Below, piece by piece: positions 1 through 64,000 of a DNA stretch of 64,000 bases. Numbering within the stretch: the stretch's first letter is position 1; every line of letters starts with the position of its first letter. The position numbers and the translations under genes are program-made. This DNA comes from Aequorivita soesokkakensis (lineage in GTDB: Bacteria; Bacteroidota; Bacteroidia; Flavobacteriales; Flavobacteriaceae): contig NZ_LXIE01000008.1 of NCBI RefSeq assembly GCF_001641085.1, forward strand, positions 1-64,000. Direction: 5' to 3'. The notes under the pieces were generated by a model, which did no database searches, was not told where the DNA came from, and was given only the letters and a program-made list of their open reading frames with translations.

Positions 1-20
1 CATTGAACATTGAACATTTT

Positions 21-863
21 CTATTGTCCTTCTTCTTTCTTCTTTCTTCTTTCTTCCCTCAACTGATTCCTAATCACAATTTTTGAAATATAAATACTCA
101 CTTCATAAAGAATAAGAATCGGTATGGCAACGATGATCTGACTAACAATATCCGGTGGCGTGATTACTGCCGAAAGTATTAAAACAATAATCAAAGCGAA
201 TTTTCTGTATTTCCGAAGTATTTCTGGTGTAACCAAACCAATCTTTGTTAGTATATACATCAATATTGGTAATTCAAAAACGATTCCACAGGCCAATACC
301 GATGTGCGCACCAAGGAAATATAACTGTCCAAATCGAACTGGTTTATAACTTCTTCGCTTACTTGATAATTCCCCAAAAAGTTGATGGATAAAGGGGTTA
401 TAAGGTAATACCCAAAAAGAACCCCTAAAAAGAAAAGTACGGAGGCAATCAAAATAAAACCGCGACTAGACTTGCGCTCCTTTTCTCTTAAACCTGGGCT
501 AATAAATCGCCAAAATTCATAAAGAATGTACGGAAAGGCAACAATAATTCCGGCATAGATAGACGTCCACATATGTGCGGAAAACTGTCCAGCCATTGTT
601 CTACTTTGAATTTTAAACGGCATTTCCTGAAAACAAAAGGTATCCATTCCCAAATAGCGTGAGATTTCACAAAACATTGCATATGTAGGAAATTCTGGTT
701 TTGTGGGCCCAAAAATAAGAACATCAAAAATAAAATGTTTGAAAATAAATGCCAAACCAGCTAAAACTACCACAGCAATAGTAGAGCGGATGAGATGCCA
801 CCGCAGTTCTTCCAAATGGTCCAAAAAGGACATTTCTTTTTCGGGGGAAGCTGTTTTCTTCAT
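21..863 (-). CDS. tatC: Twin-arginine translocase subunit TatC
   Basis: TatC is the inner-membrane receptor of the Tat pathway, which exports folded proteins carrying twin-arginine signals. The N-terminus has the family motif FLDHLEELRWHL (about residues 13-24), followed by six hydrophobic segments. The conserved FISPGLREKE loop lies near residues 120-130. The length of 280 residues is normal, with a somewhat long first periplasmic loop. The C-terminus is a Lys/Arg/Glu tail encoded by a TTCTTCTTTC-type simple repeat. The ATG overlaps the stop of kdsD (TAATG at 861-865), which suggests translational coupling. No tatA or tatB is seen in the window. Identification is secure. Confidence 0.96.
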   Translation of the reverse strand: MKKTASPEKEMSFLDHLEELRWHLIRSTIAVVVLAGLAFIFKHFIFDVLIFGPTKPEFPTYAMFCEISRYLGMDTFCFQEMPFKIQSRTMAGQFSAHMWTSIYAGIIVAFPYILYEFWRFISPGLREKERKSSRGFILIASVLFFLGVLFGYYLITPLSINFLGNYQVSEEVINQFDLDSYISLVRTSVLACGIVFELPILMYILTKIGLVTPEILRKYRKFALIIVLILSAVITPPDIVSQIIVAIPILILYEVSIYISKIVIRNQLREERRKKKEEGQ

Positions 864-1828
864 TAAATAATTCCCTCTTTGGTAAGATTGTGAATATGCA
901 CAACGCCACTGTATTTGCCTTTATCTTCGGCAAGAATCTGTGTTATGCCATAATTGTCCATCATTTCCATGGCTTCAACTGCCATGGCATTGTTGGCTAT
1001 TTTTTTTGGATTTTTGGTCATAATATCCTTTGCGGTCAACCCTGCAAAACTATCTGTTCTCGTTAACATACGCCTTAAATCACCATCGGTAATTATCCCT
1101 ACAATTTCATCGTTTTCAACAACAGCAGTAACTCCGAGCATTTTTTCGGAAATTTCCACAATCACTTTTTTAACATCAGTATCCGGGCTTACTTGTGGTT
1201 TTTCATTCAACGAAGTAAGGTTGCTTACCCGCAAATATAATTTTTTCCCCAGAGAACCTCCTGGGTGAAATTTAGCAAAATCCTTGCTGGAAAATCCGCG
1301 TAGATCCAGAAGACACATTGCCAAAGCATCGCCAATAACCAATTGTGCGGTAGTACTAGTAGTTGGTGCAAGATTATTGGGGCAAGCTTCTTTTTCAACA
1401 TAAGCATTCAAAACAAAGTCTGCCTGTTGCCCTAAAAAGGAATCCCGGTTTCCGGTAATGGCTATTAATTTATTGTCAATAGCTTTAATTAGTGGTACAA
1501 GCACTTTTATTTCGGGCGTATTTCCACTTTTTGAAATACAGATAACCGTATCGTTTTCCTGAATGGTCCCCAAATCTCCATGAATGGCGTCTGCAGCGTG
1601 CATAAAGATTGCAGGCGTGCCGGTAGAGTTTAAAGTGGCCACAATTTTAGTAGCGATATTTGCACTTTTGCCTATTCCGGTAACAATTACCCTTCCCTTG
1701 GAATGATAAATAAAATCAACAGCTCCCGCAAATTCATCGTCCACAAGATGGGCGAGGTTTGCAATGGCTTTACTTTCAGTTTCTATGGTGTTTTTCGCTA
1801 CGGAAATAATTCTGTCTTGCTTGTTCAA
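863..1828 (-). CDS. kdsD: Arabinose-5-phosphate isomerase, KpsF/GutQ/KdsD family
   Basis: The enzyme interconverts ribulose-5-phosphate and arabinose-5-phosphate, the first step towards Kdo for lipopolysaccharide. A SIS domain occupies about residues 35-170 (GRVIVTGIGKSANIA, then CISKSGNTPE), followed by two CBS domains at about 205-320 (IVGIITDGDLRRML is typical of the first). The 321-residue length matches the family. The start codon appears to be TTG at 1828; no ATG lies in frame upstream, and the conserved helix begins within a few residues of it. It is the first gene of a pair with tatC and is preceded by a good TAnnTTTG promoter. Confidence 0.94.
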   Translation of the reverse strand: MNKQDRIISVAKNTIETESKAIANLAHLVDDEFAGAVDFIYHSKGRVIVTGIGKSANIATKIVATLNSTGTPAIFMHAADAIHGDLGTIQENDTVICISKSGNTPEIKVLVPLIKAIDNKLIAITGNRDSFLGQQADFVLNAYVEKEACPNNLAPTTSTTAQLVIGDALAMCLLDLRGFSSKDFAKFHPGGSLGKKLYLRVSNLTSLNEKPQVSPDTDVKKVIVEISEKMLGVTAVVENDEIVGIITDGDLRRMLTRTDSFAGLTAKDIMTKNPKKIANNAMAVEAMEMMDNYGITQILAEDKGKYSGVVHIHNLTKEGII

Positions 1829-1956
1829 AATTTTAATGCTTTTGAATGTTTGTAACTGTTTCAGAAATTAGTATATTTAGAATAGAATTTAACACAATTC
1901 AGTAATCTTAATATAGATACCTTTCTTTTTAAGATGCAGTCAACTTAATACGGTTG

Positions 1957-1986
1957 CAAAATTACAATTGTTAATCTGTAAAACAA
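1957..1986 (-). promoter_or_regulatory. Bacteroidota-type promoter of kdsD-tatC
   Basis: On the minus strand a TTG (-33 element, 1984-1986) is followed after 19 bases by TAATTTTG (-7 element, 1957-1964), matching the Bacteroidota consensus TTG-N19-TAnnTTTG. It would give a leader of roughly 120 nt before the TTG start of kdsD. The rest of the 203-bp divergent gap shows no comparable match for recQ. Confidence 0.5.
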
Positions 1987-2031
1987 TGTATTGTTGGCTA
2001 AAACTGAATTATCCCTAAAAACCCAAGCAGC

Positions 2032-4224
2032 GTGGCAGAGATTGACATTTACGCAGCCCTAAAAAAATATTTTGGATTTACCCGCTTTAAAGGCCTACAG
2101 GAGGAAGTGGTAAAAAGTATCCTAAACGGTAACAATACCTTTGTTGTTATGCCTACGGGCGGCGGAAAATCTCTTTGTTACCAACTTCCGGCGCTTATGC
2201 AGGAAGGTACGGCAATAGTGGTTTCGCCACTTATTGCGTTGATGAAAAACCAAGTGGACGCCCTGCGTTCGCTTTCTTCGGAAGAAGGAATTGCGCATGT
2301 ACTGAATTCTTCCCTCAACAAAACTGAAGTAAAAAAAGTGAAGAGCGACATCGCCAATGGAGTGACAAAATTGCTCTACGTTGCTCCCGAATCGCTCACC
2401 AAGGAAGAGTATGTAGATTTTCTGCAAACCCAAAAAATTTCCTTTATGGCTATTGACGAAGCGCACTGTATCAGTGAGTGGGGGCACGATTTTAGGCCAG
2501 AATACCGAAATCTTAAAAGTATTATCCAACGCATAGGTACCGATATCCCTATAATCGGCCTTACCGCTACTGCAACTCCAAAGGTGCAGGAAGATATTCT
2601 GAAAAACCTCAATATGCAGGATGCAAATACCTTTAAAGCATCCTTCAACCGCCCAAATCTCTATTATGAAATAAGACCGAAAACCAAAAATGTTGATTCG
2701 GATATAATTCGTTTTGTAAAACAGAATGAGGGCAAAAGCGGAATTATTTATTGCTTAAGCCGAAAAAGGGTAGAAGAGCTCGCACAAGCTTTGCAGGTAA
2801 ACGGAATAAAAGCAGTGCCCTATCACGCCGGTCTCGACGGCAAAACCCGCGTAAAGCACCAAGACATGTTCTTGATGGAAGATGTGGATGTTGTTGTTGC
2901 AACCATAGCTTTCGGAATGGGAATTGACAAACCGGACGTTCGTTTTGTAATCCATAACGATATTCCTAAAAGCATTGAAAGCTATTACCAAGAAACCGGA
3001 CGGGCTGGCCGCGACGGTGGCGAAGGTCATTGCCTAGCTTTTTACAGTTATAAGGATATAGAAAAACTTGAAAAATTTATGAGCGGTAAGCCCGTTGCCG
3101 AACAGGAAATTGGCCACGCACTATTACAGGAAGTTGTTGGTTTTGCAGAAACTTCCATGTCCCGAAGAAAATTCATCCTTCATTATTTTGGGGAAGAATT
3201 TGATAATGAAACTGGTGATGGCGGGATGATGGACGATAATATGCGCCATCCCAAAAAGAAACATGAAGCCAAAGAAGATGCAAAACATCTTTTGGAAATT
3301 GTTTCCAAAACCAATGAACAGTATAAAAGCAAAGAAATAGTAAATGTACTGATAGGGAAAGTAAATGCCTTAATAAAGTCCCATAGAACCGATGTACAGG
3401 AATTTTTTGGCTCTGGTTCAGATCACGATGGAGCCTACTGGATGGCATTGCTTCGCCAGCTTTTGGTTGCAGGCTATTTGAAGAAAGATATTGAAACCTA
3501 TGGCGTAATTCATTTAACTGATGCTGGAAAGAAATTTATTAAATCGCCAGTTTCTTTTATGATGACTGAAGATCATTCCTTTAAAGATGCCAATGATGAT
3601 GTGATTGTAGGCGCCAATAAAGGGGGTGATGTAGCTGATGAAAATCTTTTCAAACTTTTAAAAGCGGAACTTAAAAAAGTGGCGCACGATTTGGACCTTC
3701 CGCCATTTGTAATTTTCCAGGAACCTTCCTTGGAAGATATGGCGCTTAAATATCCAGTAACTATGGAGGAACTTTCCAACGTTCACGGGGTAGGAGAAGG
3801 GAAAGCGAAAAAATACGGCAAATCTTTTTTAAAGCTTATACAGGATTATGTTGAAGAAAACGACATAATTAGGCCGGAGGATTTTGTAGTTAAATCTACA
3901 GGAAGTAATAGTTCCCTAAAATTATATATCATCCAAAACGTAGACAGAAAACTTGCTTTGCCCGATATTGCCAGTGCAAAAGGACTAGAAATGCCTGAGT
4001 TTATAAAGGAAATGGAGGCCATAGTTTACAGTGGCACCAAGTTGAACATAGATTATTGGGTAGATGAAGTATTGGACGAAGACCAACAGGAAGAAATCCA
4101 CGAATATTTTTTAGAAGCCAAATCTGATAAAATAGAGGAAGCGATGGAGGAATTTGATGGAGATTATGATGAAGAGGAATTGCGGTTATACAGAATAAAA
4201 TTCATCAGCGAAGTTGGGAATTGA
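2032..4224 (+). CDS. recQ: ATP-dependent DNA helicase RecQ, zinc-less variant
   Basis: A 3'-5' superfamily 2 helicase for recombination and fork repair. Walker A TGGGKS is at residues 42-47, DEAH at 142-145, LTATATP at 177-183 and motif VI ETGRAGRDG at 321-329. An RQC/winged-helix region follows, with an HRDC domain at about 535-615 (LPPFVIFQEPSLEDMA). The region that normally holds four zinc-binding cysteines (about 375-405, SRRKFILHYFGEEFDNE) contains no cysteine at all. At 730 residues it is longer than E. coli RecQ (about 610), with an acidic C-terminal extension. The start is GTG. The gene ends in a palindromic terminator shared with the convergent neighbour. Confidence 0.95.
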   Translation: MAEIDIYAALKKYFGFTRFKGLQEEVVKSILNGNNTFVVMPTGGGKSLCYQLPALMQEGTAIVVSPLIALMKNQVDALRSLSSEEGIAHVLNSSLNKTEVKKVKSDIANGVTKLLYVAPESLTKEEYVDFLQTQKISFMAIDEAHCISEWGHDFRPEYRNLKSIIQRIGTDIPIIGLTATATPKVQEDILKNLNMQDANTFKASFNRPNLYYEIRPKTKNVDSDIIRFVKQNEGKSGIIYCLSRKRVEELAQALQVNGIKAVPYHAGLDGKTRVKHQDMFLMEDVDVVVATIAFGMGIDKPDVRFVIHNDIPKSIESYYQETGRAGRDGGEGHCLAFYSYKDIEKLEKFMSGKPVAEQEIGHALLQEVVGFAETSMSRRKFILHYFGEEFDNETGDGGMMDDNMRHPKKKHEAKEDAKHLLEIVSKTNEQYKSKEIVNVLIGKVNALIKSHRTDVQEFFGSGSDHDGAYWMALLRQLLVAGYLKKDIETYGVIHLTDAGKKFIKSPVSFMMTEDHSFKDANDDVIVGANKGGDVADENLFKLLKAELKKVAHDLDLPPFVIFQEPSLEDMALKYPVTMEELSNVHGVGEGKAKKYGKSFLKLIQDYVEENDIIRPEDFVVKSTGSNSSLKLYIIQNVDRKLALPDIASAKGLEMPEFIKEMEAIVYSGTKLNIDYWVDEVLDEDQQEEIHEYFLEAKSDKIEEAMEEFDGDYDEEELRLYRIKFISEVGN

Positions 4225-4225
4225 C

Positions 4226-4255
4226 CGTAGAAACCCACGGCCGTGCGTCTCTACG
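4226..4255. terminator. 30-bp dyad palindrome between convergent genes
   Basis: CGTAGAAACCCACGG (4226-4240) is followed directly by CCGTGCGTCTCTACG (4241-4255). The second arm is the reverse complement of the first except at two positions, and there is no spacer. T-rich sequence follows on the plus strand. It lies just after the recQ stop and covers the stop of the convergent YejK-like gene, so a bidirectional terminator role is likely. The sequence resembles a palindrome that I have seen dispersed in other bacterial genomes. Confidence 0.6.
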
Positions 4256-5309
4256 ATTTTTGTTCTTTATTGAAATACACTAAATAATAATACATCTGCT
4301 TTTCCTCGTCCCAGCCTTTTTCTACAAATTTTTCGGCACTTTCGGGATTGATGAAATCTAGCTTTATTTGAATATTTGTATCCAGATTTATTACATTTTT
4401 TATTTTCTTTCGTGCTGCTGTTACAGCAGTATTTGCGATTGGAAATGTGGTTAAATCCTCAATGCTGTATTTTGGTGCTTTTTCACTTTTGTAATGACGA
4501 AACTCTGGCAATAAATCTGGATTGTCAATCACTTCATTCATAAAGGCAGTTTCCTCAAAATTGTCGTTTTTCGCGAAATGGTTTACCGCACGGTTCATAA
4601 ACATCACCTCCTGCTTTTTGTCTTCAGCTGGTAAAACCACATCCTTCGCAAAATCCTGACAAAATTTTAGATACTTTTTTGTGTAGAAATTATCATCAGC
4701 AAGTGCTTCAACTCCTAAAAAACTTTCCAACCAATAACGCGCATCATAACGATTGCTATCAACAGAAAGAATTTTATATCCCTGTTCTTTTCCTGAATTG
4801 AAAATAATACAGCCTTTGTCCAATTTGTTCAAGCTAACTCCGTGTTGCAACATTGCTTCCAATTGGTTTCCTTCCTCTGCAAACTGAAGAAAATCCTGTT
4901 TCAACTCACTCTTAAAAATACCGATGGCGTCCATTTTTACGTTATCCAACTGCACGTTTTCAAGATAGGCAACATAAACTTCGCCGCTTTTTATATGTGG
5001 GTGTTCAGATTGATTATAAAGATAAGATGCTATTTTTCTACTCTCTTCATGAATTTCTTGCGGATTGTCAAAAATCTTCGAAGCACTATTAAAAAGTTCG
5101 TGAAACTCCAAATCAGCTTCGTGCGAAAATTGAAAATAATTCTCTTCCTTATCACGGAATGGTTTCAGAAAAAACTCTTTCAATAACGGAGTTATTTCAT
5201 CGTCCATTTTATAAGGTTCCTCAGAAAGAAAAATAGCTTCGTTTCTGCTTTTGTTACCCACTCTGTGAATGGAAAGGGATGCAATGTGGGTATTGAAAAG
5301 GTTAATCAT
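4251..5309 (-). CDS. Nucleoid-associated protein, NdpA/YejK (37-kDa) family
   Basis: The protein belongs to the 37-kDa nucleoid-associated family (E. coli YejK), which binds nucleoid DNA; the exact role is unclear. The family start is visible (IASLSIHRVGNKSRNE), and 352 residues fit the usual 330-350. A central region (VYVAYLENVQLDNVKMDAIGI region, about residues 120-145) and the C-terminal IKLDFINPESAEKFVE segment are typical. It is cytosolic, with no signal peptide. The upstream gap to the next gene is filled with A-rich and CTGACTA-type simple repeats, so it probably has its own transcript. Confidence 0.88.
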   Translation of the reverse strand: MINLFNTHIASLSIHRVGNKSRNEAIFLSEEPYKMDDEITPLLKEFFLKPFRDKEENYFQFSHEADLEFHELFNSASKIFDNPQEIHEESRKIASYLYNQSEHPHIKSGEVYVAYLENVQLDNVKMDAIGIFKSELKQDFLQFAEEGNQLEAMLQHGVSLNKLDKGCIIFNSGKEQGYKILSVDSNRYDARYWLESFLGVEALADDNFYTKKYLKFCQDFAKDVVLPAEDKKQEVMFMNRAVNHFAKNDNFEETAFMNEVIDNPDLLPEFRHYKSEKAPKYSIEDLTTFPIANTAVTAARKKIKNVINLDTNIQIKLDFINPESAEKFVEKGWDEEKQMYYYLVYFNKEQKS

Positions 5310-5317
5310 ATTTGAAA

Positions 5318-5399
5318 TGGGAAGTTAGAAATTAGAAATACGAAATTAGAAATGTGAAATATTTTTTTTTACTGACTACTGACTACTGACTACTGACAA
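5318..5399. repeat. Low-complexity tandem repeats
   Basis: Two simple repeats occupy the gap between two minus-strand genes. One is an A-rich array with the unit GAAATTAGAAAT (about 5318-5360). The other is a heptamer array, CTGACTA repeated three to four times (about 5371-5399). Similar arrays recur at 22770-22826, 51190-51255, 61190-61248 and 62256-62285. Confidence 0.7.
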
Positions 5400-5404
5400 C
5401 TGAA

Positions 5405-5917
5405 TCAATTCCAGTTTTCATCAAAATCGAGGTTGTCATAATCTTCCGGATCAAGGTCGAATTCTTCATCGAAATCATCTTCTTCAATTTCTTCGGCTAT
5501 GAATTCCTTTTCGGGAGCTTCCTCGGGAATTTGTCCGTGTGAGTACATTAAGTTTGGATAGATTGTTCCAGTTTCGGCTTCAGCAATATCGGCAAGTTCC
5601 ACCATAAATGTCCACATATTCAAGAAATCGTAAACGTAAAGTAGTCTGGTGTTTTCTTCATCAACCACATTTTCCAACATAGTTTCGCCCATAATGCGGA
5701 TGCTTCCGGGCTCGTCACTCACGTCAAATAGTGGTATTTCCTCGTCTTCTTCCCAAAGCTCGTTGCTGGTATAAAAAGAAGCCATTTCCTGCCCATCAAA
5801 CCCGAAGGCCTGCGTAATGGCATTGTGAAAATCTTCCAAAGTGTTCGAAGCTTCTATTTCGATGTCGCGGAAAACGTCTTCGTGTGTATCGAGGATTATT
5901 CTGAAACGGTAAATCAT
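5405..5917 (-). CDS. Plasmid pRiA4b ORF-3-like / IS1096 passenger TnpR-family protein
   Basis: The N-terminus (YRFRIILDTHEDVFRDIEIE) and the following FHNAITQAFGFDGQEMASFY match the pRiA4b ORF-3-like family, which databases also call IS1096 element passenger TnpR. No catalytic role is established for it. This version has 170 residues and a very acidic tail rich in Asp and Glu (about 130-170). No transposase or terminal repeats surround it, so it looks like a resident chromosomal gene. It is preceded by a -7 box TAACTTTG. Confidence 0.82.
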   Translation of the reverse strand: MIYRFRIILDTHEDVFRDIEIEASNTLEDFHNAITQAFGFDGQEMASFYTSNELWEEDEEIPLFDVSDEPGSIRIMGETMLENVVDEENTRLLYVYDFLNMWTFMVELADIAEAETGTIYPNLMYSHGQIPEEAPEKEFIAEEIEEDDFDEEFDLDPEDYDNLDFDENWN

Positions 5918-5936
5918 TTTAAAAAAAATTAGGGTG

Positions 5937-5944
5937 CAAAGTTA
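5937..5944 (-). promoter_or_regulatory. -7 box TAACTTTG of the pRiA4b ORF-3-like gene
   Basis: The minus-strand octamer TAACTTTG fits TAnnTTTG exactly and lies 20 bp upstream of the ATG, giving a leader of about 10-15 nt. No clear TTG is present at the expected -33 position, so the call rests on the -7 box and its position. Confidence 0.4.
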
Positions 5945-5992
5945 TTAAAAAGTAGGCAGTATTCAGGTGCAGTTTACATTTTTGATTGTGCA

Positions 5993-7006
5993 TTATTTTG
6001 AAAAACGATGCAAAACAAAAGTCATTGCTGCAAGCAGGAAAAATGCAGTTACTTGATGCAGAACTCCTAAAACTACGGGTACTTGCAGGATAAGCGTGAA
6101 AATGCCCAAAATAAATTGCACTAAAACCAAAACCAACAATACATTTATCCCGTTTTTCTGCGGAAGGGTAAGCTGTAATTTTCGTGTTTTGTACCAAATG
6201 AAAAAGATCATTCCCACCACAACATAAGCCATATATCTATGTACGAATTGTACGCCGCTTTTGCCTTCCACAAAATTTTTCCAAACAGGAACTTGTTCTG
6301 TATAAACGGTTTCGTGAATTAATTTTCCTTCATTCATCAACGGCCAGTGGTTGTGAATCCAGCCAGCATCCAGCCCTGCCACGAATGCCCCCCAAATAAT
6401 TTGGATAAGCAAAATTGCCAATCCAAAACGGATTATATTTCGAATGTGTTTGTTAATTTCCTTTTTAACCGGATACCAAAGATCCATCGCCACCCAAAAG
6501 GTGTATGCAAAAGTTATAAAAGCGGTTGTTAAATGCATCGCAAGCCGATAATGGCTTACGTCCGGACGGTCCACCAAGCCGCTTTTCACCATATACCAGC
6601 CCAGAAATCCTTGAAATGCGCCCAAGCACATTAAAATTATTGCTTTTTTAATTGTAGGTTTTGTAAGTTGTTTTTTAAGAAGAAAGTAGAAAAATGGAAT
6701 AATGAAAACCACGCCCAAAAGTCTGCCCAACAGGCGGTGCAACCATTCCCAGAAATAAATATCCTTAAAATCCTGCAAGCTGAAGTGATTGTTGAGCTTT
6801 TGATACTCAGGAAATTGTTTGTAATGATTAAACTCTGCAATCCATTGTGTTTCATTCATTGGCGGCAAAGTGCCAGAAATAAGTTTGTAGCTTGAAATGG
6901 AAAGCCCAGAATGTGTAAGTCGCGTAATTCCGCCAATTACTACCATTATGAAAATCAGGAAACATCCTGCGAAGAGCCAGTAGATTACTTTTTTGTTGTC
7001 TTTCAC
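5993..7006 (-). CDS. ctaA: Heme A synthase, COX15/CtaA family
   Basis: An integral membrane oxygenase that converts heme O to heme A for cytochrome c oxidase. The N-terminus carries the family segment GGITRLTHSGLSIS (about residues 26-39). About eight transmembrane helices follow, with the conserved heme-ligand regions EWLHRLLGR, HLTTAF, QFVHRYMAY and LHQVTAF. The type-1 length (337 residues) without the Cys-pair loop is typical of Bacteroidota and proteobacteria. The start is GTG. It lies 12 bp downstream of a small unknown gene in a minus-strand run. No ctaB or cox genes are in the window. Confidence 0.93.
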   Translation of the reverse strand: MKDNKKVIYWLFAGCFLIFIMVVIGGITRLTHSGLSISSYKLISGTLPPMNETQWIAEFNHYKQFPEYQKLNNHFSLQDFKDIYFWEWLHRLLGRLLGVVFIIPFFYFLLKKQLTKPTIKKAIILMCLGAFQGFLGWYMVKSGLVDRPDVSHYRLAMHLTTAFITFAYTFWVAMDLWYPVKKEINKHIRNIIRFGLAILLIQIIWGAFVAGLDAGWIHNHWPLMNEGKLIHETVYTEQVPVWKNFVEGKSGVQFVHRYMAYVVVGMIFFIWYKTRKLQLTLPQKNGINVLLVLVLVQFILGIFTLILQVPVVLGVLHQVTAFFLLAAMTFVLHRFSK

Positions 7007-7018
7007 TTTGGATGAATT

Positions 7019-7402
7019 TTAATTGAACAGATTATTATATTGTTCTATGTGATGAGGGAATTCTTTATTTAATAAGGTGGAGGGAATACCAGAAATCGTT
7101 ATTTCATATTCTTGGGTATCCATTCCTGATATTTGATTACCATTTCCCATAATTTCAATTCCATTTTCACTAGTAACTTTTAATTGAGCAATTGACATCG
7201 TAGAGATCATTTTATCCTTTGGGAAATCATATACGAGTTCAATTTTATTTTCTAAACAAAATTTTTTAAAAAAATCATATCCGAACTTATCGTCAATCCA
7301 AGTAATTTTACCAAATACAACACCCATTGGTACGTCAGCTTTTTCTAGTCTAGAAGTCCCGATGAAAATCTCTTTTAAATATATTTTATAGATTTTATTC
7401 AC
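7019..7402 (-). CDS. Hypothetical protein
   Basis: A 127-residue soluble protein with a GTG start that I do not recognise. It begins MNKIYKIYLKEIFIGTS and alternates charged and beta-prone segments, with no signal peptide or membrane helix. It is more AT-rich than its neighbours cca and ctaA, between which it sits in the same direction with gaps of 34 and 12 bp. The reading is plausible but rests only on length, position and the absence of a better frame. Confidence 0.6.
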   Translation of the reverse strand: MNKIYKIYLKEIFIGTSRLEKADVPMGVVFGKITWIDDKFGYDFFKKFCLENKIELVYDFPKDKMISTMSIAQLKVTSENGIEIMGNGNQISGMDTQEYEITISGIPSTLLNKEFPHHIEQYNNLFN

Positions 7403-7436
7403 TTTGAAGTAATTTTTAAACTTCTACTTTTAGAAT

Positions 7437-8855
7437 TTAATTAACTGTTTTCAATCCTATCTCTGCTGCTTTTTTAAGCATAAATTCCTTCGCAGCTTCA
7501 TATTCATTTGGAATTTCACCTTCAAGAATTGCTTCTTTAATGGCATCTTTAATAATACCAATTTCACGTGAAGGTTTTAAGTTGAATGTTTCCATAATTT
7601 CCTCACCGGTAACTGGCGGTTGGAAATTCCTAACTTGATCACGTTCTTCAACTTCCACAATTTTATCGCGCACCAATTGAAAATTGGCGTGATATTTTTT
7701 AAATTTTTTAGGGTTTTTTGTGGTAATATCTGCTTCACAAAGTGTCATTAAATCTTCAACATTTTCGCCTGCGTCAAAAATCAAACGGCGAACGGCGCTA
7801 TCAGTAACTTCACTTGCCAAAACGATAGGGCGGGAGCTCATTAAAACCATTTTTTGGACAAATTTCATCTTTTCATTCAAAGGCATTTTTAACCTTTTGA
7901 AAAGTTTGTAAACCATTTTTGCGCCTACAAATTCGTGTGCGTGAAAAGTCCAACCCAATTTTTTATCAAATCTCTTTGTTGGCGCTTTTCCAATATCGTG
8001 AAGCAATGCAGCCCAACGTAGCCAAAGGTCATCTGTGGCTTTTGAAATATTATCAACCACTTCCAGCGTATGCCAAAAATTGTCTTTATGAGTTTGGCCT
8101 TCTTTTTCGTCTATGCCTTGTAACGCAATCAATTCTGGTAAAATAAAGGGTAATAAACCTGTTTTGTGCAACAAGGCAAATCCTTTTGAAGGAACATCCG
8201 ATAGCAGAATTTTGTTCAGTTCGTCAACAATCCGTTCTTTGGAAATAATTTTTATGCGTTCAGCATTTCTGGTAATTGCTTCCAACGATTCTTTTTCAAT
8301 TATAAAATCTAACTGTGTTGCAAACCGAATGGCGCGCAGCATGCGCAATGGGTCGTCACTATAGGTAATATTTGGGTCTAAGGGAGTTCGGATTATTTTT
8401 TTCTGCAAATCTTCAATTCCGTTGAATGGGTCTAGCAATTCGCCAAAGTTCTCATCGCTAAGGCTTAAAGCCAAAGCATTTATGGTAAAGTCCCTTCGGT
8501 TTTGGTCGTCTTCCAAAGTACCGTTTTCCACGGCGGGATTTCTGCTTTCCTCGGAATAGGATTCTTTGCGAGCACCAACAAACTCAAGTTCTATTCCACC
8601 ACTTTTCAACATCGCTGTTCCGTAGGTTTTAAAGACTGAAACTTTCGGTTTTCCGGGTAATAGTTTTGATACTTCTTCAGCCAAATCAATTCCGCTGCCA
8701 ACGGCAACTATATCAATGTCTTTCGCATCACCTCTTTTCAAAAGAAAATCGCGCACATAACCGCCAATAACATAGCTTTCCAAGTTTAAATTTTTGGAAG
8801 CTTTGAAAATGGTCCTAAAGATTGGATTTTGAAGTGCTGTTGGGTATTGTGGCAT
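7437..8855 (-). CDS. cca: CCA tRNA nucleotidyltransferase with HD domain
   Basis: It adds or repairs the 3' CCA end of tRNAs using CTP and ATP, without a nucleic-acid template. The poly(A) polymerase/CCA head has [11 protein letters not shown] (about residues 29-39) and the metal motif DIDIVA. The RNA-binding neck has RMLRAIRFA and [14 protein letters not shown]. An HD domain ([18 protein letters not shown]) follows at about 260-380. The 472-residue length fits class II enzymes with an HD domain. It lies 2 bp from tsaC and probably shares its transcript, both acting on tRNA. Confidence 0.95.
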
Positions 8856-8857
8856 TT

Positions 8858-9418
8858 TTATTGTCTGATTACCTTAACCGAACCATCATTTTTTAACTTG
8901 ATAATAGCCGAAGGTTTTCCTGATTTTTTTTCGTGGTGCAAATTTACAACATAGTCCACGCCTTCCAAAATTAAAGGGTCTATTTCGGCATAACTTTGCG
9001 GGGTATTTTCCCCGGAAATATTTGCCGAAGTAGAAACTAACGGTCTTCGGAATCTCTGAATTAGTTTTTTACAGAATTCATCTTTCGTTACCCGAATGGC
9101 GAGAGAATTATCCTCGGCAATAATATTTTCAGCAACCCGTATTGGATCGTCATAAATGATTGTGGTTGGCTTTTTGGCATATTTTAAAATATCATAAGCC
9201 ACTTCCGGTACGTTTTCAACATATTCATTCAGCATTCTAAAATCGTGCACCAAACAAATCAGCGATTTTTCGTCACTTCGTTGCTTTAGCTTAAAAACTT
9301 TGTCCACGGCTTCAGGGTTGGTAGCATCGCAGCCAATCCCCCAAACGGTGTCTGTAGGGTAAAGAATTAGTCCACCTTTCTTTAAAACGGTAATGCAATT
9401 TTCAATTTCAGTCTTCAT
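8858..9418 (-). CDS. tsaC: L-threonylcarbamoyladenylate synthase (Sua5/YrdC/TsaC family)
   Basis: It makes threonylcarbamoyl-AMP from threonine, bicarbonate and ATP for the t6A37 tRNA modification. The motif [20 protein letters not shown] (about residues 15-34) and [13 protein letters not shown], which carries the KR/S pocket, are diagnostic, as is the later [12 protein letters not shown]. At 186 residues it is the short, single-domain TsaC/YrdC form. It is packed between cca (2 bp) and a GT2 gene (1 bp), so co-transcription is likely. A second YrdC-family gene is at 57141-57758; this one is the better t6A candidate because of its length and tRNA-gene neighbour. Confidence 0.9.
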
Positions 9419-9419
9419 C

Positions 9420-10319
9420 TTAAAAAGTGATTTTTTGTTTTTGTTTTAAGGATTGCGTTTGGTTATTGCTTTTCAGAATAATGGGCAGCAAATACCATTT
9501 TTTGGGTTTCAGTAATAGAGCGATGGACAAATAAATTCTGATAAAAATGTATTTTCCAAAACCGTAATTCTTCCGAAGTACGTATAAATAGGAAATATAA
9601 CTTTCCCTGTTCATTGCTTTTGAAGTGCCCGTGCTTACGCCTTGATGGTGCAAAATTTGCGCTTCGGGAATCAACCAACTTTCGTAGCCAAATTTTTTAA
9701 GGCGATGACAAATGTCCATTTCTTCCCAATACAGAAAAATGTTGGTGTCAAAACCGCCTACTTCCGAAAATGCCTTGCTATCAAAAAAAAGAAATGCGCC
9801 GTTTACCCAATTTACTTTTAATGGTTCGGAATATTCCTTTTTGCGTTTTGGGTATAATTCCGGATTGTTTTTTTCGAGGAAACTTCTTCCAAAAAGCAGT
9901 CTCCGTATGCCTTTGTTATGATCAAATGAAGCAACAAATCTATTGTTTTCGTCAAAATTTTGAGCAGTTGAAACACCTACTTTTGGATTCGCTTTCATAA
10001 ATTCCAGCAAAATACTGAGACTATCATTTAGCAGCATCGCGTCGTTATTTAAAAAAAGCAAATAATCAGCTTTTGCAAATTGAGCCCCAAACATATTTCC
10101 GCCGCCAAAGCCTGTGTTTATAATACTTCGGTGTAATGAAATGTTGTTTTTTTTCGGAAAGTTTTCTTCAAGAATTTTATATTCTGAAGGTGTTGAATTG
10201 TTGTCAACCACGATTATTTGATACTTTATCGCCTCCGAAGTTTTTTCAATCACGGTATTTACGCACTCCAAAGTATATTTTGAAGAGTTGTAATTGATAA
10301 TGATTACGGCTACATCCAT
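9420..10319 (-). CDS. Glycosyltransferase family 2 (rhamnosyltransferase-like)
   Basis: A GT-A fold enzyme. The N-terminal strand VAVIIINYNSS, the nucleotide site IIVVDNNST, the GFGGGNMFG loop and the DXD-like LFLNNDAM (about residues 90-97) are visible. WVNGAFLFF and the acidic WEEMDICHRLKKFG are typical of rhamnosyltransferase-like GT2 proteins. The C-terminus has hydrophobic and basic stretches, so membrane association is likely. The ATG at 10319 is preferred over a TTG one codon earlier. It heads a run with tsaC and cca behind a TATCTTTG promoter. The sugar and acceptor cannot be read. Confidence 0.85.
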   Translation of the reverse strand: MDVAVIIINYNSSKYTLECVNTVIEKTSEAIKYQIIVVDNNSTPSEYKILEENFPKKNNISLHRSIINTGFGGGNMFGAQFAKADYLLFLNNDAMLLNDSLSILLEFMKANPKVGVSTAQNFDENNRFVASFDHNKGIRRLLFGRSFLEKNNPELYPKRKKEYSEPLKVNWVNGAFLFFDSKAFSEVGGFDTNIFLYWEEMDICHRLKKFGYESWLIPEAQILHHQGVSTGTSKAMNRESYISYLYVLRKNYGFGKYIFIRIYLSIALLLKPKKWYLLPIILKSNNQTQSLKQKQKITF

Positions 10320-10360
10320 CAAATAAATTTTAATCGCGAAATTTTTCCGACTGATTTTGG

Positions 10361-10368
10361 CAAAGATA
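10361..10368 (-). promoter_or_regulatory. -7 box TATCTTTG of the GT2-tsaC-cca run
   Basis: An exact TAnnTTTG match on the minus strand, 42 bp upstream of the GT2 start. The nearest TTG upstream is 25 bases away, longer than the usual 19-21, so only the -7 box is firm. Confidence 0.4.
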
Positions 10369-10413
10369 CAATTACTGTCTGTGGGAGTTTGCCCAAAGTT
10401 TTAATAAAGTTAT

Positions 10414-11478
10414 TTAGAGCAAACTTTTATAAACCTCCAGATATTTTTCAGCAGTGGTTTTCCAGTTGAAACTTTGGGCGCGAGCAGTGTACCAATTTTC
10501 ATAAAACAGCCTATTATTATTGAATTTTTCCATTCCGTCTTTCAGCATTTTTGCCATATATTCTGGATCGTAATGATTCCAAAAAAAACTGTGTTCGCCG
10601 CCAATTTCTGGTAGGGAAGTGTTGTTTGAAAGAAAAACAGGTTTCCCAAAACGCATCGCTTCAATAGGTGGAATTCCGAAACCTTCCCGCAAGGATGGAA
10701 AAACAAAGGCTTCGCAATTTTGCAGGTAATATTGTTTGTCCAAATCTGCTATTTTTCCAGTTTGAAAAACCCTGTTTTCAAAACCGTAACGTTTAACCAT
10801 TTCGGTAAGTTTTTCTGCATAACTGGAAGTATTGCTGCCCGCGAGCACCAAATTATATTCCGGCAGAAAGCGCAACATTTCCACAAGGCTCATAAAATTC
10901 TTTCGTTCGCTGAAATCGCCAATGGAAAAAAGATAGGGTTTTTGCGGTAAAAGTGACGGTTTATAGTCCTTCGGAAGTGTGATTTCTGTAATCGTATTTC
11001 CGTTATAAATTACATATTCCGGAATGTTGGGAACATCAAAATGTGCGTGTGTATCCTGTTTTGCAAACTCTGAAATATAGGCGATTGCGCTGCTTCTTTT
11101 CAATTTTTCGTTGAATTGTTTTTTCAGTTTTTGCTGTAATTCTGGGGAACCTTCCGTAACAAAATGTACATCGTGAACCGTCAATAAATAAGGGATATTG
11201 AAGAAGGGTTCAATCTTTATATTTTGGTTCAAACAATGCCAAAGATTGTATTTTTTCTTTATTCGGAAGGGTTTATGGCGGGTTAGCGAATTGTATTTTC
11301 GGTATTTGAAAGCAGCTCCGAATTCCTCTTCAAGCTCTGAAATATTTTTCGCATTCAAAACAATCTCGAAATCGTTTTTGGGAAAATCCGCCAACGCTTT
11401 TATAAAGTGATAGTTAAACTGGCCAAAGCCCGAATAACGGTTTTTTAAATTGTGCGATTCTAAAAAAACTTGTTTCAC
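10414..11478 (-). CDS. Glycosyltransferase family 4 (GT-B fold)
   Basis: A retaining GT-B enzyme of GT4 type. The C-terminal half has FSIGDFSERKN, the donor-site segment EAFVFPSLREGFGIPPIE with the E-x7-E motif, and AMRFGKPVFLS. The N-terminal acceptor domain includes LLTVHDVHFV. At 354 residues it is of normal length. The start is GTG. It is 11 bp downstream of a WaaE-like gene in the same direction, placing it in the glycan assembly block. The donor and acceptor are unknown. Confidence 0.87.
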   Translation of the reverse strand: MKQVFLESHNLKNRYSGFGQFNYHFIKALADFPKNDFEIVLNAKNISELEEEFGAAFKYRKYNSLTRHKPFRIKKKYNLWHCLNQNIKIEPFFNIPYLLTVHDVHFVTEGSPELQQKLKKQFNEKLKRSSAIAYISEFAKQDTHAHFDVPNIPEYVIYNGNTITEITLPKDYKPSLLPQKPYLFSIGDFSERKNFMSLVEMLRFLPEYNLVLAGSNTSSYAEKLTEMVKRYGFENRVFQTGKIADLDKQYYLQNCEAFVFPSLREGFGIPPIEAMRFGKPVFLSNNTSLPEIGGEHSFFWNHYDPEYMAKMLKDGMEKFNNNRLFYENWYTARAQSFNWKTTAEKYLEVYKSLL

Positions 11479-11489
11479 TTTACGGATTG

Positions 11490-12251
11490 TTAATTAATCT
11501 TTCTATACAAAAGCCAAAGGTTTACATATCTTTTAAAGACTGAAAACGCACTTACATAAGCGAGAATAAAACCTTCTTTCCCATCTAAAATACCCAATCT
11601 GAAAATAAACTGGTTCCAAAATCTATAAAACGGACGGAATAAAAAATGGTAATAGTTTGGCTTCTTTCCTTTTTTATAGAGCATTTGTGCTTGCAACGCA
11701 CTGTATTGGTGCATTTTGGCGGTGTAATCGTCAAAAGATTTGTAAGTGTGGTGTGGCAGGCTATTCTTTAAATTTTCGGTTTTGCCGTCGGCTTCCAGGG
11801 TTTCGTGGACCAAATTTGCATTGTATTGGCAATGGTTTTTATTAAAAAAACGAATTATGTAATCATTCTGCAAACCACTGTATTTAATGCGCTTCCCCAT
11901 AAAATAGAAATCGCGTTTTACAAAATAGGCAATGGCTTTTGGATTTTTAAATTTTTCTAAAATTTCATCGGTGAGTGCTGGGATAATTTCCTCATCCAAA
12001 TCAAAAAATGTAACCCAATCGTTTTTCGCCTTTGAAATAGCGAAATTCTTTTGCGCAGAAAAATTGTCAAAAGCCCTTTGGTAAACCGTTACATTTTCGT
12101 GTTTTGAGGCCAAATCCACCGTTTCATCGCTGCTGAATGAATCCACAATCACAATTTCATCCGCAAACCAAAGGCTTTTTAAATAGCCTTCAATATTGGC
12201 GGCTTCATTGAGCGTGATGGCAAGGGCGGTGATTTTTACAGGGTTTTCCAA
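11490..12251 (-). CDS. WaaE/KdtX-like family 2 glycosyltransferase
   Basis: A small GT2 of the lipopolysaccharide-core WaaE/KdtX type. It has ITLNEAANIEGYLKSL at the N-terminus, EIVIVDSFSSDET as nucleotide site, and FDLDEEIIPAL as the DXD-containing metal site (about residues 80-90). The downstream region with LVHETLEADGK and KGKKPNYYHFLFRPFYRF is characteristic. The start is read as TTG at 12251, because no ATG lies in frame before a stop upstream. A second gene of the same family is at 13105-13842, so two similar transfer steps, or duplicated specificity, are likely. Confidence 0.86.
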   Translation of the reverse strand: MENPVKITALAITLNEAANIEGYLKSLWFADEIVIVDSFSSDETVDLASKHENVTVYQRAFDNFSAQKNFAISKAKNDWVTFFDLDEEIIPALTDEILEKFKNPKAIAYFVKRDFYFMGKRIKYSGLQNDYIIRFFNKNHCQYNANLVHETLEADGKTENLKNSLPHHTYKSFDDYTAKMHQYSALQAQMLYKKGKKPNYYHFLFRPFYRFWNQFIFRLGILDGKEGFILAYVSAFSVFKRYVNLWLLYRKIN

Positions 12252-12293
12252 AAACAGCTTGTAGTTTGCGTAAAAGTAATAATTTTACAGGTA

Positions 12294-12301
12294 TAAATTT
12301 G
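12294..12301 (+). promoter_or_regulatory. -7 box TAAATTTG before the polysaccharide deacetylase
   Basis: An exact TAnnTTTG match only 9 bp before the ATG at 12311, implying a leaderless or almost leaderless mRNA. A TTTG lies 25 bases upstream, longer than usual. The site argues against the earlier in-frame ATG at 12266. Confidence 0.35.
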
Positions 12302-12310
12302 AAAACCGTT

Positions 12311-13015
12311 ATGGCGAAGCTTCCTATTTTAATGTACCACCACGTTACTGCTGAAAAGGGGAAAGGATTGACCATTTCCGTAGAAAAACTTGAAAAGCAG
12401 TTTAAGCATCTGGCTGAAAATGGTTATAAAACCTACCATTTCGGGGAATTGGCAAAACAGAAATCATTGCCAAAAACCAAAAATATCATTATCACTTTTG
12501 ATGATGGCTATGTGAGCCAAAGGGAATTGGCGCTTCCGCTGCTAAAAAAATATAAATTGAAAGCCACATTTTTTGTCCCTTTAAACTTTTTGGGAAAAAC
12601 CGATAGTTGGAACACTTCTTCTTTGGAAATAATGACTTCTGAGCAATTAAAAACCCTCGATCCAAAAATTGTTGAACTCGGTTTCCATTCTTTTTATCAT
12701 AAAAAATACACGGAACTTTCCAATACAGAAATTGAGGAAGATACCCATCTTTGCAAGGAATTTGTTACAGAAAACAAGTTAGACTTTTCACCAGTTTTGG
12801 CTTATCCCTACGGTAAATTTCCAAAGGAAAAAATGCTGAATGAAAGCTTTAAAAAAACACTTTCGGAAAACGGAATTAATTTTGGGCTACGCATTGGTAA
12901 CAGAATAAATCATTTTCCGTTTAAAAAACCTTTTGAAATCCAGCGAATTGACGTGAAGGGAGAGTTTTCAATGTTAAAGTTTCGGCAGAAAATTCGGTTT
13001 GGAAAACTTTTTTGA
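12311..13015 (+). CDS. Polysaccharide deacetylase family protein (CE4)
   Basis: A NodB-homology (CE4) metal-dependent deacetylase. It starts MAKLPILMYHHVT, has ITFDDGYVSQ as the catalytic Asp-Asp motif 1 (about residues 60-69) and LGFHSFYHKKY as the metal-binding motif 2. Later motifs are weaker. It lacks a signal peptide, so it probably acts in the cytosol or at the inner membrane on a glycan intermediate. I chose the ATG at 12311 rather than 12266 because the family begins here and because of the -7 box just upstream. It sits among core glycosyltransferases. The end faces a palindromic repeat. Confidence 0.86.
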   Translation: MAKLPILMYHHVTAEKGKGLTISVEKLEKQFKHLAENGYKTYHFGELAKQKSLPKTKNIIITFDDGYVSQRELALPLLKKYKLKATFFVPLNFLGKTDSWNTSSLEIMTSEQLKTLDPKIVELGFHSFYHKKYTELSNTEIEEDTHLCKEFVTENKLDFSPVLAYPYGKFPKEKMLNESFKKTLSENGINFGLRIGNRINHFPFKKPFEIQRIDVKGEFSMLKFRQKIRFGKLF

Positions 13016-13024
13016 ATATACTTT

Positions 13025-13098
13025 GTCAGGTCAAGCGCAGTCGAGACCTCCTTTGGTGTTCAAATTTATAAGGTTCACGACTGCGCTCGAACAGACAC
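13025..13098. repeat. GCGCAGTCGA inverted-repeat element, copy 1
   Basis: Two arms related as an imperfect inverted repeat, GTCAGGTCAAGCGCAGTCGA (from 13025) and CGACTGCGCTCGAACAGACA (to 13097), enclose about 30 bp. It lies between the convergent ends of the deacetylase and a WaaE-like gene, so it can act as a two-way terminator. A closely related copy is at 30601-30658. Confidence 0.7.
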
Positions 13099-13104
13099 CT
13101 ATTT

Positions 13105-13842
13105 CTATTTCATCCCTTTTTGAAGCAGCATCAACTTTACGTAACGTTCAAAAACGCCATAAGCATTCACGGCCGCAACCGTCATTCCAGGAACGCCATC
13201 GCGGAAACCACCTTTTAAAATAAAGGAACGGAAAAAGCGATAGGCAGGTTTAAAAAAAAGATGGAACCAAGTAGCTTTTTTACCTTTTTCAAACTGTTGC
13301 TGCGCCTGAAACCAAGCATACGATTCTTTTTTTGAAATGTAATTATCTAAGCCTTTATAGGTAAAATGGAGCATTTTGTTTTTCAGTTTTCCAATACTGC
13401 CTTCGCATTGAAGTTTTTCGTGAACCGAGCCAGAATATTCCGCACCATCACGTTTTACAAGCCGTAGCACGTCATCACTGTGATGATAGAGAAAACGGTT
13501 CATATAAAAATGTGGAAAATTAATTTTATAGCCACCGTGCTTTGGATTTTGAAGCGTTTCCTTTATTTCTGCTTCCAAGGAATGTGTGACACGTTCATCG
13601 GCATCCAAAAATAAAATCCAGTCGCCAGTTGCTTCTTTTAACGCGAAATTTTTTTGGTTTGAAAAATTGTCGAATTTTCGTTGTAGAAATTTTGTAGCGT
13701 ACTTTTTAGCAATTTCAGGGGTTGCATCTGTACTGAAGGAGTCAATAACTATAATTTCATCAGCAAAGGCAACGGAAAACAGCGCATCCTCTATATATGC
13801 TTCTTCATTGAAGGTTGGAATAATTACGGAAAGTCTTGCCAT
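13105..13842 (-). CDS. WaaE/KdtX-like family 2 glycosyltransferase
   Basis: The second WaaE/KdtX-type GT2 in the block. It has IIPTFNEEAYIEDALFS, EIIVIDSFSTDATPE and the metal site LFLDADERVTHSLE (about residues 76-89), then SVHEKLQCEG and the closing KPAYRFFRSFILKGG segment. At 245 residues it is a normal length. It is clearly paralogous to the protein at 11490-12251, sharing the same order of motifs, and the two probably add different core sugars. The ATG is only 6 bp from a -7 box, so the message may lack a leader. Confidence 0.86.
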   Translation of the reverse strand: MARLSVIIPTFNEEAYIEDALFSVAFADEIIVIDSFSTDATPEIAKKYATKFLQRKFDNFSNQKNFALKEATGDWILFLDADERVTHSLEAEIKETLQNPKHGGYKINFPHFYMNRFLYHHSDDVLRLVKRDGAEYSGSVHEKLQCEGSIGKLKNKMLHFTYKGLDNYISKKESYAWFQAQQQFEKGKKATWFHLFFKPAYRFFRSFILKGGFRDGVPGMTVAAVNAYGVFERYVKLMLLQKGMK

Positions 13843-13847
13843 TCAAG

Positions 13848-13855
13848 CAAAATTA
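13848..13855 (-). promoter_or_regulatory. -7 box TAATTTTG of the second WaaE-like gene
   Basis: An exact TAnnTTTG match on the minus strand, 6 bp before the ATG, so transcription would begin at about the start codon. No matching -33 TTG is seen. It is paired with a divergent box at 13867-13874. Confidence 0.35.
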
Positions 13856-13866
13856 GTAAATAACTT

Positions 13867-13874
13867 TATCTTTG
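13867..13874 (+). promoter_or_regulatory. -7 box TATCTTTG of the methyltransferase gene
   Basis: An exact TAnnTTTG match 24 bp before the ATG at 13898, in a 55-bp divergent gap. The leader would be about 15-20 nt. The -33 element is not obvious. Confidence 0.4.
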
Positions 13875-13897
13875 GTGCCTAAAACTATTTTCGCTTT

Positions 13898-14857
13898 ATG
13901 GCAAACACTTGCAGAATTTGTGGCAATTCCAAAGAAAACAAAACATTTGTAGCAAAGGAAATGATGTATGGGTTGCGCGAGCAGTTTGAATTTTTTCAAT
14001 GTTCCAAGTGTGAATGTTTGCAGATTAGCGAATTTCCTTCAGATATGTCTAAATATTATCCGGGGGATTACTACAGTTTTGATACTTATGATGGAAAGAA
14101 ATTTGAAGGAACAAAAGGTGCCATAAAAAAGAAACAGTACGAATATGCTGCAATTGGCGGTACCATTTATAAAAATACGTTTGCCCATTTAATTGGTAAA
14201 AAGGAATATGAAATTTTCAATGAACTTGATGTAACAAAAGAAACAAGCATTCTTGATGTAGGCTGCGGAAATGGCCGAAATTTTCTGTATCCGTTAGCCG
14301 AGGTTGGTTTTAAAAATGTAATGGGCTGCGATCCTTATTTAAATGAAACAATTCAATATGAAAATGGCCTAACAATAAAGAAAAGCAGTGTGTTTGATAT
14401 GGAAGGAACGTTCGATATTATAACCTATCATCACGCCTTTGAACATCTACCAGATCCTTCGGAAAATCTTCAAAAAGTTTACGAACTTCTTTCTCCCGGA
14501 GGTGTTTGTATAATCCGTATTCCTACCGTTTCATCATATGCTTGGAAGCATTATGGCGTTAACTGGGTGCAATTGGATGCGCCGCGGCACTTTTTTCTTC
14601 ACTCCCAAAAAAGTATGCAATTACTTGCGGAAAAGACCAATTTCGATTTGTATAAAATTGAATATGATTCCACTCATTTTCAGTTTAGTGGAAGTGAAAA
14701 ATATCTTCAAAACATTCCGCTTTCTGCGCCAAAATTGAAAGGATTTTCAAATTCCCTACATCGAAAAACCCAGAATTTCCAGTATGGGCAAAAAGCAAAA
14801 CAACTGAATAAGGAAGGGCGTGGTGATCAGGCTGCCTTTTATTTACGAAAGAAATAG
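13898..14857 (+). CDS. Class I SAM-dependent methyltransferase with N-terminal zinc ribbon
   Basis: A small-molecule or sugar methyltransferase. The N-terminus has two Cys-x2-Cys pairs, CRIC at residues 5-8 and CSKC about 30 residues later, suggesting a zinc ribbon of the kind found in sugar methyltransferases of glycan clusters. The SAM site ILDVGCGNGRN lies near residues 121-131, followed by TYHHAFEHLPDPSENL and the LLSPGGVCIIRIP strand. Its place between glycosyltransferases suggests that it decorates a nucleotide sugar or the growing glycan. The substrate cannot be inferred. Confidence 0.85.
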   Translation: MANTCRICGNSKENKTFVAKEMMYGLREQFEFFQCSKCECLQISEFPSDMSKYYPGDYYSFDTYDGKKFEGTKGAIKKKQYEYAAIGGTIYKNTFAHLIGKKEYEIFNELDVTKETSILDVGCGNGRNFLYPLAEVGFKNVMGCDPYLNETIQYENGLTIKKSSVFDMEGTFDIITYHHAFEHLPDPSENLQKVYELLSPGGVCIIRIPTVSSYAWKHYGVNWVQLDAPRHFFLHSQKSMQLLAEKTNFDLYKIEYDSTHFQFSGSEKYLQNIPLSAPKLKGFSNSLHRKTQNFQYGQKAKQLNKEGRGDQAAFYLRKK

Positions 14858-14860
14858 CTT

Positions 14861-14868
14861 TATCTTTG
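14861..14868 (+). promoter_or_regulatory. -7 box TATCTTTG of the tandem-GT2 gene
   Basis: An exact TAnnTTTG match overlapping the end of the intergenic space, 7 bp before the ATG at 14876. The mRNA would have essentially no leader. The same octamer precedes the methyltransferase gene at 13867. Confidence 0.4.
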
Positions 14869-14875
14869 CCACACT

Positions 14876-16537
14876 ATGACAGTGATTGATACTTCCATAA
14901 TAATCAGTACCTACAATTCCTGCGAATGGCTGGAGAAAGTTTTGTATGGTTATAACAATCAAACTTACAGGCATTTTGAGGTTGTAATTGCAGATGACGG
15001 CTCCAATGACGAAACGCGACAGTTGCTGAATAGATTGGAGGCCGAAATGTTTTATAAAATCGTCCACGTTTGGCACGAAGATAAAGGTTTCCAAAAATCA
15101 CAGATTCTCAATAAAGCTATTCTTCAATGCAGTACTGAATATATTATCATGAGCGATGGCGACTGTATTCCGCGAAAGGATTTTGTGGAACAGCACGTTA
15201 ATTATCGCGAAGAAGGTTATTTTCTTTCAGGCGGTTATTTTATGTTGCCCATTGAAATTTCAAAGGAAATTACCAAAGAAGATATTTATTCTGAAAAATG
15301 TTTCGACGTTTCTTGGCTGAAAGAACATGGATTGCAATCTTCTTTTAAAAACAATAAACTGTATTCGGGGCCATTGAAAGCATTTTTGCTTAACTCGTTC
15401 ACCCCAACAAATGCCAGTTGGAATGGCCACAATGCTTCTGGCTGGAAAAAAGATATTATCGCTATAAATGGTTTTGACGAACGCATGCAATACGGCGGGC
15501 AGGATCGTGAACTTGGCGAGCGTTTGATAAATCTGGGTATAAAAAGCAAGCAGATTCGTTATAATGCCGTGGTTTTACATTTGGACCATCCACGTGGGTA
15601 TAAAAACCAGGATTCCATCAATAAAAATTTGGCAATTCGGAAGCAGACACGCGGGTTAAAGAAAAAATGGACTCCCTTCGGAATTGTTAAAGATGAAGAT
15701 ACAGCTCCATTTGTTTCGGTAATCGTTAGCACATACAATCAACCCGAATGGCTTCAAAAAGCACTTTGGGGTTTTGAGCAGCAATTGGAACGGAATTTTG
15801 AGATTATAATCGCTGACGATGGTTCAACTGAAGAAACTAAGAATTTGATTGATGATTTTAAAAAAAAATCATCTTTAAGAATCACCCACGTTTGGCAGGA
15901 AGATCACGGTTTTCAAAAAACGAAAATTCTCAATAAGGCCATAAAAGCTTCAAAAGGCGAATATTTAATTTTCACTGATGGCGACTGTATTCCGCGGAAT
16001 GATTTGGTTTCAACCCATTTGGGCCTTAGTCGTCCGGGCTGTTTTCTTTCCGCTGGATATTTTAAGTTGTCCATGAAAATTTCGAAACAGATTACCAAAA
16101 ACGATATTGAAACACAACGTTGTTTCAATGCAAAATGGCTTTTAAAACACGGTTTGAAAAAAACCTTTAAGCTGAACAAACTTACTTCCTACGGTTTAAA
16201 GGAAGATATTTTGAACACCTTTACACCAACCAGCGCTACATGGGACGGCAATAATGCTTCCGGTTGGCGGAAGGATATACTGGCCGTAAATGGTTTTGAC
16301 GAACGCATGCAATACGGCGGCGAAGACCGTGAAATGGGGGAGCGGCTTATGAATTTTGGAATTAAGCCGCAACAAATAAGATATAGCACCGTAACCCTCC
16401 ATTTGGATCACGAACGCGGTTATGTGAAAAAAGAAATGTTTGTGAACAACAAGGCTATTCGGAAAGTTACCAAAAAAGAAAAAAGGGTGTGGACAGACTA
16501 CGGAATTGTTTCAAAAGTAAAAGCTGCGGTAGATTAA
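14876..16537 (+). CDS. Tandem two-domain family 2 glycosyltransferase
   Basis: The protein has two complete GT2 domains, each with a Glyco_transf_7C-like C-terminal part. Domain 1 spans about residues 1-270 and domain 2 about 275-553. Each carries the nucleotide site IADDGS, the metal motif DGDCIPR (residues 94-100 and 368-374) and NGFDERMQYGG (198-208 and 472-482), all offset by exactly 274 residues. A 34-bp stretch is identical between copies (15465-15498 and 16287-16320), which shows internal duplication. Both metal sites are intact, so it may transfer two sugars in turn or polymerise. Linkage and donor are unknown. Confidence 0.88.
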   Translation: MTVIDTSIIISTYNSCEWLEKVLYGYNNQTYRHFEVVIADDGSNDETRQLLNRLEAEMFYKIVHVWHEDKGFQKSQILNKAILQCSTEYIIMSDGDCIPRKDFVEQHVNYREEGYFLSGGYFMLPIEISKEITKEDIYSEKCFDVSWLKEHGLQSSFKNNKLYSGPLKAFLLNSFTPTNASWNGHNASGWKKDIIAINGFDERMQYGGQDRELGERLINLGIKSKQIRYNAVVLHLDHPRGYKNQDSINKNLAIRKQTRGLKKKWTPFGIVKDEDTAPFVSVIVSTYNQPEWLQKALWGFEQQLERNFEIIIADDGSTEETKNLIDDFKKKSSLRITHVWQEDHGFQKTKILNKAIKASKGEYLIFTDGDCIPRNDLVSTHLGLSRPGCFLSAGYFKLSMKISKQITKNDIETQRCFNAKWLLKHGLKKTFKLNKLTSYGLKEDILNTFTPTSATWDGNNASGWRKDILAVNGFDERMQYGGEDREMGERLMNFGIKPQQIRYSTVTLHLDHERGYVKKEMFVNNKAIRKVTKKEKRVWTDYGIVSKVKAAVD

Positions 16538-16540
16538 AAA

Positions 16541-17125
16541 CTATATTAGCTTTTTATAAACTCCAATTTTCCAATATCGAAATACTTCGTCGGTTGTAAC
16601 GGTTATAAAGTCTAATTTTTCAAGCCTGCTGTCTTCATCAAAATATTCCCAACAACCATGGCCTTCACGATAAATTGAGGTTATAATAATGCCTTCTTCC
16701 GTTAAATTTGCCAGCATACGGTCCAATACATTTTGTTTTTCGGTTTCGTGAATGTAATAAAACGCTTCGTTGAAAATGATTATATCAAATTTTTGTTTTG
16801 GCTTAAATTTTACTGCATCCGCGGCAAGAAATTCAGCCTTGGGCAAATTTTTATTGGACGCTAGTTTTATCGATTCCTTTGAAAAATCCAAACCCAAAAA
16901 GTAAGAATAATCTTCTGGCTTCATCCTTTCCGTAAGCAATCCATCGCCACAGCCAATATCCAAAATACTTGGATTTTTAGGCGAAAAGCGAAGTATGAAT
17001 TCAATTATTTTGTAATAACGGATCGCTTCTATTTCATTCTTTAAACTTTCCCATCTGCCCGTTTTGTATTGCCGGTCCCATCGTTGCTTTCTCCGCCAGT
17101 TATGAAATTTGTCCAGTAGATTCAT
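16541..17125 (-). CDS. Class I SAM-dependent methyltransferase
   Basis: A compact 194-residue methyltransferase. SAM-binding motif I is SILDIGCGDGLLTERM (about residues 73-88), followed by motif II FLGLDFSKESIKLA and motif IV FDIIIFNEAFYYI. It overlaps the upstream GT9 gene by 26 bp and must be translated from the same message. Its start ATG at 17125 is preceded by the coding end of GT9. The operon position suggests a glycan or sugar substrate, but nothing in the sequence fixes it. It ends 3 bp from the convergent tandem-GT2 gene. Confidence 0.84.
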   Translation of the reverse strand: MNLLDKFHNWRRKQRWDRQYKTGRWESLKNEIEAIRYYKIIEFILRFSPKNPSILDIGCGDGLLTERMKPEDYSYFLGLDFSKESIKLASNKNLPKAEFLAADAVKFKPKQKFDIIIFNEAFYYIHETEKQNVLDRMLANLTEEGIIITSIYREGHGCWEYFDEDSRLEKLDFITVTTDEVFRYWKIGVYKKLI

Positions 17126-18194
17126 GGTTGGTTTTTTTAAGATGGTGCGCCAAAAACGGCTTTAGTTTAAAAAGTATCATTTCTGGGGTCAATTCTTTGT
17201 ATAATGAATGCGGATCTTGCTCAATTCGCCTTCTTTCTTCCAAAGTAAAACTGCTGAAAAGATCGGGCTTTTCTTCCAATAAATGTATGGAATCGTGCTG
17301 GTCGCCATCCTCAAAACTGCACCAATGCTCTTTGTTCACATAAGGCGAATAAATAGTGAACGTAGGCTTTTCAAGCGCTTTTGTAATGTGAACACTTCCG
17401 CCTTCGTTGGAAACCAAAAGGTCACATTGGTTCATCAATTTTATAAATCCGCGGATGGAATCTTCGTAAATATCGAGGTTGATTTGGCTTTTATTTTTGC
17501 ATATTTCATATACTTTCAACGCTTCTTCTTTTTGATGCGGTGCATAATTGAAAAGAATTGTGCCGTGATAATTTGAAGTGATATAATCAATTATTTGAAC
17601 CATATATTCATCGGGCATCGATTTTTGGGGCGTGCTGCCCAAAATGCCCAGCATAATCACTGGTTTTTGAAGGGAATCGATTCGGTTGTATTTTTTTTCT
17701 TCTTCGGTCAAAAATATTTTTGGCGCGTACTCGGGTTCTTTTAAATCAAAAACCGAAGCAATCATATTTATTCTATCTTCAATAGCTTTACCGCAGTTTT
17801 TGGAGCGGTGTTCCAAAAAACTGATTGGGTGTGTGTAAAACGGAAGTTTCAATTCCTTGTGTGCGCGTTTCAGCCCAATTCGGTATTCAGCCTTTGAAAA
17901 CAGGCAGATCATCCTACTTTGAAACTTTGAATACGGATCAAAAATGATGTCGTATTTTTCCTTTTTTATTTTTGAAATAGTCTGTAAAAGCTTCGGAAAT
18001 TTCTTTAGTTCCTTTTCTTTTACCGAAATAATATGGTCAATATTCGGGTTGTTTTCCAAAACCCCCGTTGTGTAATCATAAACAAAATAGGTTACTTCGC
18101 TTTGCGGAAAAACCTTCTTTATATTGTTGGCAATAACGGAGCTTATGAGCACATCGCCAATTCTTTTGTTTTGTATTACGAGTATTTTCTTCAT
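17100..18194 (-). CDS. Glycosyltransferase family 9 (heptosyltransferase-like)
   Basis: A GT-B enzyme of the ADP-heptose:LPS heptosyltransferase family. The N-terminus KILVIQNKRIGDVLISSVIA is the family signature, and the C-terminal donor site contains DLLVSNEGGSVHITKAL. The length is normal at 364 residues. It would transfer heptose or a similar sugar to the inner core of lipopolysaccharide at the cytosolic face of the inner membrane. It is the upstream gene of a pair with a methyltransferase. It diverges from the kinase-like gene at 18243, which fits core assembly and phosphorylation. Confidence 0.88.
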   Translation of the reverse strand: MKKILVIQNKRIGDVLISSVIANNIKKVFPQSEVTYFVYDYTTGVLENNPNIDHIISVKEKELKKFPKLLQTISKIKKEKYDIIFDPYSKFQSRMICLFSKAEYRIGLKRAHKELKLPFYTHPISFLEHRSKNCGKAIEDRINMIASVFDLKEPEYAPKIFLTEEEKKYNRIDSLQKPVIMLGILGSTPQKSMPDEYMVQIIDYITSNYHGTILFNYAPHQKEEALKVYEICKNKSQINLDIYEDSIRGFIKLMNQCDLLVSNEGGSVHITKALEKPTFTIYSPYVNKEHWCSFEDGDQHDSIHLLEEKPDLFSSFTLEERRRIEQDPHSLYKELTPEMILFKLKPFLAHHLKKTNHESTGQIS

Positions 18195-18242
18195 ATAGAT
18201 TACCTTCGCAAAATACCTTTTTTAAAAGTATCTTTTTTATAA

Positions 18243-18995
18243 ATGCGCGAGAATTTTGTTATCAACCCCAAATATTCCCACTTGGCTGAAAAGCTTAAGG
18301 AGGTGCTCCACAATTTTTCCAAAAAAGGGGAATATGTTACCAAAGGCGAGCGCAATGTGATAAAAATGGTACAGCTTGAGGGAATTGCTTTCAATATTAA
18401 AAAATTCAAGACTCCGAACGTTTTTCAAGCTTTGGTGTATCAACATATTCGGAAAAGTAAGGCGAAACGCTCTTTTGAATACGCTTCAAAATTGATTGAG
18501 CTGGACATAAAAACGCCTTTTCCCGTGGCGTATTTGGAAACATTTTCGGGAGGATTGAAGGAGAGTTTCTACGTGAGCGAACACATTAATTATGATTTTG
18601 ATTTTCGCGAATTAATACACAACCCAAGATTTAAAAAGCGTAATGAAATTTTAAAGCAGTTTACGAAATTCACGTTTAAGCTTCACGAAAACGGTGTAAA
18701 CTTTTTGGATCATTCCCCTGGAAATACTCTAATAATGGACAATGGGAATAATAACTACGAATTCTATTTGATTGACTTAAACCGCATGCGTTTTGAACCC
18801 ATGGATTTCAATACACGGATGCACAACTTCCGTAGACTCTGGCTATCAAAAACGATGATGAAAGTAATGGCGGAGGAATATGCCAAGCTTTACAACAAAT
18901 CTGTTGATGGAACCTATGCGCTGATGCTGCACTATGGTAGGGCTTTTCAGAAGAAGATTAATAGTAAGAAACTTAGGAGAAGGAAAGCAAATTGA
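18243..18995 (+). CDS. Lipopolysaccharide (Kdo/heptose) kinase-like protein, InaA/RfaP type
   Basis: A small kinase-fold protein of the lipopolysaccharide kinase group (InaA/WaaP/KdkA). The lysine-containing strand IAFNIKKFK lies near residue 45. The catalytic-loop equivalent is LHENGVNFLDHSPGNTLI (about residues 145-162), with an Asp and Asn placed as in HxD...N. The magnesium motif is YLIDLNRMRF, in place of DFG. It probably phosphorylates an inner-core sugar. The genes around it are core glycosyltransferases, which supports the call. The family level is secure; the exact sugar is not. Confidence 0.8.
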   Translation: MRENFVINPKYSHLAEKLKEVLHNFSKKGEYVTKGERNVIKMVQLEGIAFNIKKFKTPNVFQALVYQHIRKSKAKRSFEYASKLIELDIKTPFPVAYLETFSGGLKESFYVSEHINYDFDFRELIHNPRFKKRNEILKQFTKFTFKLHENGVNFLDHSPGNTLIMDNGNNNYEFYLIDLNRMRFEPMDFNTRMHNFRRLWLSKTMMKVMAEEYAKLYNKSVDGTYALMLHYGRAFQKKINSKKLRRRKAN

Positions 18996-19022
18996 CAAAT
19001 AATGCTTTTATTAAATTAGTAT

Positions 19023-19214
19023 ATGTTGATATTTTCTATTTTACTTTTTTTATTATCTATTTATATTTTTCTATCATATTTTTATGAATGGGAACACTCT
19101 AAAAAGCATTGGCAGAAAGGCATTCCATATTCCAGATATGATAAAATTTTAGGTATTGTAATGGCTTCAATTCTATTTATTTTATCATTATTTATATTTA
19201 TGAAAACTTTTTAA
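19023..19214 (+). CDS. Small membrane protein, hypothetical
   Basis: A 63-residue protein with two hydrophobic helices (about 2-22 and 43-61) separated by a charged loop YEWEHSKKHWQKGIPYSRYD. It is very AT-rich. It begins 27 bp after the kinase-like gene in the same direction and could be in its transcript. No family is recognised. The two-helix pattern and full use of a gap that would otherwise be empty make a real gene likely but not certain. Confidence 0.5.
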   Translation: MLIFSILLFLLSIYIFLSYFYEWEHSKKHWQKGIPYSRYDKILGIVMASILFILSLFIFMKTF

Positions 19215-19276
19215 AGCTTCACACTTACTTTTTATGATGTTTCTTAGAAATTGATTTATCGAAATAGATATAGTTC

Positions 19277-20092
19277 TTACACCGCCACCCCATACTCCCG
19301 CAAAGCATCGTTCAAAGAAGTTTTAAGATTTGTACTTTCTTTACGCACCCCAATAATCAACGCACATGGCACTTGGAAGTCGCCTGCAGGGAATTTTTTG
19401 GTATAACTTCCGGGAATGACCACGGAACGTTCAGGAACGTATCCTTTTATTTCTACTGGGTTTTCACCCGTAACATCAATAATTTTTGTTGAAGCGGTAA
19501 GCACAACATTTGCGCCCAAAACCGCTTCTTTACCCACGCGAACGCCTTCAACCACTATGCAACGCGAACCTATAAAAGCACCGTCCTCAATAATAACCGG
19601 CGCTGCTTGCAAAGGTTCCAAAACACCGCCAATGCCCACGCCACCGCTTAAATGTACATTTTTACCAATCTGAGCACAACTGCCCACGGTTGCCCAAGTG
19701 TCCACCATCGTACCTTCATCTACATAAGCGCCTATGTTTACATAGCTTGGCATTAAGATAACGCCTTTAGAAATATAAGCTCCGTGACGTGCAACTGCAT
19801 TCGGCACTACGCGAATTCCCTTAGCTTCATAACCTGATTTTAGTGGAATTTTATCGTGATACTCAAAAATACCAGCTTCCAAAGTGCGCATTTTTTGAAT
19901 GGGGAAGTAGAGCACGATCGCTTTTTTCACCCATTCGTTTACTTGCCAGCCATTAGCCGTTGGTTCTGCGCAACGCAGGGTGCCTTCGTCACAAAGGTTT
20001 ACCACTTCGCGAATGGCAACGATGGTTTCGGTTTCGGAAAGAAGGGAACGATCTTCCCAGGCTTTTTCAATGGTTTGTTTTAGTTCGGTCAT
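19277..20092 (-). CDS. dapD: 2,3,4,5-tetrahydropyridine-2,6-dicarboxylate N-succinyltransferase
   Basis: DapD succinylates tetrahydrodipicolinate in the succinylase branch of lysine and diaminopimelate synthesis. The C-terminal two thirds form a left-handed beta-helix with hexapeptide repeats (VILMPSYVNIGAYVDEGTMV, then VHLSGGVGIGGVLEPLQ). The N-terminal helical part begins ELKQTIEKAWEDRSLLS. At 271 residues the length is exactly that of the family. It is monocistronic, with a long leader containing a tandem repeat, and diverges from ruvX. Confidence 0.96.
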   Translation of the reverse strand: MTELKQTIEKAWEDRSLLSETETIVAIREVVNLCDEGTLRCAEPTANGWQVNEWVKKAIVLYFPIQKMRTLEAGIFEYHDKIPLKSGYEAKGIRVVPNAVARHGAYISKGVILMPSYVNIGAYVDEGTMVDTWATVGSCAQIGKNVHLSGGVGIGGVLEPLQAAPVIIEDGAFIGSRCIVVEGVRVGKEAVLGANVVLTASTKIIDVTGENPVEIKGYVPERSVVIPGSYTKKFPAGDFQVPCALIIGVRKESTNLKTSLNDALREYGVAV

Positions 20093-20095
20093 GTT

Positions 20096-20142
20096 TTTGA
20101 TACTATTGATTCTGTTGATACTATTGATACTGTGGATGCTAT
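20096..20142. repeat. Short tandem repeat TGATACTATTGAT upstream of dapD
   Basis: About three and a half imperfect copies of a 9-15 bp unit (TGATACTATTGAT, TCTGTTGATACTATTGATAC) lie directly upstream of dapD, inside its predicted leader. A change in copy number would alter leader length only. Confidence 0.6.
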
Positions 20143-20180
20143 TGTTTTTTATCTTGGCTCTTGGCTCTTACGTCATTCAG

Positions 20181-20188
20181 CAAATATA
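20181..20188 (-). promoter_or_regulatory. -7 box TATATTTG of dapD
   Basis: An exact TAnnTTTG match on the minus strand, 89 bp upstream of the dapD ATG and beyond the tandem repeat. No well-spaced TTG is seen. Confidence 0.35.
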
Positions 20189-20215
20189 AAACCTCAATTC
20201 CAAATAACTGCCCAT

Positions 20216-20249
20216 TTGTAGCATACTATTTCCGAAACCCTTATTTTTG
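20216..20249 (+). promoter_or_regulatory. Promoter of ruvX-def
   Basis: TTG at 20216-20218, within TTTG, and TATTTTTG at 20242-20249 are separated by 23 bases, at the long end of the Bacteroidota range. The -7 box is 8 bp before the ruvX ATG, so the leader would be very short. Confidence 0.4.
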
Positions 20250-20257
20250 CAGTCGGT

Positions 20258-20668
20258 ATGGGAAGAATTTTAGCACTGGATTACGGAAACAAACGCACGG
20301 GAATCGCCATTACGGACGAACTGCAGTTGATTGCTTCAGGTTTAACAACGGTTGCTACTTTTGAATTGATGGATTTTTTAAAGAAATATATCGCTTCGGA
20401 AAAGGTGGAGTTGGTTTTAGTGGGCGAACCAAAACAGAAAGATGGAACCCATTCCAACATTGAAGAAGAAATTCAGAAATTTTTAAAGAAATTTTCCGAA
20501 GTTTTTCCCGACTTAAACGTAAAGCGCGTTGATGAACGTTACACAAGCAAAATGGCTTTTCAGACAATGATTGACAGCGGCTTGAAAAAGAAACAACGAC
20601 AGAACAAAGCACTGGTTGATGAAATTAGTGCGACGATAATTTTGCAGCAATTTTTATATAATAAATAG
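20258..20668 (+). CDS. ruvX: Putative pre-16S rRNA nuclease / Holliday junction resolvase YqgF
   Basis: RuvX/YqgF has an RNase H-like fold and takes part in 16S rRNA 5'-end maturation. The N-terminal strand with the catalytic Asp is ILALDYGNKRTGIAITDE (residues 4-21). ELVLVGEPKQKDGTHSN and VKRVDERYTSKMA follow, with a closing LVDEISATIIL that holds the last acidic residues. The length (136) is standard. It is 4 bp upstream of def in the same transcript, so a maturation nuclease is paired with a translation-linked deformylase. Confidence 0.93.
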   Translation: MGRILALDYGNKRTGIAITDELQLIASGLTTVATFELMDFLKKYIASEKVELVLVGEPKQKDGTHSNIEEEIQKFLKKFSEVFPDLNVKRVDERYTSKMAFQTMIDSGLKKKQRQNKALVDEISATIILQQFLYNK

Positions 20669-20672
20669 ATTA

Positions 20673-21263
20673 ATGATACTACCTATTGTGGCTTACGGAG
20701 ATCCCGTATTGCGAAAAGAAACGGAAGAAATAACCAAAGAATACCCAAATTTGGATGCGGTGCTCGAAAATATGTTTGAAACAATGTATGAAGCACGCGG
20801 CATTGGTCTTGCCGCACCGCAGGTAAATATTCCCATTCGCCTGTTTATAGTTGATGCAACCCCATTTGAAGATGACGAAGACCTTTCCGAAGAGGAACAA
20901 AAGTTTGTTTCTACTTTTAAAAGAGCTTTCATCAATGCCCGGATTGTTGAGGAATCTGGTGATGAATGGGCTTTTAACGAAGGCTGTTTGAGTATTCCTG
21001 ACGTGCGCGAGGATGTTTTCCGCAAACCAAACATTGTGATGGAATATGAAGACGAAAATTTCAAAAAACATAAAGAATCTTTCAGCGGAATTGTAGCGCG
21101 AATTATTCAGCATGAATATGACCACATTGAAGGTGTTCTCTTTACCGATAAGCTTTCCCCGTTGAAAAAGCGATTGATAAAAGGCAAGTTGGAAAATATT
21201 TCCAAAGGAAAAGTGAGCATAGAATACCGGATGAAATTTCCAAATGCAAAAAAGAAACGTTAA
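20673..21263 (+). CDS. def: Peptide deformylase
   Basis: It removes the N-formyl group from nascent proteins using a metal ion. All three family motifs are present: GIGLAAPQ (residues 43-50), EGCLS (103-107, metal ligand C105) and HEYDH (147-151, metal-binding histidines and catalytic Glu). At 196 residues it is a normal type 1 enzyme with an acidic insert near residues 65-80 that is common in Bacteroidota. It follows ruvX by 4 bp and precedes the DUF5606 gene. Confidence 0.97.
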   Translation: MILPIVAYGDPVLRKETEEITKEYPNLDAVLENMFETMYEARGIGLAAPQVNIPIRLFIVDATPFEDDEDLSEEEQKFVSTFKRAFINARIVEESGDEWAFNEGCLSIPDVREDVFRKPNIVMEYEDENFKKHKESFSGIVARIIQHEYDHIEGVLFTDKLSPLKKRLIKGKLENISKGKVSIEYRMKFPNAKKKR

Positions 21264-21268
21264 GGCGC

Positions 21269-21299
21269 TTGTTTATATAAACCAAACCAAAGATATTTG
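21269..21299 (+). promoter_or_regulatory. Possible promoter of the DUF5606 gene
   Basis: TTG at 21269-21271 and GATATTTG at 21292-21299 are spaced by 20 bases. The -7 box has one mismatch to TAnnTTTG at its first base. The leader would be about 25 nt. Confidence 0.3.
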
Positions 21300-21328
21300 C
21301 ATCCGTTAAAACATTTTAAAAGTAGTTT

Positions 21329-21886
21329 ATGAGTTTAGAAAAAGTGCTTTCCATTGCCGGCAAACCCGGACTTTATAAATTAAAAACCCAGACCCGCGCA
21401 GGTTTTCTTGCAGAATCGCTGTTGGACGGAAAAACCATAAACGTAAGTGGGCGCCACAACGTGAGCTTGCTTTCTGAAATTGCTATATACACTTTGACGG
21501 AAGAAGTTCCGCTTCGTAAAGTTTTTGAAAAAATTTCTGAAAAAGAAGGCGGGAAAGAAGCCATTGGCCATAAAGCGTCCAAAGAGGAACTTGAAGAGTA
21601 TTTCTTCGGTGTTATGCCTGATTATGATGAAGATCGCGTGTATGCAAGCGATATTAAAAAAGTGGTGCAATGGTACAATCTGCTTGTAAAAAACGGTATG
21701 ACCGATTTTTCCGAAGCAAAAGAAGAAACCAAGGAAGAGGAAAAAGAGGGCGGTGAAAAAGCAAAAAAAGCCACTGTTAAAAAAGTAACAGCTCCAAAAG
21801 CTGCTGCTCCCAAAACTGCAAATCCGAAAGCTTCCTCAACCAAAAAAGGAGGAGCTACTAAAAATGCAGCTTCCCGCAAAACCTAA
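21329..21886 (+). CDS. DUF5606 domain protein with histone-like basic tail
   Basis: The N-terminal domain (about residues 1-130, beginning MSLEKVLSIAGKPGLYKLKT) matches DUF5606, a family of unknown function largely found in Bacteroidota and often close to def and mazG, as here. Residues from about 130 to 185 switch from a Glu/Lys run to an Ala/Lys/Pro-rich, strongly basic tail with repeated KxxAPKAA-like units, resembling histone H1-like tails. The tail may bind nucleic acid; that is inference. A clear intrinsic terminator follows. Confidence 0.84.
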   Translation: MSLEKVLSIAGKPGLYKLKTQTRAGFLAESLLDGKTINVSGRHNVSLLSEIAIYTLTEEVPLRKVFEKISEKEGGKEAIGHKASKEELEEYFFGVMPDYDEDRVYASDIKKVVQWYNLLVKNGMTDFSEAKEETKEEEKEGGEKAKKATVKKVTAPKAAAPKTANPKASSTKKGGATKNAASRKT

Positions 21887-21911
21887 TATTCAAATTTTAA
21901 TGAATAATAAA

Positions 21912-21944
21912 AATCCCGAAAGTTTCTGCTCTCGGGATTTTTTT
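21912..21944 (+). terminator. Intrinsic terminator after the DUF5606 gene
   Basis: An 8-bp perfect stem, AATCCCGA (21912-21919) and TCGGGATT (21932-21939), with a 12-nt loop, is followed by a run of seven T to 21944. It ends the ruvX-def-DUF5606 segment. Confidence 0.85.
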
Positions 21945-21991
21945 GTTACTTCCGTTTAAAAAGCGAAAAGCGAAACCTGAAACTTGAAACA

Positions 21992-22768
21992 ATGAAAAAT
22001 TCCAGAAAAGACCAATTACAAGCTTTCGATAGACTTTTAACCATTATGGACGAACTGCGCGAGCAGTGCCCTTGGGACAAAAGGCAGACCATGGAAACGT
22101 TGCGGCATTTAACCATTGAGGAAACCTATGAATTGGGCGACGCTATTCTTGACAATGATTTAAACGAAGTAAAAAAGGAATTGGGCGATGTGTTGTTACA
22201 CATTGTTTTTTATGCAAAAATAGGCAGTGAAACCAATGATTTTGATATTGCTGATGTATGCAATAATATTTGTAAAAAACTCATTTCCCGCCATCCGCAT
22301 ATTTATGGGGACGTAAAAGTGGCTGACGAGGAAGAAGTGAAACGAAACTGGGAAAATTTAAAGTTAAAAGAAGGGAAAAAAAGTGTTTTGGAAGGCGTTC
22401 CAAATTCGTTGCCAGCTTTGGTAAAAGCCAGTAGAATACAGGATAAGGTTGCCGGAGTAGGTTTTGACTGGGAAGAGCCACAACAGGTTTTTGAAAAATT
22501 GCAGGAAGAATTGGGTGAACTACAGCACGAAGTAAACGAAAACAATCAGGAAAAGATAGAAGCCGAATTTGGCGATGTGCTTTTCTCGATGATAAACTAC
22601 GCAAGATTTCTAAAAGTAAATCCCGAAAACGCGTTGGAGCGTACCAATAAAAAATTTATTAAACGTTTTCAGTATTTGGAAGGCAAAGCCATGGAAATGA
22701 ACAAATCCTTAAAAGATATGACGTTGGCGGAGATGGATGTTTTTTGGAACGAGGCTAAATTACAGTAA
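21992..22768 (+). CDS. mazG: Nucleoside triphosphate pyrophosphohydrolase MazG
   Basis: MazG hydrolyses NTPs to NMP and pyrophosphate, clearing aberrant nucleotides and lowering ppGpp signalling in some bacteria. Two MazG domains are visible. The first has CPWDKRQTMETLRHLTIEET and ExxE-type metal residues at about residues 18-60. The second has QEELGELQHEVNE and EAEFGDVLFSMINYAR at about 170-200. At 258 residues the length fits the two-domain enzyme. It follows a terminator and a short A-rich repeat; no promoter is evident. Confidence 0.95.
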   Translation: MKNSRKDQLQAFDRLLTIMDELREQCPWDKRQTMETLRHLTIEETYELGDAILDNDLNEVKKELGDVLLHIVFYAKIGSETNDFDIADVCNNICKKLISRHPHIYGDVKVADEEEVKRNWENLKLKEGKKSVLEGVPNSLPALVKASRIQDKVAGVGFDWEEPQQVFEKLQEELGELQHEVNENNQEKIEAEFGDVLFSMINYARFLKVNPENALERTNKKFIKRFQYLEGKAMEMNKSLKDMTLAEMDVFWNEAKLQ

Positions 22769-22769
22769 T

Positions 22770-22826
22770 CAGTTTTCAGTCGCAGTATGCAGTTCTAAAA
22801 TCTAAAATCGTAAATCTAAAATCGCT
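22770..22826. repeat. Low-complexity intergenic repeats
   Basis: The gap between the convergent mazG and DUF349 genes holds CAGT-rich text followed by direct repeats of TCTAAAATC and TCTAAAATCGTAAATC. The same phrase TCTAAAATCGTAAATCG occurs at about 61229-61246, before holA. Confidence 0.6.
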
Positions 22827-24965
22827 TTAATCCTCCCGAACTTCCTTTATTTTTGAAAGTTTTGCCTTCCAAACTTCAAGCTGCTCTTTTTGGCGTTCAA
22901 TATTTTTATGGACTTCTTTTACCAATGGATTGTTCTCGTCAACGTGATGGAAAAAGCCCAAATTGTTCTCCAACTGTCTAATTTCATCCTTGGTTTCATC
23001 AATCTTTTTCGAAATAAAGAAATGTTCGTTTTGAAGTTTGCGATCATCTTCCCTGTTTACGAGAGTATTCAACTTATTGTCGAATTTTATAAGTTCTGTT
23101 TCCTTTTTCCCCAAATCGAGTTTTGAAAATAGACCATCCAATGTCTTGTTGAATTTCTGTTCAATCTGGCGTTTGTTATAAGGAACACGACCAATATTTT
23201 TCCAAGAAGTTATATGCTCTTTTATAGCTTTCACATCGGCTTTATGGTCGCCGCTTAATTCAAAAGAAGCTAATTTATCAAGCATTGCTTGTTTGGTTTC
23301 AAAATGGACCATCTCTTCTTTGTTGGCCTCATTTTTCTGTGCGTGAAGTCTGTCAAAATAATGATTACAGGCTTTTTTAAACTGTTTCCAAATCTTGTCG
23401 CTATCTTTTCTCGGTACGTGCCCAATGTTTTTCCAATCGTCTTGAATTTTTTTCATCAAAGCAGTTGTAGCGTCAAAATCTTCACTGTCCTTGTTTTCTT
23501 CGGCAATTTTTATAAGCTCCCTTTTTTTCTCAAGGTTAGTGTACTGTTCCTTTTTCTGGTTTTTATAAAAATTGTTTTTTTGATGGTTAAAATTGCCGGT
23601 AGCATCTTTAAAGGCTTTCCAAATTTCTTTGTTGTTTGCACGTGGAACGCGGCCTGTGTTAAAGAAAGTATCGCGAAGTTCCTGTATTTTTTTGATGCCG
23701 TTTTGCCAAGCTTGATGGGACGGTTTTATTTCCTCAGTGGTTTTCTTGATTTCTTCAACCAATTGTTTTTTTGTTTCATAATTGATTTCAAAATCCTTTT
23801 CAAGACTCTGAAGTTGCTCTTGGCGCTTGTCGTGGATTACCTTAGTCGCATCGCTGAATTTGTCCCAAACTTCATCGCGATATTCCTTTGCAACAGGCCC
23901 AATATCTTCTTTCCACATTTTATGCAACATTTGAAGCTCGCGGAATGCTTTGTTTATATCTTCTTCCTGCGTTAGCTCCTCTGCGCGGGTAATAAGTTTT
24001 AGCTTGCTATCCAGATTGTGTTTGAAATCTAAATCCCGGAACTCCCTGTTTAAATGCAGAAAATCGTAAAAATTCTCAACGTGATGATGGTAGGTATTCC
24101 AAACAGTGTTGTATTTATCGCGCGGAATTGCCCCCGCAACATGCCATTTTTCTTGAATTTCCTTAAAATGCTTATAGGTTGTATTTATATTTTCCTCGGC
24201 ACTTAAAAGCCCTTTTAACTCTTCAATTAATTCCCAACGTTTATCGAGATTGGATTGTAAATCTTTTTTAAGATTTTTATAATGGTTGTTCCGCTTTTCT
24301 TTGTAGTCGAAATAAAGCGAATTGAATTCCTTTTTTAATGGGGTAGTGTAGTGGAAGTCAATAATATTGCCACCTTCCGCAAGAAATTCCTCTTTTTTGT
24401 GCTCAAGTTCTTCGTTGAATTTACTGTTAAATTCAGAACGTATCTCTTCAACGTCGTGTTTTAGTTCCTGAATTTTCTTGGTTTTTAGCAATCTTTCAAG
24501 CTCTGCAACCAATTCTTTTTCAGAAAGTGTACTGTAGTCTTTTTGTGCCTCATTTTCGTGATCTTCCTCTTCTTCGTCTTCTGAAGATTTCACTTCTTCT
24601 TCATCTTCGCCCAGTTCTCCATCGTCATCCGAAGCTTTAGCGGAGGATGGATCGTCATCAGAAGCTTCAATCTTTTCATTTGAAGTTGCCTCAATATTTT
24701 CTTTTTCCTTCACAGATTCCTTTTCGGCAAGCATCGCTTCTTCCACGGCGTTTTCTTCAGAAGTGTTTTTTTCTACATCATTCCCAGCTACGCTTTCGTT
24801 TTCGATTTCCGAAGCGGAATTTTCTTCCGAAGAATTCTCAACCACGCTTTCGTGTTCAGTTTCGGTTTCGGTTTCGATTTCCGAAGCGGAATTCACATCT
24901 TCAGCAGTATCGGTTGTTGGAATTTCTTTTTCGTTTTCTTCCTGCGGCAATTTTTCGTCAGACAT
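22827..24965 (-). CDS. DUF349 multi-repeat protein with acidic N-terminus
   Basis: The protein contains at least five DUF349 helical repeats, each with the signature W-x3-G-x-(V/I)-P-R...(I/V)W. Examples are KWHVAGAIPRDKYNTVW, TFFNTGRVPRANNKEIW and DWKNIGHVPRKDSDKIW, spread over about residues 240-640. The first 170 residues are a low-complexity acidic region (Glu, Ser, Asp) with internal repeats. The C-terminus is charged and probably coiled coil. The function is unknown. I use the ATG at 24965 rather than a TTG three codons upstream. There is no signal peptide. Confidence 0.88.
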   Translation of the reverse strand: MSDEKLPQEENEKEIPTTDTAEDVNSASEIETETETEHESVVENSSEENSASEIENESVAGNDVEKNTSEENAVEEAMLAEKESVKEKENIEATSNEKIEASDDDPSSAKASDDDGELGEDEEEVKSSEDEEEEDHENEAQKDYSTLSEKELVAELERLLKTKKIQELKHDVEEIRSEFNSKFNEELEHKKEEFLAEGGNIIDFHYTTPLKKEFNSLYFDYKEKRNNHYKNLKKDLQSNLDKRWELIEELKGLLSAEENINTTYKHFKEIQEKWHVAGAIPRDKYNTVWNTYHHHVENFYDFLHLNREFRDLDFKHNLDSKLKLITRAEELTQEEDINKAFRELQMLHKMWKEDIGPVAKEYRDEVWDKFSDATKVIHDKRQEQLQSLEKDFEINYETKKQLVEEIKKTTEEIKPSHQAWQNGIKKIQELRDTFFNTGRVPRANNKEIWKAFKDATGNFNHQKNNFYKNQKKEQYTNLEKKRELIKIAEENKDSEDFDATTALMKKIQDDWKNIGHVPRKDSDKIWKQFKKACNHYFDRLHAQKNEANKEEMVHFETKQAMLDKLASFELSGDHKADVKAIKEHITSWKNIGRVPYNKRQIEQKFNKTLDGLFSKLDLGKKETELIKFDNKLNTLVNREDDRKLQNEHFFISKKIDETKDEIRQLENNLGFFHHVDENNPLVKEVHKNIERQKEQLEVWKAKLSKIKEVRED

Positions 24966-25067
24966 TTGTTTCAATGTTTAGGTTCGTTTTTCTTGGAGGG
25001 TCAAGATACTAACAACTGCGCAATTGGCAAAGCACACAGCGTTTTTTTGAAAGTTTTTGGGTGAATT

Positions 25068-25799
25068 TTATGAATTCCAGATTTCCCAAGCTTTTTCTGC
25101 TTGTAATTCCAACATTTTCAGTCCGTTGGCTGTTTTTGCCCCTTGAATTTTCCCCTGTTTTAAAAATTCGGTTTCGGCAGGATTGTAAATCAAATCGAAT
25201 AAAAGATGGTTTTCTGTAATAAACGCATAAGGAATTGGGGGATATTCGTGGATATTTGGAAAGGTTCCCAAGGGCGTGCAATTAACAATTAATAAATGGT
25301 TTTCAATTAATGCTTGGTTTAAGGATTGGTAATTAATTGAATTTGAATTATCCTTTCGGCTAACAAACTTAAAATCGAAACCCAAATTTTCCAAAGCATA
25401 GGCTATTGCTTTTGAAGCGCCCCCAGAGCCTAAAATAAGCGCGGTTTTTTTCTTTAACGGAAAAAAATTTTCAATCGATTTTTGAAAACCGTAAAAATCT
25501 GTATTGAAACCTTTAAGTTTTCCGTTTTCAGAAATTTTGATGGTGTTTACGGCGCCAATTTTTTGGGCAGTTTCATCCAAATCATTTAGAAACCTAATTA
25601 CTTCTTCTTTGTAGGGAATAGTAACGTTTAACCCTTTTAAATTAGGGGTTTCGGAAATTATTTTTGGGAATTGTTCAATGGAAGGAATATCAAAATTTTC
25701 ATAGGAATGGAATAGGTTTTCCCTTTCAAATTTTTCGGAAAAATATGTTTTCGAAAAAGAGTAATCTATGTTTTTCCCTATCAACCCGAATTTAGACAC
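25068..25799 (-). CDS. aroE: Shikimate dehydrogenase
   Basis: AroE reduces 3-dehydroshikimate to shikimate with NADPH in the chorismate pathway. The substrate site has GKNIDYSFSKTYF and NVTIPYKEEVIRFL, with the catalytic Lys in IPYK, and the Rossmann site is LILGSGGASKAIAYAL (about residues 120-135). NCTPLG and the closing NGLKMLELQAEKAWEIW are typical. It is 243 residues, slightly shorter than E. coli AroE, as in other Bacteroidota. The GTG start overlaps the stop of the DUF368 gene by 8 bp, so the two are translationally coupled. Confidence 0.94.
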   Translation of the reverse strand: MSKFGLIGKNIDYSFSKTYFSEKFERENLFHSYENFDIPSIEQFPKIISETPNLKGLNVTIPYKEEVIRFLNDLDETAQKIGAVNTIKISENGKLKGFNTDFYGFQKSIENFFPLKKKTALILGSGGASKAIAYALENLGFDFKFVSRKDNSNSINYQSLNQALIENHLLIVNCTPLGTFPNIHEYPPIPYAFITENHLLFDLIYNPAETEFLKQGKIQGAKTANGLKMLELQAEKAWEIWNS

Positions 25800-26814
25800 G
25801 TTGTTTCTTTTTAAAATTATCGTACCAATCCAAGCTCAAAACGATAAAGATGCCAACAATAATAAACACAATGGCTAACGTGGTTTCCATCCCAAACTCT
25901 GAAGGAAAAAAACGATTATAGCCTGTAATAATTTCCCTGCCATTGGCATCAAAACGGATTTGGCCCAATGCGTCAAGGGAATATTTTTTTTCTTTCCAAG
26001 GCCAAACCACACCCAATGAACCTGCAATAAACCCAATGATTACTGCATAAGTTGCCTTTTTAAAACGCTTTAAAACATACGCCAAAAGATGCGAAAGCGA
26101 AACAAGACCAACCAAAGAACCCAAAGAAAAAACGGCCAAGACTTTTAAAAGTTCTATGCGTTCGGGGTCATGAATCCAACTGAAATCCCACTGAAAAATA
26201 TTTGCAAACGTATCAAAAAGTGCGTTTACCGAATCTACCAAAAGCAAAACATAATTGCCAAAAAGTATCAATATGAAAGAGCCCGAAAGCCCGGGCAGCG
26301 TCATTCCCGAAACGCTTATAATTCCGCAGAAAAACACAAAAAAGAGATTGCTGTTTTCCTTCGCGGGTTCCAAAAAACTAATGGCCACACCTGCAATTAT
26401 TCCGCAAAGAAGATAGGCAACATATTTTCGGTTCCAATCGCCGAAATCTTTTGCTATAAAGTAAATGGAGCCGATTATCATTCCGAAAAAGGCACTCCAA
26501 ACGTAGAGTTCATAATGTACAATCAGATAATCCAGCAATTTTGAAATGCTAAAATAACTGATTACCATTCCCAAAATCAACAAACTGAGGAATTGACCAT
26601 TGGTATAACGGTACAAACTTTTATAGCGTCTGCCAATGAGTAGTTTAAAAGCTTTCCTATTTATTTTTTGAAGTGAATAAATAAACTCTTCATAAAATCC
26701 TGCAACAAAAGCCACAACTCCGCCTGAAACTCCGGGAACCTTATTGGCTGCGCCCATTCCAAGACCTTTCAGAACGAGCCAAAGTTTATCGGAAAAGGAG
26801 CGGTTTTCGTACAC
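25792..26814 (-). CDS. DUF368 membrane protein, PopT-type polyprenyl-phosphate transporter homologue
   Basis: DUF368 proteins (PopT) have been shown in other bacteria to recycle undecaprenyl phosphate across the inner membrane. This one has about eight to nine helices and two family motifs placed as an inverted repeat: NKVPGVSGGVVAFVAGFYEE near the N-terminus (about residues 22-41) and MTLPGLSGSFILILFGNY in the second half. It is 340 residues with a GTG start. It lies directly downstream of a second DUF368 gene, and its stop overlaps aroE. The two may differ in substrate or partner. Confidence 0.86.
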   Translation of the reverse strand: MYENRSFSDKLWLVLKGLGMGAANKVPGVSGGVVAFVAGFYEEFIYSLQKINRKAFKLLIGRRYKSLYRYTNGQFLSLLILGMVISYFSISKLLDYLIVHYELYVWSAFFGMIIGSIYFIAKDFGDWNRKYVAYLLCGIIAGVAISFLEPAKENSNLFFVFFCGIISVSGMTLPGLSGSFILILFGNYVLLLVDSVNALFDTFANIFQWDFSWIHDPERIELLKVLAVFSLGSLVGLVSLSHLLAYVLKRFKKATYAVIIGFIAGSLGVVWPWKEKKYSLDALGQIRFDANGREIITGYNRFFPSEFGMETTLAIVFIIVGIFIVLSLDWYDNFKKKQRV

Positions 26815-26851
26815 TGTTAATTCAGGATTTAAAATTCAAGATTATTCGCTT

Positions 26852-27829
26852 TTATGTGTTTGGGGTTTTCTTCTTCACTGCAATCATTTCCAACAAGAAA
26901 ATTGTTAAAAAACCAATGATGGCAAATATTATGGCATATAAAATTTGTGGATTTCCATCGTAATTTTGTGGAAGAATACTTCTTTCAATAAACGGGATTT
27001 GTTCCCCAGCGTGGTTCATTCTATACTGCAAAACCTCTTTCCATGGCCATATTTTGTTGAGGGCACCAATCATAAAACCCGTAAGTACAGCAAGTGTTAA
27101 ATTTTTATGATGCTTAAACATCCAGTTCAAGACTCGCGAAAACATTTTTAAACCTAAAACTGCACCGATTCCAAAAATTAAAAGCTTGCCTAGTGCGCTT
27201 AAAAACAACGAGCTGTTTAAAGTGGTAATTCCTTCACCCAATTGGGTTACAATGCCAATAACAGCAGTGTAAGCACCCAAAAGTAAAAGAATGAATGCAC
27301 CTGAAATTCCCGGAAGTATCATCGCGATTATAGCGATAAAACCAGCTAGAAAAAGAAACCAAGTACTTTCCGGAGACCCGATGGGGTCTGCAATTGTGAT
27401 TAAGTAAGAAAGCAGGGAAGCGATAATTAATGCGACAATTACACCCAACCTCCAATTAGTTATTTGTTTGCCAACATACACAATACTGGCGATTACCAAC
27501 CCAAAGAAAAAGGACCAAACCATTATGGGATAGACTTCCAAAAGCCAGGTTATAAGTTTTGCAAGCGAGATGATACTTATAAAAACCCCTGAAAAAAGCG
27601 CCAGTAAAAAAGAAAGATTATAATGTTTCCAAGCTTTTGAAAAACCTTCCTTCTTCCAGATTTTGAAGAAGCCTAGATCAATGTTGTGAATGGTTTCAAT
27701 AAGCTCTTCGTAAATTCCAGAGATGAAGGCAATTGTTCCGCCTGAAACTCCGGGCACAACATCCGCAGCACCCATTGCAAGTCCTTTTGCGGTTACTATT
27801 AAATATTGGAGAAAATTTCTTTGAGGCAT
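26852..27829 (-). CDS. DUF368 membrane protein, PopT-type polyprenyl-phosphate transporter homologue
   Basis: The second DUF368 protein, with 325 residues and about nine helices. It has the same two motifs as its neighbour, ADVVPGVSGGTIAFISGIYE (about residues 20-39) and MILPGISGAFILLLLGAY. The C-termini of both paralogues contain a similar KIWPWKE / VVWPWKE loop, so they arose by tandem duplication and then diverged. It is the likely first gene of a DUF368-DUF368-aroE run, 35 bp after the TPR gene. Such carriers feed the lipid needed for peptidoglycan and glycan synthesis. Confidence 0.87.
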   Translation of the reverse strand: MPQRNFLQYLIVTAKGLAMGAADVVPGVSGGTIAFISGIYEELIETIHNIDLGFFKIWKKEGFSKAWKHYNLSFLLALFSGVFISIISLAKLITWLLEVYPIMVWSFFFGLVIASIVYVGKQITNWRLGVIVALIIASLLSYLITIADPIGSPESTWFLFLAGFIAIIAMILPGISGAFILLLLGAYTAVIGIVTQLGEGITTLNSSLFLSALGKLLIFGIGAVLGLKMFSRVLNWMFKHHKNLTLAVLTGFMIGALNKIWPWKEVLQYRMNHAGEQIPFIERSILPQNYDGNPQILYAIIFAIIGFLTIFLLEMIAVKKKTPNT

Positions 27830-27864
27830 AGATTTAATTTGCTAAAACCCCAAAAATACAGAAA

Positions 27865-29265
27865 TTAAAGCGAAGGATTTTTGTGCTGCCCTATTATTTC
27901 CTTTACGTTTTTCATTTCAAAAACTAAAGGGAAGAGTTCCTCGATTATCATAACATATTCTGGCTCAGATTTTAAGGCATTTTTTAAATGGAAAGCCCCT
28001 TTGTCAGTTTCACTCAAAGTATAATATAGTCCAGATAGACGATACTCAACTTCAGCGTTTTCTGGGTAAAATTCCAATGCTTGGTTAAAATTGTTTACGG
28101 CAGCTTCATATTCGCCTAAATTGATAAGAATATCACCCCGTGTTAGCCAAGATTCCATTTCATAATTGCCCAATTCCAAGGCTTTTCTGTAGCCAACTTC
28201 AGCTTCCTCAAAAAGATTTAACCGGTTGTTTATTTTCGCATATCGTTTCCAATAAAGCACGTTTTCGCTGTCAATATTTATTGCTTTTTCTATATAATAA
28301 AGCGCTTTTTGAAATTGTTTGCTTTTATAATAAAAATCGGTAATAGCTATCCAGCCTTTGTCCAGCAGGGAATCTTCTTCTACACATTTTGTAAAAAATT
28401 GTATAGCCATTTCAGCATTTCCAAGTTTTTCATAACATTTTCCGATGCGCAACAATGCATAGGAAGTTGGATCGTCCAAGCCTAAAGTGATGGAGTAGCT
28501 TTCAATAGCTTCTTCATATTTTTTCATTTTTTCCAGCACCTTTCCTTTTTCAAGGTATGCGCCAATAAAACTATCATCACTAATTATTGCGAAATCAAAT
28601 GCCGCAAGGGCTTTTTTGTAATCTTTAAGCTCGTAATATTGCTTGCCCACTTGATGCCAAGCTACTTCGCAATAAGGATTTTTGTTTAGAAAATCATTCA
28701 AATAATCTATTGCCGCTTCATATTCGTCAAGATATTCGAAGCAGTAAATAATGTTGTAAAGCGCGGAATAATCCTCTTCATCTTCTTCCAAACACTTCAT
28801 AAAATAGTATTTGGCATTTTCGTAATCTTCTATAAAAAGATACTCCATTCCCAATAATGACAGTACGTCTGCTTCATCATCGGTTATTTCCAGAGCTTGC
28901 TCCAAAAGCGTGATGGCTTCTTTGTGTTTATCGCGACGCGAAAAAATGTTTGCTTTTTGAATGTAGATTTCCTCGTTGCTCTGTTCCAATTGGTAGAGTT
29001 CGTCCAAGAGTTCATCGGCGATGTCCAATTGGTTTTCAAAAATGTACATTTCTATTTGGAAAAGCTTCAAATTTGTGGAAGACGGATGTTGCTCAAGACC
29101 TAACTTTGTAGCCTTTTTGGCCAGTGCAATTTTTCCGTTTTCAAGATAGTGGTGAACTATCTCTTCAAATTCCTCTGAGTCGAAAAAAAGAACGCTGTTG
29201 GTTTTCAGCATAGATTCGAATCTTTCCAGCGAGAAGTTGTTATGCTCGTTTGAACTTAATTGCAT
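27865..29265 (-). CDS. Tetratricopeptide repeat protein
   Basis: A chain of about ten TPR units runs through almost the whole protein, with the usual W/L-G-Y-A-P spacing (for example SLLGMEYLFIEDYENAKYYF, and LEKMKKYEEAIESYSITLGL). There is no signal peptide or membrane helix, so it is probably a cytosolic scaffold. The N-terminal 30 residues are not repeat-like. The ATG at 29265 is preferred to a GTG two codons earlier. A partner cannot be named. It lies upstream of the DUF368 pair in the same direction. Confidence 0.88.
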   Translation of the reverse strand: MQLSSNEHNNFSLERFESMLKTNSVLFFDSEEFEEIVHHYLENGKIALAKKATKLGLEQHPSSTNLKLFQIEMYIFENQLDIADELLDELYQLEQSNEEIYIQKANIFSRRDKHKEAITLLEQALEITDDEADVLSLLGMEYLFIEDYENAKYYFMKCLEEDEEDYSALYNIIYCFEYLDEYEAAIDYLNDFLNKNPYCEVAWHQVGKQYYELKDYKKALAAFDFAIISDDSFIGAYLEKGKVLEKMKKYEEAIESYSITLGLDDPTSYALLRIGKCYEKLGNAEMAIQFFTKCVEEDSLLDKGWIAITDFYYKSKQFQKALYYIEKAINIDSENVLYWKRYAKINNRLNLFEEAEVGYRKALELGNYEMESWLTRGDILINLGEYEAAVNNFNQALEFYPENAEVEYRLSGLYYTLSETDKGAFHLKNALKSEPEYVMIIEELFPLVFEMKNVKEIIGQHKNPSL

Positions 29266-29411
29266 ACGCACGGTTTAACGGTTTCTTCTATTTTAAAGAT
29301 AATAATGTATAAATAAGTTCAATAGTTATGCCGTCTTTGTTGTTAACGGACTTATCAACAGAAAGGTAGCGCTTAAATTCCTATTAATAAAGGGGTTGCG
29401 CGAAATTGACC
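29266..29411. other. Intergenic region without recognised features
   Basis: The 146-bp gap between the TPR gene and the aminotransferase gene shows no hairpin terminator, no exact TAnnTTTG box and no tRNA. A single TTATCAACA sequence resembles a DnaA box but is isolated. Confidence 0.5.
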
Positions 29412-30590
29412 TCATTTGACTCTATTTAACACGATTTGAAGCAATTTGCATCCTTCTGCAATTTCGTCATTGCTGATTGTTAGTGGTGGTGTAATGCGGA
29501 GTGCACGCCCTTCAAAAAGTAGCCAAAAAAGTATCAAGCCTTCCTCTTTGCAAGCGAGGATAACTTGAGAAGCGATTTCAGGAGTTTCCAGCATTGCTGC
29601 GAGCATCAAACCTCTTCCGCGTACTTCCTTTATTAACGGATGTTTTAAAAGATTTCTGAAAAGTTTTTCCTTTTCCAGCGTTTGCTGAATAATGTCAGTC
29701 TCCGTCAATTCCTGAAGTGTTGCCAAAGCGGCAGCCGCAATCACGGGATTTCCGCCAAAAGTGGTAATATGTCCAAGTTTTGGATTGTCCTGTAACAGGG
29801 CCATAACTTCGTGTGAAGCTGTAAAAGCACCAATCGGCAAACCGCCGCCCATTCCTTTTCCCATTACCAAAATATCTGGTACAATTCCGAAATGTTCAAA
29901 GGCGAAGAGTTTTCCGGTGCGTCCAAAACCGGGTTGTATTTCGTCCAAAATCAGAAGTGTTCCAGTTTCATCGCAGCGCTGGCGCACTTTTTTTAAATAA
30001 TCATTTTCCGGCTGGATAAAGCCAGCGCCTCCTTGAATAGTTTCCAAAATAATGGCCGCTGTTTCCGAAGTTATTTTTTGAAGATCTTGCTCATTATTGA
30101 AATCTACAGGGAAACAATCCGGTACCAAAGGTTTGAAAGCATTTTTACGCTCCTCAAAGCCCATCACGCTCATAGAGCCCATAGTATTGCCGTGATAAGC
30201 ATTATTTGCATAAAGAATCTGCGTTCTTCCCGTTGCGCGACGAGCTAGTTTTAATGAACCTTCAATGGCTTCGGTACCACTGTTTACCAAATAAGTGGTG
30301 TTTAAATTTTTTGGAAGATTTTCTGAAAGCAACTTTGCCAATTCCACGGCAGGCTCCTGAATATATTCGCCATAAACCATTACGTGCAAATATTTATCAA
30401 CCTGATTTTTAATAGCTGAAACAACTCGCGGATGGCAATGGCCAAGCGTACAAGCCGAAACACCAGCTACAAAATCCAGATGCTTTTTGCCCGATGTGTC
30501 ATAAATATAACTTCCTTCGGCGTGCGAAATTTCTAACGCCAAAGGGTGAGGGGTGGTTTGCGCTTGGTATTTGTAGAAATCGTTTTTCAT
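29412..30590 (-). CDS. Class III PLP-dependent aminotransferase (acetylornithine/aspartate aminotransferase family)
   Basis: A fold-type I class III aminotransferase. The family signature LILDEIQPGFGRTGKLFAFE (about residues 215-234), with the cofactor Asp in DEIQ, is followed by VMGKGMGGGLPIGAF with the PLP-binding Lys. The phosphate-binding region is LVNSGTEAIEGSLKLARRAT. At 392 residues it matches acetylornithine/4-aminobutyrate-type enzymes. Closest in style to Bacteroidota aspartate aminotransferase family proteins; the substrate is not certain. It is separated from ostA by a GCGCAGTCGA inverted repeat. Confidence 0.86.
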   Translation of the reverse strand: MKNDFYKYQAQTTPHPLALEISHAEGSYIYDTSGKKHLDFVAGVSACTLGHCHPRVVSAIKNQVDKYLHVMVYGEYIQEPAVELAKLLSENLPKNLNTTYLVNSGTEAIEGSLKLARRATGRTQILYANNAYHGNTMGSMSVMGFEERKNAFKPLVPDCFPVDFNNEQDLQKITSETAAIILETIQGGAGFIQPENDYLKKVRQRCDETGTLLILDEIQPGFGRTGKLFAFEHFGIVPDILVMGKGMGGGLPIGAFTASHEVMALLQDNPKLGHITTFGGNPVIAAAALATLQELTETDIIQQTLEKEKLFRNLLKHPLIKEVRGRGLMLAAMLETPEIASQVILACKEEGLILFWLLFEGRALRITPPLTISNDEIAEGCKLLQIVLNRVK

Positions 30591-30600
30591 TTAGTTCGCT

Positions 30601-30658
30601 GTCAGGTTGAGCGCAGTCGAAACCTCAATGAAGTTCTCGACTGCGCTCGAACGGACAC
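30601..30658. repeat. GCGCAGTCGA inverted-repeat element, copy 2
   Basis: Arms GTCAGGTTGAGCGCAGTCGA (from 30601) and CGACTGCGCTCGAACGGACA (to 30657) form a near-perfect inverted repeat with a short loop. It lies just after the ostA stop (30661) and before the aminotransferase start, where it could end or attenuate the transcript. It is closely related to the element at 13025-13098. Confidence 0.7.
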
Positions 30659-30660
30659 TA

Positions 30661-32433
30661 TTAATTATTGTTTGGAAGGGAATCATTTTGTTTCTGCTGA
30701 ATTGAATCCCGTTTCGCTTCGCTTTCCAAAGTTTCGGGTTGGGGGTCGTCGGGCCTATTTTGCAGATCTTTCGGACTTAATTTTGATTCTTCGGGCAGTT
30801 CAATTTCATCTTCGGGAATATCCTCAAAAAATTGTCCTTCGTCTTTTGGAAGTGGTATTCCGGTTATTTTTGGAAGCACGGGGGCGGGTTTCCCTTTAAA
30901 TAAATCTTCCACTGAATACAATCGTTCCTCGCCCCGCCATTGAAAACCGGGAAGAATCCTCGCGTTTTCCGGAAACATTGATGGCGGATAGAGTTTTCCT
31001 TCGGCCTTTTTAATAAAACGGATTCCTGTGATTTGCTGTTCTTCCAAATACATTTGGATGGAACTGGAGCGGGTATTATTTATACCAATTAATTCGTCAT
31101 TATCATTTCGAGGATAATAAATTACCTGTGCATTTTTATTGATGTTTACAGTGTCCAATTCATTGTTTGTGAAGAGTCCAATGAGCCGTTCGCCCTTTAC
31201 TTGGTTATATCCAAAACTATCTTTTTGCACCAAAAAAGCATTATTGAAAACTTTGAGGGTGTCAAGTTTATCGGTAATCGTGTCTGAAAGAATGTGGATT
31301 GTATCACCGATCATTTGGTTTTCACCGCTCCAAAGCACGGGGTTTCGAAGTAATTTCGTAATTCCGCGTTTTTCATTCACATAAATGGAATCACATTTTC
31401 CACTGGTGGGATCGTCACCAACTTTTCCCGGTTTAAAAAGCCTCGCTTTGTAAAAACCTTTCATAATTCTATGTTCCGGCTTTCCAGTAATTTGCAGCGT
31501 ATCTGCGTGAACATAAATGGAATCATTATCCCGAACGGTAATCGCAACAGCCCGTTTTGTAATAAATACCGAATCTTTTTCCCTAAAAACTTCGGCATAA
31601 TGGCCCCGAACTACACTTTTATTAATTGTGTCCAAAACCCTAATATTGTTGGTGGCGGAAGCAAAACTTTTGTTTCGGTCAAAATAAATACTATCGCCGT
31701 AAAGGGTTCTGTTTTCGTAATCTATTTTTGAGTTTTTCACAAAATAGCCCGTGTCGCCGCGAGTGTCATAATAACCCCGTTCGCAATAAACAGTGCTGGT
31801 TTCGCTTACAATTGTGGAAGGGCCGTAAAGATAGGCCGCCCCCGTTTCCGAATAAAAATCGAGTTGGTTGCTGTTTACAACATATTTTGGGTTAACGATT
31901 TTTACATTTTGAAGAAACTGATATTTTTTCGTTTCCGCAAAATATCGCCCGGAACGGCTGGTCAAAACGCTCGCCGTGTCACGAACGGTTCCGCCAGTCC
32001 TGTAATAGGCTTGCTGTTTTATTCTGTCGAAATAAAGTGTATCCGTTGTAAGGGTTGTTTTTGGCTCGGTTAAAACCACATCGCCGCTGGCAAAGGCAAA
32101 CTGCGTGTTTCCGTTGTATTCGGCATATTTGCTGTCCATTGAAACAGTGTCGCCCTGCATAATCCTTACTTTTCCGTAGGCTTTTACAAAGTTGCTTTTC
32201 AAATAAACAAAAGCTTGATCGCACCACATTTCAATGCCTTCATGGACAATATAAACCTGTCCGGTTTCGTCTTTGGTATAAATGGCAGCGTCTGGGAACT
32301 CGGGTCGCAATTCAAGATAACCCGATTGTATATCGACTTTTTGTTTTTCCTGTGCGGAAACATTTATTCCGAAGAAAAGAAAAACGCAAACAACTATGAA
32401 AGATGATATTTTCAAAAAAGATTTATTTATCAT
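30661..32433 (-). CDS. OstA-like lipopolysaccharide transport protein (LptA/LptD N-terminal domain family)
   Basis: The protein begins with a signal peptide (FIVVCVFLFFGINVSAQ) and then has repeated short beta-strands of the OstA/LptA type (for example DKVRIMQGDTV-like and FDRIKQQAYYR segments), which form the periplasmic bridge that carries lipopolysaccharide to the outer membrane. It is far longer (590 residues) than E. coli LptA and lacks the LptD barrel, as is common in Bacteroidota. The C-terminal 90 residues are Pro/Glu-rich and probably unstructured. The ATG at 32433 is preferred to an upstream TTG. It follows purA by about 30 bp, probably in the fur-purA transcript. Confidence 0.84.
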   Translation of the reverse strand: MINKSFLKISSFIVVCVFLFFGINVSAQEKQKVDIQSGYLELRPEFPDAAIYTKDETGQVYIVHEGIEMWCDQAFVYLKSNFVKAYGKVRIMQGDTVSMDSKYAEYNGNTQFAFASGDVVLTEPKTTLTTDTLYFDRIKQQAYYRTGGTVRDTASVLTSRSGRYFAETKKYQFLQNVKIVNPKYVVNSNQLDFYSETGAAYLYGPSTIVSETSTVYCERGYYDTRGDTGYFVKNSKIDYENRTLYGDSIYFDRNKSFASATNNIRVLDTINKSVVRGHYAEVFREKDSVFITKRAVAITVRDNDSIYVHADTLQITGKPEHRIMKGFYKARLFKPGKVGDDPTSGKCDSIYVNEKRGITKLLRNPVLWSGENQMIGDTIHILSDTITDKLDTLKVFNNAFLVQKDSFGYNQVKGERLIGLFTNNELDTVNINKNAQVIYYPRNDNDELIGINNTRSSSIQMYLEEQQITGIRFIKKAEGKLYPPSMFPENARILPGFQWRGEERLYSVEDLFKGKPAPVLPKITGIPLPKDEGQFFEDIPEDEIELPEESKLSPKDLQNRPDDPQPETLESEAKRDSIQQKQNDSLPNNN

Positions 32434-32462
32434 TAGCAACGAAAATATCAACAAAAAATTGA

Positions 32463-33734
32463 TTACCGATGAATAGTCTGCTTTCTGTCTGGCCCTACGG
32501 AAACGATTTTGATTGGCACTTCCAATTCTTTTTCAAGAAAATCGATATAGTCATTCAAAGCCTGTGGCAATTGGGAAGCTTCGCTCATTTTGGTTAAATC
32601 TGCCTTCCAGCCTTTCATTTCTGTAAAGATTGGCGTTACGTTTTCGGCTTCAATATTATACGGTAAATGGTGAATTGTTTCGCCTTTGTAATTATATGCA
32701 GTACAAACCTTTAATTTTTCAAAACCACTTAAAACATCAGCCTTCATCATTATTAGTTGGGTAACTCCGTTCACTTGAACAGCATATTTTAATGCAACCA
32801 AATCCAACCAACCACAACGACGTGGGCGGCCTGTTACGGCTCCAAATTCGTTTCCAACTTTCGCCATTTTTTCACCGTCCTCGTCAAAAAGTTCAGTGGG
32901 GAAGGGGCCACTTCCAACACGGGTTGTATATGCTTTAAAAATTCCGAAGACATCTTTTACCTTGTTCGGCGGCACACCCAAACCTGTGCAAGCTCCCGCT
33001 GCAGTTGTGTTTGAGGATGTTACAAAAGGATAAGTCCCGAAATCAATATCTAACAATGAACCCTGTGCACCTTCAGCCAAAATAGTTTTTCCATCTTTCT
33101 GTGCTTGGTGCAAATATTCCTCGCTATCAATAAAAGTAAGGGTTTTCAATGCCTCAACAGCTGCAAAAAATTCTGCTTCTAAATCTGCCAAATCATATTG
33201 AACATCCACATTATAAAAAGCTATCATCGCCTCGTGTTTGTCAGCCAAAGCGCGGTATTTATCCTGCCAATTTTCCAACTCCAAATCGCCAATACGAATT
33301 CCGTTTCTACCGGTTTTGTCCATATAAGTTGGACCAATTCCTTTTAAAGTAGAACCGATTTTTGCCTTTCCTTTTGAAGCTTCCGAAGCCGCGTCAAGCA
33401 AACGGTGCGTTGGCAAAATAACGTGTGCTTTTCTTGAAACGATTAGGTTTTTCTTAAAATCTATATTGAATTTTTCCAGCGCTTCCAATTCTTTCACAAA
33501 AACTACTGGGTCAATAACAACGCCGTTTCCGATAATGTTCACGGAATTTTTGTGAAAAATTCCAGAGGGAATTGTTCTTAAAACGTGTTTTATTCCGTCA
33601 AATTCCAAGGTGTGGCCTGCATTTGGACCGCCTTGAAAACGCGCGATTATGTCATAGTTCTTTGTGAGTACGTCAACAATTTTTCCTTTGCCTTCGTCGC
33701 CCCATTGTAATCCAAGTAGTAAGTCTACTGCCAT
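32463..33734 (-). CDS. purA: Adenylosuccinate synthase
   Basis: PurA condenses IMP and aspartate with GTP in AMP synthesis. The N-terminal P-loop LGLQWGDEGKGKIVD (residues 6-20), including the catalytic Asp and Lys, is followed by the switch FQGGPNAGHTLEF and GIGPTYMDKTGRNGIRIGDL. The Asp-binding and GTP segments TTRVGSGPFPTEL and VTGRPRRCGWLDL are present. At 423 residues the length is normal. It is 6 bp after the fur-family gene, so the regulator and purA are co-transcribed. The reason for this pairing is not evident. Confidence 0.97.
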   Translation of the reverse strand: MAVDLLLGLQWGDEGKGKIVDVLTKNYDIIARFQGGPNAGHTLEFDGIKHVLRTIPSGIFHKNSVNIIGNGVVIDPVVFVKELEALEKFNIDFKKNLIVSRKAHVILPTHRLLDAASEASKGKAKIGSTLKGIGPTYMDKTGRNGIRIGDLELENWQDKYRALADKHEAMIAFYNVDVQYDLADLEAEFFAAVEALKTLTFIDSEEYLHQAQKDGKTILAEGAQGSLLDIDFGTYPFVTSSNTTAAGACTGLGVPPNKVKDVFGIFKAYTTRVGSGPFPTELFDEDGEKMAKVGNEFGAVTGRPRRCGWLDLVALKYAVQVNGVTQLIMMKADVLSGFEKLKVCTAYNYKGETIHHLPYNIEAENVTPIFTEMKGWKADLTKMSEASQLPQALNDYIDFLEKELEVPIKIVSVGPDRKQTIHR

Positions 33735-33740
33735 AATATT

Positions 33741-34211
33741 TTAAGAATTGTCCGCCTTAACGTTTTTGGCGGATTTTTTATTTCCGTAGAAATAAAGTGA
33801 ATGGTTGGTTATTTCAATATCGAAAACTTCTTCGATGGTTTTTTTGATGCTTTGTATTCGGGGGTCGCAAAACTCAATCACTTCTCCGTTGGAAAGGATT
33901 ACGTGATCGTGGTTGCGGTCAAAATATGATTTTTCGTAATGTGCTTGGTTTTGCCCAAACTGGTGTTTGCGCACCAAACCACATTCCAAAAGCAATTCAA
34001 TAGTGTTGTAAAGCGTGGCACGGCTAACGCGATAGTTTTTATTCTTCATATTTATATACAACGATTCAATATCGAAATGGTCGTCGTGATCATAAATTTC
34101 CTGAAGAATGGCATAGCGTTCCGGCGTTTTACGGTGTCCTTTTTCCTCAAGAAAACCCGTGAAAACGTTCTTTACAATTGCCTGATTGTTTATATCTGTT
34201 TTTGAACTCAT
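33741..34211 (-). CDS. Fur-family transcriptional regulator
   Basis: A ferric-uptake-regulator family protein. The DNA-binding helix region is [20 protein letters not shown], then [20 protein letters not shown]. The dimerisation and metal region has the [15 protein letters not shown] segment, with a single Cys instead of the usual CxxC pairs. That gap makes the structural zinc site of Fur or PerR doubtful, so the metal partner is open. I use the ATG at 34211. It heads the fur-purA-ostA run. Its regulon cannot be read from the window. Confidence 0.88.
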
Positions 34212-34222
34212 AATTAAGGTTG

Positions 34223-34230
34223 CAAAGTTA
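34223..34230 (-). promoter_or_regulatory. -7 box TAACTTTG of the fur-purA-ostA run
   Basis: An exact TAnnTTTG match on the minus strand, 12 bp upstream of the Fur-family ATG, in the 27-bp gap after the RelA/SpoT gene. The nearest TTG upstream is 28 bases away. The leader would be about 5-8 nt. Confidence 0.4.
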
Positions 34231-34238
34231 CTCAAATT

Positions 34239-36443
34239 TTACACTCTGGTAACTTTATCAATTCCGTTTATTTTTTTGATGTTTTCAACCAGGTTATTAA
34301 GAATGGATTTGTTTTTTACAACCACCACAATTTTTCCTGTGAAAACACCGTCATTACTGTCAAAGTGAACACTCTTCATATCTATATGAAGGTTGTTTGA
34401 TATTACTTTTGTAACGCCGTTTACCAAACCTATGGTGTCAATACCCGAAATTTCCAAATTGGCCTTAAACTCCCGCTGCGTAGAATCAATCCATTTGGCA
34501 GGCATAATTCTATAACTGTAATTGCTCTGAAGTTGCAGCGCATTCGGGCAATTTGTTTTGTGAACTTTGATGCCTTCGTTAACCGTAACAAAACCAAAAA
34601 CATCGTCACCCGGAATTGGATTGCAGCAGTTTGCCATTTTATATTCCAGCTTATCCTCGTTTTTCCCAAATACAAGCTGGTCAAACTTTTCGGTTATTTC
34701 TTCTTTATGTACATCTTCGGGTTTATCCGGCTTTCGGATTCTGTTTTTGAAGAAACTTATAAATGCATTGCTTCGCGAAGCGGCAAAATCCTTTAGCTTT
34801 TGGTTGTCAATAATTCCAGCACCCACGCGATAATATAAATCTAAACTTGTTTTCACTTTAAAAAAAACAACCAGTTGGTTCACCGTACTTTCGTCTAGAT
34901 TTATTTTTAAAGATTTAAGTTTTCGGGCCAGGATCTGTTTTCCTTCTTCTGCAAGTTGCTTCTTTTCATCTTTAAGGGAAGATTTAATTTTGGAGCGCGC
35001 ACGTCCTGTTGTGGCATAGTTAAGCCAGTTGGCAGTAGGCTTTGCGTTTTCCGAAGTAATTATTTCCACCTGGTCGCCACTTTTAAGTTCGTGGCTCAAA
35101 GGAACCAGTTTTCCGTTCACTTTGGTGCCACGTGTGTGCATCCCGATTTCTGTGTGAATGTGAAAAGCGAAATCCAATGCTGTTGCGCCTTTTGGAAGGG
35201 AATACAAATCGCCTTTTGGTGTGAAGACAAAAATCTCCTTTGCGTAAAGGTTCAATTTAAATTCCTCAACAAAATCTACTGCGCTAATTTCTGAATTTTC
35301 AAGCGTGTCCTGCAGTTTGTTCAGCCAGTTTTCAAGTCCGCCGTCGTCTTTTTCCTTGTTTTTATATTTGTAATGCGCCGCGAAACCTTTTTCAGCAATT
35401 TCGTTCATCCTTTCGCTGCGAATCTGTACTTCAACCCAACGCCCTTTTGGTCCCATTACAGTAATGTGCAAAGCTTCGTAACCAGTTGATTTCGGGGAAG
35501 AAATCCAATCGCGAAGGCGTATCGGGTTTGGGCGAAAATGGTCCGTAACAATAGAATAGATTTTCCAAGCGAAGAATTTTTCGTTTTCGGGTGTGCTTTT
35601 ATAAATAATTCGCACCGCAAATTTGTCATAAACCTCATCAAAGCTCACATTTTGCGCGAGCATTTTTCTGCGGATTGAAAAAATTGATTTTGGTCGGCCT
35701 TTTATTTCATATTGTAATTCCTCTGCATCCAATGAATCTTTTATCACTTTGTTAAATGCTTCAATATAGGCGTCCTGCTCTTCCTTGCTTTCCTTTATTC
35801 GACTCAAAATATCTCCATAAACTTCCGGTTCGGTGAATTTTAAGCCCAAATCCTCAAGTTCGGTTTTTATGTTGTAAAGCCCTATGCGGTGGGCGAGGGG
35901 TGCGTAAATATAAAGCGTTTCCGAAGCTATTTTTCGCTGTTTATCCGGCGGCATGCTGTCCATTGTTTGCATATTGTGCAATCGGTCCGCGATTTTTATG
36001 ATGATTACACGAATGTCCTCATTCAGCGTAAGCAACATTTTTCGGAAGTTTTCAGCTTGCATCGAAACGTCCTCGGACATATTGATATGGGCAATTTTGG
36101 TAAGCCCATCCACAATGCGCATTACCGGAGTGCCGAACATACGTTCAATATCTTCTAAAGAATAGGTTGTGTCCTCAACCACATCGTGCAAAAGCGCAGC
36201 GGCGATTGAAGTTGCGTCCAAACCAATCTCTGAGGCTACAATTTTTGCAACGGCAATGGGGTGAAAAATATAGGCCTCGCCACTCTTGCGGCGCTGCTCT
36301 TTGTGAGCATCAACGGCAAGGTCAAAAGCACTGCGAATCAGTTTTTTATCTTCCTTGCTAAGGGTGCGATAACTGATCTTTAGCAACTGTTTGTAGTGCT
36401 TGGCAATTTCTTTTTTCTCTTCTTCTAGAGCGGCTTCTGTCAT
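34239..36443 (-). CDS. spoT: Bifunctional (p)ppGpp synthetase/hydrolase, RelA/SpoT family
   Basis: Controls the stringent response by making and degrading (p)ppGpp. An HD hydrolase domain is intact (AALLHDVVEDT at about residues 82-92). The synthetase domain has RPKSIFSIRRKM, then STGYEALHITV, VEVQIRSERMNEIAEKG. A TGS domain (FTPKGDLYSLPKGATALDFA) and a C-terminal ACT region (GVFTGKIVVVVKNKS) follow. At 734 residues it is of full length, with a Cys-Cys segment (MANCCNPIPGDDV) in the zinc-finger region. Both halves look active. The ATG at 36443 is used rather than an upstream TTG. Confidence 0.94.
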   Translation of the reverse strand: MTEAALEEEKKEIAKHYKQLLKISYRTLSKEDKKLIRSAFDLAVDAHKEQRRKSGEAYIFHPIAVAKIVASEIGLDATSIAAALLHDVVEDTTYSLEDIERMFGTPVMRIVDGLTKIAHINMSEDVSMQAENFRKMLLTLNEDIRVIIIKIADRLHNMQTMDSMPPDKQRKIASETLYIYAPLAHRIGLYNIKTELEDLGLKFTEPEVYGDILSRIKESKEEQDAYIEAFNKVIKDSLDAEELQYEIKGRPKSIFSIRRKMLAQNVSFDEVYDKFAVRIIYKSTPENEKFFAWKIYSIVTDHFRPNPIRLRDWISSPKSTGYEALHITVMGPKGRWVEVQIRSERMNEIAEKGFAAHYKYKNKEKDDGGLENWLNKLQDTLENSEISAVDFVEEFKLNLYAKEIFVFTPKGDLYSLPKGATALDFAFHIHTEIGMHTRGTKVNGKLVPLSHELKSGDQVEIITSENAKPTANWLNYATTGRARSKIKSSLKDEKKQLAEEGKQILARKLKSLKINLDESTVNQLVVFFKVKTSLDLYYRVGAGIIDNQKLKDFAASRSNAFISFFKNRIRKPDKPEDVHKEEITEKFDQLVFGKNEDKLEYKMANCCNPIPGDDVFGFVTVNEGIKVHKTNCPNALQLQSNYSYRIMPAKWIDSTQREFKANLEISGIDTIGLVNGVTKVISNNLHIDMKSVHFDSNDGVFTGKIVVVVKNKSILNNLVENIKKINGIDKVTRV

Positions 36444-36574
36444 AAACCTAAAAGTACTGATAAGTAATTTAATTGGCAAGAAAATTAATGGGGTGGGTTA
36501 GGAGGTGGGTCAATTTAAAATGAAGGGAAAGCGAAGTAAAATTTATGAAGAAGATTATTTCTTTTATCCCATTT
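36444..36574. other. Intergenic region with a G-rich tract
   Basis: A 131-bp gap upstream of spoT. It holds a G-rich run, GGGGTGGGTTAGGAGGTGGG at 36490-36509, which could fold as an imperfect G-quadruplex, but no promoter box or terminator that I recognise. Confidence 0.4.
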
Positions 36575-37012
36575 CTATGTTGGAGAATTTTTTGATTCAA
36601 TTAAATTTTTAGTCAGAGTCAAAATATATTCTGCGTTAAATTTTTTCATTTCTTTATTCAGTTTATCACAATCTTTCTGTTCTGGTTTTCTTAAATTTAG
36701 TTTTTTACAAATTCTATAAATCAATTCAATATCGTCTAAATCCTTAATTCCGTATATTTTATGAATATCATCTTCGGGATAAATTGAGAAATTATTTACG
36801 CGAATAAAATCTCGGATTTCGTCATAAACAACTTCAACATGTTGCATATCAAATCCGCTTTTTACAAGTCGGTTTATAAATTCAGTTCGGGTAAGATTTG
36901 GTCGACTTATATTTAATTTCTGCAAACGGTTTTTATCACGTTCATTTTGAATATATCCGAGAATAACGAATATAAAAATGATTATTCCAATTATGATTAT
37001 TGTTATGTTCAT
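36575..37012 (-). CDS. Hypothetical membrane-anchored protein
   Basis: A 145-residue protein with one N-terminal membrane helix (residues 3-20, Ile-rich) and a cytosolic or periplasmic helical domain. The segment NNFSIYPEDDIHKIYGI has the look of a DUF1493-type, acyl-carrier-like domain, but I would not assign it. It is AT-rich and alone between divergent spoT and M16 genes. The start is ATG, and the frame is otherwise well supported. Function unknown. Confidence 0.6.
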   Translation of the reverse strand: MNITIIIIGIIIFIFVILGYIQNERDKNRLQKLNISRPNLTRTEFINRLVKSGFDMQHVEVVYDEIRDFIRVNNFSIYPEDDIHKIYGIKDLDDIELIYRICKKLNLRKPEQKDCDKLNKEMKKFNAEYILTLTKNLIESKNSPT

Positions 37013-37152
37013 AATTTATACTTCTGCTATATATCCGCAATCTACCAAAAAAAGACCTTATGTAATAGTTTAAAATTTCTGTAACATTTTTATCAATAGA
37101 AGGTCTATTAGATTACATTATCTTTATTTTTCTTAACAAAAAACCACCATCT

Positions 37153-38541
37153 ATGAAAAACAAACTGCTGCTGCTTTTGTTTTTGGCAACCGGAATTGTT
37201 GGGTTTGGCCAAAAAAATAACGCACAAAAATCGAAAACCACGGAGTTTAACGTGCCTGTGGAATATTACAAACTGGACAATGGCCTTAAAGTAGTTCTAT
37301 CACAGGATAAATCTTCGCCAACGGTTATTGTTGCTGCCTATTACAATATAGGTTTCCGCATTGAACCAAAGAATCGTACGGGTTTTGCGCATCTTTTTGA
37401 GCATATGATGTTTCAAGGTTCCCAGAATTTGGGCAAGATGGAATTTATTAAACTTGTTCAACAAAACGGTGGGATTTTAAATGGTTCCACTCGTTTTGAT
37501 TTTACTAATTATTTTGAAATCGTTCCTTCAAATAAACTGGAAACCATGCTTTGGGCAGAGGCGGACAGAATGAAGGGGCTTGACATTACACAAGATAATC
37601 TTACAAATCAACAGGGAGTAGTAAAAAATGAAGTGCGCGTAAATGTTTTAAACCAACCCTACGGCGGTTTCCCGTGGCTTGATATGCCACAGTATGCGAA
37701 CACCAATTGGTATAACGCCCACAACTTTTACGGGGATTTAAAAGATTTGGACGCTGCAAATTTGGAGGACGTGGAAAGCTTCTTTAAAACCTATTATGCG
37801 CCAAACAATGCTGCAATTTCCGTTGTTGGTGACTTTGAAATGGGCGAAGCAAAAGCGTGGATAGAGAAATATTTCGGTGGGATTCCTGCTGTACAGATCC
37901 CTGCGAAGCCGGATATTTCTGAACCACGACAGGAAAAGGAAAAAGAGTTCACTAAAAATGATTCTTTGGCAAACAAGCCAGCATTGGCTGTTGCGTATCA
38001 TATGCCTACGCGAAATACGCCCGAATATTACGCGATGGGTCTTTTGGACCAGATTTTAATCCAAGGTGACAATGCGCTGCTTCAGAAAAAATTGGTGGAT
38101 GAAAAAGGATATACTTCATACGTGAGTGGAGGCATCAATTATTTGGGGAATATGTTCAATTACAATGGCCCAATGCAACTGATGTTTGACGTAACTTATG
38201 ATACCGAAACTTCAAAAAAGCAAGTGATGGATGCGGTTGATGAAGTGATTGATGGGCTTTCAACTAAAGTAAACCAAGAAATGATCGATAATGCCATTGT
38301 GAAAATGCGCTCGCAATTATATGATGATTTGGGCGGGAATTTTGGTTTTGGCCGTGCTGATTTGCTTTGCAGTTTTGCACTTTTTGACGACGACCCTTCC
38401 CGCATAAACACTTTGGAAGACGAATTTAAAAAAGTGACACCGGAAATTGTGAAAAAGACCATTTCAGAATATTTGAGAAAGACAAACCGTACCATTTTGG
38501 TAGTAAACCCACTTTTGGCAAACAACGAAAAAACAAACTAA
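37153..38541 (+). CDS. M16 family zinc metallopeptidase, catalytic subunit
   Basis: A pitrilysin-like (M16B) peptidase with a signal peptide (LLLLFLATGIVGFG) for export to the periplasm. The inverted zinc motif HLFEH is at residues 80-84, and the third ligand Glu lies downstream in GVVKNEVRVN. The C-terminal half is the non-catalytic domain and lacks the substrate-binding Arg-Tyr pair (DEKGYTSYVSG instead). The next gene supplies the complementary half, so the two probably form a heterodimer. The length, 462 residues, is that of the half-size family. Confidence 0.92.
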   Translation: MKNKLLLLLFLATGIVGFGQKNNAQKSKTTEFNVPVEYYKLDNGLKVVLSQDKSSPTVIVAAYYNIGFRIEPKNRTGFAHLFEHMMFQGSQNLGKMEFIKLVQQNGGILNGSTRFDFTNYFEIVPSNKLETMLWAEADRMKGLDITQDNLTNQQGVVKNEVRVNVLNQPYGGFPWLDMPQYANTNWYNAHNFYGDLKDLDAANLEDVESFFKTYYAPNNAAISVVGDFEMGEAKAWIEKYFGGIPAVQIPAKPDISEPRQEKEKEFTKNDSLANKPALAVAYHMPTRNTPEYYAMGLLDQILIQGDNALLQKKLVDEKGYTSYVSGGINYLGNMFNYNGPMQLMFDVTYDTETSKKQVMDAVDEVIDGLSTKVNQEMIDNAIVKMRSQLYDDLGGNFGFGRADLLCSFALFDDDPSRINTLEDEFKKVTPEIVKKTISEYLRKTNRTILVVNPLLANNEKTN

Positions 38542-38542
38542 A

Positions 38543-39928
38543 ATGAAAACTTCAATATATACATTTTTAATAGCCTTGTTAATCGCCGTGCCAAGCATCG
38601 CGCAAAAACAGGAACCACCAAAGGGCGCTGCCCCAAAAGATTTTAACCTTCCGCAAAAAGAAGTTGTGGATTTTGACAATGGCCTGCAATTGGTTATGGT
38701 TCCCTACGGAAGTATCCCGAAAGCAACCATAAGCATCACCTTAAAAACGGGAAATATCAACGAGACCAAAGATCAAGTTTGGCTTGCGGATTTGTTGGGA
38801 GATTTGATGAAGGAAGGCAGTACTGCGGATTATTCGGTAAAGGATAAACTTGCCGGAATGGGCGGAAACCTTAATATTGGCGTAAGCTCGCACAACACTT
38901 CTTTAAGCGCCAGTGTGCTTTCTGAATTTGCTCCCGATGCTTTAAAAATACTTGCAGATGTTTTGGAAAACCCAAAATTGCCACAAAGCGAATTGGACCG
39001 TCTTAAAAATAATATGAAACGAAATCTTACGGTTTCATTGTCCACTCCGGGCTCGCAAGCTAGAAAAGATTTCTTTGCTGAAGTATATCCCAATCATCCC
39101 TACGGAAGGCTTTACCCAACTTCGGAACAAGTGGATTCCTATACATTAGAGGATGTAAAATCTTTTTACGATGCCAACTTTGGCGCACAAAGAACAACAA
39201 TTTACGTAGTAGGGAATTTTGATGCTGAAAAAGTGAAAGCAATTGTAAAAAGCCAACTGGGCGATTGGCGCAAGGGGCCAAAGGAAAATTACCCTATTGC
39301 CCAAGCACAATCCAATGGAAAGATAAAAATAATCGATCGTCCCGGTGCGCCGCAATCTACCATTTATTATGGGCTTCCGGTGGCTGACCCTTCAAGCAAG
39401 GATTATATTCCGCTGGATGTTATGAACACGCTTTTGGGCGGTTCGTTCGGATCGCGAATAACCAGTAATATTCGTGAAGACAAGGGCTATACTTATTCTC
39501 CGGGTAGTGCATTGGTGGCCAATTACAAAAGCGGACTTTGGTATGAAAGTGCCGATGTAACTACCGAATTTACAGGTGCATCCATTGACGAAATTAAAAA
39601 GGAAATTGTGCGCTTGCAGACCGAAGCGCCAAGCAAAGCGGAATTGGACGGAATGAAGAATTACAAATCCGGACTTTACGTTTTGCAAAATTCTACGCCT
39701 TATGGAATTATCAATCAGTTGAATTTCTTGAATGTCCACAATTTGGATGAATCGTTTTTGGTGAACCAAGTGAAAAACATAAATGCAGTAACCCCGCAAC
39801 AGGTTCAGGAAATGGCGAAAAAATATATTCAGCCAGATAAAATGACGCTAATCGTGGTGGGCGATAAGGAAAAAATAAAAGACCAAGTAAAGGAAACCAT
39901 TGCGCAGCCCGCAAAAAAGGAACAATAA
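38543..39928 (+). CDS. M16 family peptidase-like protein, non-catalytic partner
   Basis: An M16 protein with a signal peptide (FLIALLIAVPSIAQ) but without the HxxEH zinc motif; the equivalent region is WLADLLGDLMKEGST. It keeps the substrate-binding segment SNIREDKGYTYSPGS with the Arg and Tyr that the preceding gene lacks. It follows that gene by 1 bp, so the pair is translated together. The zinc half and the substrate half are thus split between two proteins, as in other M16B heterodimers. A terminator follows. Confidence 0.9.
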   Translation: MKTSIYTFLIALLIAVPSIAQKQEPPKGAAPKDFNLPQKEVVDFDNGLQLVMVPYGSIPKATISITLKTGNINETKDQVWLADLLGDLMKEGSTADYSVKDKLAGMGGNLNIGVSSHNTSLSASVLSEFAPDALKILADVLENPKLPQSELDRLKNNMKRNLTVSLSTPGSQARKDFFAEVYPNHPYGRLYPTSEQVDSYTLEDVKSFYDANFGAQRTTIYVVGNFDAEKVKAIVKSQLGDWRKGPKENYPIAQAQSNGKIKIIDRPGAPQSTIYYGLPVADPSSKDYIPLDVMNTLLGGSFGSRITSNIREDKGYTYSPGSALVANYKSGLWYESADVTTEFTGASIDEIKKEIVRLQTEAPSKAELDGMKNYKSGLYVLQNSTPYGIINQLNFLNVHNLDESFLVNQVKNINAVTPQQVQEMAKKYIQPDKMTLIVVGDKEKIKDQVKETIAQPAKKEQ

Positions 39929-39956
39929 TTAATTAGTTTGATTTTTGTTAAAAATG

Positions 39957-39986
39957 AAAAGCCCAACGAGAGTTGGGCTTTTTTTT
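39957..39986 (+). terminator. Intrinsic terminator after the M16 pair
   Basis: The stem AAAAGCCCAAC (39957-39967) and GTTGGGC (39972-39978) with a GAGA tetraloop is followed by a run of eight T to 39986. Confidence 0.87.
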
Positions 39987-40026
39987 ATTTTCCAGTTAAA
40001 AATTAATTTGAGAAGGATTGTTTTGT

Positions 40027-40383
40027 TTAGTTTGACTCTTCGTTGTCCGAAACAGTGTTTTTCGCTAAAAGTTTATTGGAAACTTTATAGGTCGCGGAAT
40101 ACGAAAGTCCGGGTTGGCGGGATTTAGATGTTAAAAATGCTTTTTTGTACCACTTTGGGTCGGTGGCTTTTTTTTTGAAATCGTCGTGAGCGACAATTTC
40201 CGAAACTTTGCCGTTTAACCTTGTTTCAATTTTATAAACTCCAATCCCGAAATGCTCTACGCGTTGAAGAACAGTATCAAAATCTGACTCAGAAAAATAG
40301 TGAACGGTGGCTTTGTCAGCTTCTTTATTCAAGTTTTTCAGATCAGTAAATACATTTTTTTCTAAGAATTCTGGTTGTTCCAT
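40027..40383 (-). CDS. Hypothetical protein
   Basis: A 118-residue soluble protein starting MEQPEFLEKNVFTDLKNLNK. It is rich in Lys and Ser with no signal peptide or helix bundle. A central part (EHFGIGVYKIETRLNGKVSE) is beta-prone. I cannot place it in a family. It sits between a terminator and another small gene in the same direction. Confidence 0.6.
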   Translation of the reverse strand: MEQPEFLEKNVFTDLKNLNKEADKATVHYFSESDFDTVLQRVEHFGIGVYKIETRLNGKVSEIVAHDDFKKKATDPKWYKKAFLTSKSRQPGLSYSATYKVSNKLLAKNTVSDNEESN

Positions 40384-40443
40384 AGGTTTGTATAAATTTT
40401 TTTAAGCTGTTTTTCCTCAGTTTTTTGTTGTGCTTAGTGTTTT

Positions 40444-40848
40444 TTATTTCATAAATAACTTCACTTCAATATTATCCCTTTCTGATTTTTGAATAGGTTT
40501 TAAATTCTCATATTCATCTAAATAGCCAAAAAAGTATAAGCGTTCAGTAATTGTCATACTTTTTACTATTTTTTTAATTAAGTCATTTAGTTTCCAATAA
40601 TCTGTTTCACATTTTTCTTCTTCCGGATTTTCAGGAAAAGACCAGCCAAATCGTCTGCTTTCATAATTTAAATATTCAATTAGCATTCTATAATTTTCAG
40701 GTTTATTTCCCTCAATTTCATTTAAAATTTCAGAAGTTCTATCGATGTGTTCGATTACTTTTTTTGGTAAATCTTCTCTTAATCCAATTTCTTTGATTTT
40801 CTCAAAATGGGATTTTAGACTATTTTTTATGTTTTCGAAGTATGTCAT
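40444..40848 (-). CDS. Hypothetical protein
   Basis: A 134-residue, mainly helical and charged protein (KNSLKSHFEKIKEIGLREDL at the start) with a short YFFGYLDEYENLKP segment near the end. It is strongly AT-rich. No family is recognised. It is a lone small gene in the same direction as its neighbours, so it may be acquired or fast-evolving. Confidence 0.55.
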   Translation of the reverse strand: MTYFENIKNSLKSHFEKIKEIGLREDLPKKVIEHIDRTSEILNEIEGNKPENYRMLIEYLNYESRRFGWSFPENPEEEKCETDYWKLNDLIKKIVKSMTITERLYFFGYLDEYENLKPIQKSERDNIEVKLFMK

Positions 40849-40907
40849 TTTACATTAAGCAAAACATGCGATTAAATACAACAATTGCATTCATTCCTAT
40901 TATATAT

Positions 40908-42074
40908 TTAATTCAAAACAATCTTTTTAGTAACCAAATTCTCACCATTTTTAAAAACTCCTTCATAAATTCCCGCCTGTAAAAAGCTTAAATCCAAAGT
41001 ATTGTTTTCATTCTTCAATGTAGTTTTATAAACTATTTTTCCCAAAACATCAAAAACTGTGAGCTCAATATTTTCTTCGGGAAATGAGTTTAAATCTATC
41101 GTAAATTTTCCGTTCGAAGGATTTGGATAAAAAACAATAGTTGATGCAAAACTGTTTTCCGAAACTCCAAGTGGTTCACGCGCAACCGCAAAATGTAATG
41201 CCGAACCCAAAGCACCTTTGGTAACTTCAAAAACATACTCTGGGTCCATATTTTCAATAATATCGTTTGGTGAATGCGGATAGGGCGATTCGTTGGCTTC
41301 GTATAAACCGGTAATCACTTCGCCATTATTTTCAAAAGGAATATAATCAGAAGCATAAGCGTTTGAAATTTGGGTCTGCAAATTTGAATACAGCCCAAAA
41401 CAGTTCGCCATTTCCTGAGTTGCCTGTGCCGATGGGGCATTGTTAGAGCTAGGCGGCGAATCTTCATCACGCTCGCAAACAATAGTATTATTGTTCATTC
41501 CAGCAACCCCGCCAACTTCATCTATATTTAAAACCAATTTGATGTCCAAATTTTGTGGGTTTACGGTATGGGTTACGTAATAATCACTGCCAATCAGCCC
41601 TTCTTCCTCGCCACTAAAGTGGATAAATTTGATGGAGTATTCGGTATCTACATCTTTCAGCAATCTTGCAAGTTCCAGTATCAGCACGGTTCCGCTACCG
41701 TTATCGTTGGCACCGGGACCGTTTATGGTATCGTAATGGCCGTCAATTATTAGAAAGGTATTTGGATAAACACTACCAGTTTTTGTAATGATGATATTGG
41801 AAGTTGTTTGCCCAGAAACATTGAAATCCTGTGTTTCAATAGCTGTGTACCCCAGGCTTTGGTAACGTTGAATTATCCAATCTTTGGCGTCTTCAATTTC
41901 GCTGCTTCCGGGTTCTTTTACTCCAAAATCAACTAGTGTTTCTAAATCATCGAGAAGGTTAGAGGCGGAAACGTTTTGAACAATTCCATCATAATACGGG
42001 TTGTAAACCTGTGAATTGGTACTTAAAAATGTAAAAAGACAAAGTAAAACTGCTAATTTGGGAAATGAATTCAT
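40908..42074 (-). CDS. Secreted M28 aminopeptidase with T9SS type A sorting domain
   Basis: A zinc peptidase of family M28. The N-terminal signal (LAVLLCLFTFLSTNSQ) directs Sec export. The metal site reads IIDGHYDTINGPGANDNGSG (His and Asp ligands), then FSGEEEGLIGSDYY (catalytic Glu pair) and LNIDEVGG. A last His is in PYPHSPND. The C-terminal 80 residues form a type A sorting domain (FYPNPSNGKFTIDL, VFDVLGKIVY, LQAGIYEGVF, VTKKIVLN) that directs it through the type IX secretion system to the cell surface. The length is 388 residues. The genes around it are unrelated. Confidence 0.92.
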   Translation of the reverse strand: MNSFPKLAVLLCLFTFLSTNSQVYNPYYDGIVQNVSASNLLDDLETLVDFGVKEPGSSEIEDAKDWIIQRYQSLGYTAIETQDFNVSGQTTSNIIITKTGSVYPNTFLIIDGHYDTINGPGANDNGSGTVLILELARLLKDVDTEYSIKFIHFSGEEEGLIGSDYYVTHTVNPQNLDIKLVLNIDEVGGVAGMNNNTIVCERDEDSPPSSNNAPSAQATQEMANCFGLYSNLQTQISNAYASDYIPFENNGEVITGLYEANESPYPHSPNDIIENMDPEYVFEVTKGALGSALHFAVAREPLGVSENSFASTIVFYPNPSNGKFTIDLNSFPEENIELTVFDVLGKIVYKTTLKNENNTLDLSFLQAGIYEGVFKNGENLVTKKIVLN

Positions 42075-42132
42075 CGAAAAATTTATTTTTTGTGAAAGTA
42101 TTGCTTTTTGATTGAAAATGGGAAAAATCTGA

Positions 42133-44670
42133 TTATGAAATATAATTCCAAATATTCCGATACTTTACAAGTTGTGCATAGGTATTTTTTATAGGAATAT
42201 TCTCTTCGGAAGTTAGATTGGGATCTGCCTTTAGGGTTTGCATTGCATAACTTCGGGCAATCTTCAAGATTTCGGAATCTTTTATTATATCAGCGATGCG
42301 AAGGTTTAGCACTCCGCTTTGTTGGGTGCCCATCATATCGCCGGGACCGCGGAGTTTTAAATCTACTTCGGCTATTTCAAAACCGTCGCTGGTTCGTACC
42401 ATGGTTTCCAATCGGGTTTTGGCATCTGCCGAAAGTTTGTGGCTGGTCATTAAAATACAATAACTCTGTTCCGCGCCACGGCCAACCCTTCCACGCAGCT
42501 GGTGCAATTGTGATAAGCCGAAACGTTCTGCACTCTCAATAATCATCACGCTGGCATTTGGCACGTTTACGCCAACTTCAATTACGGTTGTGGCAACCAT
42601 AATTTGTGTTTCGCCTTTAATAAAACGGTTCATTTCATAATCCTTATCGGCAGATTTCATTTGCCCATGAACGATTGAAACTTGATACTTCGGCAAAGGA
42701 AATTCGCGCACAATACTTTCGTATCCGTCCATCAAATCTTTGTAATCCATGGTTTCACTTTCCTGTATTAATGGGTACACAATATACACCTGTCTGCCCT
42801 TGCTAATTTCGTCTTTTATAAAGCGAAAAACCTTCAGTCTATTTGCGTCAAAACGATGCACGGTTTTGATGTCTTTTCTGCCCGGTGGAAGTTCGTCAAT
42901 TACGCTAATATCGAGGTCGCCATAAACGCTCATAGCAAGGGTGCGGGGGATGGGGGTGGCGGTCATAACGAGGATGTGTGGCGGAATGGCCCCTCCAACC
43001 TCCCCGGAGGGGAGGCTTTTTAAAATAGTTTCAATTGTTTTTAAGGAAGCATCGAGGTTGCCTATTATTTCTTCGTTTGTAAACCGTAGGACTTTATACT
43101 TTAGTTCTTTTAAAATCTGGGTTCTTAGTTCATCAGCCTCTTTTTGTTGCGGGTGGTTGTGATATCCTCCATCTACTTCAATAACCAGTTTTTTTTCAAG
43201 ACACACAAAATCAACAATAAAATCATCAATAACATGCTGTCTTCTAAATTTATAATTAAGTTTTTTGGTTCGTAAACACTCCCATAAAATAGCTTCGGCT
43301 TGGGTGGGTTTTTTCTTGTTTTTTTGTTGAAGCTCCTTCAATAATTTGTAGGCAGAGGGTCTGGCCGTCATGTATTTTTTACGCACTTCAGCTTCCTCCC
43401 TTTGGGAGGATTGAGGAGGGCTTCCTTTGTGCCATAATTTGCTCCTTTGCTCCACTCCAAAACGATGTTGTTCATCCACAATTGCAAGCCCTAAATTTTT
43501 GAATTTTACCTTATCTTCGAGTAGGGCATGGGTGCCAATTAGGATGTCTAATTCGCCATTTTCCAGTTTTTCGTGAATTTCTCGTCTCTTTGAAGTTTTA
43601 GTTGATCCAGTTAGCAATTCAATACTGGTGTTCAGTTTATTACATAATTCAACCAATCCATTATAATGCTGTACTGACAAAATTTCAGTCGGCGCCATTA
43701 AACAGGCTTGAAAACCGTTGTCAATGGCTATTAACATTGACATTAGCGCTACGATGGTCTTGCCGGAACCTACATCGCCCTGCAAAAGTCGGTTCATCTG
43801 TGCGTTGCTGCCCAAATCGTTGCGGATTTCCTTGATGACCCGCTTCTGTGCTTCGGTCAATTCAAAGGGTAAATGTTCCGAAAAAAAGGTGTTGAAATTG
43901 TGCCCAATTTTATCAAAAGGATAGCCTTTAATTTTGGATTTATGGATGAGGTTTTTCCGAATTAATTGCAGTTGGATATAGAACAATTCCTCAAATTTTA
44001 ATCGGTATTGTGCACGTGCTAAATGGGCCTGACTTTTTGGAAAATGTATGTTGAAAAGTGCCTCCTTTTTTGAGACCAATTTTAGCTGTTCCAAAAGTGG
44101 TTTTGAGAGTGTTTCGGCGAAGGCATTTTTGCTCTCCAAAAACAGCTGTTGCATCAGACCATTTATTACCCTATTTGTGATACCGCTGTTCCCCAATTTT
44201 TCGGTGGAAGGATACACGGGTTGCATGGCAGAACGGATGCTTTTTTCGTGTGCATCCAGCAATTCCATTTCGGGGTGCGGCATTGAGAAGCTGTTGTTGA
44301 AATAATTCGTTTTTCCGAATATTACATAGGGAACATTCAACTTTAAATTTTCCCGAATCCATTTTTGGCCTCGAAACCAAACGAGTTCCATCGACCCTGT
44401 TTCGTCAATAAAAGTGGCGACCAATCGTTTTCCACGTTTTTGTTCAACCGTTTTTATATGTGTTATTTTCCCAATAATCTGAACTTCGGCATTGGTTTGC
44501 TGCAATTGCGCGATTTTATAGTATTGTGTTCTATCGAGATAACGATTCGGAAAAAGATTCAGCAAATCCTGAAAAGTATGGATGCCAAGCTCCTTTTTCA
44601 GCAAATCCGCCCGGTTTGGGCCGACGCCTTTTAAGTAATCTATTGGAGTTTGCAGGAAATTGGCATTCAT
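42133..44670 (-). CDS. recG: ATP-dependent DNA helicase RecG with an in-frame DUF559 insertion
   Basis: RecG unwinds branched DNA and reverses stalled forks. The N-terminal wedge/OB region (YLKGVGPNRADLL, LVWFRGQKWI) is normal. Helicase motifs follow in order: GDVGSGKT (I), APTEIL (Ia), VDEQHRFG (II), MTATPIPRT (III), IVYPLI (IV), then VATTVIEVGV and QLRGRVGRG (V, VI). Between II and III, residues about 417-561 (43421-42989) are foreign and carry a DUF559 endonuclease domain. The gene is therefore 845 residues against about 700 usually. All RecG motifs are intact, so the helicase may still work. I use the ATG at 44670, not an upstream TTG. Confidence 0.93.
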   Translation of the reverse strand: MNANFLQTPIDYLKGVGPNRADLLKKELGIHTFQDLLNLFPNRYLDRTQYYKIAQLQQTNAEVQIIGKITHIKTVEQKRGKRLVATFIDETGSMELVWFRGQKWIRENLKLNVPYVIFGKTNYFNNSFSMPHPEMELLDAHEKSIRSAMQPVYPSTEKLGNSGITNRVINGLMQQLFLESKNAFAETLSKPLLEQLKLVSKKEALFNIHFPKSQAHLARAQYRLKFEELFYIQLQLIRKNLIHKSKIKGYPFDKIGHNFNTFFSEHLPFELTEAQKRVIKEIRNDLGSNAQMNRLLQGDVGSGKTIVALMSMLIAIDNGFQACLMAPTEILSVQHYNGLVELCNKLNTSIELLTGSTKTSKRREIHEKLENGELDILIGTHALLEDKVKFKNLGLAIVDEQHRFGVEQRSKLWHKGSPPQSSQREEAEVRKKYMTARPSAYKLLKELQQKNKKKPTQAEAILWECLRTKKLNYKFRRQHVIDDFIVDFVCLEKKLVIEVDGGYHNHPQQKEADELRTQILKELKYKVLRFTNEEIIGNLDASLKTIETILKSLPSGEVGGAIPPHILVMTATPIPRTLAMSVYGDLDISVIDELPPGRKDIKTVHRFDANRLKVFRFIKDEISKGRQVYIVYPLIQESETMDYKDLMDGYESIVREFPLPKYQVSIVHGQMKSADKDYEMNRFIKGETQIMVATTVIEVGVNVPNASVMIIESAERFGLSQLHQLRGRVGRGAEQSYCILMTSHKLSADAKTRLETMVRTSDGFEIAEVDLKLRGPGDMMGTQQSGVLNLRIADIIKDSEILKIARSYAMQTLKADPNLTSEENIPIKNTYAQLVKYRNIWNYIS
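42989..43016. repeat. Terminal hairpin repeat, 3' end of the recG insert
   Basis: CCTCCCC (42999-43005) and GGGGAGG (43009-43015) form a 7-bp stem with a 3-nt loop, flanked by the outer GCCCCTCCAA. It is imperfectly inverted with respect to the element at 43391-43421 and is translated as part of the RecG sequence (SLPSGEVGG). Confidence 0.8.
43391..43421. repeat. Terminal hairpin repeat, 5' end of the recG insert
   Basis: TCCTCCC (43394-43400) and GGGAGGA (43404-43410) form a 7-bp stem with a TTT loop, followed by the outer TTGAGGAGGGC. On the coding strand it reads as SPPQSSQREEA. It pairs as the inverted counterpart of 42989-43016. Confidence 0.8.
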
Positions 44671-44759
44671 AAAACGAAAATACAAATTTGGTTGCGAGCG
44701 GAAAGCATTGGTTGAAAATTTGTAATTTGCTTTCGCTAATTAAATTGCCCTTCACTAAA

Positions 44760-46808
44760 ATGAACAAGTTTCTTATTGCGTTTCTTTTTTCAGGTTTTAC
44801 GGTATTTGCACAGCAGACTGATGTTGTGGATTTTTTGAAGATTGAAGCTTTAATTAGGCCCGATGTTTTAGAAAAAAAAATAGCAGGGCGATATTTAGCC
44901 ACATTCGAAGTTTTGAAAGAAACCGATTCAATTTTTTTGGATGCGGTAAATATTATTATCGACGAAATTAAGAGTAAAGAATTCAAAATATCAGCTGATG
45001 AAAAGAAGGTTTGGTTTGTTGGCAAATTTGAAAAAGGTAATACTTACGTAGCAGATTTTTATTATGAGATGAAACCAAAGCAAACCCTTTATTTTTTTGA
45101 AGATCAAATTTGGACGCAGGGCCAAGGCAAATACACTTCACATTGGTTGCCCAGTATTGATGACATTAACGATAAAATTGAGTTTGATTTACTTCTATTT
45201 GCTCCAACTGATAAAGCTGCGATAGCAAATGGAAAATTAATGAATGTGGGCGAGATTCCAGAAGTACGGCATTTCGATATGAAAGAACCCATGTCTAGCT
45301 ATTTGGTAGCATTTGCCATAGGTGATTTCAACAAAAAAGACCTCGTTTCAAATTCTGGAATTCCAATTGAATTGTATTACAAACCTTCAGATTCTCTAAA
45401 AGTAGAACCCACGTATCGCTACAGTAAACAAATTTTTGACTTTTTGGAAAGTGAAATCGGAGTGCCGTATCCGTGGCAAAACTACAAGCAAGTTCCCGTA
45501 CGGGATTTTCTGTACGCCGGCATGGAAAATACAACCGCCACTTTTTTCTCAGAGGCGTTTGTGGTTGATTCCATAGGTTTTAACGACAGAAACTACGTAA
45601 ACGTAAACGCCCACGAGCTCGCCCATCAATGGTTTGGCGATATGGTTACCGAAAAAGCAAGTGAGGATCATTGGTTGCAGGAAGGCTTTGCAACCTATTA
45701 TGCTTTACTGGCTGAAAAAGATATTTTTGGTGAAGATTATTATTACTGGCAATTCTACCAAACCGCAGAGCAATTAAAGGCAATGAGCGATGAAGGAAAA
45801 GGCGAATCATTATTAAACCCAAAGGCAAGTTCGCTTACATTTTACCAAAAAGGAGCTTGGGCGCTTCATATTTTGCGGGAAAGGATAGGGGATGAGGCTT
45901 TTAAAACGGCAATCAAAAACTATTTGGAAAAATATAAATTCAAAAATGTTTCTACCGATGATTTTTTAAATGAAGTGAAAGTCGTTTCTGCAATTGATAT
46001 TTCAGATTTTGAGAGGGAATGGTTGCAACAAAGCGCTTTTAAAGGGGAAGAAGCATATCAATCTTTATTGAAATCTGAGTTTATAAAAAAATATTTTGAA
46101 ATCTCTGCGCTTCGGGCAACGCCTTTGGCAGATAAAAAAATCCAGCTAAAAACCGTGCTGACCTTTCCAAATGATTTTATTGGGCAGGAAGCGGTTTATC
46201 AATTGGCGGGCGAGCCGCTCTCTGAAATACTTCCGCTTTATAAAAGCGCTTTTGAGAGTAATAATCTGTATGTTCGACAAGCTGTAGCACTTTCGCTTCA
46301 AACCATTCCGAAAGAACTTCAAAAAGAATATGAAAGTCTGCTAAATGACGATTCCTATGTAACGTTGGAATCCGCGCTGTATCAATTATGGATGCAATTT
46401 CCAGAGAAAAGAACCCAATATCTCAACAAAACAAAAGGAATTGAGGGTTTTCAGAATAAAAACATTCGACAACTCTGGTTGACGTTGGCTTTGATTACAG
46501 AAGATTATGAAAACTCTGAAAAGGAAAATTATTTAAAGGAATTGAAAAATTATACTTCCACAGATTATAGTTTTGAGATCCGTGAAAAGTCTTTTGAATA
46601 CGTAAACGAGCTTCAACTCTGGGATTTGGAAACGCTTAAAAATTTAGCGGAAGCCTGCGTGCATCCCACGTGGCGCTTCTCAAAACCTTCCAAAGAAATG
46701 TTGAATGAACTGCTTCAAAATGAAAAATATTACGAGCAAATAAAGGTTTTGGGCAGACAAGTTTCAGAAAAAGCGGCTAATTATTTAAACTCAATTATAA
46801 AGGAATGA
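44760..46808 (+). CDS. M1 family aminopeptidase
   Basis: A zinc aminopeptidase with a signal peptide (MNKFLIAFLFSGFTVFAQ). The exopeptidase motif is seen as YAGMENTTATFF (GAMEN-like). The zinc motif is HELAH at residues 285-289 with the third ligand Glu at 308 (HWLQEGFATYY), exactly 18 residues after it. The C-terminal helical domain is long. It is probably in the periplasm or bound to the outer membrane. The ATG at 44760 is chosen over an earlier in-frame ATG because it begins the signal peptide. It overlaps the patatin gene by 4 bp (ATGA). Confidence 0.93.
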   Translation: MNKFLIAFLFSGFTVFAQQTDVVDFLKIEALIRPDVLEKKIAGRYLATFEVLKETDSIFLDAVNIIIDEIKSKEFKISADEKKVWFVGKFEKGNTYVADFYYEMKPKQTLYFFEDQIWTQGQGKYTSHWLPSIDDINDKIEFDLLLFAPTDKAAIANGKLMNVGEIPEVRHFDMKEPMSSYLVAFAIGDFNKKDLVSNSGIPIELYYKPSDSLKVEPTYRYSKQIFDFLESEIGVPYPWQNYKQVPVRDFLYAGMENTTATFFSEAFVVDSIGFNDRNYVNVNAHELAHQWFGDMVTEKASEDHWLQEGFATYYALLAEKDIFGEDYYYWQFYQTAEQLKAMSDEGKGESLLNPKASSLTFYQKGAWALHILRERIGDEAFKTAIKNYLEKYKFKNVSTDDFLNEVKVVSAIDISDFEREWLQQSAFKGEEAYQSLLKSEFIKKYFEISALRATPLADKKIQLKTVLTFPNDFIGQEAVYQLAGEPLSEILPLYKSAFESNNLYVRQAVALSLQTIPKELQKEYESLLNDDSYVTLESALYQLWMQFPEKRTQYLNKTKGIEGFQNKNIRQLWLTLALITEDYENSEKENYLKELKNYTSTDYSFEIREKSFEYVNELQLWDLETLKNLAEACVHPTWRFSKPSKEMLNELLQNEKYYEQIKVLGRQVSEKAANYLNSIIKE

Positions 46809-47719
46809 GAGCGTTGGTAATTTCGGGCGGAGGAAGTAAGGGCGCGTTTGCGGGCGGCGTGGCGCAGTATTTAATGGAAGAGTTGCATCATAAATATGAC
46901 CTTTTTGTGGGAACTTCAACGGGTAGTTTGCTTATTTCGCATTTGGCTTTGGATAAGGTTGAGAAAATTAAGGAGGTTTATACTTCGGTTAACCAAAAAA
47001 GTATTTTTAACAGTTGCCCGTTTGTGATAAAGGAAGATAAATTCGGCGGAAAACAGATTGGCATTGACCATTATACCGTACTTCTGAATTTTCTGAAAGG
47101 GAAAAAAACGTTTGGGGAAAGTTTGAACCTTCGGAAATTGATTGAAAAAACCTTGACCGAGACGGAGTTTAATAATTTGAAAGCTTCCGAGAAGGAAGTG
47201 GTGGTAACGGTTTCAAACCTTTCGCTTAACCAAGTGGAGTACAAATCAGTAAATGATTTTGAGTACAAGGATTTTTGTGATTGGATCTGGATTTCTTCAA
47301 ATTTCACCCCCTTTATGAGCTTGGTTAAAAAAGATGGCTGCGAATATGCTGATGGTGGATTTGGAAGTATGGTTCCCATTGAAGAGGCTATAAACCGTGG
47401 CGCAACCCACATTGATGTAATTGTTTTGGAAACTGAGGTTACCTACTACAACCGGCTGCCTTCAAAAAATGTGTTCTCATTGCTAACAAATATGCATAGT
47501 TATATGGCAGACCGGATTGAAAAACAAAACATTCGCATTGGGAAATTTGTGGCTGCCAATAAAGATGTTATAATAAACCTGTATTATACGCCAACGGTTT
47601 TAACTACCAATTCGTTGATTTTTGATAAAGAAATGATGGGCAAATGGTGGGGACGGGGTTATGAATATGCCAATCAAAAAAACAGTGAGCTGAACGAAAT
47701 AAAAACGAATGATGTTTAA
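46805..47719 (+). CDS. Patatin-like phospholipase
   Basis: A patatin-fold lipid acyl hydrolase with a Ser-Asp dyad. The oxyanion segment SGGGSKGAFAGG lies at residues 7-18. The nucleophile Ser38 is in GTSTG (36-40), and the Asp of the DGG motif is D183 (EYADGGFGS). All elements are intact, so it should be active, probably in the cytosol, since no signal peptide is seen. The stop of the M1 gene overlaps its ATG, so it is translated with that gene. The lipid substrate is unknown. A terminator follows. Confidence 0.9.
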   Translation: MRALVISGGGSKGAFAGGVAQYLMEELHHKYDLFVGTSTGSLLISHLALDKVEKIKEVYTSVNQKSIFNSCPFVIKEDKFGGKQIGIDHYTVLLNFLKGKKTFGESLNLRKLIEKTLTETEFNNLKASEKEVVVTVSNLSLNQVEYKSVNDFEYKDFCDWIWISSNFTPFMSLVKKDGCEYADGGFGSMVPIEEAINRGATHIDVIVLETEVTYYNRLPSKNVFSLLTNMHSYMADRIEKQNIRIGKFVAANKDVIINLYYTPTVLTTNSLIFDKEMMGKWWGRGYEYANQKNSELNEIKTNDV

Positions 47720-47730
47720 ATTCACCTTTT

Positions 47731-47752
47731 AGGGGGATTTCCCCCTTTTTTT
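47731..47752 (+). terminator. Intrinsic terminator after the patatin gene
   Basis: A GC-only stem GGGGG (47732-47736) and CCCCC (47741-47745) with an ATTT loop is followed by a run of seven T. The remainder of the 186-bp gap to the lipoprotein gene is AT-rich, with no exact promoter match. Confidence 0.75.
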
Positions 47753-47905
47753 AAGTGTTTTCCCCTTTTTTTACACAAAATATATTTATAATTATATTAA
47801 TATCAGCATTTTAAAAGTATCTTCATATTTTACTTTAAAAAGCATGTTTTTAAATTCCTGCTTTTGTAACTACATTTATACCACAACCATAAAAACCAAT
47901 TCATT

Positions 47906-48586
47906 ATGACTGCAAAAATCACCATTCGTTTAGCATTTTTAAGTTTTATTAGTTTGCTGCTCTTTAGTTGTGAAAACACAACACACACTCCTCCACTTGT
48001 GGATCCTCCAAAACAAATAATTTCGACCGAACGGGCTAAAGAAATGTATGATACTTATACAGACCGAAGAGTTTCAATTATTAGCAAATATGAAGATAGC
48101 ATATCTGCTGATGGTTCAGTTTATACACCCACACGTTATGCCGAGTATGATTTGGAAACAATAAAAAACTATATAGCATACATTGAACAAGAATCAAAAA
48201 AAGCAAATGTTGATATTAAAACATTACGCTTTTATCTTTCCGGCTATCCAAAGAGCGATAAATTTCAGAATGGAGATGTGGTGAAATATCCGCGGAGAAA
48301 TACAATTTTTGTATTGCCAACAATGGAATATGAAGGAAAAAATGTAGGTTTTTCAGTTGAAGAAACAGGTGGAAAATATACTGCAGTGCCAATCAATAGA
48401 AATAACCCAATGCAGGATATAAAACAGGAAAAACGTCAAGCTGATTCTACAGGACAAATGAATGAAGCAGGATTTTTTATACCTAACAATACAGCTGCCC
48501 AAGGCGGTGGAAGTTCTAGTTTGATTTTGAACGATAGCAGTTTATCACCTCCACCTAGTTCTAATGATTTTGGAAACAATAATTAG
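47906..48586 (+). CDS. Putative lipoprotein of unknown function
   Basis: A lipoprotein signal is clear: a basic start, a hydrophobic core, then the lipobox LLFSC with the modified Cys at residue 22. The 200-residue mature part has no family I recognise; it contains Tyr-rich segments (MYDTYTDRR, TPTRYAEYDL) and a disordered Ser/Pro/Asn tail (SSLSPPPSSNDFGNNN). It begins a run of four plus-strand genes that ends in a kinase and regulator, so it could be a sensor or an accessory part of that system. That link rests on position only. Confidence 0.72.
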   Translation: MTAKITIRLAFLSFISLLLFSCENTTHTPPLVDPPKQIISTERAKEMYDTYTDRRVSIISKYEDSISADGSVYTPTRYAEYDLETIKNYIAYIEQESKKANVDIKTLRFYLSGYPKSDKFQNGDVVKYPRRNTIFVLPTMEYEGKNVGFSVEETGGKYTAVPINRNNPMQDIKQEKRQADSTGQMNEAGFFIPNNTAAQGGGSSSLILNDSSLSPPPSSNDFGNNN

Positions 48587-48598
48587 AGAATATAATTA

Positions 48599-49249
48599 TT
48601 GAAAGCAGTTTTAGAGATATTCCAAAATGTACATATGGCATTGTATGCCATCGTATTTATTTTATCTCTTATAAAATATCCAGTCTATAAAAATACGTCT
48701 TTAAAATTTTTGCCACTAATTTTCTTATTAACATTGGTAGCGGAATCTATGGGAATGTTCATTAACAAAGTTTATGAATCTCCGAATAGTGTTATTTACA
48801 ATATATATTATTTTTTTTATTTTACGTTTTTCTTTTATCTTTTTATGAAGGTCATCAATGTAAAGAAATATAAAAATTATATTAAAATTGGTATTGTAAT
48901 TTTTTGGCTGTTTTATTTAAGAGATCTGTTTTTTACTGATATTTTTAATGAATCTTTCATAGAATCCTATATTGTTGGAGCCGGTTTGTTGATTTATTGT
49001 ATCATACTTTATTATATAAGTATTTTACAATCTTCTAAGGTTCTTGTTATAAAAAACGATTTGTTGTTCTGGATTAGCGTTGGCCTATTTTTGTTTTATA
49101 TTGGGTATCTTCCAATAAAAATAATACGCAGCTGGTTCTATAAAGAAAATAGTTTTTTTTGGATTTTGTTGATAATCCAGTTTTCGCTGGTTATCGTTAT
49201 GTATTTGTGCTTTTTGACAGGATTTTTATGGATGAAAAAGAAATCATAA
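48599..49249 (+). CDS. Multi-spanning membrane protein of unknown function
   Basis: The 216 residues form about seven hydrophobic helices with short loops (for example IYNIYYFFYFTFFFYLFMKV), ending in KKKS. No family is recognised. I use the TTG at 48599, because an ATG at 48635 would remove the short helix before the first membrane span. It starts 12 bp after the lipoprotein gene and its end overlaps the histidine kinase gene by 22 bp. It is therefore likely to be co-translated with the kinase, perhaps as its membrane partner. Confidence 0.68.
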   Translation: MKAVLEIFQNVHMALYAIVFILSLIKYPVYKNTSLKFLPLIFLLTLVAESMGMFINKVYESPNSVIYNIYYFFYFTFFFYLFMKVINVKKYKNYIKIGIVIFWLFYLRDLFFTDIFNESFIESYIVGAGLLIYCIILYYISILQSSKVLVIKNDLLFWISVGLFLFYIGYLPIKIIRSWFYKENSFFWILLIIQFSLVIVMYLCFLTGFLWMKKKS

Positions 49250-49980
49250 TAATAGCGGCAATTGCTATTCCAATATCACTTGTAATTATAGTTATTGTGT
49301 TGTTTAGCGTATTTGCCCGAAGAAAGAACCGCATGTTGCAGGAACAGGAAGAGGCCAAAAAAGTGTTTGACCGAGAATTGGCAGAATCGCAGATAGAAAT
49401 TCGGGAAGAAACATTGCGCAATATAAGTTGGGAACTGCACGACAATATTGGCCAATTGATGACACTGGCTAAGATACAGGCCCAAATGGCGCAGGAAAAA
49501 CCCGAAATGATGACAGAGGTTTCCGAAACCATTGGCACAGGCATTGACGAATTGCGGGCGCTTTCAAAATTGATAAATCCCGAGGCCTTGAAAAGCCTTA
49601 GTTTGAAAGAAGCTGTAAGCCTGGAAATTGAACGGTTCAATAGGTTGAAATTTATTGAGGCCAAATTGACCATTAATGGATCGGTGATGCCTATTGAAGC
49701 AAATACCCAAATTATTCTTTTTAGGATTTTACAGGAATTTTTTTCAAATACCATAAAACATTCCAAGGCATCCACCTTAAAAGTAGTACTCAATTATTCC
49801 GAGGAGGAGTTAAGCATTACTGCGGAAGACAATGGAGTGGGTTTTGATAAAAGTGATGATTTTTTGGGTATTGGATTGAAAAATATGAAAACCCGTGCCC
49901 AGCTAATCAATTCAACATTGAGAATAGATTCTGAAGAAGGTAAAGGCACTGCATTGACTTTAAAATACAAATTTGTGTAA
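49228..49980 (+). CDS. Sensor histidine kinase, NarL/DegS (HisKA_3) type
   Basis: A short histidine kinase with one N-terminal membrane helix (about residues 5-30), no large sensor domain, then the HisKA_3 dimerisation helix with phospho-acceptor His71 (WELHDNIGQLMTLAKI). The HATPase_c domain has the N-box (EFFSNTIKHSKAS) and G-boxes (EDNGVGFD, LGIGLKNMKTRA). The ATG at 49228 overlaps the membrane-protein gene, so that protein may act as sensor. The response regulator follows after 43 bp. The signal sensed is unknown. Confidence 0.92.
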   Translation: MDEKEIIIIAAIAIPISLVIIVIVLFSVFARRKNRMLQEQEEAKKVFDRELAESQIEIREETLRNISWELHDNIGQLMTLAKIQAQMAQEKPEMMTEVSETIGTGIDELRALSKLINPEALKSLSLKEAVSLEIERFNRLKFIEAKLTINGSVMPIEANTQIILFRILQEFFSNTIKHSKASTLKVVLNYSEEELSITAEDNGVGFDKSDDFLGIGLKNMKTRAQLINSTLRIDSEEGKGTALTLKYKFV

Positions 49981-50023
49981 AATCAAATCCAAATAATTTA
50001 AAATTTTAAAAATAAATTCCAAG

Positions 50024-50656
50024 ATGAACCATTCCGTAGTTGTTGTTGATGACCATTTTTTATTATCCCAAGCAATCGGTGGATTGGTTCAGGAATTTAA
50101 AGATTTTGAAGTTTTATATTTATGTAAAAATGGGCAGGAACTTTTGGATAAATTTGAAACCCCTAAAAACGTTCCCGATTTGGTTTTGATGGACATAAAA
50201 ATGCCTATTTTAAATGGAATAGAAACAACGGAACTTCTTAGAATTAATTATCCAAAAGTAAAAGTACTGGCCCTTTCCATAGAAGAGGATGAGTACACTA
50301 TTTTAAAAATGCTTCGCGCCGGTGCCAAAGGTTATTTAATGAAAGATACCAAAAAAGACATTCTTGAAGAAGCACTTTTGCAGGTTATGGAAACTGGTCA
50401 TTATTATACAAATACAGTTTCACAAATATTGATGGAATCTCTGGAAAAGGAGATTGATACAGAGCTAAAGGAAAAAGAGATTGAATTTATAAAACTTGCC
50501 TGTACAGATATGAATTACAAGCAAATTTCTGAAGCTATGTTCTGCAGTTACAAAACAGTTGAGGGCTATCGGGATGCACTGTATAAAAAACTGGGAATAA
50601 AAAACAGAATAGGGCTTGTTCTCTTTGCCATTCACCATAATATGTTTACGCCATAA
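50024..50656 (+). CDS. LuxR/NarL-family response regulator
   Basis: A two-domain DNA-binding response regulator. The receiver has the acidic pair VVVDD at residues 6-10, phospho-acceptor D57 (LVLMDIKMP) and the LALSIEEDEY and LMKDTKKD segments. The C-terminal LuxR-type helix-turn-helix (KEIEFIKLACTDMNYKQISE, then YKTVEGYRDALYKKLGI) is of the GerE fold. At 210 residues it is full length. Together with the kinase it forms a pair; targets are not known. Confidence 0.94.
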   Translation: MNHSVVVVDDHFLLSQAIGGLVQEFKDFEVLYLCKNGQELLDKFETPKNVPDLVLMDIKMPILNGIETTELLRINYPKVKVLALSIEEDEYTILKMLRAGAKGYLMKDTKKDILEEALLQVMETGHYYTNTVSQILMESLEKEIDTELKEKEIEFIKLACTDMNYKQISEAMFCSYKTVEGYRDALYKKLGIKNRIGLVLFAIHHNMFTP

Positions 50657-50659
50657 AAA

Positions 50660-51184
50660 TTAAAAAAGCTCGCCCACTTCTTTTTTAACGTATGCCAAAG
50701 CCTTTTGTGAAGGAGAAACTTCTTCCATAAAATTCTGCAAAAGCCATTCCCTCATCTTGTCAACATTTCCATCTTTTTCGTGCATCGCCCCTTGCCGTAT
50801 AACGTGTATAGTAGCATTTTTCGCAGCGTTTACCAAATTCCAGCATTCTGGGGTAACATAGATCTGTTGCGTAAGGTTGTGTTCGTATTCCTGCTCAATA
50901 TTTTTTATCAGTAAATTTTCATAATCGTCTTTTGAATCTGAAAACGGTTTTACTCGAATTAATAATTTGTTTGGATCAATCCGTTCCAAAAACAATGTTA
51001 TGCGTTCATAAGCCTGCAAACGAAGCGGTAATACCTGCTTTTGCGCTTCTTTTTGAATCAAATATCTGCGGCGGCCTTCTTCATTTGCGGTGTGCCCCTT
51101 AAAGAAAAAATAGGCAATTACGCCCACAACAATAGCGGGCAAAAGGTAGGCTAAATAACTAATAACTTGGGTTGCTTCTTCCAT
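50660..51184 (-). CDS. DUF7935-like membrane-anchored protein
   Basis: A 174-residue protein with one N-terminal helix (about residues 8-28), followed by a soluble helical domain: RRRYLIQKEAQKQVLPLRLQ, YERITLFLERIDP, TPECWNLVNAAKNATIHVIR. This pattern fits a conserved Bacteroidota family that I recall as DUF7935. The function is unknown. Its end is 3 bp from the convergent response regulator. Upstream is a low-complexity repeat. Confidence 0.72.
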   Translation of the reverse strand: MEEATQVISYLAYLLPAIVVGVIAYFFFKGHTANEEGRRRYLIQKEAQKQVLPLRLQAYERITLFLERIDPNKLLIRVKPFSDSKDDYENLLIKNIEQEYEHNLTQQIYVTPECWNLVNAAKNATIHVIRQGAMHEKDGNVDKMREWLLQNFMEEVSPSQKALAYVKKEVGELF

Positions 51185-51189
51185 TTTTT

Positions 51190-51255
51190 TTAAGTGTTCA
51201 GTGTTCAGTGTTGAGTAATAAATAAAAAGTAATCAGTAATCATTGTCATTAATCA
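51190..51255. repeat. Low-complexity intergenic repeats
   Basis: GTGTTCAGTGTTCAGTGTT and then AGTAATCAGTAATCATT and ATTAATCAGTATTCA form short direct repeats upstream of the DUF7935-like gene. They are of the same style as other intergenic repeats in the window. Confidence 0.6.
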
Positions 51256-51312
51256 GTATTCAATTTGCTGTAATGCATCCCGCACTCAGCAACTGTCTTC
51301 CAGCCTTCAAAA

Positions 51313-52929
51313 TCAATATCGAACCTTGTTTTCTTTTTTCATTGCCTTTACTTCCTTTTTGGCTTCTTTTTCGTGATAATTTCCTCCAAGATGTGGGCAA
51401 TTGGAAAGTGCTTTCACACTTTTAAAAGGAACAGCACATTTGTGGTACATAAACGATTCTGCTAATGTTTTAATGAGGTTTTTATCACCAACGGTTAAAT
51501 CTACATCGTCCATCGTAAATTGGCAGGGATGTTCATAACCGCAGGCGTGGGTCATTTCCAAAAGTTCTTTTCTGAAATTTTTAAAGTAGAAATGGGCCCG
51601 CACGGATTTATCCTCAATATTTATTCCCCGTTGCAACCATTTATTCTGCGTTGCAACCCCGCTCGGGCATTTGTTTGTATGGCATTGTTGTGCTTGAATA
51701 CAACCGATGCTCATCATTGCTTCACGAGCCACGTTAACCAAATCGGCACCCATGGAAAAAGCCATGGCCGCTCTTGCGGGAAAGCCTAATTTTCCACTGC
51801 CAATAAAAACTATTCTATCGCAGATATCGTGTTTTTTAAAGATTTTATACACTTCCGCAAAACCAAAAAGCCACGGCAATGAAACGTGATCGGCAAAACT
51901 TGGTGGCGAGGCCCCAGTTCCGCCTTCACCTCCGTCAATCGTTATGAAATCGGGTCCCTTACCAGTTTCTTTCATAATTTTTGCAAGCTGCTCCCATTCG
52001 CCCAAACGGCCCACTGCAGATTTTATTCCCACGGGCAAACCTGTAGCTTCAGCAATACTTTCCACAAATTCAACCAAGCCTTTAACGCCTTCAAAAGCCG
52101 AATGGTTTGGTGGGGAAAGCACATCTTTCCCTAAAGGCACGTGCCGTATTTCAGCAATTTCTTCGGTTATTTTTGCTCCCGGCAAAACACCGCCTTTTCC
52201 AGGTTTTGCACCTTGGGAAAGTTTTACTTCAATGGCACGCACTTGCGGATTGTCATTCACAAGCTTTACAATTTTTTCCATCGAAAATTCACCGTTTTCA
52301 TCACGCACGCCAAAATAACCAGTCCCGAAATGAAAAACTACATCAGCACCTGTCTTGTGATAAGGCGAAAGTCCGCCTTCACCGGTATTGTGGTAACAAT
52401 ACGCAAGGCCGCAACCTTTGTTTAAAGATTCCACCGCACGGGCAGATAATGATCCAAAACTCATTGCAGAAACGTTAATTACTGAAGTTGGCCTGTACGG
52501 TCTTCTTCTTTTGTGATATCCGCCCATCAATTTGGCACAAGGAACGAAATATGGGTTTTTATAGTTTGGATTGTCTTTTTCAACTTTATATGGAAGAAGT
52601 GAATTGTTTATGAAAATATAGTTTGGTTCATAAATGTCTCTGTCGGTTCCAAAACCTTCATAGTTGTTTTCGTTTTTCGCGGAAGCGTAAATCCAGCCGC
52701 GCTCAATTCTATTGAAAGGAAGTTCTTCGCGGTTGTTCGCCACAATATACTGCCGAAGCTCCGGCCCAATACTTTCCAGCATATACCGAATGTGCCCGAT
52801 AATGGGAAAGTTGTGGCTAACCGCATGGCGTTTGTTAAAAAATATGTCGCGAATGGCAACAATTAAAAGGAAAAAAAGAACCCAAGCCCACCAAGGAACT
52901 TCTGATAGAAAATCAAGAATTGAATCCAT
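51313..52929 (-). CDS. FMN-binding glutamate synthase domain protein
   Basis: A stand-alone protein related to the FMN/GltB synthase domain of glutamate synthase, with an N-terminal membrane helix (about residues 13-27). The core has MSFGSLSARAVESLNKGC, GEGGLSPYHK, VEVKLSQGAKPGKGG and FITIDGGEGGTGASP, then IGCIQAQQCHTNKCPSGVAT with the three Cys that would ligate the 3Fe-4S cluster. No GATase or GXGXG domain is present, so it is not a full GltB. It probably acts as an FMN and iron-sulfur oxidoreductase at the membrane; the real substrate is unclear. Confidence 0.9.
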   Translation of the reverse strand: MDSILDFLSEVPWWAWVLFFLLIVAIRDIFFNKRHAVSHNFPIIGHIRYMLESIGPELRQYIVANNREELPFNRIERGWIYASAKNENNYEGFGTDRDIYEPNYIFINNSLLPYKVEKDNPNYKNPYFVPCAKLMGGYHKRRRPYRPTSVINVSAMSFGSLSARAVESLNKGCGLAYCYHNTGEGGLSPYHKTGADVVFHFGTGYFGVRDENGEFSMEKIVKLVNDNPQVRAIEVKLSQGAKPGKGGVLPGAKITEEIAEIRHVPLGKDVLSPPNHSAFEGVKGLVEFVESIAEATGLPVGIKSAVGRLGEWEQLAKIMKETGKGPDFITIDGGEGGTGASPPSFADHVSLPWLFGFAEVYKIFKKHDICDRIVFIGSGKLGFPARAAMAFSMGADLVNVAREAMMSIGCIQAQQCHTNKCPSGVATQNKWLQRGINIEDKSVRAHFYFKNFRKELLEMTHACGYEHPCQFTMDDVDLTVGDKNLIKTLAESFMYHKCAVPFKSVKALSNCPHLGGNYHEKEAKKEVKAMKKENKVRY

Positions 52930-53070
52930 AGAATTTTTTTTATAAAGGTATTTAAAATTATATGGTTTTCGAAAATTGTTTAAAGAACCTTTGGAGAACT
53001 TTGGTTTTTAAATACATAAAGAAAAAGCCATACTTTTTAAAAGCAAACAGGCTGAAGCTTATTGACAGTT

Positions 53071-53535
53071 CTATAATTTTTGATATCCCTTTCTCTTAAT
53101 AAAATTAAAAAACCTTTTGGGACTTATCCAAATGTTACGAAGACCCCCTAATTCTCCATTTGAGTAATAGTAGGTTATATTTCTATCTTTAATATCTAAA
53201 ATTATGGTATCTCCTTTTTTCAAGCCACCGGGATGTTCATAAATCTCAGCTTTTCTATTTTTTATTAGACAATAATAGTTTGCTTGCTTATTTCGAGGAT
53301 CATAATCATCCATATTAGATTTGATAATGTTTACCCGAATAATACCTCTGGCGTGGTATCCTTCCATTTTATTCATAACCTGTTGAATTGAAATAACTGT
53401 TCCAACAAGATAAAGGTTTTCAATTCCCTGAAAATCATTAACATCAACAACATTTTGTCCGTCATCTTCAAAAAAATTACAGGAAAGTAGTATCAAAGAA
53501 AGAGAATATACAATTAAGATTATTTTATACTTCAT
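53071..53535 (-). CDS. Putative lipoprotein, hypothetical
   Basis: A 154-residue protein with a lipobox at LILLSC (Cys at about residue 19) followed by the acidic NFFEDDGQN. The rest is beta-prone and Lys/Tyr-rich, ending IKRKGYQKL. No family is recognised. It is AT-rich and alone, 141 bp from the FMN protein gene on one side and facing a 234-bp divergent gap to uvrD. Confidence 0.65.
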   Translation of the reverse strand: MKYKIILIVYSLSLILLSCNFFEDDGQNVVDVNDFQGIENLYLVGTVISIQQVMNKMEGYHARGIIRVNIIKSNMDDYDPRNKQANYYCLIKNRKAEIYEHPGGLKKGDTIILDIKDRNITYYYSNGELGGLRNIWISPKRFFNFIKRKGYQKL

Positions 53536-53769
53536 TTTGTTATGAATTGATAAAATATTTAGATAATCATAGTTATCCTTTGTTATTTCTTTTTAATGGT
53601 TTTATAAAGATATTTAAATTTTTCATGGTTGAAGATGTATGGTTAAAATTAAGGATTATTCTGAAAATTGATATATTACGGAAGAAATGCATTGTTTATA
53701 ATTTCCCATAAAACCTTTCCCATAAAAGTTTGATAATAGTTATTTTCACAGCTTGAAGAAAATGAAGTT
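53536..53769. other. Divergent intergenic region of 234 bp
   Basis: AT-rich gap between the lipoprotein gene and the uvrD-type helicase. It has a 9-bp direct repeat CCCATAAAA about 10 bp apart (near 53705-53730), but no exact promoter box, hairpin or RNA gene that I can identify. Confidence 0.4.
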
Positions 53770-56088
53770 TTGGAAAAATATTTAGAACAACTTAACGATG
53801 CCCAGCGTGCGCCAGTGCTGCAAAAAGACGGTGCGATGATCGTTATTGCCGGCGCGGGTTCGGGCAAGACGCGTGTGCTTACTTTTCGTATTGCGTATTT
53901 GATGTCGCAGGGAGTTGACCCATTTAATATTTTGGCGCTCACGTTTACAAATAAAGCGGCGCGCGAAATGAAAAACCGTATCTCAAAAATCGTTGGCGCC
54001 AGCGAAGCCAAAAATCTTTGGATGGGAACTTTCCACAGTATTTTTGCGAAAATACTTCGCTTCGAAGCTGACAAACTTGGCTATCCTTCCAACTTCACAA
54101 TTTATGATACACAGGATTCGCAAAGTGTGATTCGCGCCGTGATTAAGGAAATGAATCTCGATAAAGATATTTATAAATACAAGCAGGTTTATTCGCGCAT
54201 TTCTTCCTATAAAAACAGCTTGATTACCGTAAAGGCGTATTTCAATAATCCAGAATTAATTGAGGCAGATTCAATGGCGAAAATGCCGCGTTTGGGCGAC
54301 ATTTATAAATCGTATGTTGATAAGTGTTTCAAAGCCGGTGCAATGGATTTTGATGATCTTTTGCTGAAAACAAACGAATTGTTAACCCGTTTTCCAGAGG
54401 TTTTGGCGAAATACCAAAACCGTTTTCGCTACATTTTGGTGGACGAGTACCAAGATACAAACCACAGCCAATATTTGATTGTGCGTGCGCTTTCAGATAA
54501 ATTTCAGAATATATGCGTTGTGGGCGATGATGCGCAAAGTATTTACGCTTTCCGCGGAGCGAACATCAACAATATTTTGAATTTTCAAAAGGATTACGAA
54601 GAAGTAAAAGTGTTCCGTTTGGAACAAAATTACCGTTCCACCAAAAACATCGTGAATGCCGCAAATAATATCATTGAAAAGAACAAAACCCGACTTGAAA
54701 AAGTAGTTTGGACAGCCAATGATGAAGGCGATAAAATCCTCGTAAACCGAACAATGACCGATGGTGACGAAGGGCGTTTTGTAGCGAGTTCCATTTTTGA
54801 GAACAAAATGAACCATCAACTTAAAGATGGCGATTTCGCAATTTTATACCGAACCAATGCGCAAAGTCGCGCCATGGAAGATGCGCTTCGGAAGAAAGAT
54901 ATTCCGTATAGAATTTACGGCGGTCTCAGCTTTTATCAGCGAAAGGAAATAAAAGATGTGTTGGCGTATTTACGTTTGGTGTTGAACCCAAAAGACGAAG
55001 AAGCGCTGAAACGCGTCATTAATTACCCAGCACGGGGAATTGGCGAAACTACAATTGAACGCTTGATTGTTGCGGCAAATCATTACAATCGTTCAATTTT
55101 CGAAGTGATGAAAAACATCGAAAAAATTGATTTGAAAATAAATTCGGGAACCAAAAATAAGCTGCAGGATTTTGTGACGATGATAGAAAGTTTTCAGGTT
55201 TTGAATAACAATTACGATGCTTTCACTATAACAGAACACGTTTCAAAGAAAACGGGATTGCTTCAGGAATTAAAAAAAGACGGTACTCCGGAAGGAATTG
55301 CCCGAATCGAAAATATTGAGGAATTACTGAATGGGATGCGCGATTTTGTGGAAGAGCAAAAGGAAATTGCGGATGCAACCGGCTCGCTTGCTGAATTTAT
55401 GGAAGATGTGGCGCTCGCAACCGATTTGGACAACGACAAAGGCGATGATGACCGTGTTGCGCTAATGACCGTTCATTTGGCAAAAGGATTGGAATTTCCG
55501 TACGTGTATATTGTTGGGATGGAAGAAGACCTTTTTCCCAGTGGAATGAGTATGAATACCCGCAGCGAATTGGAAGAAGAAAGAAGGCTTTTTTACGTTG
55601 CTTTGACGCGTGCCGAAAAGCAGGCTTATTTAACTTACACACAATCGCGATACCGTTGGGGAAAATTGATTGATGCCGAACCAAGCCGTTTTATTGGGGA
55701 AATTGACGAAAGCTTTTTGGAGTATTTAACGCCGATTACTGAAAATCGGTATAAACCTTTGCTGGATGCAGATATTTTTGACGATGTAGACCATAGCAAA
55801 CTCCGTCTTAAAAAACCTGTTGCGGGCAAAGCACCAATGGGCCCAACAGAAGAACAACTGAGAAAATTGCGGAGATTGAAACCCGTAACCAGTGATTCTG
55901 ATAAAAACTTCAATGCCAAAGATGCCAACTTAAATGTGGGAACAATGGTAGAGCACGTTCGATTTGGAAAGGGAAAAATTCTTAAAATTGAAGGTGTGGG
56001 CGCAGACACCAAAGCGGAAATAGATTTTGAAAATGGAGGTTTGAAAAAACTACTGCTCCGTTTTGCAAAACTGAAAGTTGTCAATTAG
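53770..56088 (+). CDS. uvrD: UvrD/PcrA-type DNA helicase
   Basis: A superfamily 1A 3'-5' helicase acting in nucleotide excision and mismatch repair. The motifs appear in order: AGAGSGKTRVL (I), LTFTNKAAREMKNR (Ia), VDEYQDTN (II), VVGDDAQSIYAFRGA (III), LEQNYRSTKNI (IV), VALMTVHLAKGLEFPYVYIV (V) and LFYVALTRAEK (VI). At 772 residues it is of normal length. The C-terminus has the usual VEHVRFGKGKILKIEG. The start is TTG at 53770 (MEKYLEQLNDAQ); the ATG upstream is out of frame. Confidence 0.94.
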   Translation: MEKYLEQLNDAQRAPVLQKDGAMIVIAGAGSGKTRVLTFRIAYLMSQGVDPFNILALTFTNKAAREMKNRISKIVGASEAKNLWMGTFHSIFAKILRFEADKLGYPSNFTIYDTQDSQSVIRAVIKEMNLDKDIYKYKQVYSRISSYKNSLITVKAYFNNPELIEADSMAKMPRLGDIYKSYVDKCFKAGAMDFDDLLLKTNELLTRFPEVLAKYQNRFRYILVDEYQDTNHSQYLIVRALSDKFQNICVVGDDAQSIYAFRGANINNILNFQKDYEEVKVFRLEQNYRSTKNIVNAANNIIEKNKTRLEKVVWTANDEGDKILVNRTMTDGDEGRFVASSIFENKMNHQLKDGDFAILYRTNAQSRAMEDALRKKDIPYRIYGGLSFYQRKEIKDVLAYLRLVLNPKDEEALKRVINYPARGIGETTIERLIVAANHYNRSIFEVMKNIEKIDLKINSGTKNKLQDFVTMIESFQVLNNNYDAFTITEHVSKKTGLLQELKKDGTPEGIARIENIEELLNGMRDFVEEQKEIADATGSLAEFMEDVALATDLDNDKGDDDRVALMTVHLAKGLEFPYVYIVGMEEDLFPSGMSMNTRSELEEERRLFYVALTRAEKQAYLTYTQSRYRWGKLIDAEPSRFIGEIDESFLEYLTPITENRYKPLLDADIFDDVDHSKLRLKKPVAGKAPMGPTEEQLRKLRRLKPVTSDSDKNFNAKDANLNVGTMVEHVRFGKGKILKIEGVGADTKAEIDFENGGLKKLLLRFAKLKVVN

Positions 56089-56097
56089 CGAATTTTT

Positions 56098-56162
56098 CAA
56101 TTAGCGGATTAGCTGATCAGTTGCAAATTGACAAATTAACTAATTCGCCAATCCGCTAATTG
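56098..56162. terminator. Inverted repeat between convergent uvrD and hydrolase genes
   Basis: CAATTAGCGGATTAGC (56098-56113) and GCCAATCCGCTAATTG (56147-56162) are nearly exact reverse complements across a 33-bp centre. Overlapping short repeats of TAGCGGATT are also present. A bidirectional terminator is likely. Confidence 0.5.
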
Positions 56163-57028
56163 TCAACTTCCAAATAAGTATCTACATAAGCACTTATCTG
56201 TGCTTTCATATCTTCAATATCTACATTTGCCCAATCGCCGTGACCGCCTTCATAAATATTCAAAGTATGGTCTATTTGTGAATTGTCAAGAGCAGAATTT
56301 AATGTTGTTGCATTAGAAAGCGGCACCAATGGATCAGCATTTCCGTAGAAAAGTAGGGTAGGGCTACTATTGTTGGAAACACGAAGTGCTGGGCTCAATA
56401 CTGCTGCATAATTTGTTCCGGGAGGATAGGCATTTTCATCGACCAATGCAGCTATTAAAAATGGAAAATCAGGGTTTTCACTGTAAAAGGGGTCCGTAAA
56501 ATCTGACGGTCCCACAATGTCACCAACCAATTTTACTTGATCGTCTGTGTCATAAGCATAATCATACATCAAAGAAATATGTGCTCCCGCACTAGCACCA
56601 ATTAGAGCAAACTCTGGTAAAATGTGCAATTCGTCTTTTTCTGAAGTCAGCTTGTTGATTACAGCGTCCAAATCTAAAAACTGGTTTGGAAATGCAGGCG
56701 TATTTATATCTGCGAGCACGTAGTTTATATTCACTATCGCGTGGTCCGGATGCCTAAGTTTGATGTATGGAATCAGAAAATCCATATCTGCTTTATCGCC
56801 ACCGGTCCAACCTCCGCCGTGAACCAGCACGATTACTTTCGTTTTTTCTGTAGAGCGGTTTTCGGGTAAATAAAGATCATATTTTTCTTGGGCGTTATTT
56901 CCGTAGGAAACGTTTAAAAAAGTTTCGGCAGTTAATGGTTGTTCTGGGCTGCTGTCATTATCTTTTGAACAGGAAACGTAACCAAATTGAATTCCGAGGA
57001 ATAGAATTATAACGAGGAGTTTTTTCAT
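56156..57028 (-). CDS. Alpha/beta hydrolase (esterase-lipase family) lipoprotein
   Basis: A serine hydrolase of the BD-FAE/esterase-like type with a lipoprotein signal (LGIQFGYVSC, Cys at about residue 20). The oxyanion segment VHGGGWTGGDK is followed by the nucleophile elbow GASAGAH and a catalytic His in IYEGGHGDWAN. The acid is probably the Asp in YGNADPLVPLS. At 290 residues it is of usual length. It is likely to lie in the cell envelope and act on an ester. It is convergent with uvrD. Confidence 0.88.
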   Translation of the reverse strand: MKKLLVIILFLGIQFGYVSCSKDNDSSPEQPLTAETFLNVSYGNNAQEKYDLYLPENRSTEKTKVIVLVHGGGWTGGDKADMDFLIPYIKLRHPDHAIVNINYVLADINTPAFPNQFLDLDAVINKLTSEKDELHILPEFALIGASAGAHISLMYDYAYDTDDQVKLVGDIVGPSDFTDPFYSENPDFPFLIAALVDENAYPPGTNYAAVLSPALRVSNNSSPTLLFYGNADPLVPLSNATTLNSALDNSQIDHTLNIYEGGHGDWANVDIEDMKAQISAYVDTYLEVDN

Positions 57029-57140
57029 AGAAATTGTTTGTTAAAACTAATAACGGTAAAAAACGCTGTTTATGTTATGTAGTGCCAACGAAGTTGTTAA
57101 TTCTCTTAAAATGACATATATTTAAAATTAAAATACCGCT

Positions 57141-57758
57141 ATGGCTGAATTCATAAAGATTTACGAAGAAAACCCAAACCCAAAGGAAATTAAAAGGGTT
57201 GTGAAGATTCTTCGCGACGGTGGCGTCATTATTTATCCAAGCGATACGGTTTACGCTTTAGGTTGCGATATAAAAAACAATCGCGCAATGGAACGTGTAG
57301 CGCAGCTACGTGGCGTGAAACTTGAAAAGGCCAATTTTTCTTTTGTCTGTGAGGATTTAAGCAATCTCAGCGATTATGTGAAGCAAATTGACACACCAAC
57401 TTTTAAATTATTGAAAAGAAACCTGCCTGGCCCTTATACATTTATTCTTCCCGGGAATAACAACCTGCCCACTGTTTTCAAAAAGAAAAAGGAAGTGGGA
57501 ATTCGTGTCCCAGACAATTCGATAACACGTGCTATTGTTCAGGAATTGGGAAATCCAATTATTTCAACTTCCATAAAAGATGAAGATGAGGTGATAGAAT
57601 ATACCACAGATCCGGAGCTTATTTTGGAGAAATGGGACAGTTTGGTAGATCTTGTTATTGATGGCGGTTATGGCGGAAACATTCCTTCCACGGTAATTGA
57701 TTTGACGGGAGCGGAGCCAGTAGTGATTCGTGAAGGTAAGGGTAGCTTAGAGCTTTAG
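57141..57758 (+). CDS. YrdC/YciO-family threonylcarbamoyl-AMP synthase-like protein
   Basis: A second YrdC-family protein. The motif GGVIIYPSDTVYALGCDIK (about residues 27-45) and the KLEKANFSFVCEDL segment are clear, as is NPIISTSIKD in place of the usual TSAN. At 205 residues it matches YciO better than TsaC, so its role in t6A is doubtful. It is monocistronic, between a hydrolase and an NTF2-like gene. TsaC at 8858-9418 is the better functional candidate. Confidence 0.87.
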   Translation: MAEFIKIYEENPNPKEIKRVVKILRDGGVIIYPSDTVYALGCDIKNNRAMERVAQLRGVKLEKANFSFVCEDLSNLSDYVKQIDTPTFKLLKRNLPGPYTFILPGNNNLPTVFKKKKEVGIRVPDNSITRAIVQELGNPIISTSIKDEDEVIEYTTDPELILEKWDSLVDLVIDGGYGGNIPSTVIDLTGAEPVVIREGKGSLEL

Positions 57759-57770
57759 GGTTTATTTAGT

Positions 57771-58175
57771 TTACTTCTTTTGAAATTCTGAAAGTAGAAA
57801 TCGGGTTTGTTGGTTAAGTTTTTTCTTGAAAAACGCCGTCCATCCTACCAAAAAACCTTTAAATCCCATTGCTTGTTTAGACCATCGGTACAGGCTGAAT
57901 TTATCAACGTGGTTTATGATTTTGCCATCCTTGAATTTAAAAGTAGCATTTATTATATTATGGACTTTTCTGCCTGTTTTTGTGAAGGTGTAATAGGCTT
58001 CCCAACGCGCTTTTCCCGCTTCGGGCGTGTATTCAATATTTGAGGTTATAACTTTAAAATCTTTTCCTTTTTGTGAATGGCAAAGCATTCGCCACATATT
58101 TTTGGCTTCTTCGCCGCGTAAAATTCCAAAAGCGGGATCTTCAAAAGTAATATCGTCATGGTACCATTCCACCAT
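57771..58175 (-). CDS. NTF2/SnoaL-like protein, start uncertain
   Basis: A small cone-shaped alpha/beta protein of the NTF2-like group. From the first normal ATG (58175) the reading is MVEWYHDDITFEDPAFGILR, then YTPEAGKARWEAYYTFT and NHVDKFSLYRWSKQAMG. The conserved first helix (IIEKFYDAFTHLDAER) is encoded directly upstream of this ATG, back to a stop at 58269-58271, with no ATG, GTG or TTG. The true start may be ATT at 58253 or 58244, or the start was lost. The function is unknown. Confidence 0.78.
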   Translation of the reverse strand: MVEWYHDDITFEDPAFGILRGEEAKNMWRMLCHSQKGKDFKVITSNIEYTPEAGKARWEAYYTFTKTGRKVHNIINATFKFKDGKIINHVDKFSLYRWSKQAMGFKGFLVGWTAFFKKKLNQQTRFLLSEFQKK

Positions 58176-58264
58176 CCGCTCAGCATCTAAATGTGTAAAT
58201 GCGTCGTAAAACTTTTCAATTATATTTAATTCGTCTTTGCTAATGATTTCAATATTTAAAAGAC

Positions 58265-58600
58265 TTATTTAAGCAAATGCTGAAGACCTCGATAAATGTT
58301 TTCTTCAAGAATATCTATTGAACCATCGGTGAGAAACATTTTTTTAATATTCATAAAAAGACGGTCTATTTCGTGCTTGGAATAATTGAAACGCTCTACG
58401 GTAGATTGAATTTTTTGAATGCGTTGGTAATCGTTATCCTTATCAAATTCTTTGTGGACTTTTCGGTATTTTTCTTCGCCTACTTTAGATTTTATAAATT
58501 CCTTTTCTTCTTTGGTTTCAATAAAATTGGCATTTGCGCAGTATAGTAAAATATATGCTTTCAGTTCTTCGCGGCTCCAATTGGTTTTGAATTCTTCCAT
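58265..58600 (-). CDS. Hypothetical helical protein
   Basis: A 111-residue, fully helical and charged protein (ELKAYILLYCANANFIETKEEKEF is the start of its first half; the break is noted for length). The pattern of LKAYILLYCANANF with FIKSKVG and RLFMNIKKMF is reminiscent of TerB-like folds, but I would not assign it. It ends just upstream of the NTF2-like reading frame and may be co-transcribed with it. It is 136 bp from the OmpA gene, with a terminator between them. Confidence 0.62.
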   Translation of the reverse strand: MEEFKTNWSREELKAYILLYCANANFIETKEEKEFIKSKVGEEKYRKVHKEFDKDNDYQRIQKIQSTVERFNYSKHEIDRLFMNIKKMFLTDGSIDILEENIYRGLQHLLK

Positions 58601-58681
58601 ATTTTTAAGGTATTATAGCTGGTTTTGTTTTCTAATCTAAGATACGAAAACCTATCCAAAGATTCTTTTGATACTGCCAAT

Positions 58682-58715
58682 AAAAAACCCGGCCTTTTTT
58701 GGACCGGGTTCTTTT
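58682..58715 (-). terminator. Intrinsic terminator after the OmpA-family gene
   Basis: AACCCGG (58686-58692) and CCGGGTT (58104 offset: 58704-58710) form a stem extended by CC/GG with one bulged A and a T6 loop. On the minus strand it is followed by TTTTTTATT; on the plus strand also by T-rich text. It ends the minus-strand OmpA gene. Confidence 0.8.
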
Positions 58716-58735
58716 TATTTTTAAAGCTTTAGAGA

Positions 58736-59596
58736 TTATTTTCCTCCAGCTTCAAGGTTTTTCATTTCCTTTTCAATCATATCATAAAACTGATCGATTT
58801 TTGGAAGTACCAATATACGTGTACGTCTGTTGGTAGCTCTGTTTTCAGCAGTAGTATTAGGCACCAACGGTACGTAATCTGCACGACCGGCAGCAACCAA
58901 ACGCGATGGTGCTACACCAAGTTTTTGCAATTCACGCACAATAGCAGTGGCTCTTTTCACACTCAAATCCCAGTTGTCAAGCAACAAACCATTACTGTAA
59001 GGCACGTTATCTGTATGCCCTTCAACCATCGCTTCAAAATCAGGTTTTCCGTTGATTACTTTGGCAACTTTACCTAAAATTTCGCTAGCTCTGTTCGAAA
59101 TCTGGTAGCTACCGCTTTTGAAAATTACTTTATCAGAAAGTGAAATGTAAACTACTCCTTTTTCAACATTTACTTCAATGTCTGGATCATTTACACCAAC
59201 TTCTCTTTTAAGACTGGTAACAAGTGCAAGGGTAACACTGTCCTTTTTGTTAAGTGCATCCTGCAAACGAGTAATCTTAAGATCTTTTTCTTTTAAACTT
59301 TCCAAAGATTTTTCAAGGTTTGTAGCCCCTTTAGATGTCAACATTGTAAGTTCTTTTGAACTTTGAATAAGGTCTGCGTTTGTTTTTTTCATATCAGCCA
59401 AACGCTCTTCCAGTTCTTTAGCTCTTGCTGATGCAGCTGCTCTTTCTGCAAGACAGTCGTTAAGTTTAACGGTTGCTGTGTTCAATAAATCCTGTGTGTT
59501 TTTCTGTTTTGCTTCAAGTTCAGCATACTTCTTCTTCGAAACGCAAGAGGTAAATACCAAACCAGAACACATTGCTAGAATCAATAGTTTTTTCAT
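58736..59596 (-). CDS. OmpA-family lipoprotein
   Basis: A lipoprotein (VFTSC, Cys18) with a coiled-coil region (about residues 20-130, LEAKQKNTQDLLNTATVKL and similar) and a C-terminal OmpA/MotB peptidoglycan-binding domain (FEAMVEGHTDNVPYSNG, then LVAAGRADYVPLVPN and NRATNRRTRILV). The domain has the expected Asp and Arg for diaminopimelate binding. At 286 residues it probably links the outer membrane to peptidoglycan. It has a strong-looking promoter and a terminator, and is monocistronic. Confidence 0.92.
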   Translation of the reverse strand: MKKLLILAMCSGLVFTSCVSKKKYAELEAKQKNTQDLLNTATVKLNDCLAERAAASARAKELEERLADMKKTNADLIQSSKELTMLTSKGATNLEKSLESLKEKDLKITRLQDALNKKDSVTLALVTSLKREVGVNDPDIEVNVEKGVVYISLSDKVIFKSGSYQISNRASEILGKVAKVINGKPDFEAMVEGHTDNVPYSNGLLLDNWDLSVKRATAIVRELQKLGVAPSRLVAAGRADYVPLVPNTTAENRATNRRTRILVLPKIDQFYDMIEKEMKNLEAGGK

Positions 59597-59642
59597 AATT
59601 TGTAAGTGTTATATTAGATTGTCTGTTTCAATAATTCTGAAC

Positions 59643-59670
59643 CAAAATTATTAAAATACCATTCAGTCAA
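59643..59670 (-). promoter_or_regulatory. Promoter of the OmpA-family gene
   Basis: On the minus strand TTG (59668-59670) and TAATTTTG (59643-59650) are spaced by 17 bases, close to the Bacteroidota consensus. The -7 box lies about 47 bp upstream of the ATG. Confidence 0.5.
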
Positions 59671-59702
59671 GAAACGATTAACAATACTTTAAGTAAATTA
59701 AA

Positions 59703-60695
59703 TTAAAGTTCGTTAAAAACTTTTTTATTCTTTATAAAATACTGAAATACAATAGATTTGATTGAAAAGTAAATTAAGTTTGAAGCAAATTTTTTCCTCT
59801 TTTGAAGAAATTTTGGAATGAAGCCATAAAAACTGAAGTGCGCTTTCAATACAGCGAAGAAATGTTTTGGTTTTCCCTGTGCCAAAAACTGAAATGCAGC
59901 AATGGCGTCCAATACCATTCTTATGAAAATTGCGGTGAAAGCTTTAGTTCCGCTTGCATTTTTCAACAGATTTAAAAGTGAATTCCGGAAGTTGTAGAAA
60001 GTTTTTTTAGGGTTTAGAGAAGCCAAGGTTGCGCCACCCACGTGATACACTTTTGAAGTACCAACGTAAAGTATTTTTCCACCTTTAGCCTGTAAACGCC
60101 AACAAAGATCTATTTCTTCTTGATGAGCAAAATAATCTTCATCAAGCGCACCGGCTTGCCAAAAAGCATCTGCCTTTACAAAAAGGCAAGCTCCTGATGC
60201 CCAAAATATTTCAGAAACATCATTGTATTGTCCTTCATCTTTTTCAACAGTATCGAAAATTCTTCCACGACAAAAGGGATAACCATATTTATCAATAAAA
60301 CCGCCCGCAGCGCCAGCATATTCAAAATAGTCCTTGTTTTTATAATCTAGTATTTTTGGCTGTGCGGCAACCATGGAAGCGTCTTTTTCAAATTCAGAGA
60401 TTATTGGTGGCAGCCAGTTTTTGGTCACTTCCACATCGCTGTTCAACAAAACGAAAATATCTTCAGAAAGATTTTTTAAAGCATCATTATAGCCTTTTGC
60501 ATAGCCGCCATTCACTTTGTTTTGGATGATTTTTACTTTGGGAAAAAATTCTGAAACGTATGAAACCGAAGTATCGGTGGAAGCATTATCTGCCAAATAA
60601 ATAGTGGCTTCGTGAGAAAATTTCACTACTGAGGGAAGAAATTTTTCCAACAAATCTTTTCCGTTCCAATTCAGGATGACTACAGCTACTTTCAC
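59703..60695 (-). CDS. Glycosyltransferase family 2 (rhamnosyltransferase-like)
   Basis: A GT2 enzyme. The N-terminus is VAVVILNWNGKDLLEKFL, followed by IYLADNASTDTSV, GGYAKGYNDAL and the DXD-type VLLNSDVEV (about residues 83-91). FWASGACLFVKADAF and AHQEEIDLCWRLQAKGG are typical. The C-terminus has a hydrophobic segment, so membrane contact is likely. It is 330 residues with a GTG start, and alone, away from the main glycan block. The linkage is unknown. Confidence 0.88.
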   Translation of the reverse strand: MKVAVVILNWNGKDLLEKFLPSVVKFSHEATIYLADNASTDTSVSYVSEFFPKVKIIQNKVNGGYAKGYNDALKNLSEDIFVLLNSDVEVTKNWLPPIISEFEKDASMVAAQPKILDYKNKDYFEYAGAAGGFIDKYGYPFCRGRIFDTVEKDEGQYNDVSEIFWASGACLFVKADAFWQAGALDEDYFAHQEEIDLCWRLQAKGGKILYVGTSKVYHVGGATLASLNPKKTFYNFRNSLLNLLKNASGTKAFTAIFIRMVLDAIAAFQFLAQGKPKHFFAVLKAHFSFYGFIPKFLQKRKKFASNLIYFSIKSIVFQYFIKNKKVFNEL

Positions 60696-60733
60696 GGGTA
60701 TAAAGATAGATTTTTGAAGTGTTTTTTCAGGAC

Positions 60734-61177
60734 TTATTTATAATTTGGAATTTCTTTCAAAAAAACATAGCGCTCATTTTCAAAATCCATTTGGCAGTAA
60801 TAATGTTCCAAACCATTGCTGACCATTAAATATTCAGCTTCCAATGCTAAATTATATCGGGCAATCTGATCAAAAGTAATTTGTGAAATTTCGATTGAGG
60901 GCGCTTTGCATTCCACAATTAAAAAAATACTGCCATCATTGTTAAAAACCACGATATCATATCGTTTTACGGTATTGTTAAGCTTTAGCTGTTTTTCAAC
61001 GTTTATAAGGCTTTTGGGATATTTTTTTTCTTTCAAAAGAAATTGAACAACGTGCAGACGAACCCATTCTTCGGGAGTGAGTACGACGAATTTTTTTCTA
61101 ATTTCATCAAAAACCAACGTTTTATTTTCGCTACTTTTGAAGCGAAACGAATATTCGGGGAAGTTGAGTTTTTGCAT
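60734..61177 (-). CDS. HsdR N-terminal-like PD-(D/E)xK nuclease-domain protein
   Basis: A 147-residue stand-alone domain related to the N-terminus of type I restriction HsdR subunits. The PD-(D/E)xK pattern can be seen: KRYDIVVFNNDGSIF followed by LIVECKAPSIEI, where the Asp and Glu-x-Lys would bind metal. HVVQFLLKEKKYP is a typical helix before it. No hsdM, hsdS or helicase is next to it, so it is not part of a restriction system here. It diverges from holA. The role is unknown. Confidence 0.83.
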   Translation of the reverse strand: MQKLNFPEYSFRFKSSENKTLVFDEIRKKFVVLTPEEWVRLHVVQFLLKEKKYPKSLINVEKQLKLNNTVKRYDIVVFNNDGSIFLIVECKAPSIEISQITFDQIARYNLALEAEYLMVSNGLEHYYCQMDFENERYVFLKEIPNYK

Positions 61178-61189
61178 TTACAAATATTC

Positions 61190-61248
61190 AAAATTTAATA
61201 TTCAAAATTCAAAATTAAGTTCCTTCAATCTAAAATCGTAAATCGTCC
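61190..61248. repeat. Low-complexity repeats before holA
   Basis: Direct repeats of ATTCAAAATT fill the divergent gap before holA, followed by TCTAAAATCGTAAATCG, also found at about 22797-22822. Confidence 0.55.
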
Positions 61249-61249
61249 A

Positions 61250-62254
61250 ATGCCGCTCGACAAAGTAAAATCCATAATCACTGATATTAAAAACGGAAAC
61301 ACAAAACCCATCTATTTTTTGATGGGCGAGGAGCCGTATTATATTGACGGCATTTCAAAATATATTGAAGAAAACGTTTTGTCTGAGGAAGAAAAAGGGT
61401 TTAATCAAATGGTGCTTTACGGCCGCGACGTTACTGTGGAAGACATTATCAGCAACGCCAAACGCTACCCGATGATGGCGGAAAAGCAGGTGGTGATTGT
61501 AAAGGAAGCACAAGATCTTTCGCGAACCATAGAAAATTTGGTTAGTTATGCAGATAATCCGCAGCCCACAACAGTTTTGGTGTTTTGCTACAAATATAAA
61601 ACGCTGGATAAACGAAAAAAGCTAGCCAAAACGGTTGCAAAGACAGGCGTTCTTTTTGAAAGTAAGAAACTGTATGAAAACCAAGTTCCCGATTGGATAA
61701 AGCGTGTTCTTGCTGGAAAAGGCTATACAATTACACCAAAAGCTGCGCAAATGCTGGTTGAGTTTCTTGGGAATGATTTGAGTAAAGTGAACAATGAGTT
61801 AGAGAAATTACAACTCATTTTAAAACCCGGTGAACAAATTACACCCCAAATTATTGAAGAGAATATTGGTATAAGTAAGGATTTCAACAATTTTGAACTT
61901 CAAAATGCAATAGGCGAAAAGGATATTAAAAAAGCTTTTGCCATTATTCAATATTTTTCGCAGAATCCGAAAAACAATCCATTGGTGATGACGGTAGCTT
62001 TGTTGTATAGTTTCTTTTCAAAATTGCTGAAATATCACGCGCTTTCCAATAAGGGGGATGCTGCAAAAGCGTTGGGCGTAAATCCTTATTTCGTAAAAGA
62101 CTATCAAACCGCAGCCCGAAATTATCCAATGAAAAAGGTGAGTGCCATTATTGCAGCAATCCGTGAAGCGGATATGAAAAGCAAAGGTGTGGGAGCCGCC
62201 AATCTTTCGCAAGGCGATTTGCTAAAGGAATTATTGGTAAAAATTTTTAATTGA
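61250..62254 (+). CDS. holA: DNA polymerase III subunit delta
   Basis: HolA opens the beta clamp as part of the clamp loader. The N-terminal domain begins with YFLMGEEPYYIDGISKYIEE, in the place of the family's loader motif, then DISNAKRYPMMAEKQVVIVKEA-like text. The central part has LVEFLGNDLSKVNNELEKLQ, and the C-terminal collar ends GVGAANLSQGDLLKELLVKI. At 334 residues the length is standard. It diverges from the HsdR-like gene and is followed by DoxX on the opposite strand. Confidence 0.92.
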   Translation: MPLDKVKSIITDIKNGNTKPIYFLMGEEPYYIDGISKYIEENVLSEEEKGFNQMVLYGRDVTVEDIISNAKRYPMMAEKQVVIVKEAQDLSRTIENLVSYADNPQPTTVLVFCYKYKTLDKRKKLAKTVAKTGVLFESKKLYENQVPDWIKRVLAGKGYTITPKAAQMLVEFLGNDLSKVNNELEKLQLILKPGEQITPQIIEENIGISKDFNNFELQNAIGEKDIKKAFAIIQYFSQNPKNNPLVMTVALLYSFFSKLLKYHALSNKGDAAKALGVNPYFVKDYQTAARNYPMKKVSAIIAAIREADMKSKGVGAANLSQGDLLKELLVKIFN

Positions 62255-62286
62255 AATTACTGCTAACTGCAACTGCGACTGAAAAC

Positions 62287-62664
62287 TCATTTTTTATCAA
62301 CTGAATATTTCCCCGCACCCAACAATGCAATTGCAATAAAACCGATTAAAAAAAGAATTGCTTTTTCTTTGGTTCCTAGTGGATCAGCGGCGTGAACAAT
62401 AAACGCTGCAATAGCCATTGTAATAATTACTGGAATTGAAGACAGTCGCGTTTTAAATCCAATAACAACTAAAATAGGGAATAGCACTTCGCTTAAAACG
62501 GCCAGGACCAATGAAGCGGGTTCGCCAATGCCAATGGGATCTCCAAAGGAAAAATCCCCCGAAAGCATCTTTAAAAGTTTGGGGATTCCGTGGGTCAGCA
62601 TCATTCCGCCGAAACCCACGCGAAGCAAAAGTAATCCTAGATTGTAATTGGTAGAGTTGTTCAT
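62287..62664 (-). CDS. DoxX-family membrane protein
   Basis: A four-helix membrane protein of the DoxX/DoxD-like family. The N-terminal motif LLLLRVGFGGMMLTHGIPKL (residues about 10-29) is typical, as is PLVLAVLSEVLFPILVVIGF-like text in the second helix. At 125 residues the length fits. Family members have been linked to quinone or thiosulfate redox and stress tolerance; the role here is unproven. It is monocistronic, next to menA on the opposite strand. Confidence 0.87.
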   Translation of the reverse strand: MNNSTNYNLGLLLLRVGFGGMMLTHGIPKLLKMLSGDFSFGDPIGIGEPASLVLAVLSEVLFPILVVIGFKTRLSSIPVIITMAIAAFIVHAADPLGTKEKAILFLIGFIAIALLGAGKYSVDKK

Positions 62665-62783
62665 AATTCTCGGTTTTCATTTAAAAGAAACGAATATAGG
62701 AAAACAAACTAGATGATGCCACCTGCCAAAAAATTGTTTCCGCTCTTTTTAAAATGTATTTTTACAGCTTCAAAAAAAATTGA

Positions 62784-63719
62784 ATGACAAAAATTAAAGC
62801 TTGGGTTGCCGCAGCGAGATTGCGAACGTTACCGCTTTCGGTTTCGGGGATTATTGTTGGAGCTTCTTTTGGAAATTTAGATTCTCTATTTGGGAAATCT
62901 TTTACGTGTTGTTTTGGGTGTCCAGCCGTTTGGCAGTCTAGTCTTTTCTGGCTCGCAATATTGGTTACGATCGGCTTTCAAGTGTTATCAAATTTCGCAA
63001 ACGATTACGGCGATGGCGTTCGTGGAACCGATGCTAAAAGAGAAGGCGAAAAACGAATGGTAGCTTCTGGAATTATTTCTCCGAAGCAGATGAAAATCGG
63101 GATGATTATTACTGGAATCATTACTTTCTTTTTGGCTACAATTTTAATTTTCATGGCTTTCGGGAATGAAAACTTTATCATTTCGTTTGTCTTTTTCAAC
63201 CTCACAATTGTTTCAATAATCGCAGCGGTAAAATATACAGTTGGTAAAAAGGCATACGGATATTCAGGTTTGGGAGATGTTTTTGTGTTTCTGTTCTTCG
63301 GATTGTTGAGCGTTTTGGGAAGTTATTATTTGTTCACCCATAATTTACATTGGCTTTTATTGTTACCCGCAATGGCGATTGGATGTTTTAGCACAGCAGT
63401 GCTAAACTTAAATAATATGCGCGATATTGAAAATGATGCAGCAACTGGAAAAAACACTTTGGTTGTAAAATTGGGCTCGAAAAAAGCAAAAAAATATCAT
63501 GTATTTCTATTGCTTTTAGGAATGGTTTGCGCAGTGATTTATACAGTTATAAATTATCGGGAACCTTGGCAATTTGTTTACCTAATTGCTTTTGTTCCTT
63601 TCCTCTTAAATATTAAAACCGTTTTTAAAAACAAATCACCAATGCTACTTGATGGCGAATTGAAAAAGGTTGCACTGAGCACTTTTTTCTTTGCAATCTT
63701 GTTTAGTATATTTATGTGA
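62784..63719 (+). CDS. menA: 1,4-dihydroxy-2-naphthoate polyprenyltransferase with a Cys-rich insert
   Basis: MenA attaches the prenyl chain to DHNA in menaquinone synthesis. The membrane enzyme has the Asp-rich site FANDYGDGVRGTDAKR (about residues 71-86), IKYTVGKKAYGYSGLGD-like text in the middle, and a second Asp motif NLNNMRDIENDAATGK. About nine helices follow the usual plan. Residues 37-53 (62892-62942, SFTCCFGCPAVWQSS) appear to be an extra Cys-rich segment between helices 1 and 2, with SLF on both sides. The metal sites are intact, so the enzyme is probably active. Confidence 0.92.
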   Translation: MTKIKAWVAAARLRTLPLSVSGIIVGASFGNLDSLFGKSFTCCFGCPAVWQSSLFWLAILVTIGFQVLSNFANDYGDGVRGTDAKREGEKRMVASGIISPKQMKIGMIITGIITFFLATILIFMAFGNENFIISFVFFNLTIVSIIAAVKYTVGKKAYGYSGLGDVFVFLFFGLLSVLGSYYLFTHNLHWLLLLPAMAIGCFSTAVLNLNNMRDIENDAATGKNTLVVKLGSKKAKKYHVFLLLLGMVCAVIYTVINYREPWQFVYLIAFVPFLLNIKTVFKNKSPMLLDGELKKVALSTFFFAILFSIFM

Positions 63720-63732
63720 TAAAAATTGCAAT

Positions 63733-64000
63733 ATGAAAATCACTTTTTACGGACAAAATAGTCTTGGCATTGAAATAAAGGGAAAACACATTTTGGTAGA
63801 TCCTTTCATTTCTGGAAATCCGCTTTCCAAAGAGAAAATTGACATAAACGATTTAAAAGCAGATTTTATCCTTTTAACCCACGCACACCAAGATCACACA
63901 TTAGATGCCGCAGCTATTGCAAGAAGGACAGGAGCAATAATAGTTAGCAATTATGAAATCGCAAACCATTACGAAGCAAAAGGAATCGAGGTTCACCCAA
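63733..64000 (+). CDS. Metal-dependent hydrolase, UPF0173/metallo-beta-lactamase fold (partial)
   Basis: The start of a metallo-beta-lactamase-fold hydrolase cut by the window end after about 89 codons. It begins MKITFYGQNSLGIEIKGKHI, has LVDPFISGNPLS and the zinc motif HAHQDH (within LLTHAHQDHT). This is the pattern of the UPF0173 family. It is 13 bp after menA in the same direction, so it may be in its transcript. Its substrate is unknown. Confidence 0.9.
   Translation, partial: MKITFYGQNSLGIEIKGKHILVDPFISGNPLSKEKIDINDLKADFILLTHAHQDHTLDAAAIARRTGAIIVSNYEIANHYEAKGIEVHP

Follow-up and report, generated by a model that had tools for sequence, protein, structure and literature searches.

The recG gene of Aequorivita soesokkakensis raises the question of why a helicase gene should carry a nuclease domain within its reading frame, and whether that domain belongs to the host protein or to a mobile element. 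The window, a stretch of 64,000 nucleotides on contig C8 of a 3.19 Mb genome, contains recG at 42133–44667 on the minus strand as one uninterrupted reading frame, 844 codons and a stop, that runs through the insert. The product is 844 aa long from the ATG, or 850 aa if started at an upstream TTG. Pfam identified the RecG_wedge, DEAD, Helicase_C and RecG_dom3_C domains together with DUF559 at residues 446–549 (E 8.9e-30), and both halves of the product were named RecG by NCBIfam. The uninterrupted recG frame with its helicase motifs, as described in an initial annotation made from the sequence alone, was thereby confirmed.

Comparison with empty recG genes placed the insert at 42985–43425 on the minus strand, where 147 codons encode RecG residues 415–561 between K414 and PPH562. 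Empty relatives have 3 residues at this site (KLWHK-NEY-PPHVLVMTATPIPRT), giving a net gain of 144, in agreement with the approximately 144 extra codons counted initially. The insert lies between DEQH and TAT, which we take to be helicase motifs II and III of RecG. Its DUF559 nuclease domain, assigned a Vsr-like or EDxHD-type fold from fold and profile matches, occupies 43021–43335 on the minus strand (PF04480, 108.2 bits; 108.1 bits for the insert alone), so that the domain proposed for the extra codons is present in full. The only Pfam matches in the insert were to DUF559 and the related MTES_1575 profile, with no transposase domain found there, and no target duplication was identified at its borders, which are approximate and not placed to the base. 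Among the best 80 of at least 579 relatives in named genomes, the closest recG insert was that of Aequorivita todarodis (91 %). Related inserts occupy the equivalent codon position in further species and genera and are under purifying selection, which indicates that the recG insert is more than a chance occurrence.

An AlphaFold model of the whole RecG with the insert was of low confidence (pLDDT 66, pTM 0.37) and no claim is based on it. The genome contains one more DUF559 match (C34:27729), which was set aside because by context it reads as a putative Vsr gene adjoining a cytosine methyltransferase and not as the element described here.

The structure predicted for the insert by itself (pLDDT 79, pTM 0.73) matched 3hrl (Z 14.9), Vsr (Z 9.3) and the catalytic domain of I-Bth0305I (3r3p; Z 11.1, rmsd 2.7 over 95 residues; Foldseek E 4.1e-4). 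At the sequence level, profile A3 (48 copies) matched 3hrl (E 6.1e-31) and 3r3p, recorded as ‘Mobile intron protein’ (E 2.1e-7). In both sequence and fold the insert is thus related to the catalytic domain of I-Bth0305I, as expected of an EDxHD or Vsr-like homing endonuclease. Twelve columns were invariant among the 48 A3 copies, including D72, E83, D85, H89 and D98; these are conserved putative catalytic residues, the fold match suggesting a catalytic role.

Both ends of the insert carry hairpins on the minus strand, TCCTCCC-AAA-GGGAGGA at the upstream end (43394–43410) and CCTCCCC-TCC-GGGGAGG at the downstream end (42999–43015). Outer inverted-repeat arms of 22 nt, 73 % complementary to each other, lie at 43404–43425 (upstream end) and 42983–43004 (downstream end), also on the minus strand. 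This inverted repeat is weak by itself, an unrelated pair being equally long by chance (23 nt, 74 %), and the ends of the recG insert are convincing because the same kind of ends recur in other copies. For a set of 142 in-frame elements whose left ends are all different, the hairpin score was 11.7 per side versus 6.3 and 6.7 after triplet shuffling, and exceeded the shuffled mean at 133 of 142 left ends and 138 of 142 right ends. The left–right inverted match within an element averaged 9.9 versus 7.8 with the right ends of other elements, the own-end match being the greater in just 82 of the 142.

The search for empty sites and for the insertion boundary (residues 415–561) that had been proposed at the outset was carried out on 85 recG genes, of which 14 were full, 11 had short in-frame scars and 60 were empty, all at one codon position. 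Within Aequorivita, 27 of the 28 genomes yielded a recG gene, giving 6 full, 5 scar and 16 empty alleles. For the rest of the Flavobacteriaceae, the 58 recG genes read at the site comprised 8 full, 6 scar and 44 empty alleles; the full copies were those from an insert search of 299 genomes, and the 58 genes were drawn from 70 chosen (non-random) genomes, the other 12 of which gave a single unbroken recG match with the site unread. Insert length in the 14 full copies was 441–456 nt, in whole codons throughout. Pieces of both ends were retained in several scars, such as KKGPPQSSNGGASIPPH in L176, and the palindrome-only alleles at the site (L012, L020 and L025) were of equal length. In-frame remnants in 11 of the 85 genes show that loss is not precluded, which corrects the initial proposal that loss of the insert is selected against.

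On the RecG tree, full, empty and scar states were interleaved. The full state requires 12 changes, 6 of them forced by starred branches, and its clustering barely exceeded that of shuffled labels, 105 of 500 shuffles giving a count no higher. The residue following the lysine was N in all 60 empty genes and G in 24 of the 25 occupied ones. As an absolute marker, G at this position was rejected, since full copies in named genomes are less uniform, with N in L250, A in L251 and S in L252, L254 and L262.

To compare rates of synonymous change, dS of the six Aequorivita recG inserts was set against 49 exon windows per pair, each of 144 codons and matched in length to the insert. Insert dS was below every exon window in 3 of the 15 pairs, namely G011–G023 (0.063 versus 0.356–0.701), G023–G009 (0.325 versus a minimum of 0.630) and G011–G009 (0.359 versus a minimum of 0.472), and the insert therefore moved between species. 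For G019–G009, insert dS was 0.327 and the exon median 0.913, with one exon window not computable, and in the other 11 pairs insert dS was not below the exon windows. The elevated identity covers the insert plus approximately 100 nt of flank on one side: identity for G011–G023 was 0.96 upstream, 0.96 in the insert, 0.85 just downstream and 0.94 at 300–450 nt downstream, and for G019–G009 it was 0.97 downstream, 0.91 in the insert and 0.80–0.89 in most other windows. The leuS genes of G015 and G005 had an exon dS of 2.02 and an insert dS of 0.57; those of G015 and G008 had an exon dS of 0.81, yet their inserts come from two lineages and are 64 % identical. These comparisons show horizontal spread of the element, within the genus only. 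In every pair that crosses genera, protein-level conservation of the recG insert was lower than that of the exons, which also fits a long vertical stay.

Mean dN/dS was 0.112 for the insert and 0.045 for the exons, with a value of 0.459 for the G011–G023 insert arising from very few synonymous changes. The mean insert value shows purifying selection, and with it that the nuclease is kept; the scars show decay in frame. No carrier was identified among 37 matching plasmid records, the top one being a DUF559-annotated protein with 49.5 % identity over 71 % of the query, and two further plasmid records of 60–80 % identity to the insert were counted. Likewise, no phage carrier was identified, with 2 weak matching records (40 and 35 %).

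It had been suggested that the same domain might lie in frame in other essential genes, and it was indeed found in leuS, ileS, valS, metG, metH, uvrA and purL, among others. The Pfam DUF559 model, which has no bias toward in-frame copies, gave 41 matches in the genus at E≤1.8e-27, 16 of them in open frames of more than 800 codons (recG, leuS or metH). Across the phylum, profile A1 matched 129 of 395 genomes at E≤1e-25. The best 80 of the at least 579 relatives in named genomes were all from Bacteroidota, with 66 in frames of at least 300 codons and 63 flanked on each side by 60 or more residues of open frame; this set leans toward in-frame copies because A1 was built from in-frame copies.

Hosts recognized by Pfam included the class I tRNA synthetases valS, leuS and metG, to which ileS was added by motif, as well as MetH, urocanase (hutU), MazG, PurL, UvrA and UvrD-type helicases. 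Further Pfam hosts were DegT-type aminotransferases, UDP-GlcNAc 2-epimerase, a polysaccharide-type epimerase, an ABC ATPase, a GH31 glycosidase, an aldehyde dehydrogenase–MaoC fusion, Ham1/RdgB, methylmalonyl-CoA mutase, an M23 peptidase, histidinol dehydrogenase (at the C-terminal end), HemD (upstream, in frame), HsdR, HsdM and a type ISP enzyme. The ileS, hsdS and some hemD labels are motif readings, hemD being Pfam-confirmed for L097 only, and the motif filter classified 14 of 20, 26 of 30 and 15 of 20 loci in three fetched sets, the rest failing the filter.

Within the best 80, insertion sites were recurrent: 15 copies were at the recG site, 11 before AEGVDQTRGWF of ileS, 8 before VFTTRPDT (or its ADT variant) of leuS, 5 before ATTRPET of valS, 3 in metH, 2 in the editing region of ileS and 2 in metG. 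The leuS insertion site was also occupied by unrelated short repeats. In a tree of 61 DUF559 domains, based on few columns and with many forks unresolved, the inserts of recG (13 rows, 94/88), metH (10 rows, 99/94) and hemD (7 rows, 98/98) each formed one clade, those of leuS needed 4 changes, and the two copies inside one metH gene of G241 were sisters (100/97). The module mostly holds one site and occasionally takes a new one, behaviour that is more typical of homing elements than of free transposons.

The palindromic ends also occur without the nuclease. The pattern CCTCCC-N4-GGGAGG, searched in the window’s own genome, demands a loop of 4 bases and does not capture the hairpins of recG, and the commoner end variant CCCCCTTYGGGGGYNAGGGGG was therefore used for dispersed-copy counts; two further CCTCCC-N4-GGGAGG sites in that genome were discarded as terminator-like by context. 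With up to 2 mismatches, this end was present in 0–76 copies per genome over the 28 genomes of the genus (reversed control, 0), and dispersed ends lacking the nuclease were present in 24 of the 28. The median was 18 in the 13 genomes with an in-frame element versus 3 in the 15 without (p 7e-5; p 1.1e-4 with the element’s own ends subtracted); allowing for relatedness, 4–5 of 6 independent pairs agreed and 0 opposed, with a median p of 0.0625, which is not significant. Thirty dispersed ends were fetched, of which 18 had no spanning ORF of more than 100 codons, 2 were leuS element ends, 3 lay within long ORFs without a nuclease (L347, L348 and L353) and 7 were in short ORFs or at an ORF edge. 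An inverted partner within 160 nt was seen for only 4 of the 30.

Taken together, we consider it likely that the insert is an unspliced, palindrome-ended, homing-type mobile element of a Bacteroidota-wide family, persisting as a translated loop. This suggests a selfish element surviving as a tolerated loop of a protein that its host needs. The initial annotation had proposed a selfish homing-type element translated as a loop, and its patchy presence, the similarity of inserts in excess of that of their genes in some species pairs, the homing-endonuclease profile and fold and the other essential hosts all support that proposal. The cleavage and homing themselves are steps that we infer, the local conversion tracts and the dS comparisons being indirect signs of cutting of element-free alleles and copying into them. 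The further suggestion of co-option to give RecG a nuclease is unsupported as a general case, because the module is found in unrelated enzymes and is absent from most of the RecG genes inspected.

The element can be pictured as a DUF559 reading frame without stops between two hairpin-bearing inverted repeats, lying in frame in a conserved gene. Without splicing, the nuclease would remain in the mature host protein as an additional domain, attached through flexible, proline/glycine-rich linkers that the palindromes encode. The nuclease, as fusion protein or fragment, would cut an element-less allele of the same gene, and repair from the occupied allele would copy in the element with a short flank. 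Entry into a new site would be rare, with survivors restricted to in-frame insertions in tolerant loops. Decay by in-frame internal deletion would leave a short palindromic scar, and nuclease-less ends may be mobilized too, by the nuclease, as small dispersed repeats.

Part of this evidence could also reflect transposition rather than homing, with DUF559 acting like a transposase on the palindromic ends and moving both full and nuclease-less copies, much as is presumed of RAYT proteins and REPs. Shared loops would then reflect tolerance by the host protein, or an earlier palindrome serving there as a landing pad. Such a process would fit the nuclease-less ends dispersed in 24 of 28 genomes, the palindrome-only alleles at the recG site, the unrelated short repeats at the leuS site, the two element lineages at one leuS site in one genus and the sister relationship of the second metH copy to the first. 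We nevertheless regard it as rather unlikely, given that inserts at the same site are mostly one clade and that the flank shares the raised identity, which better fits same-site copying, and that an inverted partner at no more than 160 nt was present for just 4 of the 30 dispersed ends examined.

Old domain accretion, in which a RecG ancestor gained a repair-useful nuclease domain that was inherited vertically and lost many times, appears improbable. The low insert dS in 3 of 15 pairs, the conflict between leuS inserts and leuS exons, the presence of the module in functionally unrelated enzymes and the palindromic, dispersed ends all argue against it, even though the single clade of recG inserts, their lower conservation than the exons between genera, the purifying selection on the insert and the presence of UvrA and UvrD-type helicases among the hosts would be compatible with it. 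The initial annotation had associated accretion with an insert found in all relatives, inherited vertically and devoid of hairpin ends; instead, 60 of 85 sites were empty, dS gave a transfer signal and hairpins, overlooked in that annotation, were found at both ends.

Removal of the insert from the protein or the RNA, as an intein or intron, is very improbable, although inteins usually occur in just such a setting, with a homing-type nuclease placed in frame within a conserved gene (PMC3943268). No Hint or intein domain was found among the Pfam and NCBIfam matches of the recG product, in keeping with the earlier remark that intein splicing blocks were not visible, and no Rfam match to a group I or II intron was found at E≤1 in 42000–44800. 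The frame is open across each palindrome, and the protein products of scar alleles retain residues that the palindromes encode. What we take to be the usual intein junction residues are missing at the insert edges.

The homing-type element favoured here may have wider significance. It is about an even call whether it constitutes its own class of mobile element, a palindrome-ended nuclease gene that is neither intron nor intein, cuts empty alleles, decays to scars and mobilizes nuclease-less palindromes. Neither intron nor intein would be needed, because the element would persist only where it has landed in frame within a loop of a protein that the host cannot do without, and would be kept as part of that protein; on that reading it would have added segments to conserved enzymes, among them several tRNA synthetases, MetH, RecG, UvrA and PurL, throughout Bacteroidota. 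The element would explain why DUF559 domains occur within housekeeping proteins. Splicing of introns and inteins is held to be what gives homing endonuclease genes access to conserved genes, whereas this element does without splicing and still occupies indispensable enzymes. Within a single genus, one gene exists in empty, full and scar form, and such natural series allow direct tests of homing, of tolerance of a 147-residue loop and of decay.

No account of DUF559 in frame in other genes or with palindromic ends was found in the open-licence PMC literature, judged by titles and abstract openings, and description elsewhere is possible; nor did ‘DUF559’ and ‘inverted repeat’ co-occur in that literature. 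Taken singly, the fold of the nuclease and the occurrence of palindromes in frame within genes are already known. What is new is their combination, unspliced and widespread in housekeeping genes.

Among the nearest known systems are the EDxHD homing endonucleases (PMC3943268). I-Bth0305I (EDxHD, PDB 3r3p) resembles the insert in catalytic-domain profile and fold, and site-specific lineages and local conversion tracts are common to the element and to homing. I-Bth0305I is, however, recorded as a mobile intron protein and has further regions for DNA binding, whereas the element has no intron or intein and its nuclease is translated within the host protein between palindromes. Free-standing DUF559/Vsr-like proteins share the Pfam domain of the insert; in Caulobacter without a methyltransferase, one of them, VsrA, causes a DNA damage response in vivo (PMC12907096). 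Both 3hrl (PDB) and VsrA are free-standing genes, in contrast to the insert, which forms part of the reading frame of a different gene.

In REP-RAYT systems (REPtrons), a gene for a DNA enzyme is flanked by associated hairpin repeats (PMC3733652), and the element is similar in combining hairpin repeats with a DNA enzyme. The REP-RAYT enzyme is a tyrosine transposase, whereas that of the element is a DUF559 nuclease carried in frame in host genes. Rickettsia palindromic elements (RPEs) and REPs inside genes are short palindromic repeats, found in frame in many unrelated genes including repair genes and with dispersed copies, and no autonomous partner for RPEs is named in the passages available (PMC3733652, PMC10969869). 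They share the in-frame palindromic habit and dispersed copies with the element, whose palindromic ends likewise occur as dispersed repeats, some of them in frame in genes. RPEs and REPs carry no nuclease, whereas the element is more than a small gene-less repeat: it encodes a conserved DUF559 nuclease and spans approximately 147 codons. In-frame palindromic repeats of the RPE kind seem to have no counterpart that bears a nuclease, and the element could be that counterpart.

The metH gene at locus L095, in genome G241, was found to carry two in-frame DUF559 modules at separate sites within a single ORF of 1159 codons, and these two modules were sisters in the DUF559 tree.

At the recurrent leuS insertion site before VFTTRPDT, nuclease-less relatives (loci L151–L171) held unrelated short in-frame repeats at the identical position. 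These were GAATTCA-type repeats, encoding FKIQNSEFKIP in frame, and a palindrome around CTTCGAGCGCAGTCGAGAAG, likewise in frame and encoding VPSSAVEKS.

A distinct group of DUF559 genes in Aequorivita (L043, L045, L048 and L052) had short frames of 122–164 codons, with longer hairpins on both flanks, as if the group were a separate, intergenic element type. The second DUF559 match in the genome of the window (L002, G000:C34:27729–27854) reads, on inspection of its sequence, as a Vsr gene adjoining a cytosine methyltransferase gene.

Restriction-modification genes were repeated DUF559 hosts in other Bacteroidota families, including HsdR, HsdM, type ISP and Eco57I-like genes (loci L225–L231, L233, L234 and L236). 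The HsdR of L226 held both DUF559 and an in-frame GIY-YIG domain (PF01541; residues 251–316 of the hsdR frame 875–4699), identified by Pfam with an E value of 1.5e-14. The latter domain adjoined further palindrome-like sequence, as judged by eye. The GIY-YIG domain of this HsdR perhaps represents a second nuclease family that shares the in-frame habit of the DUF559 element.
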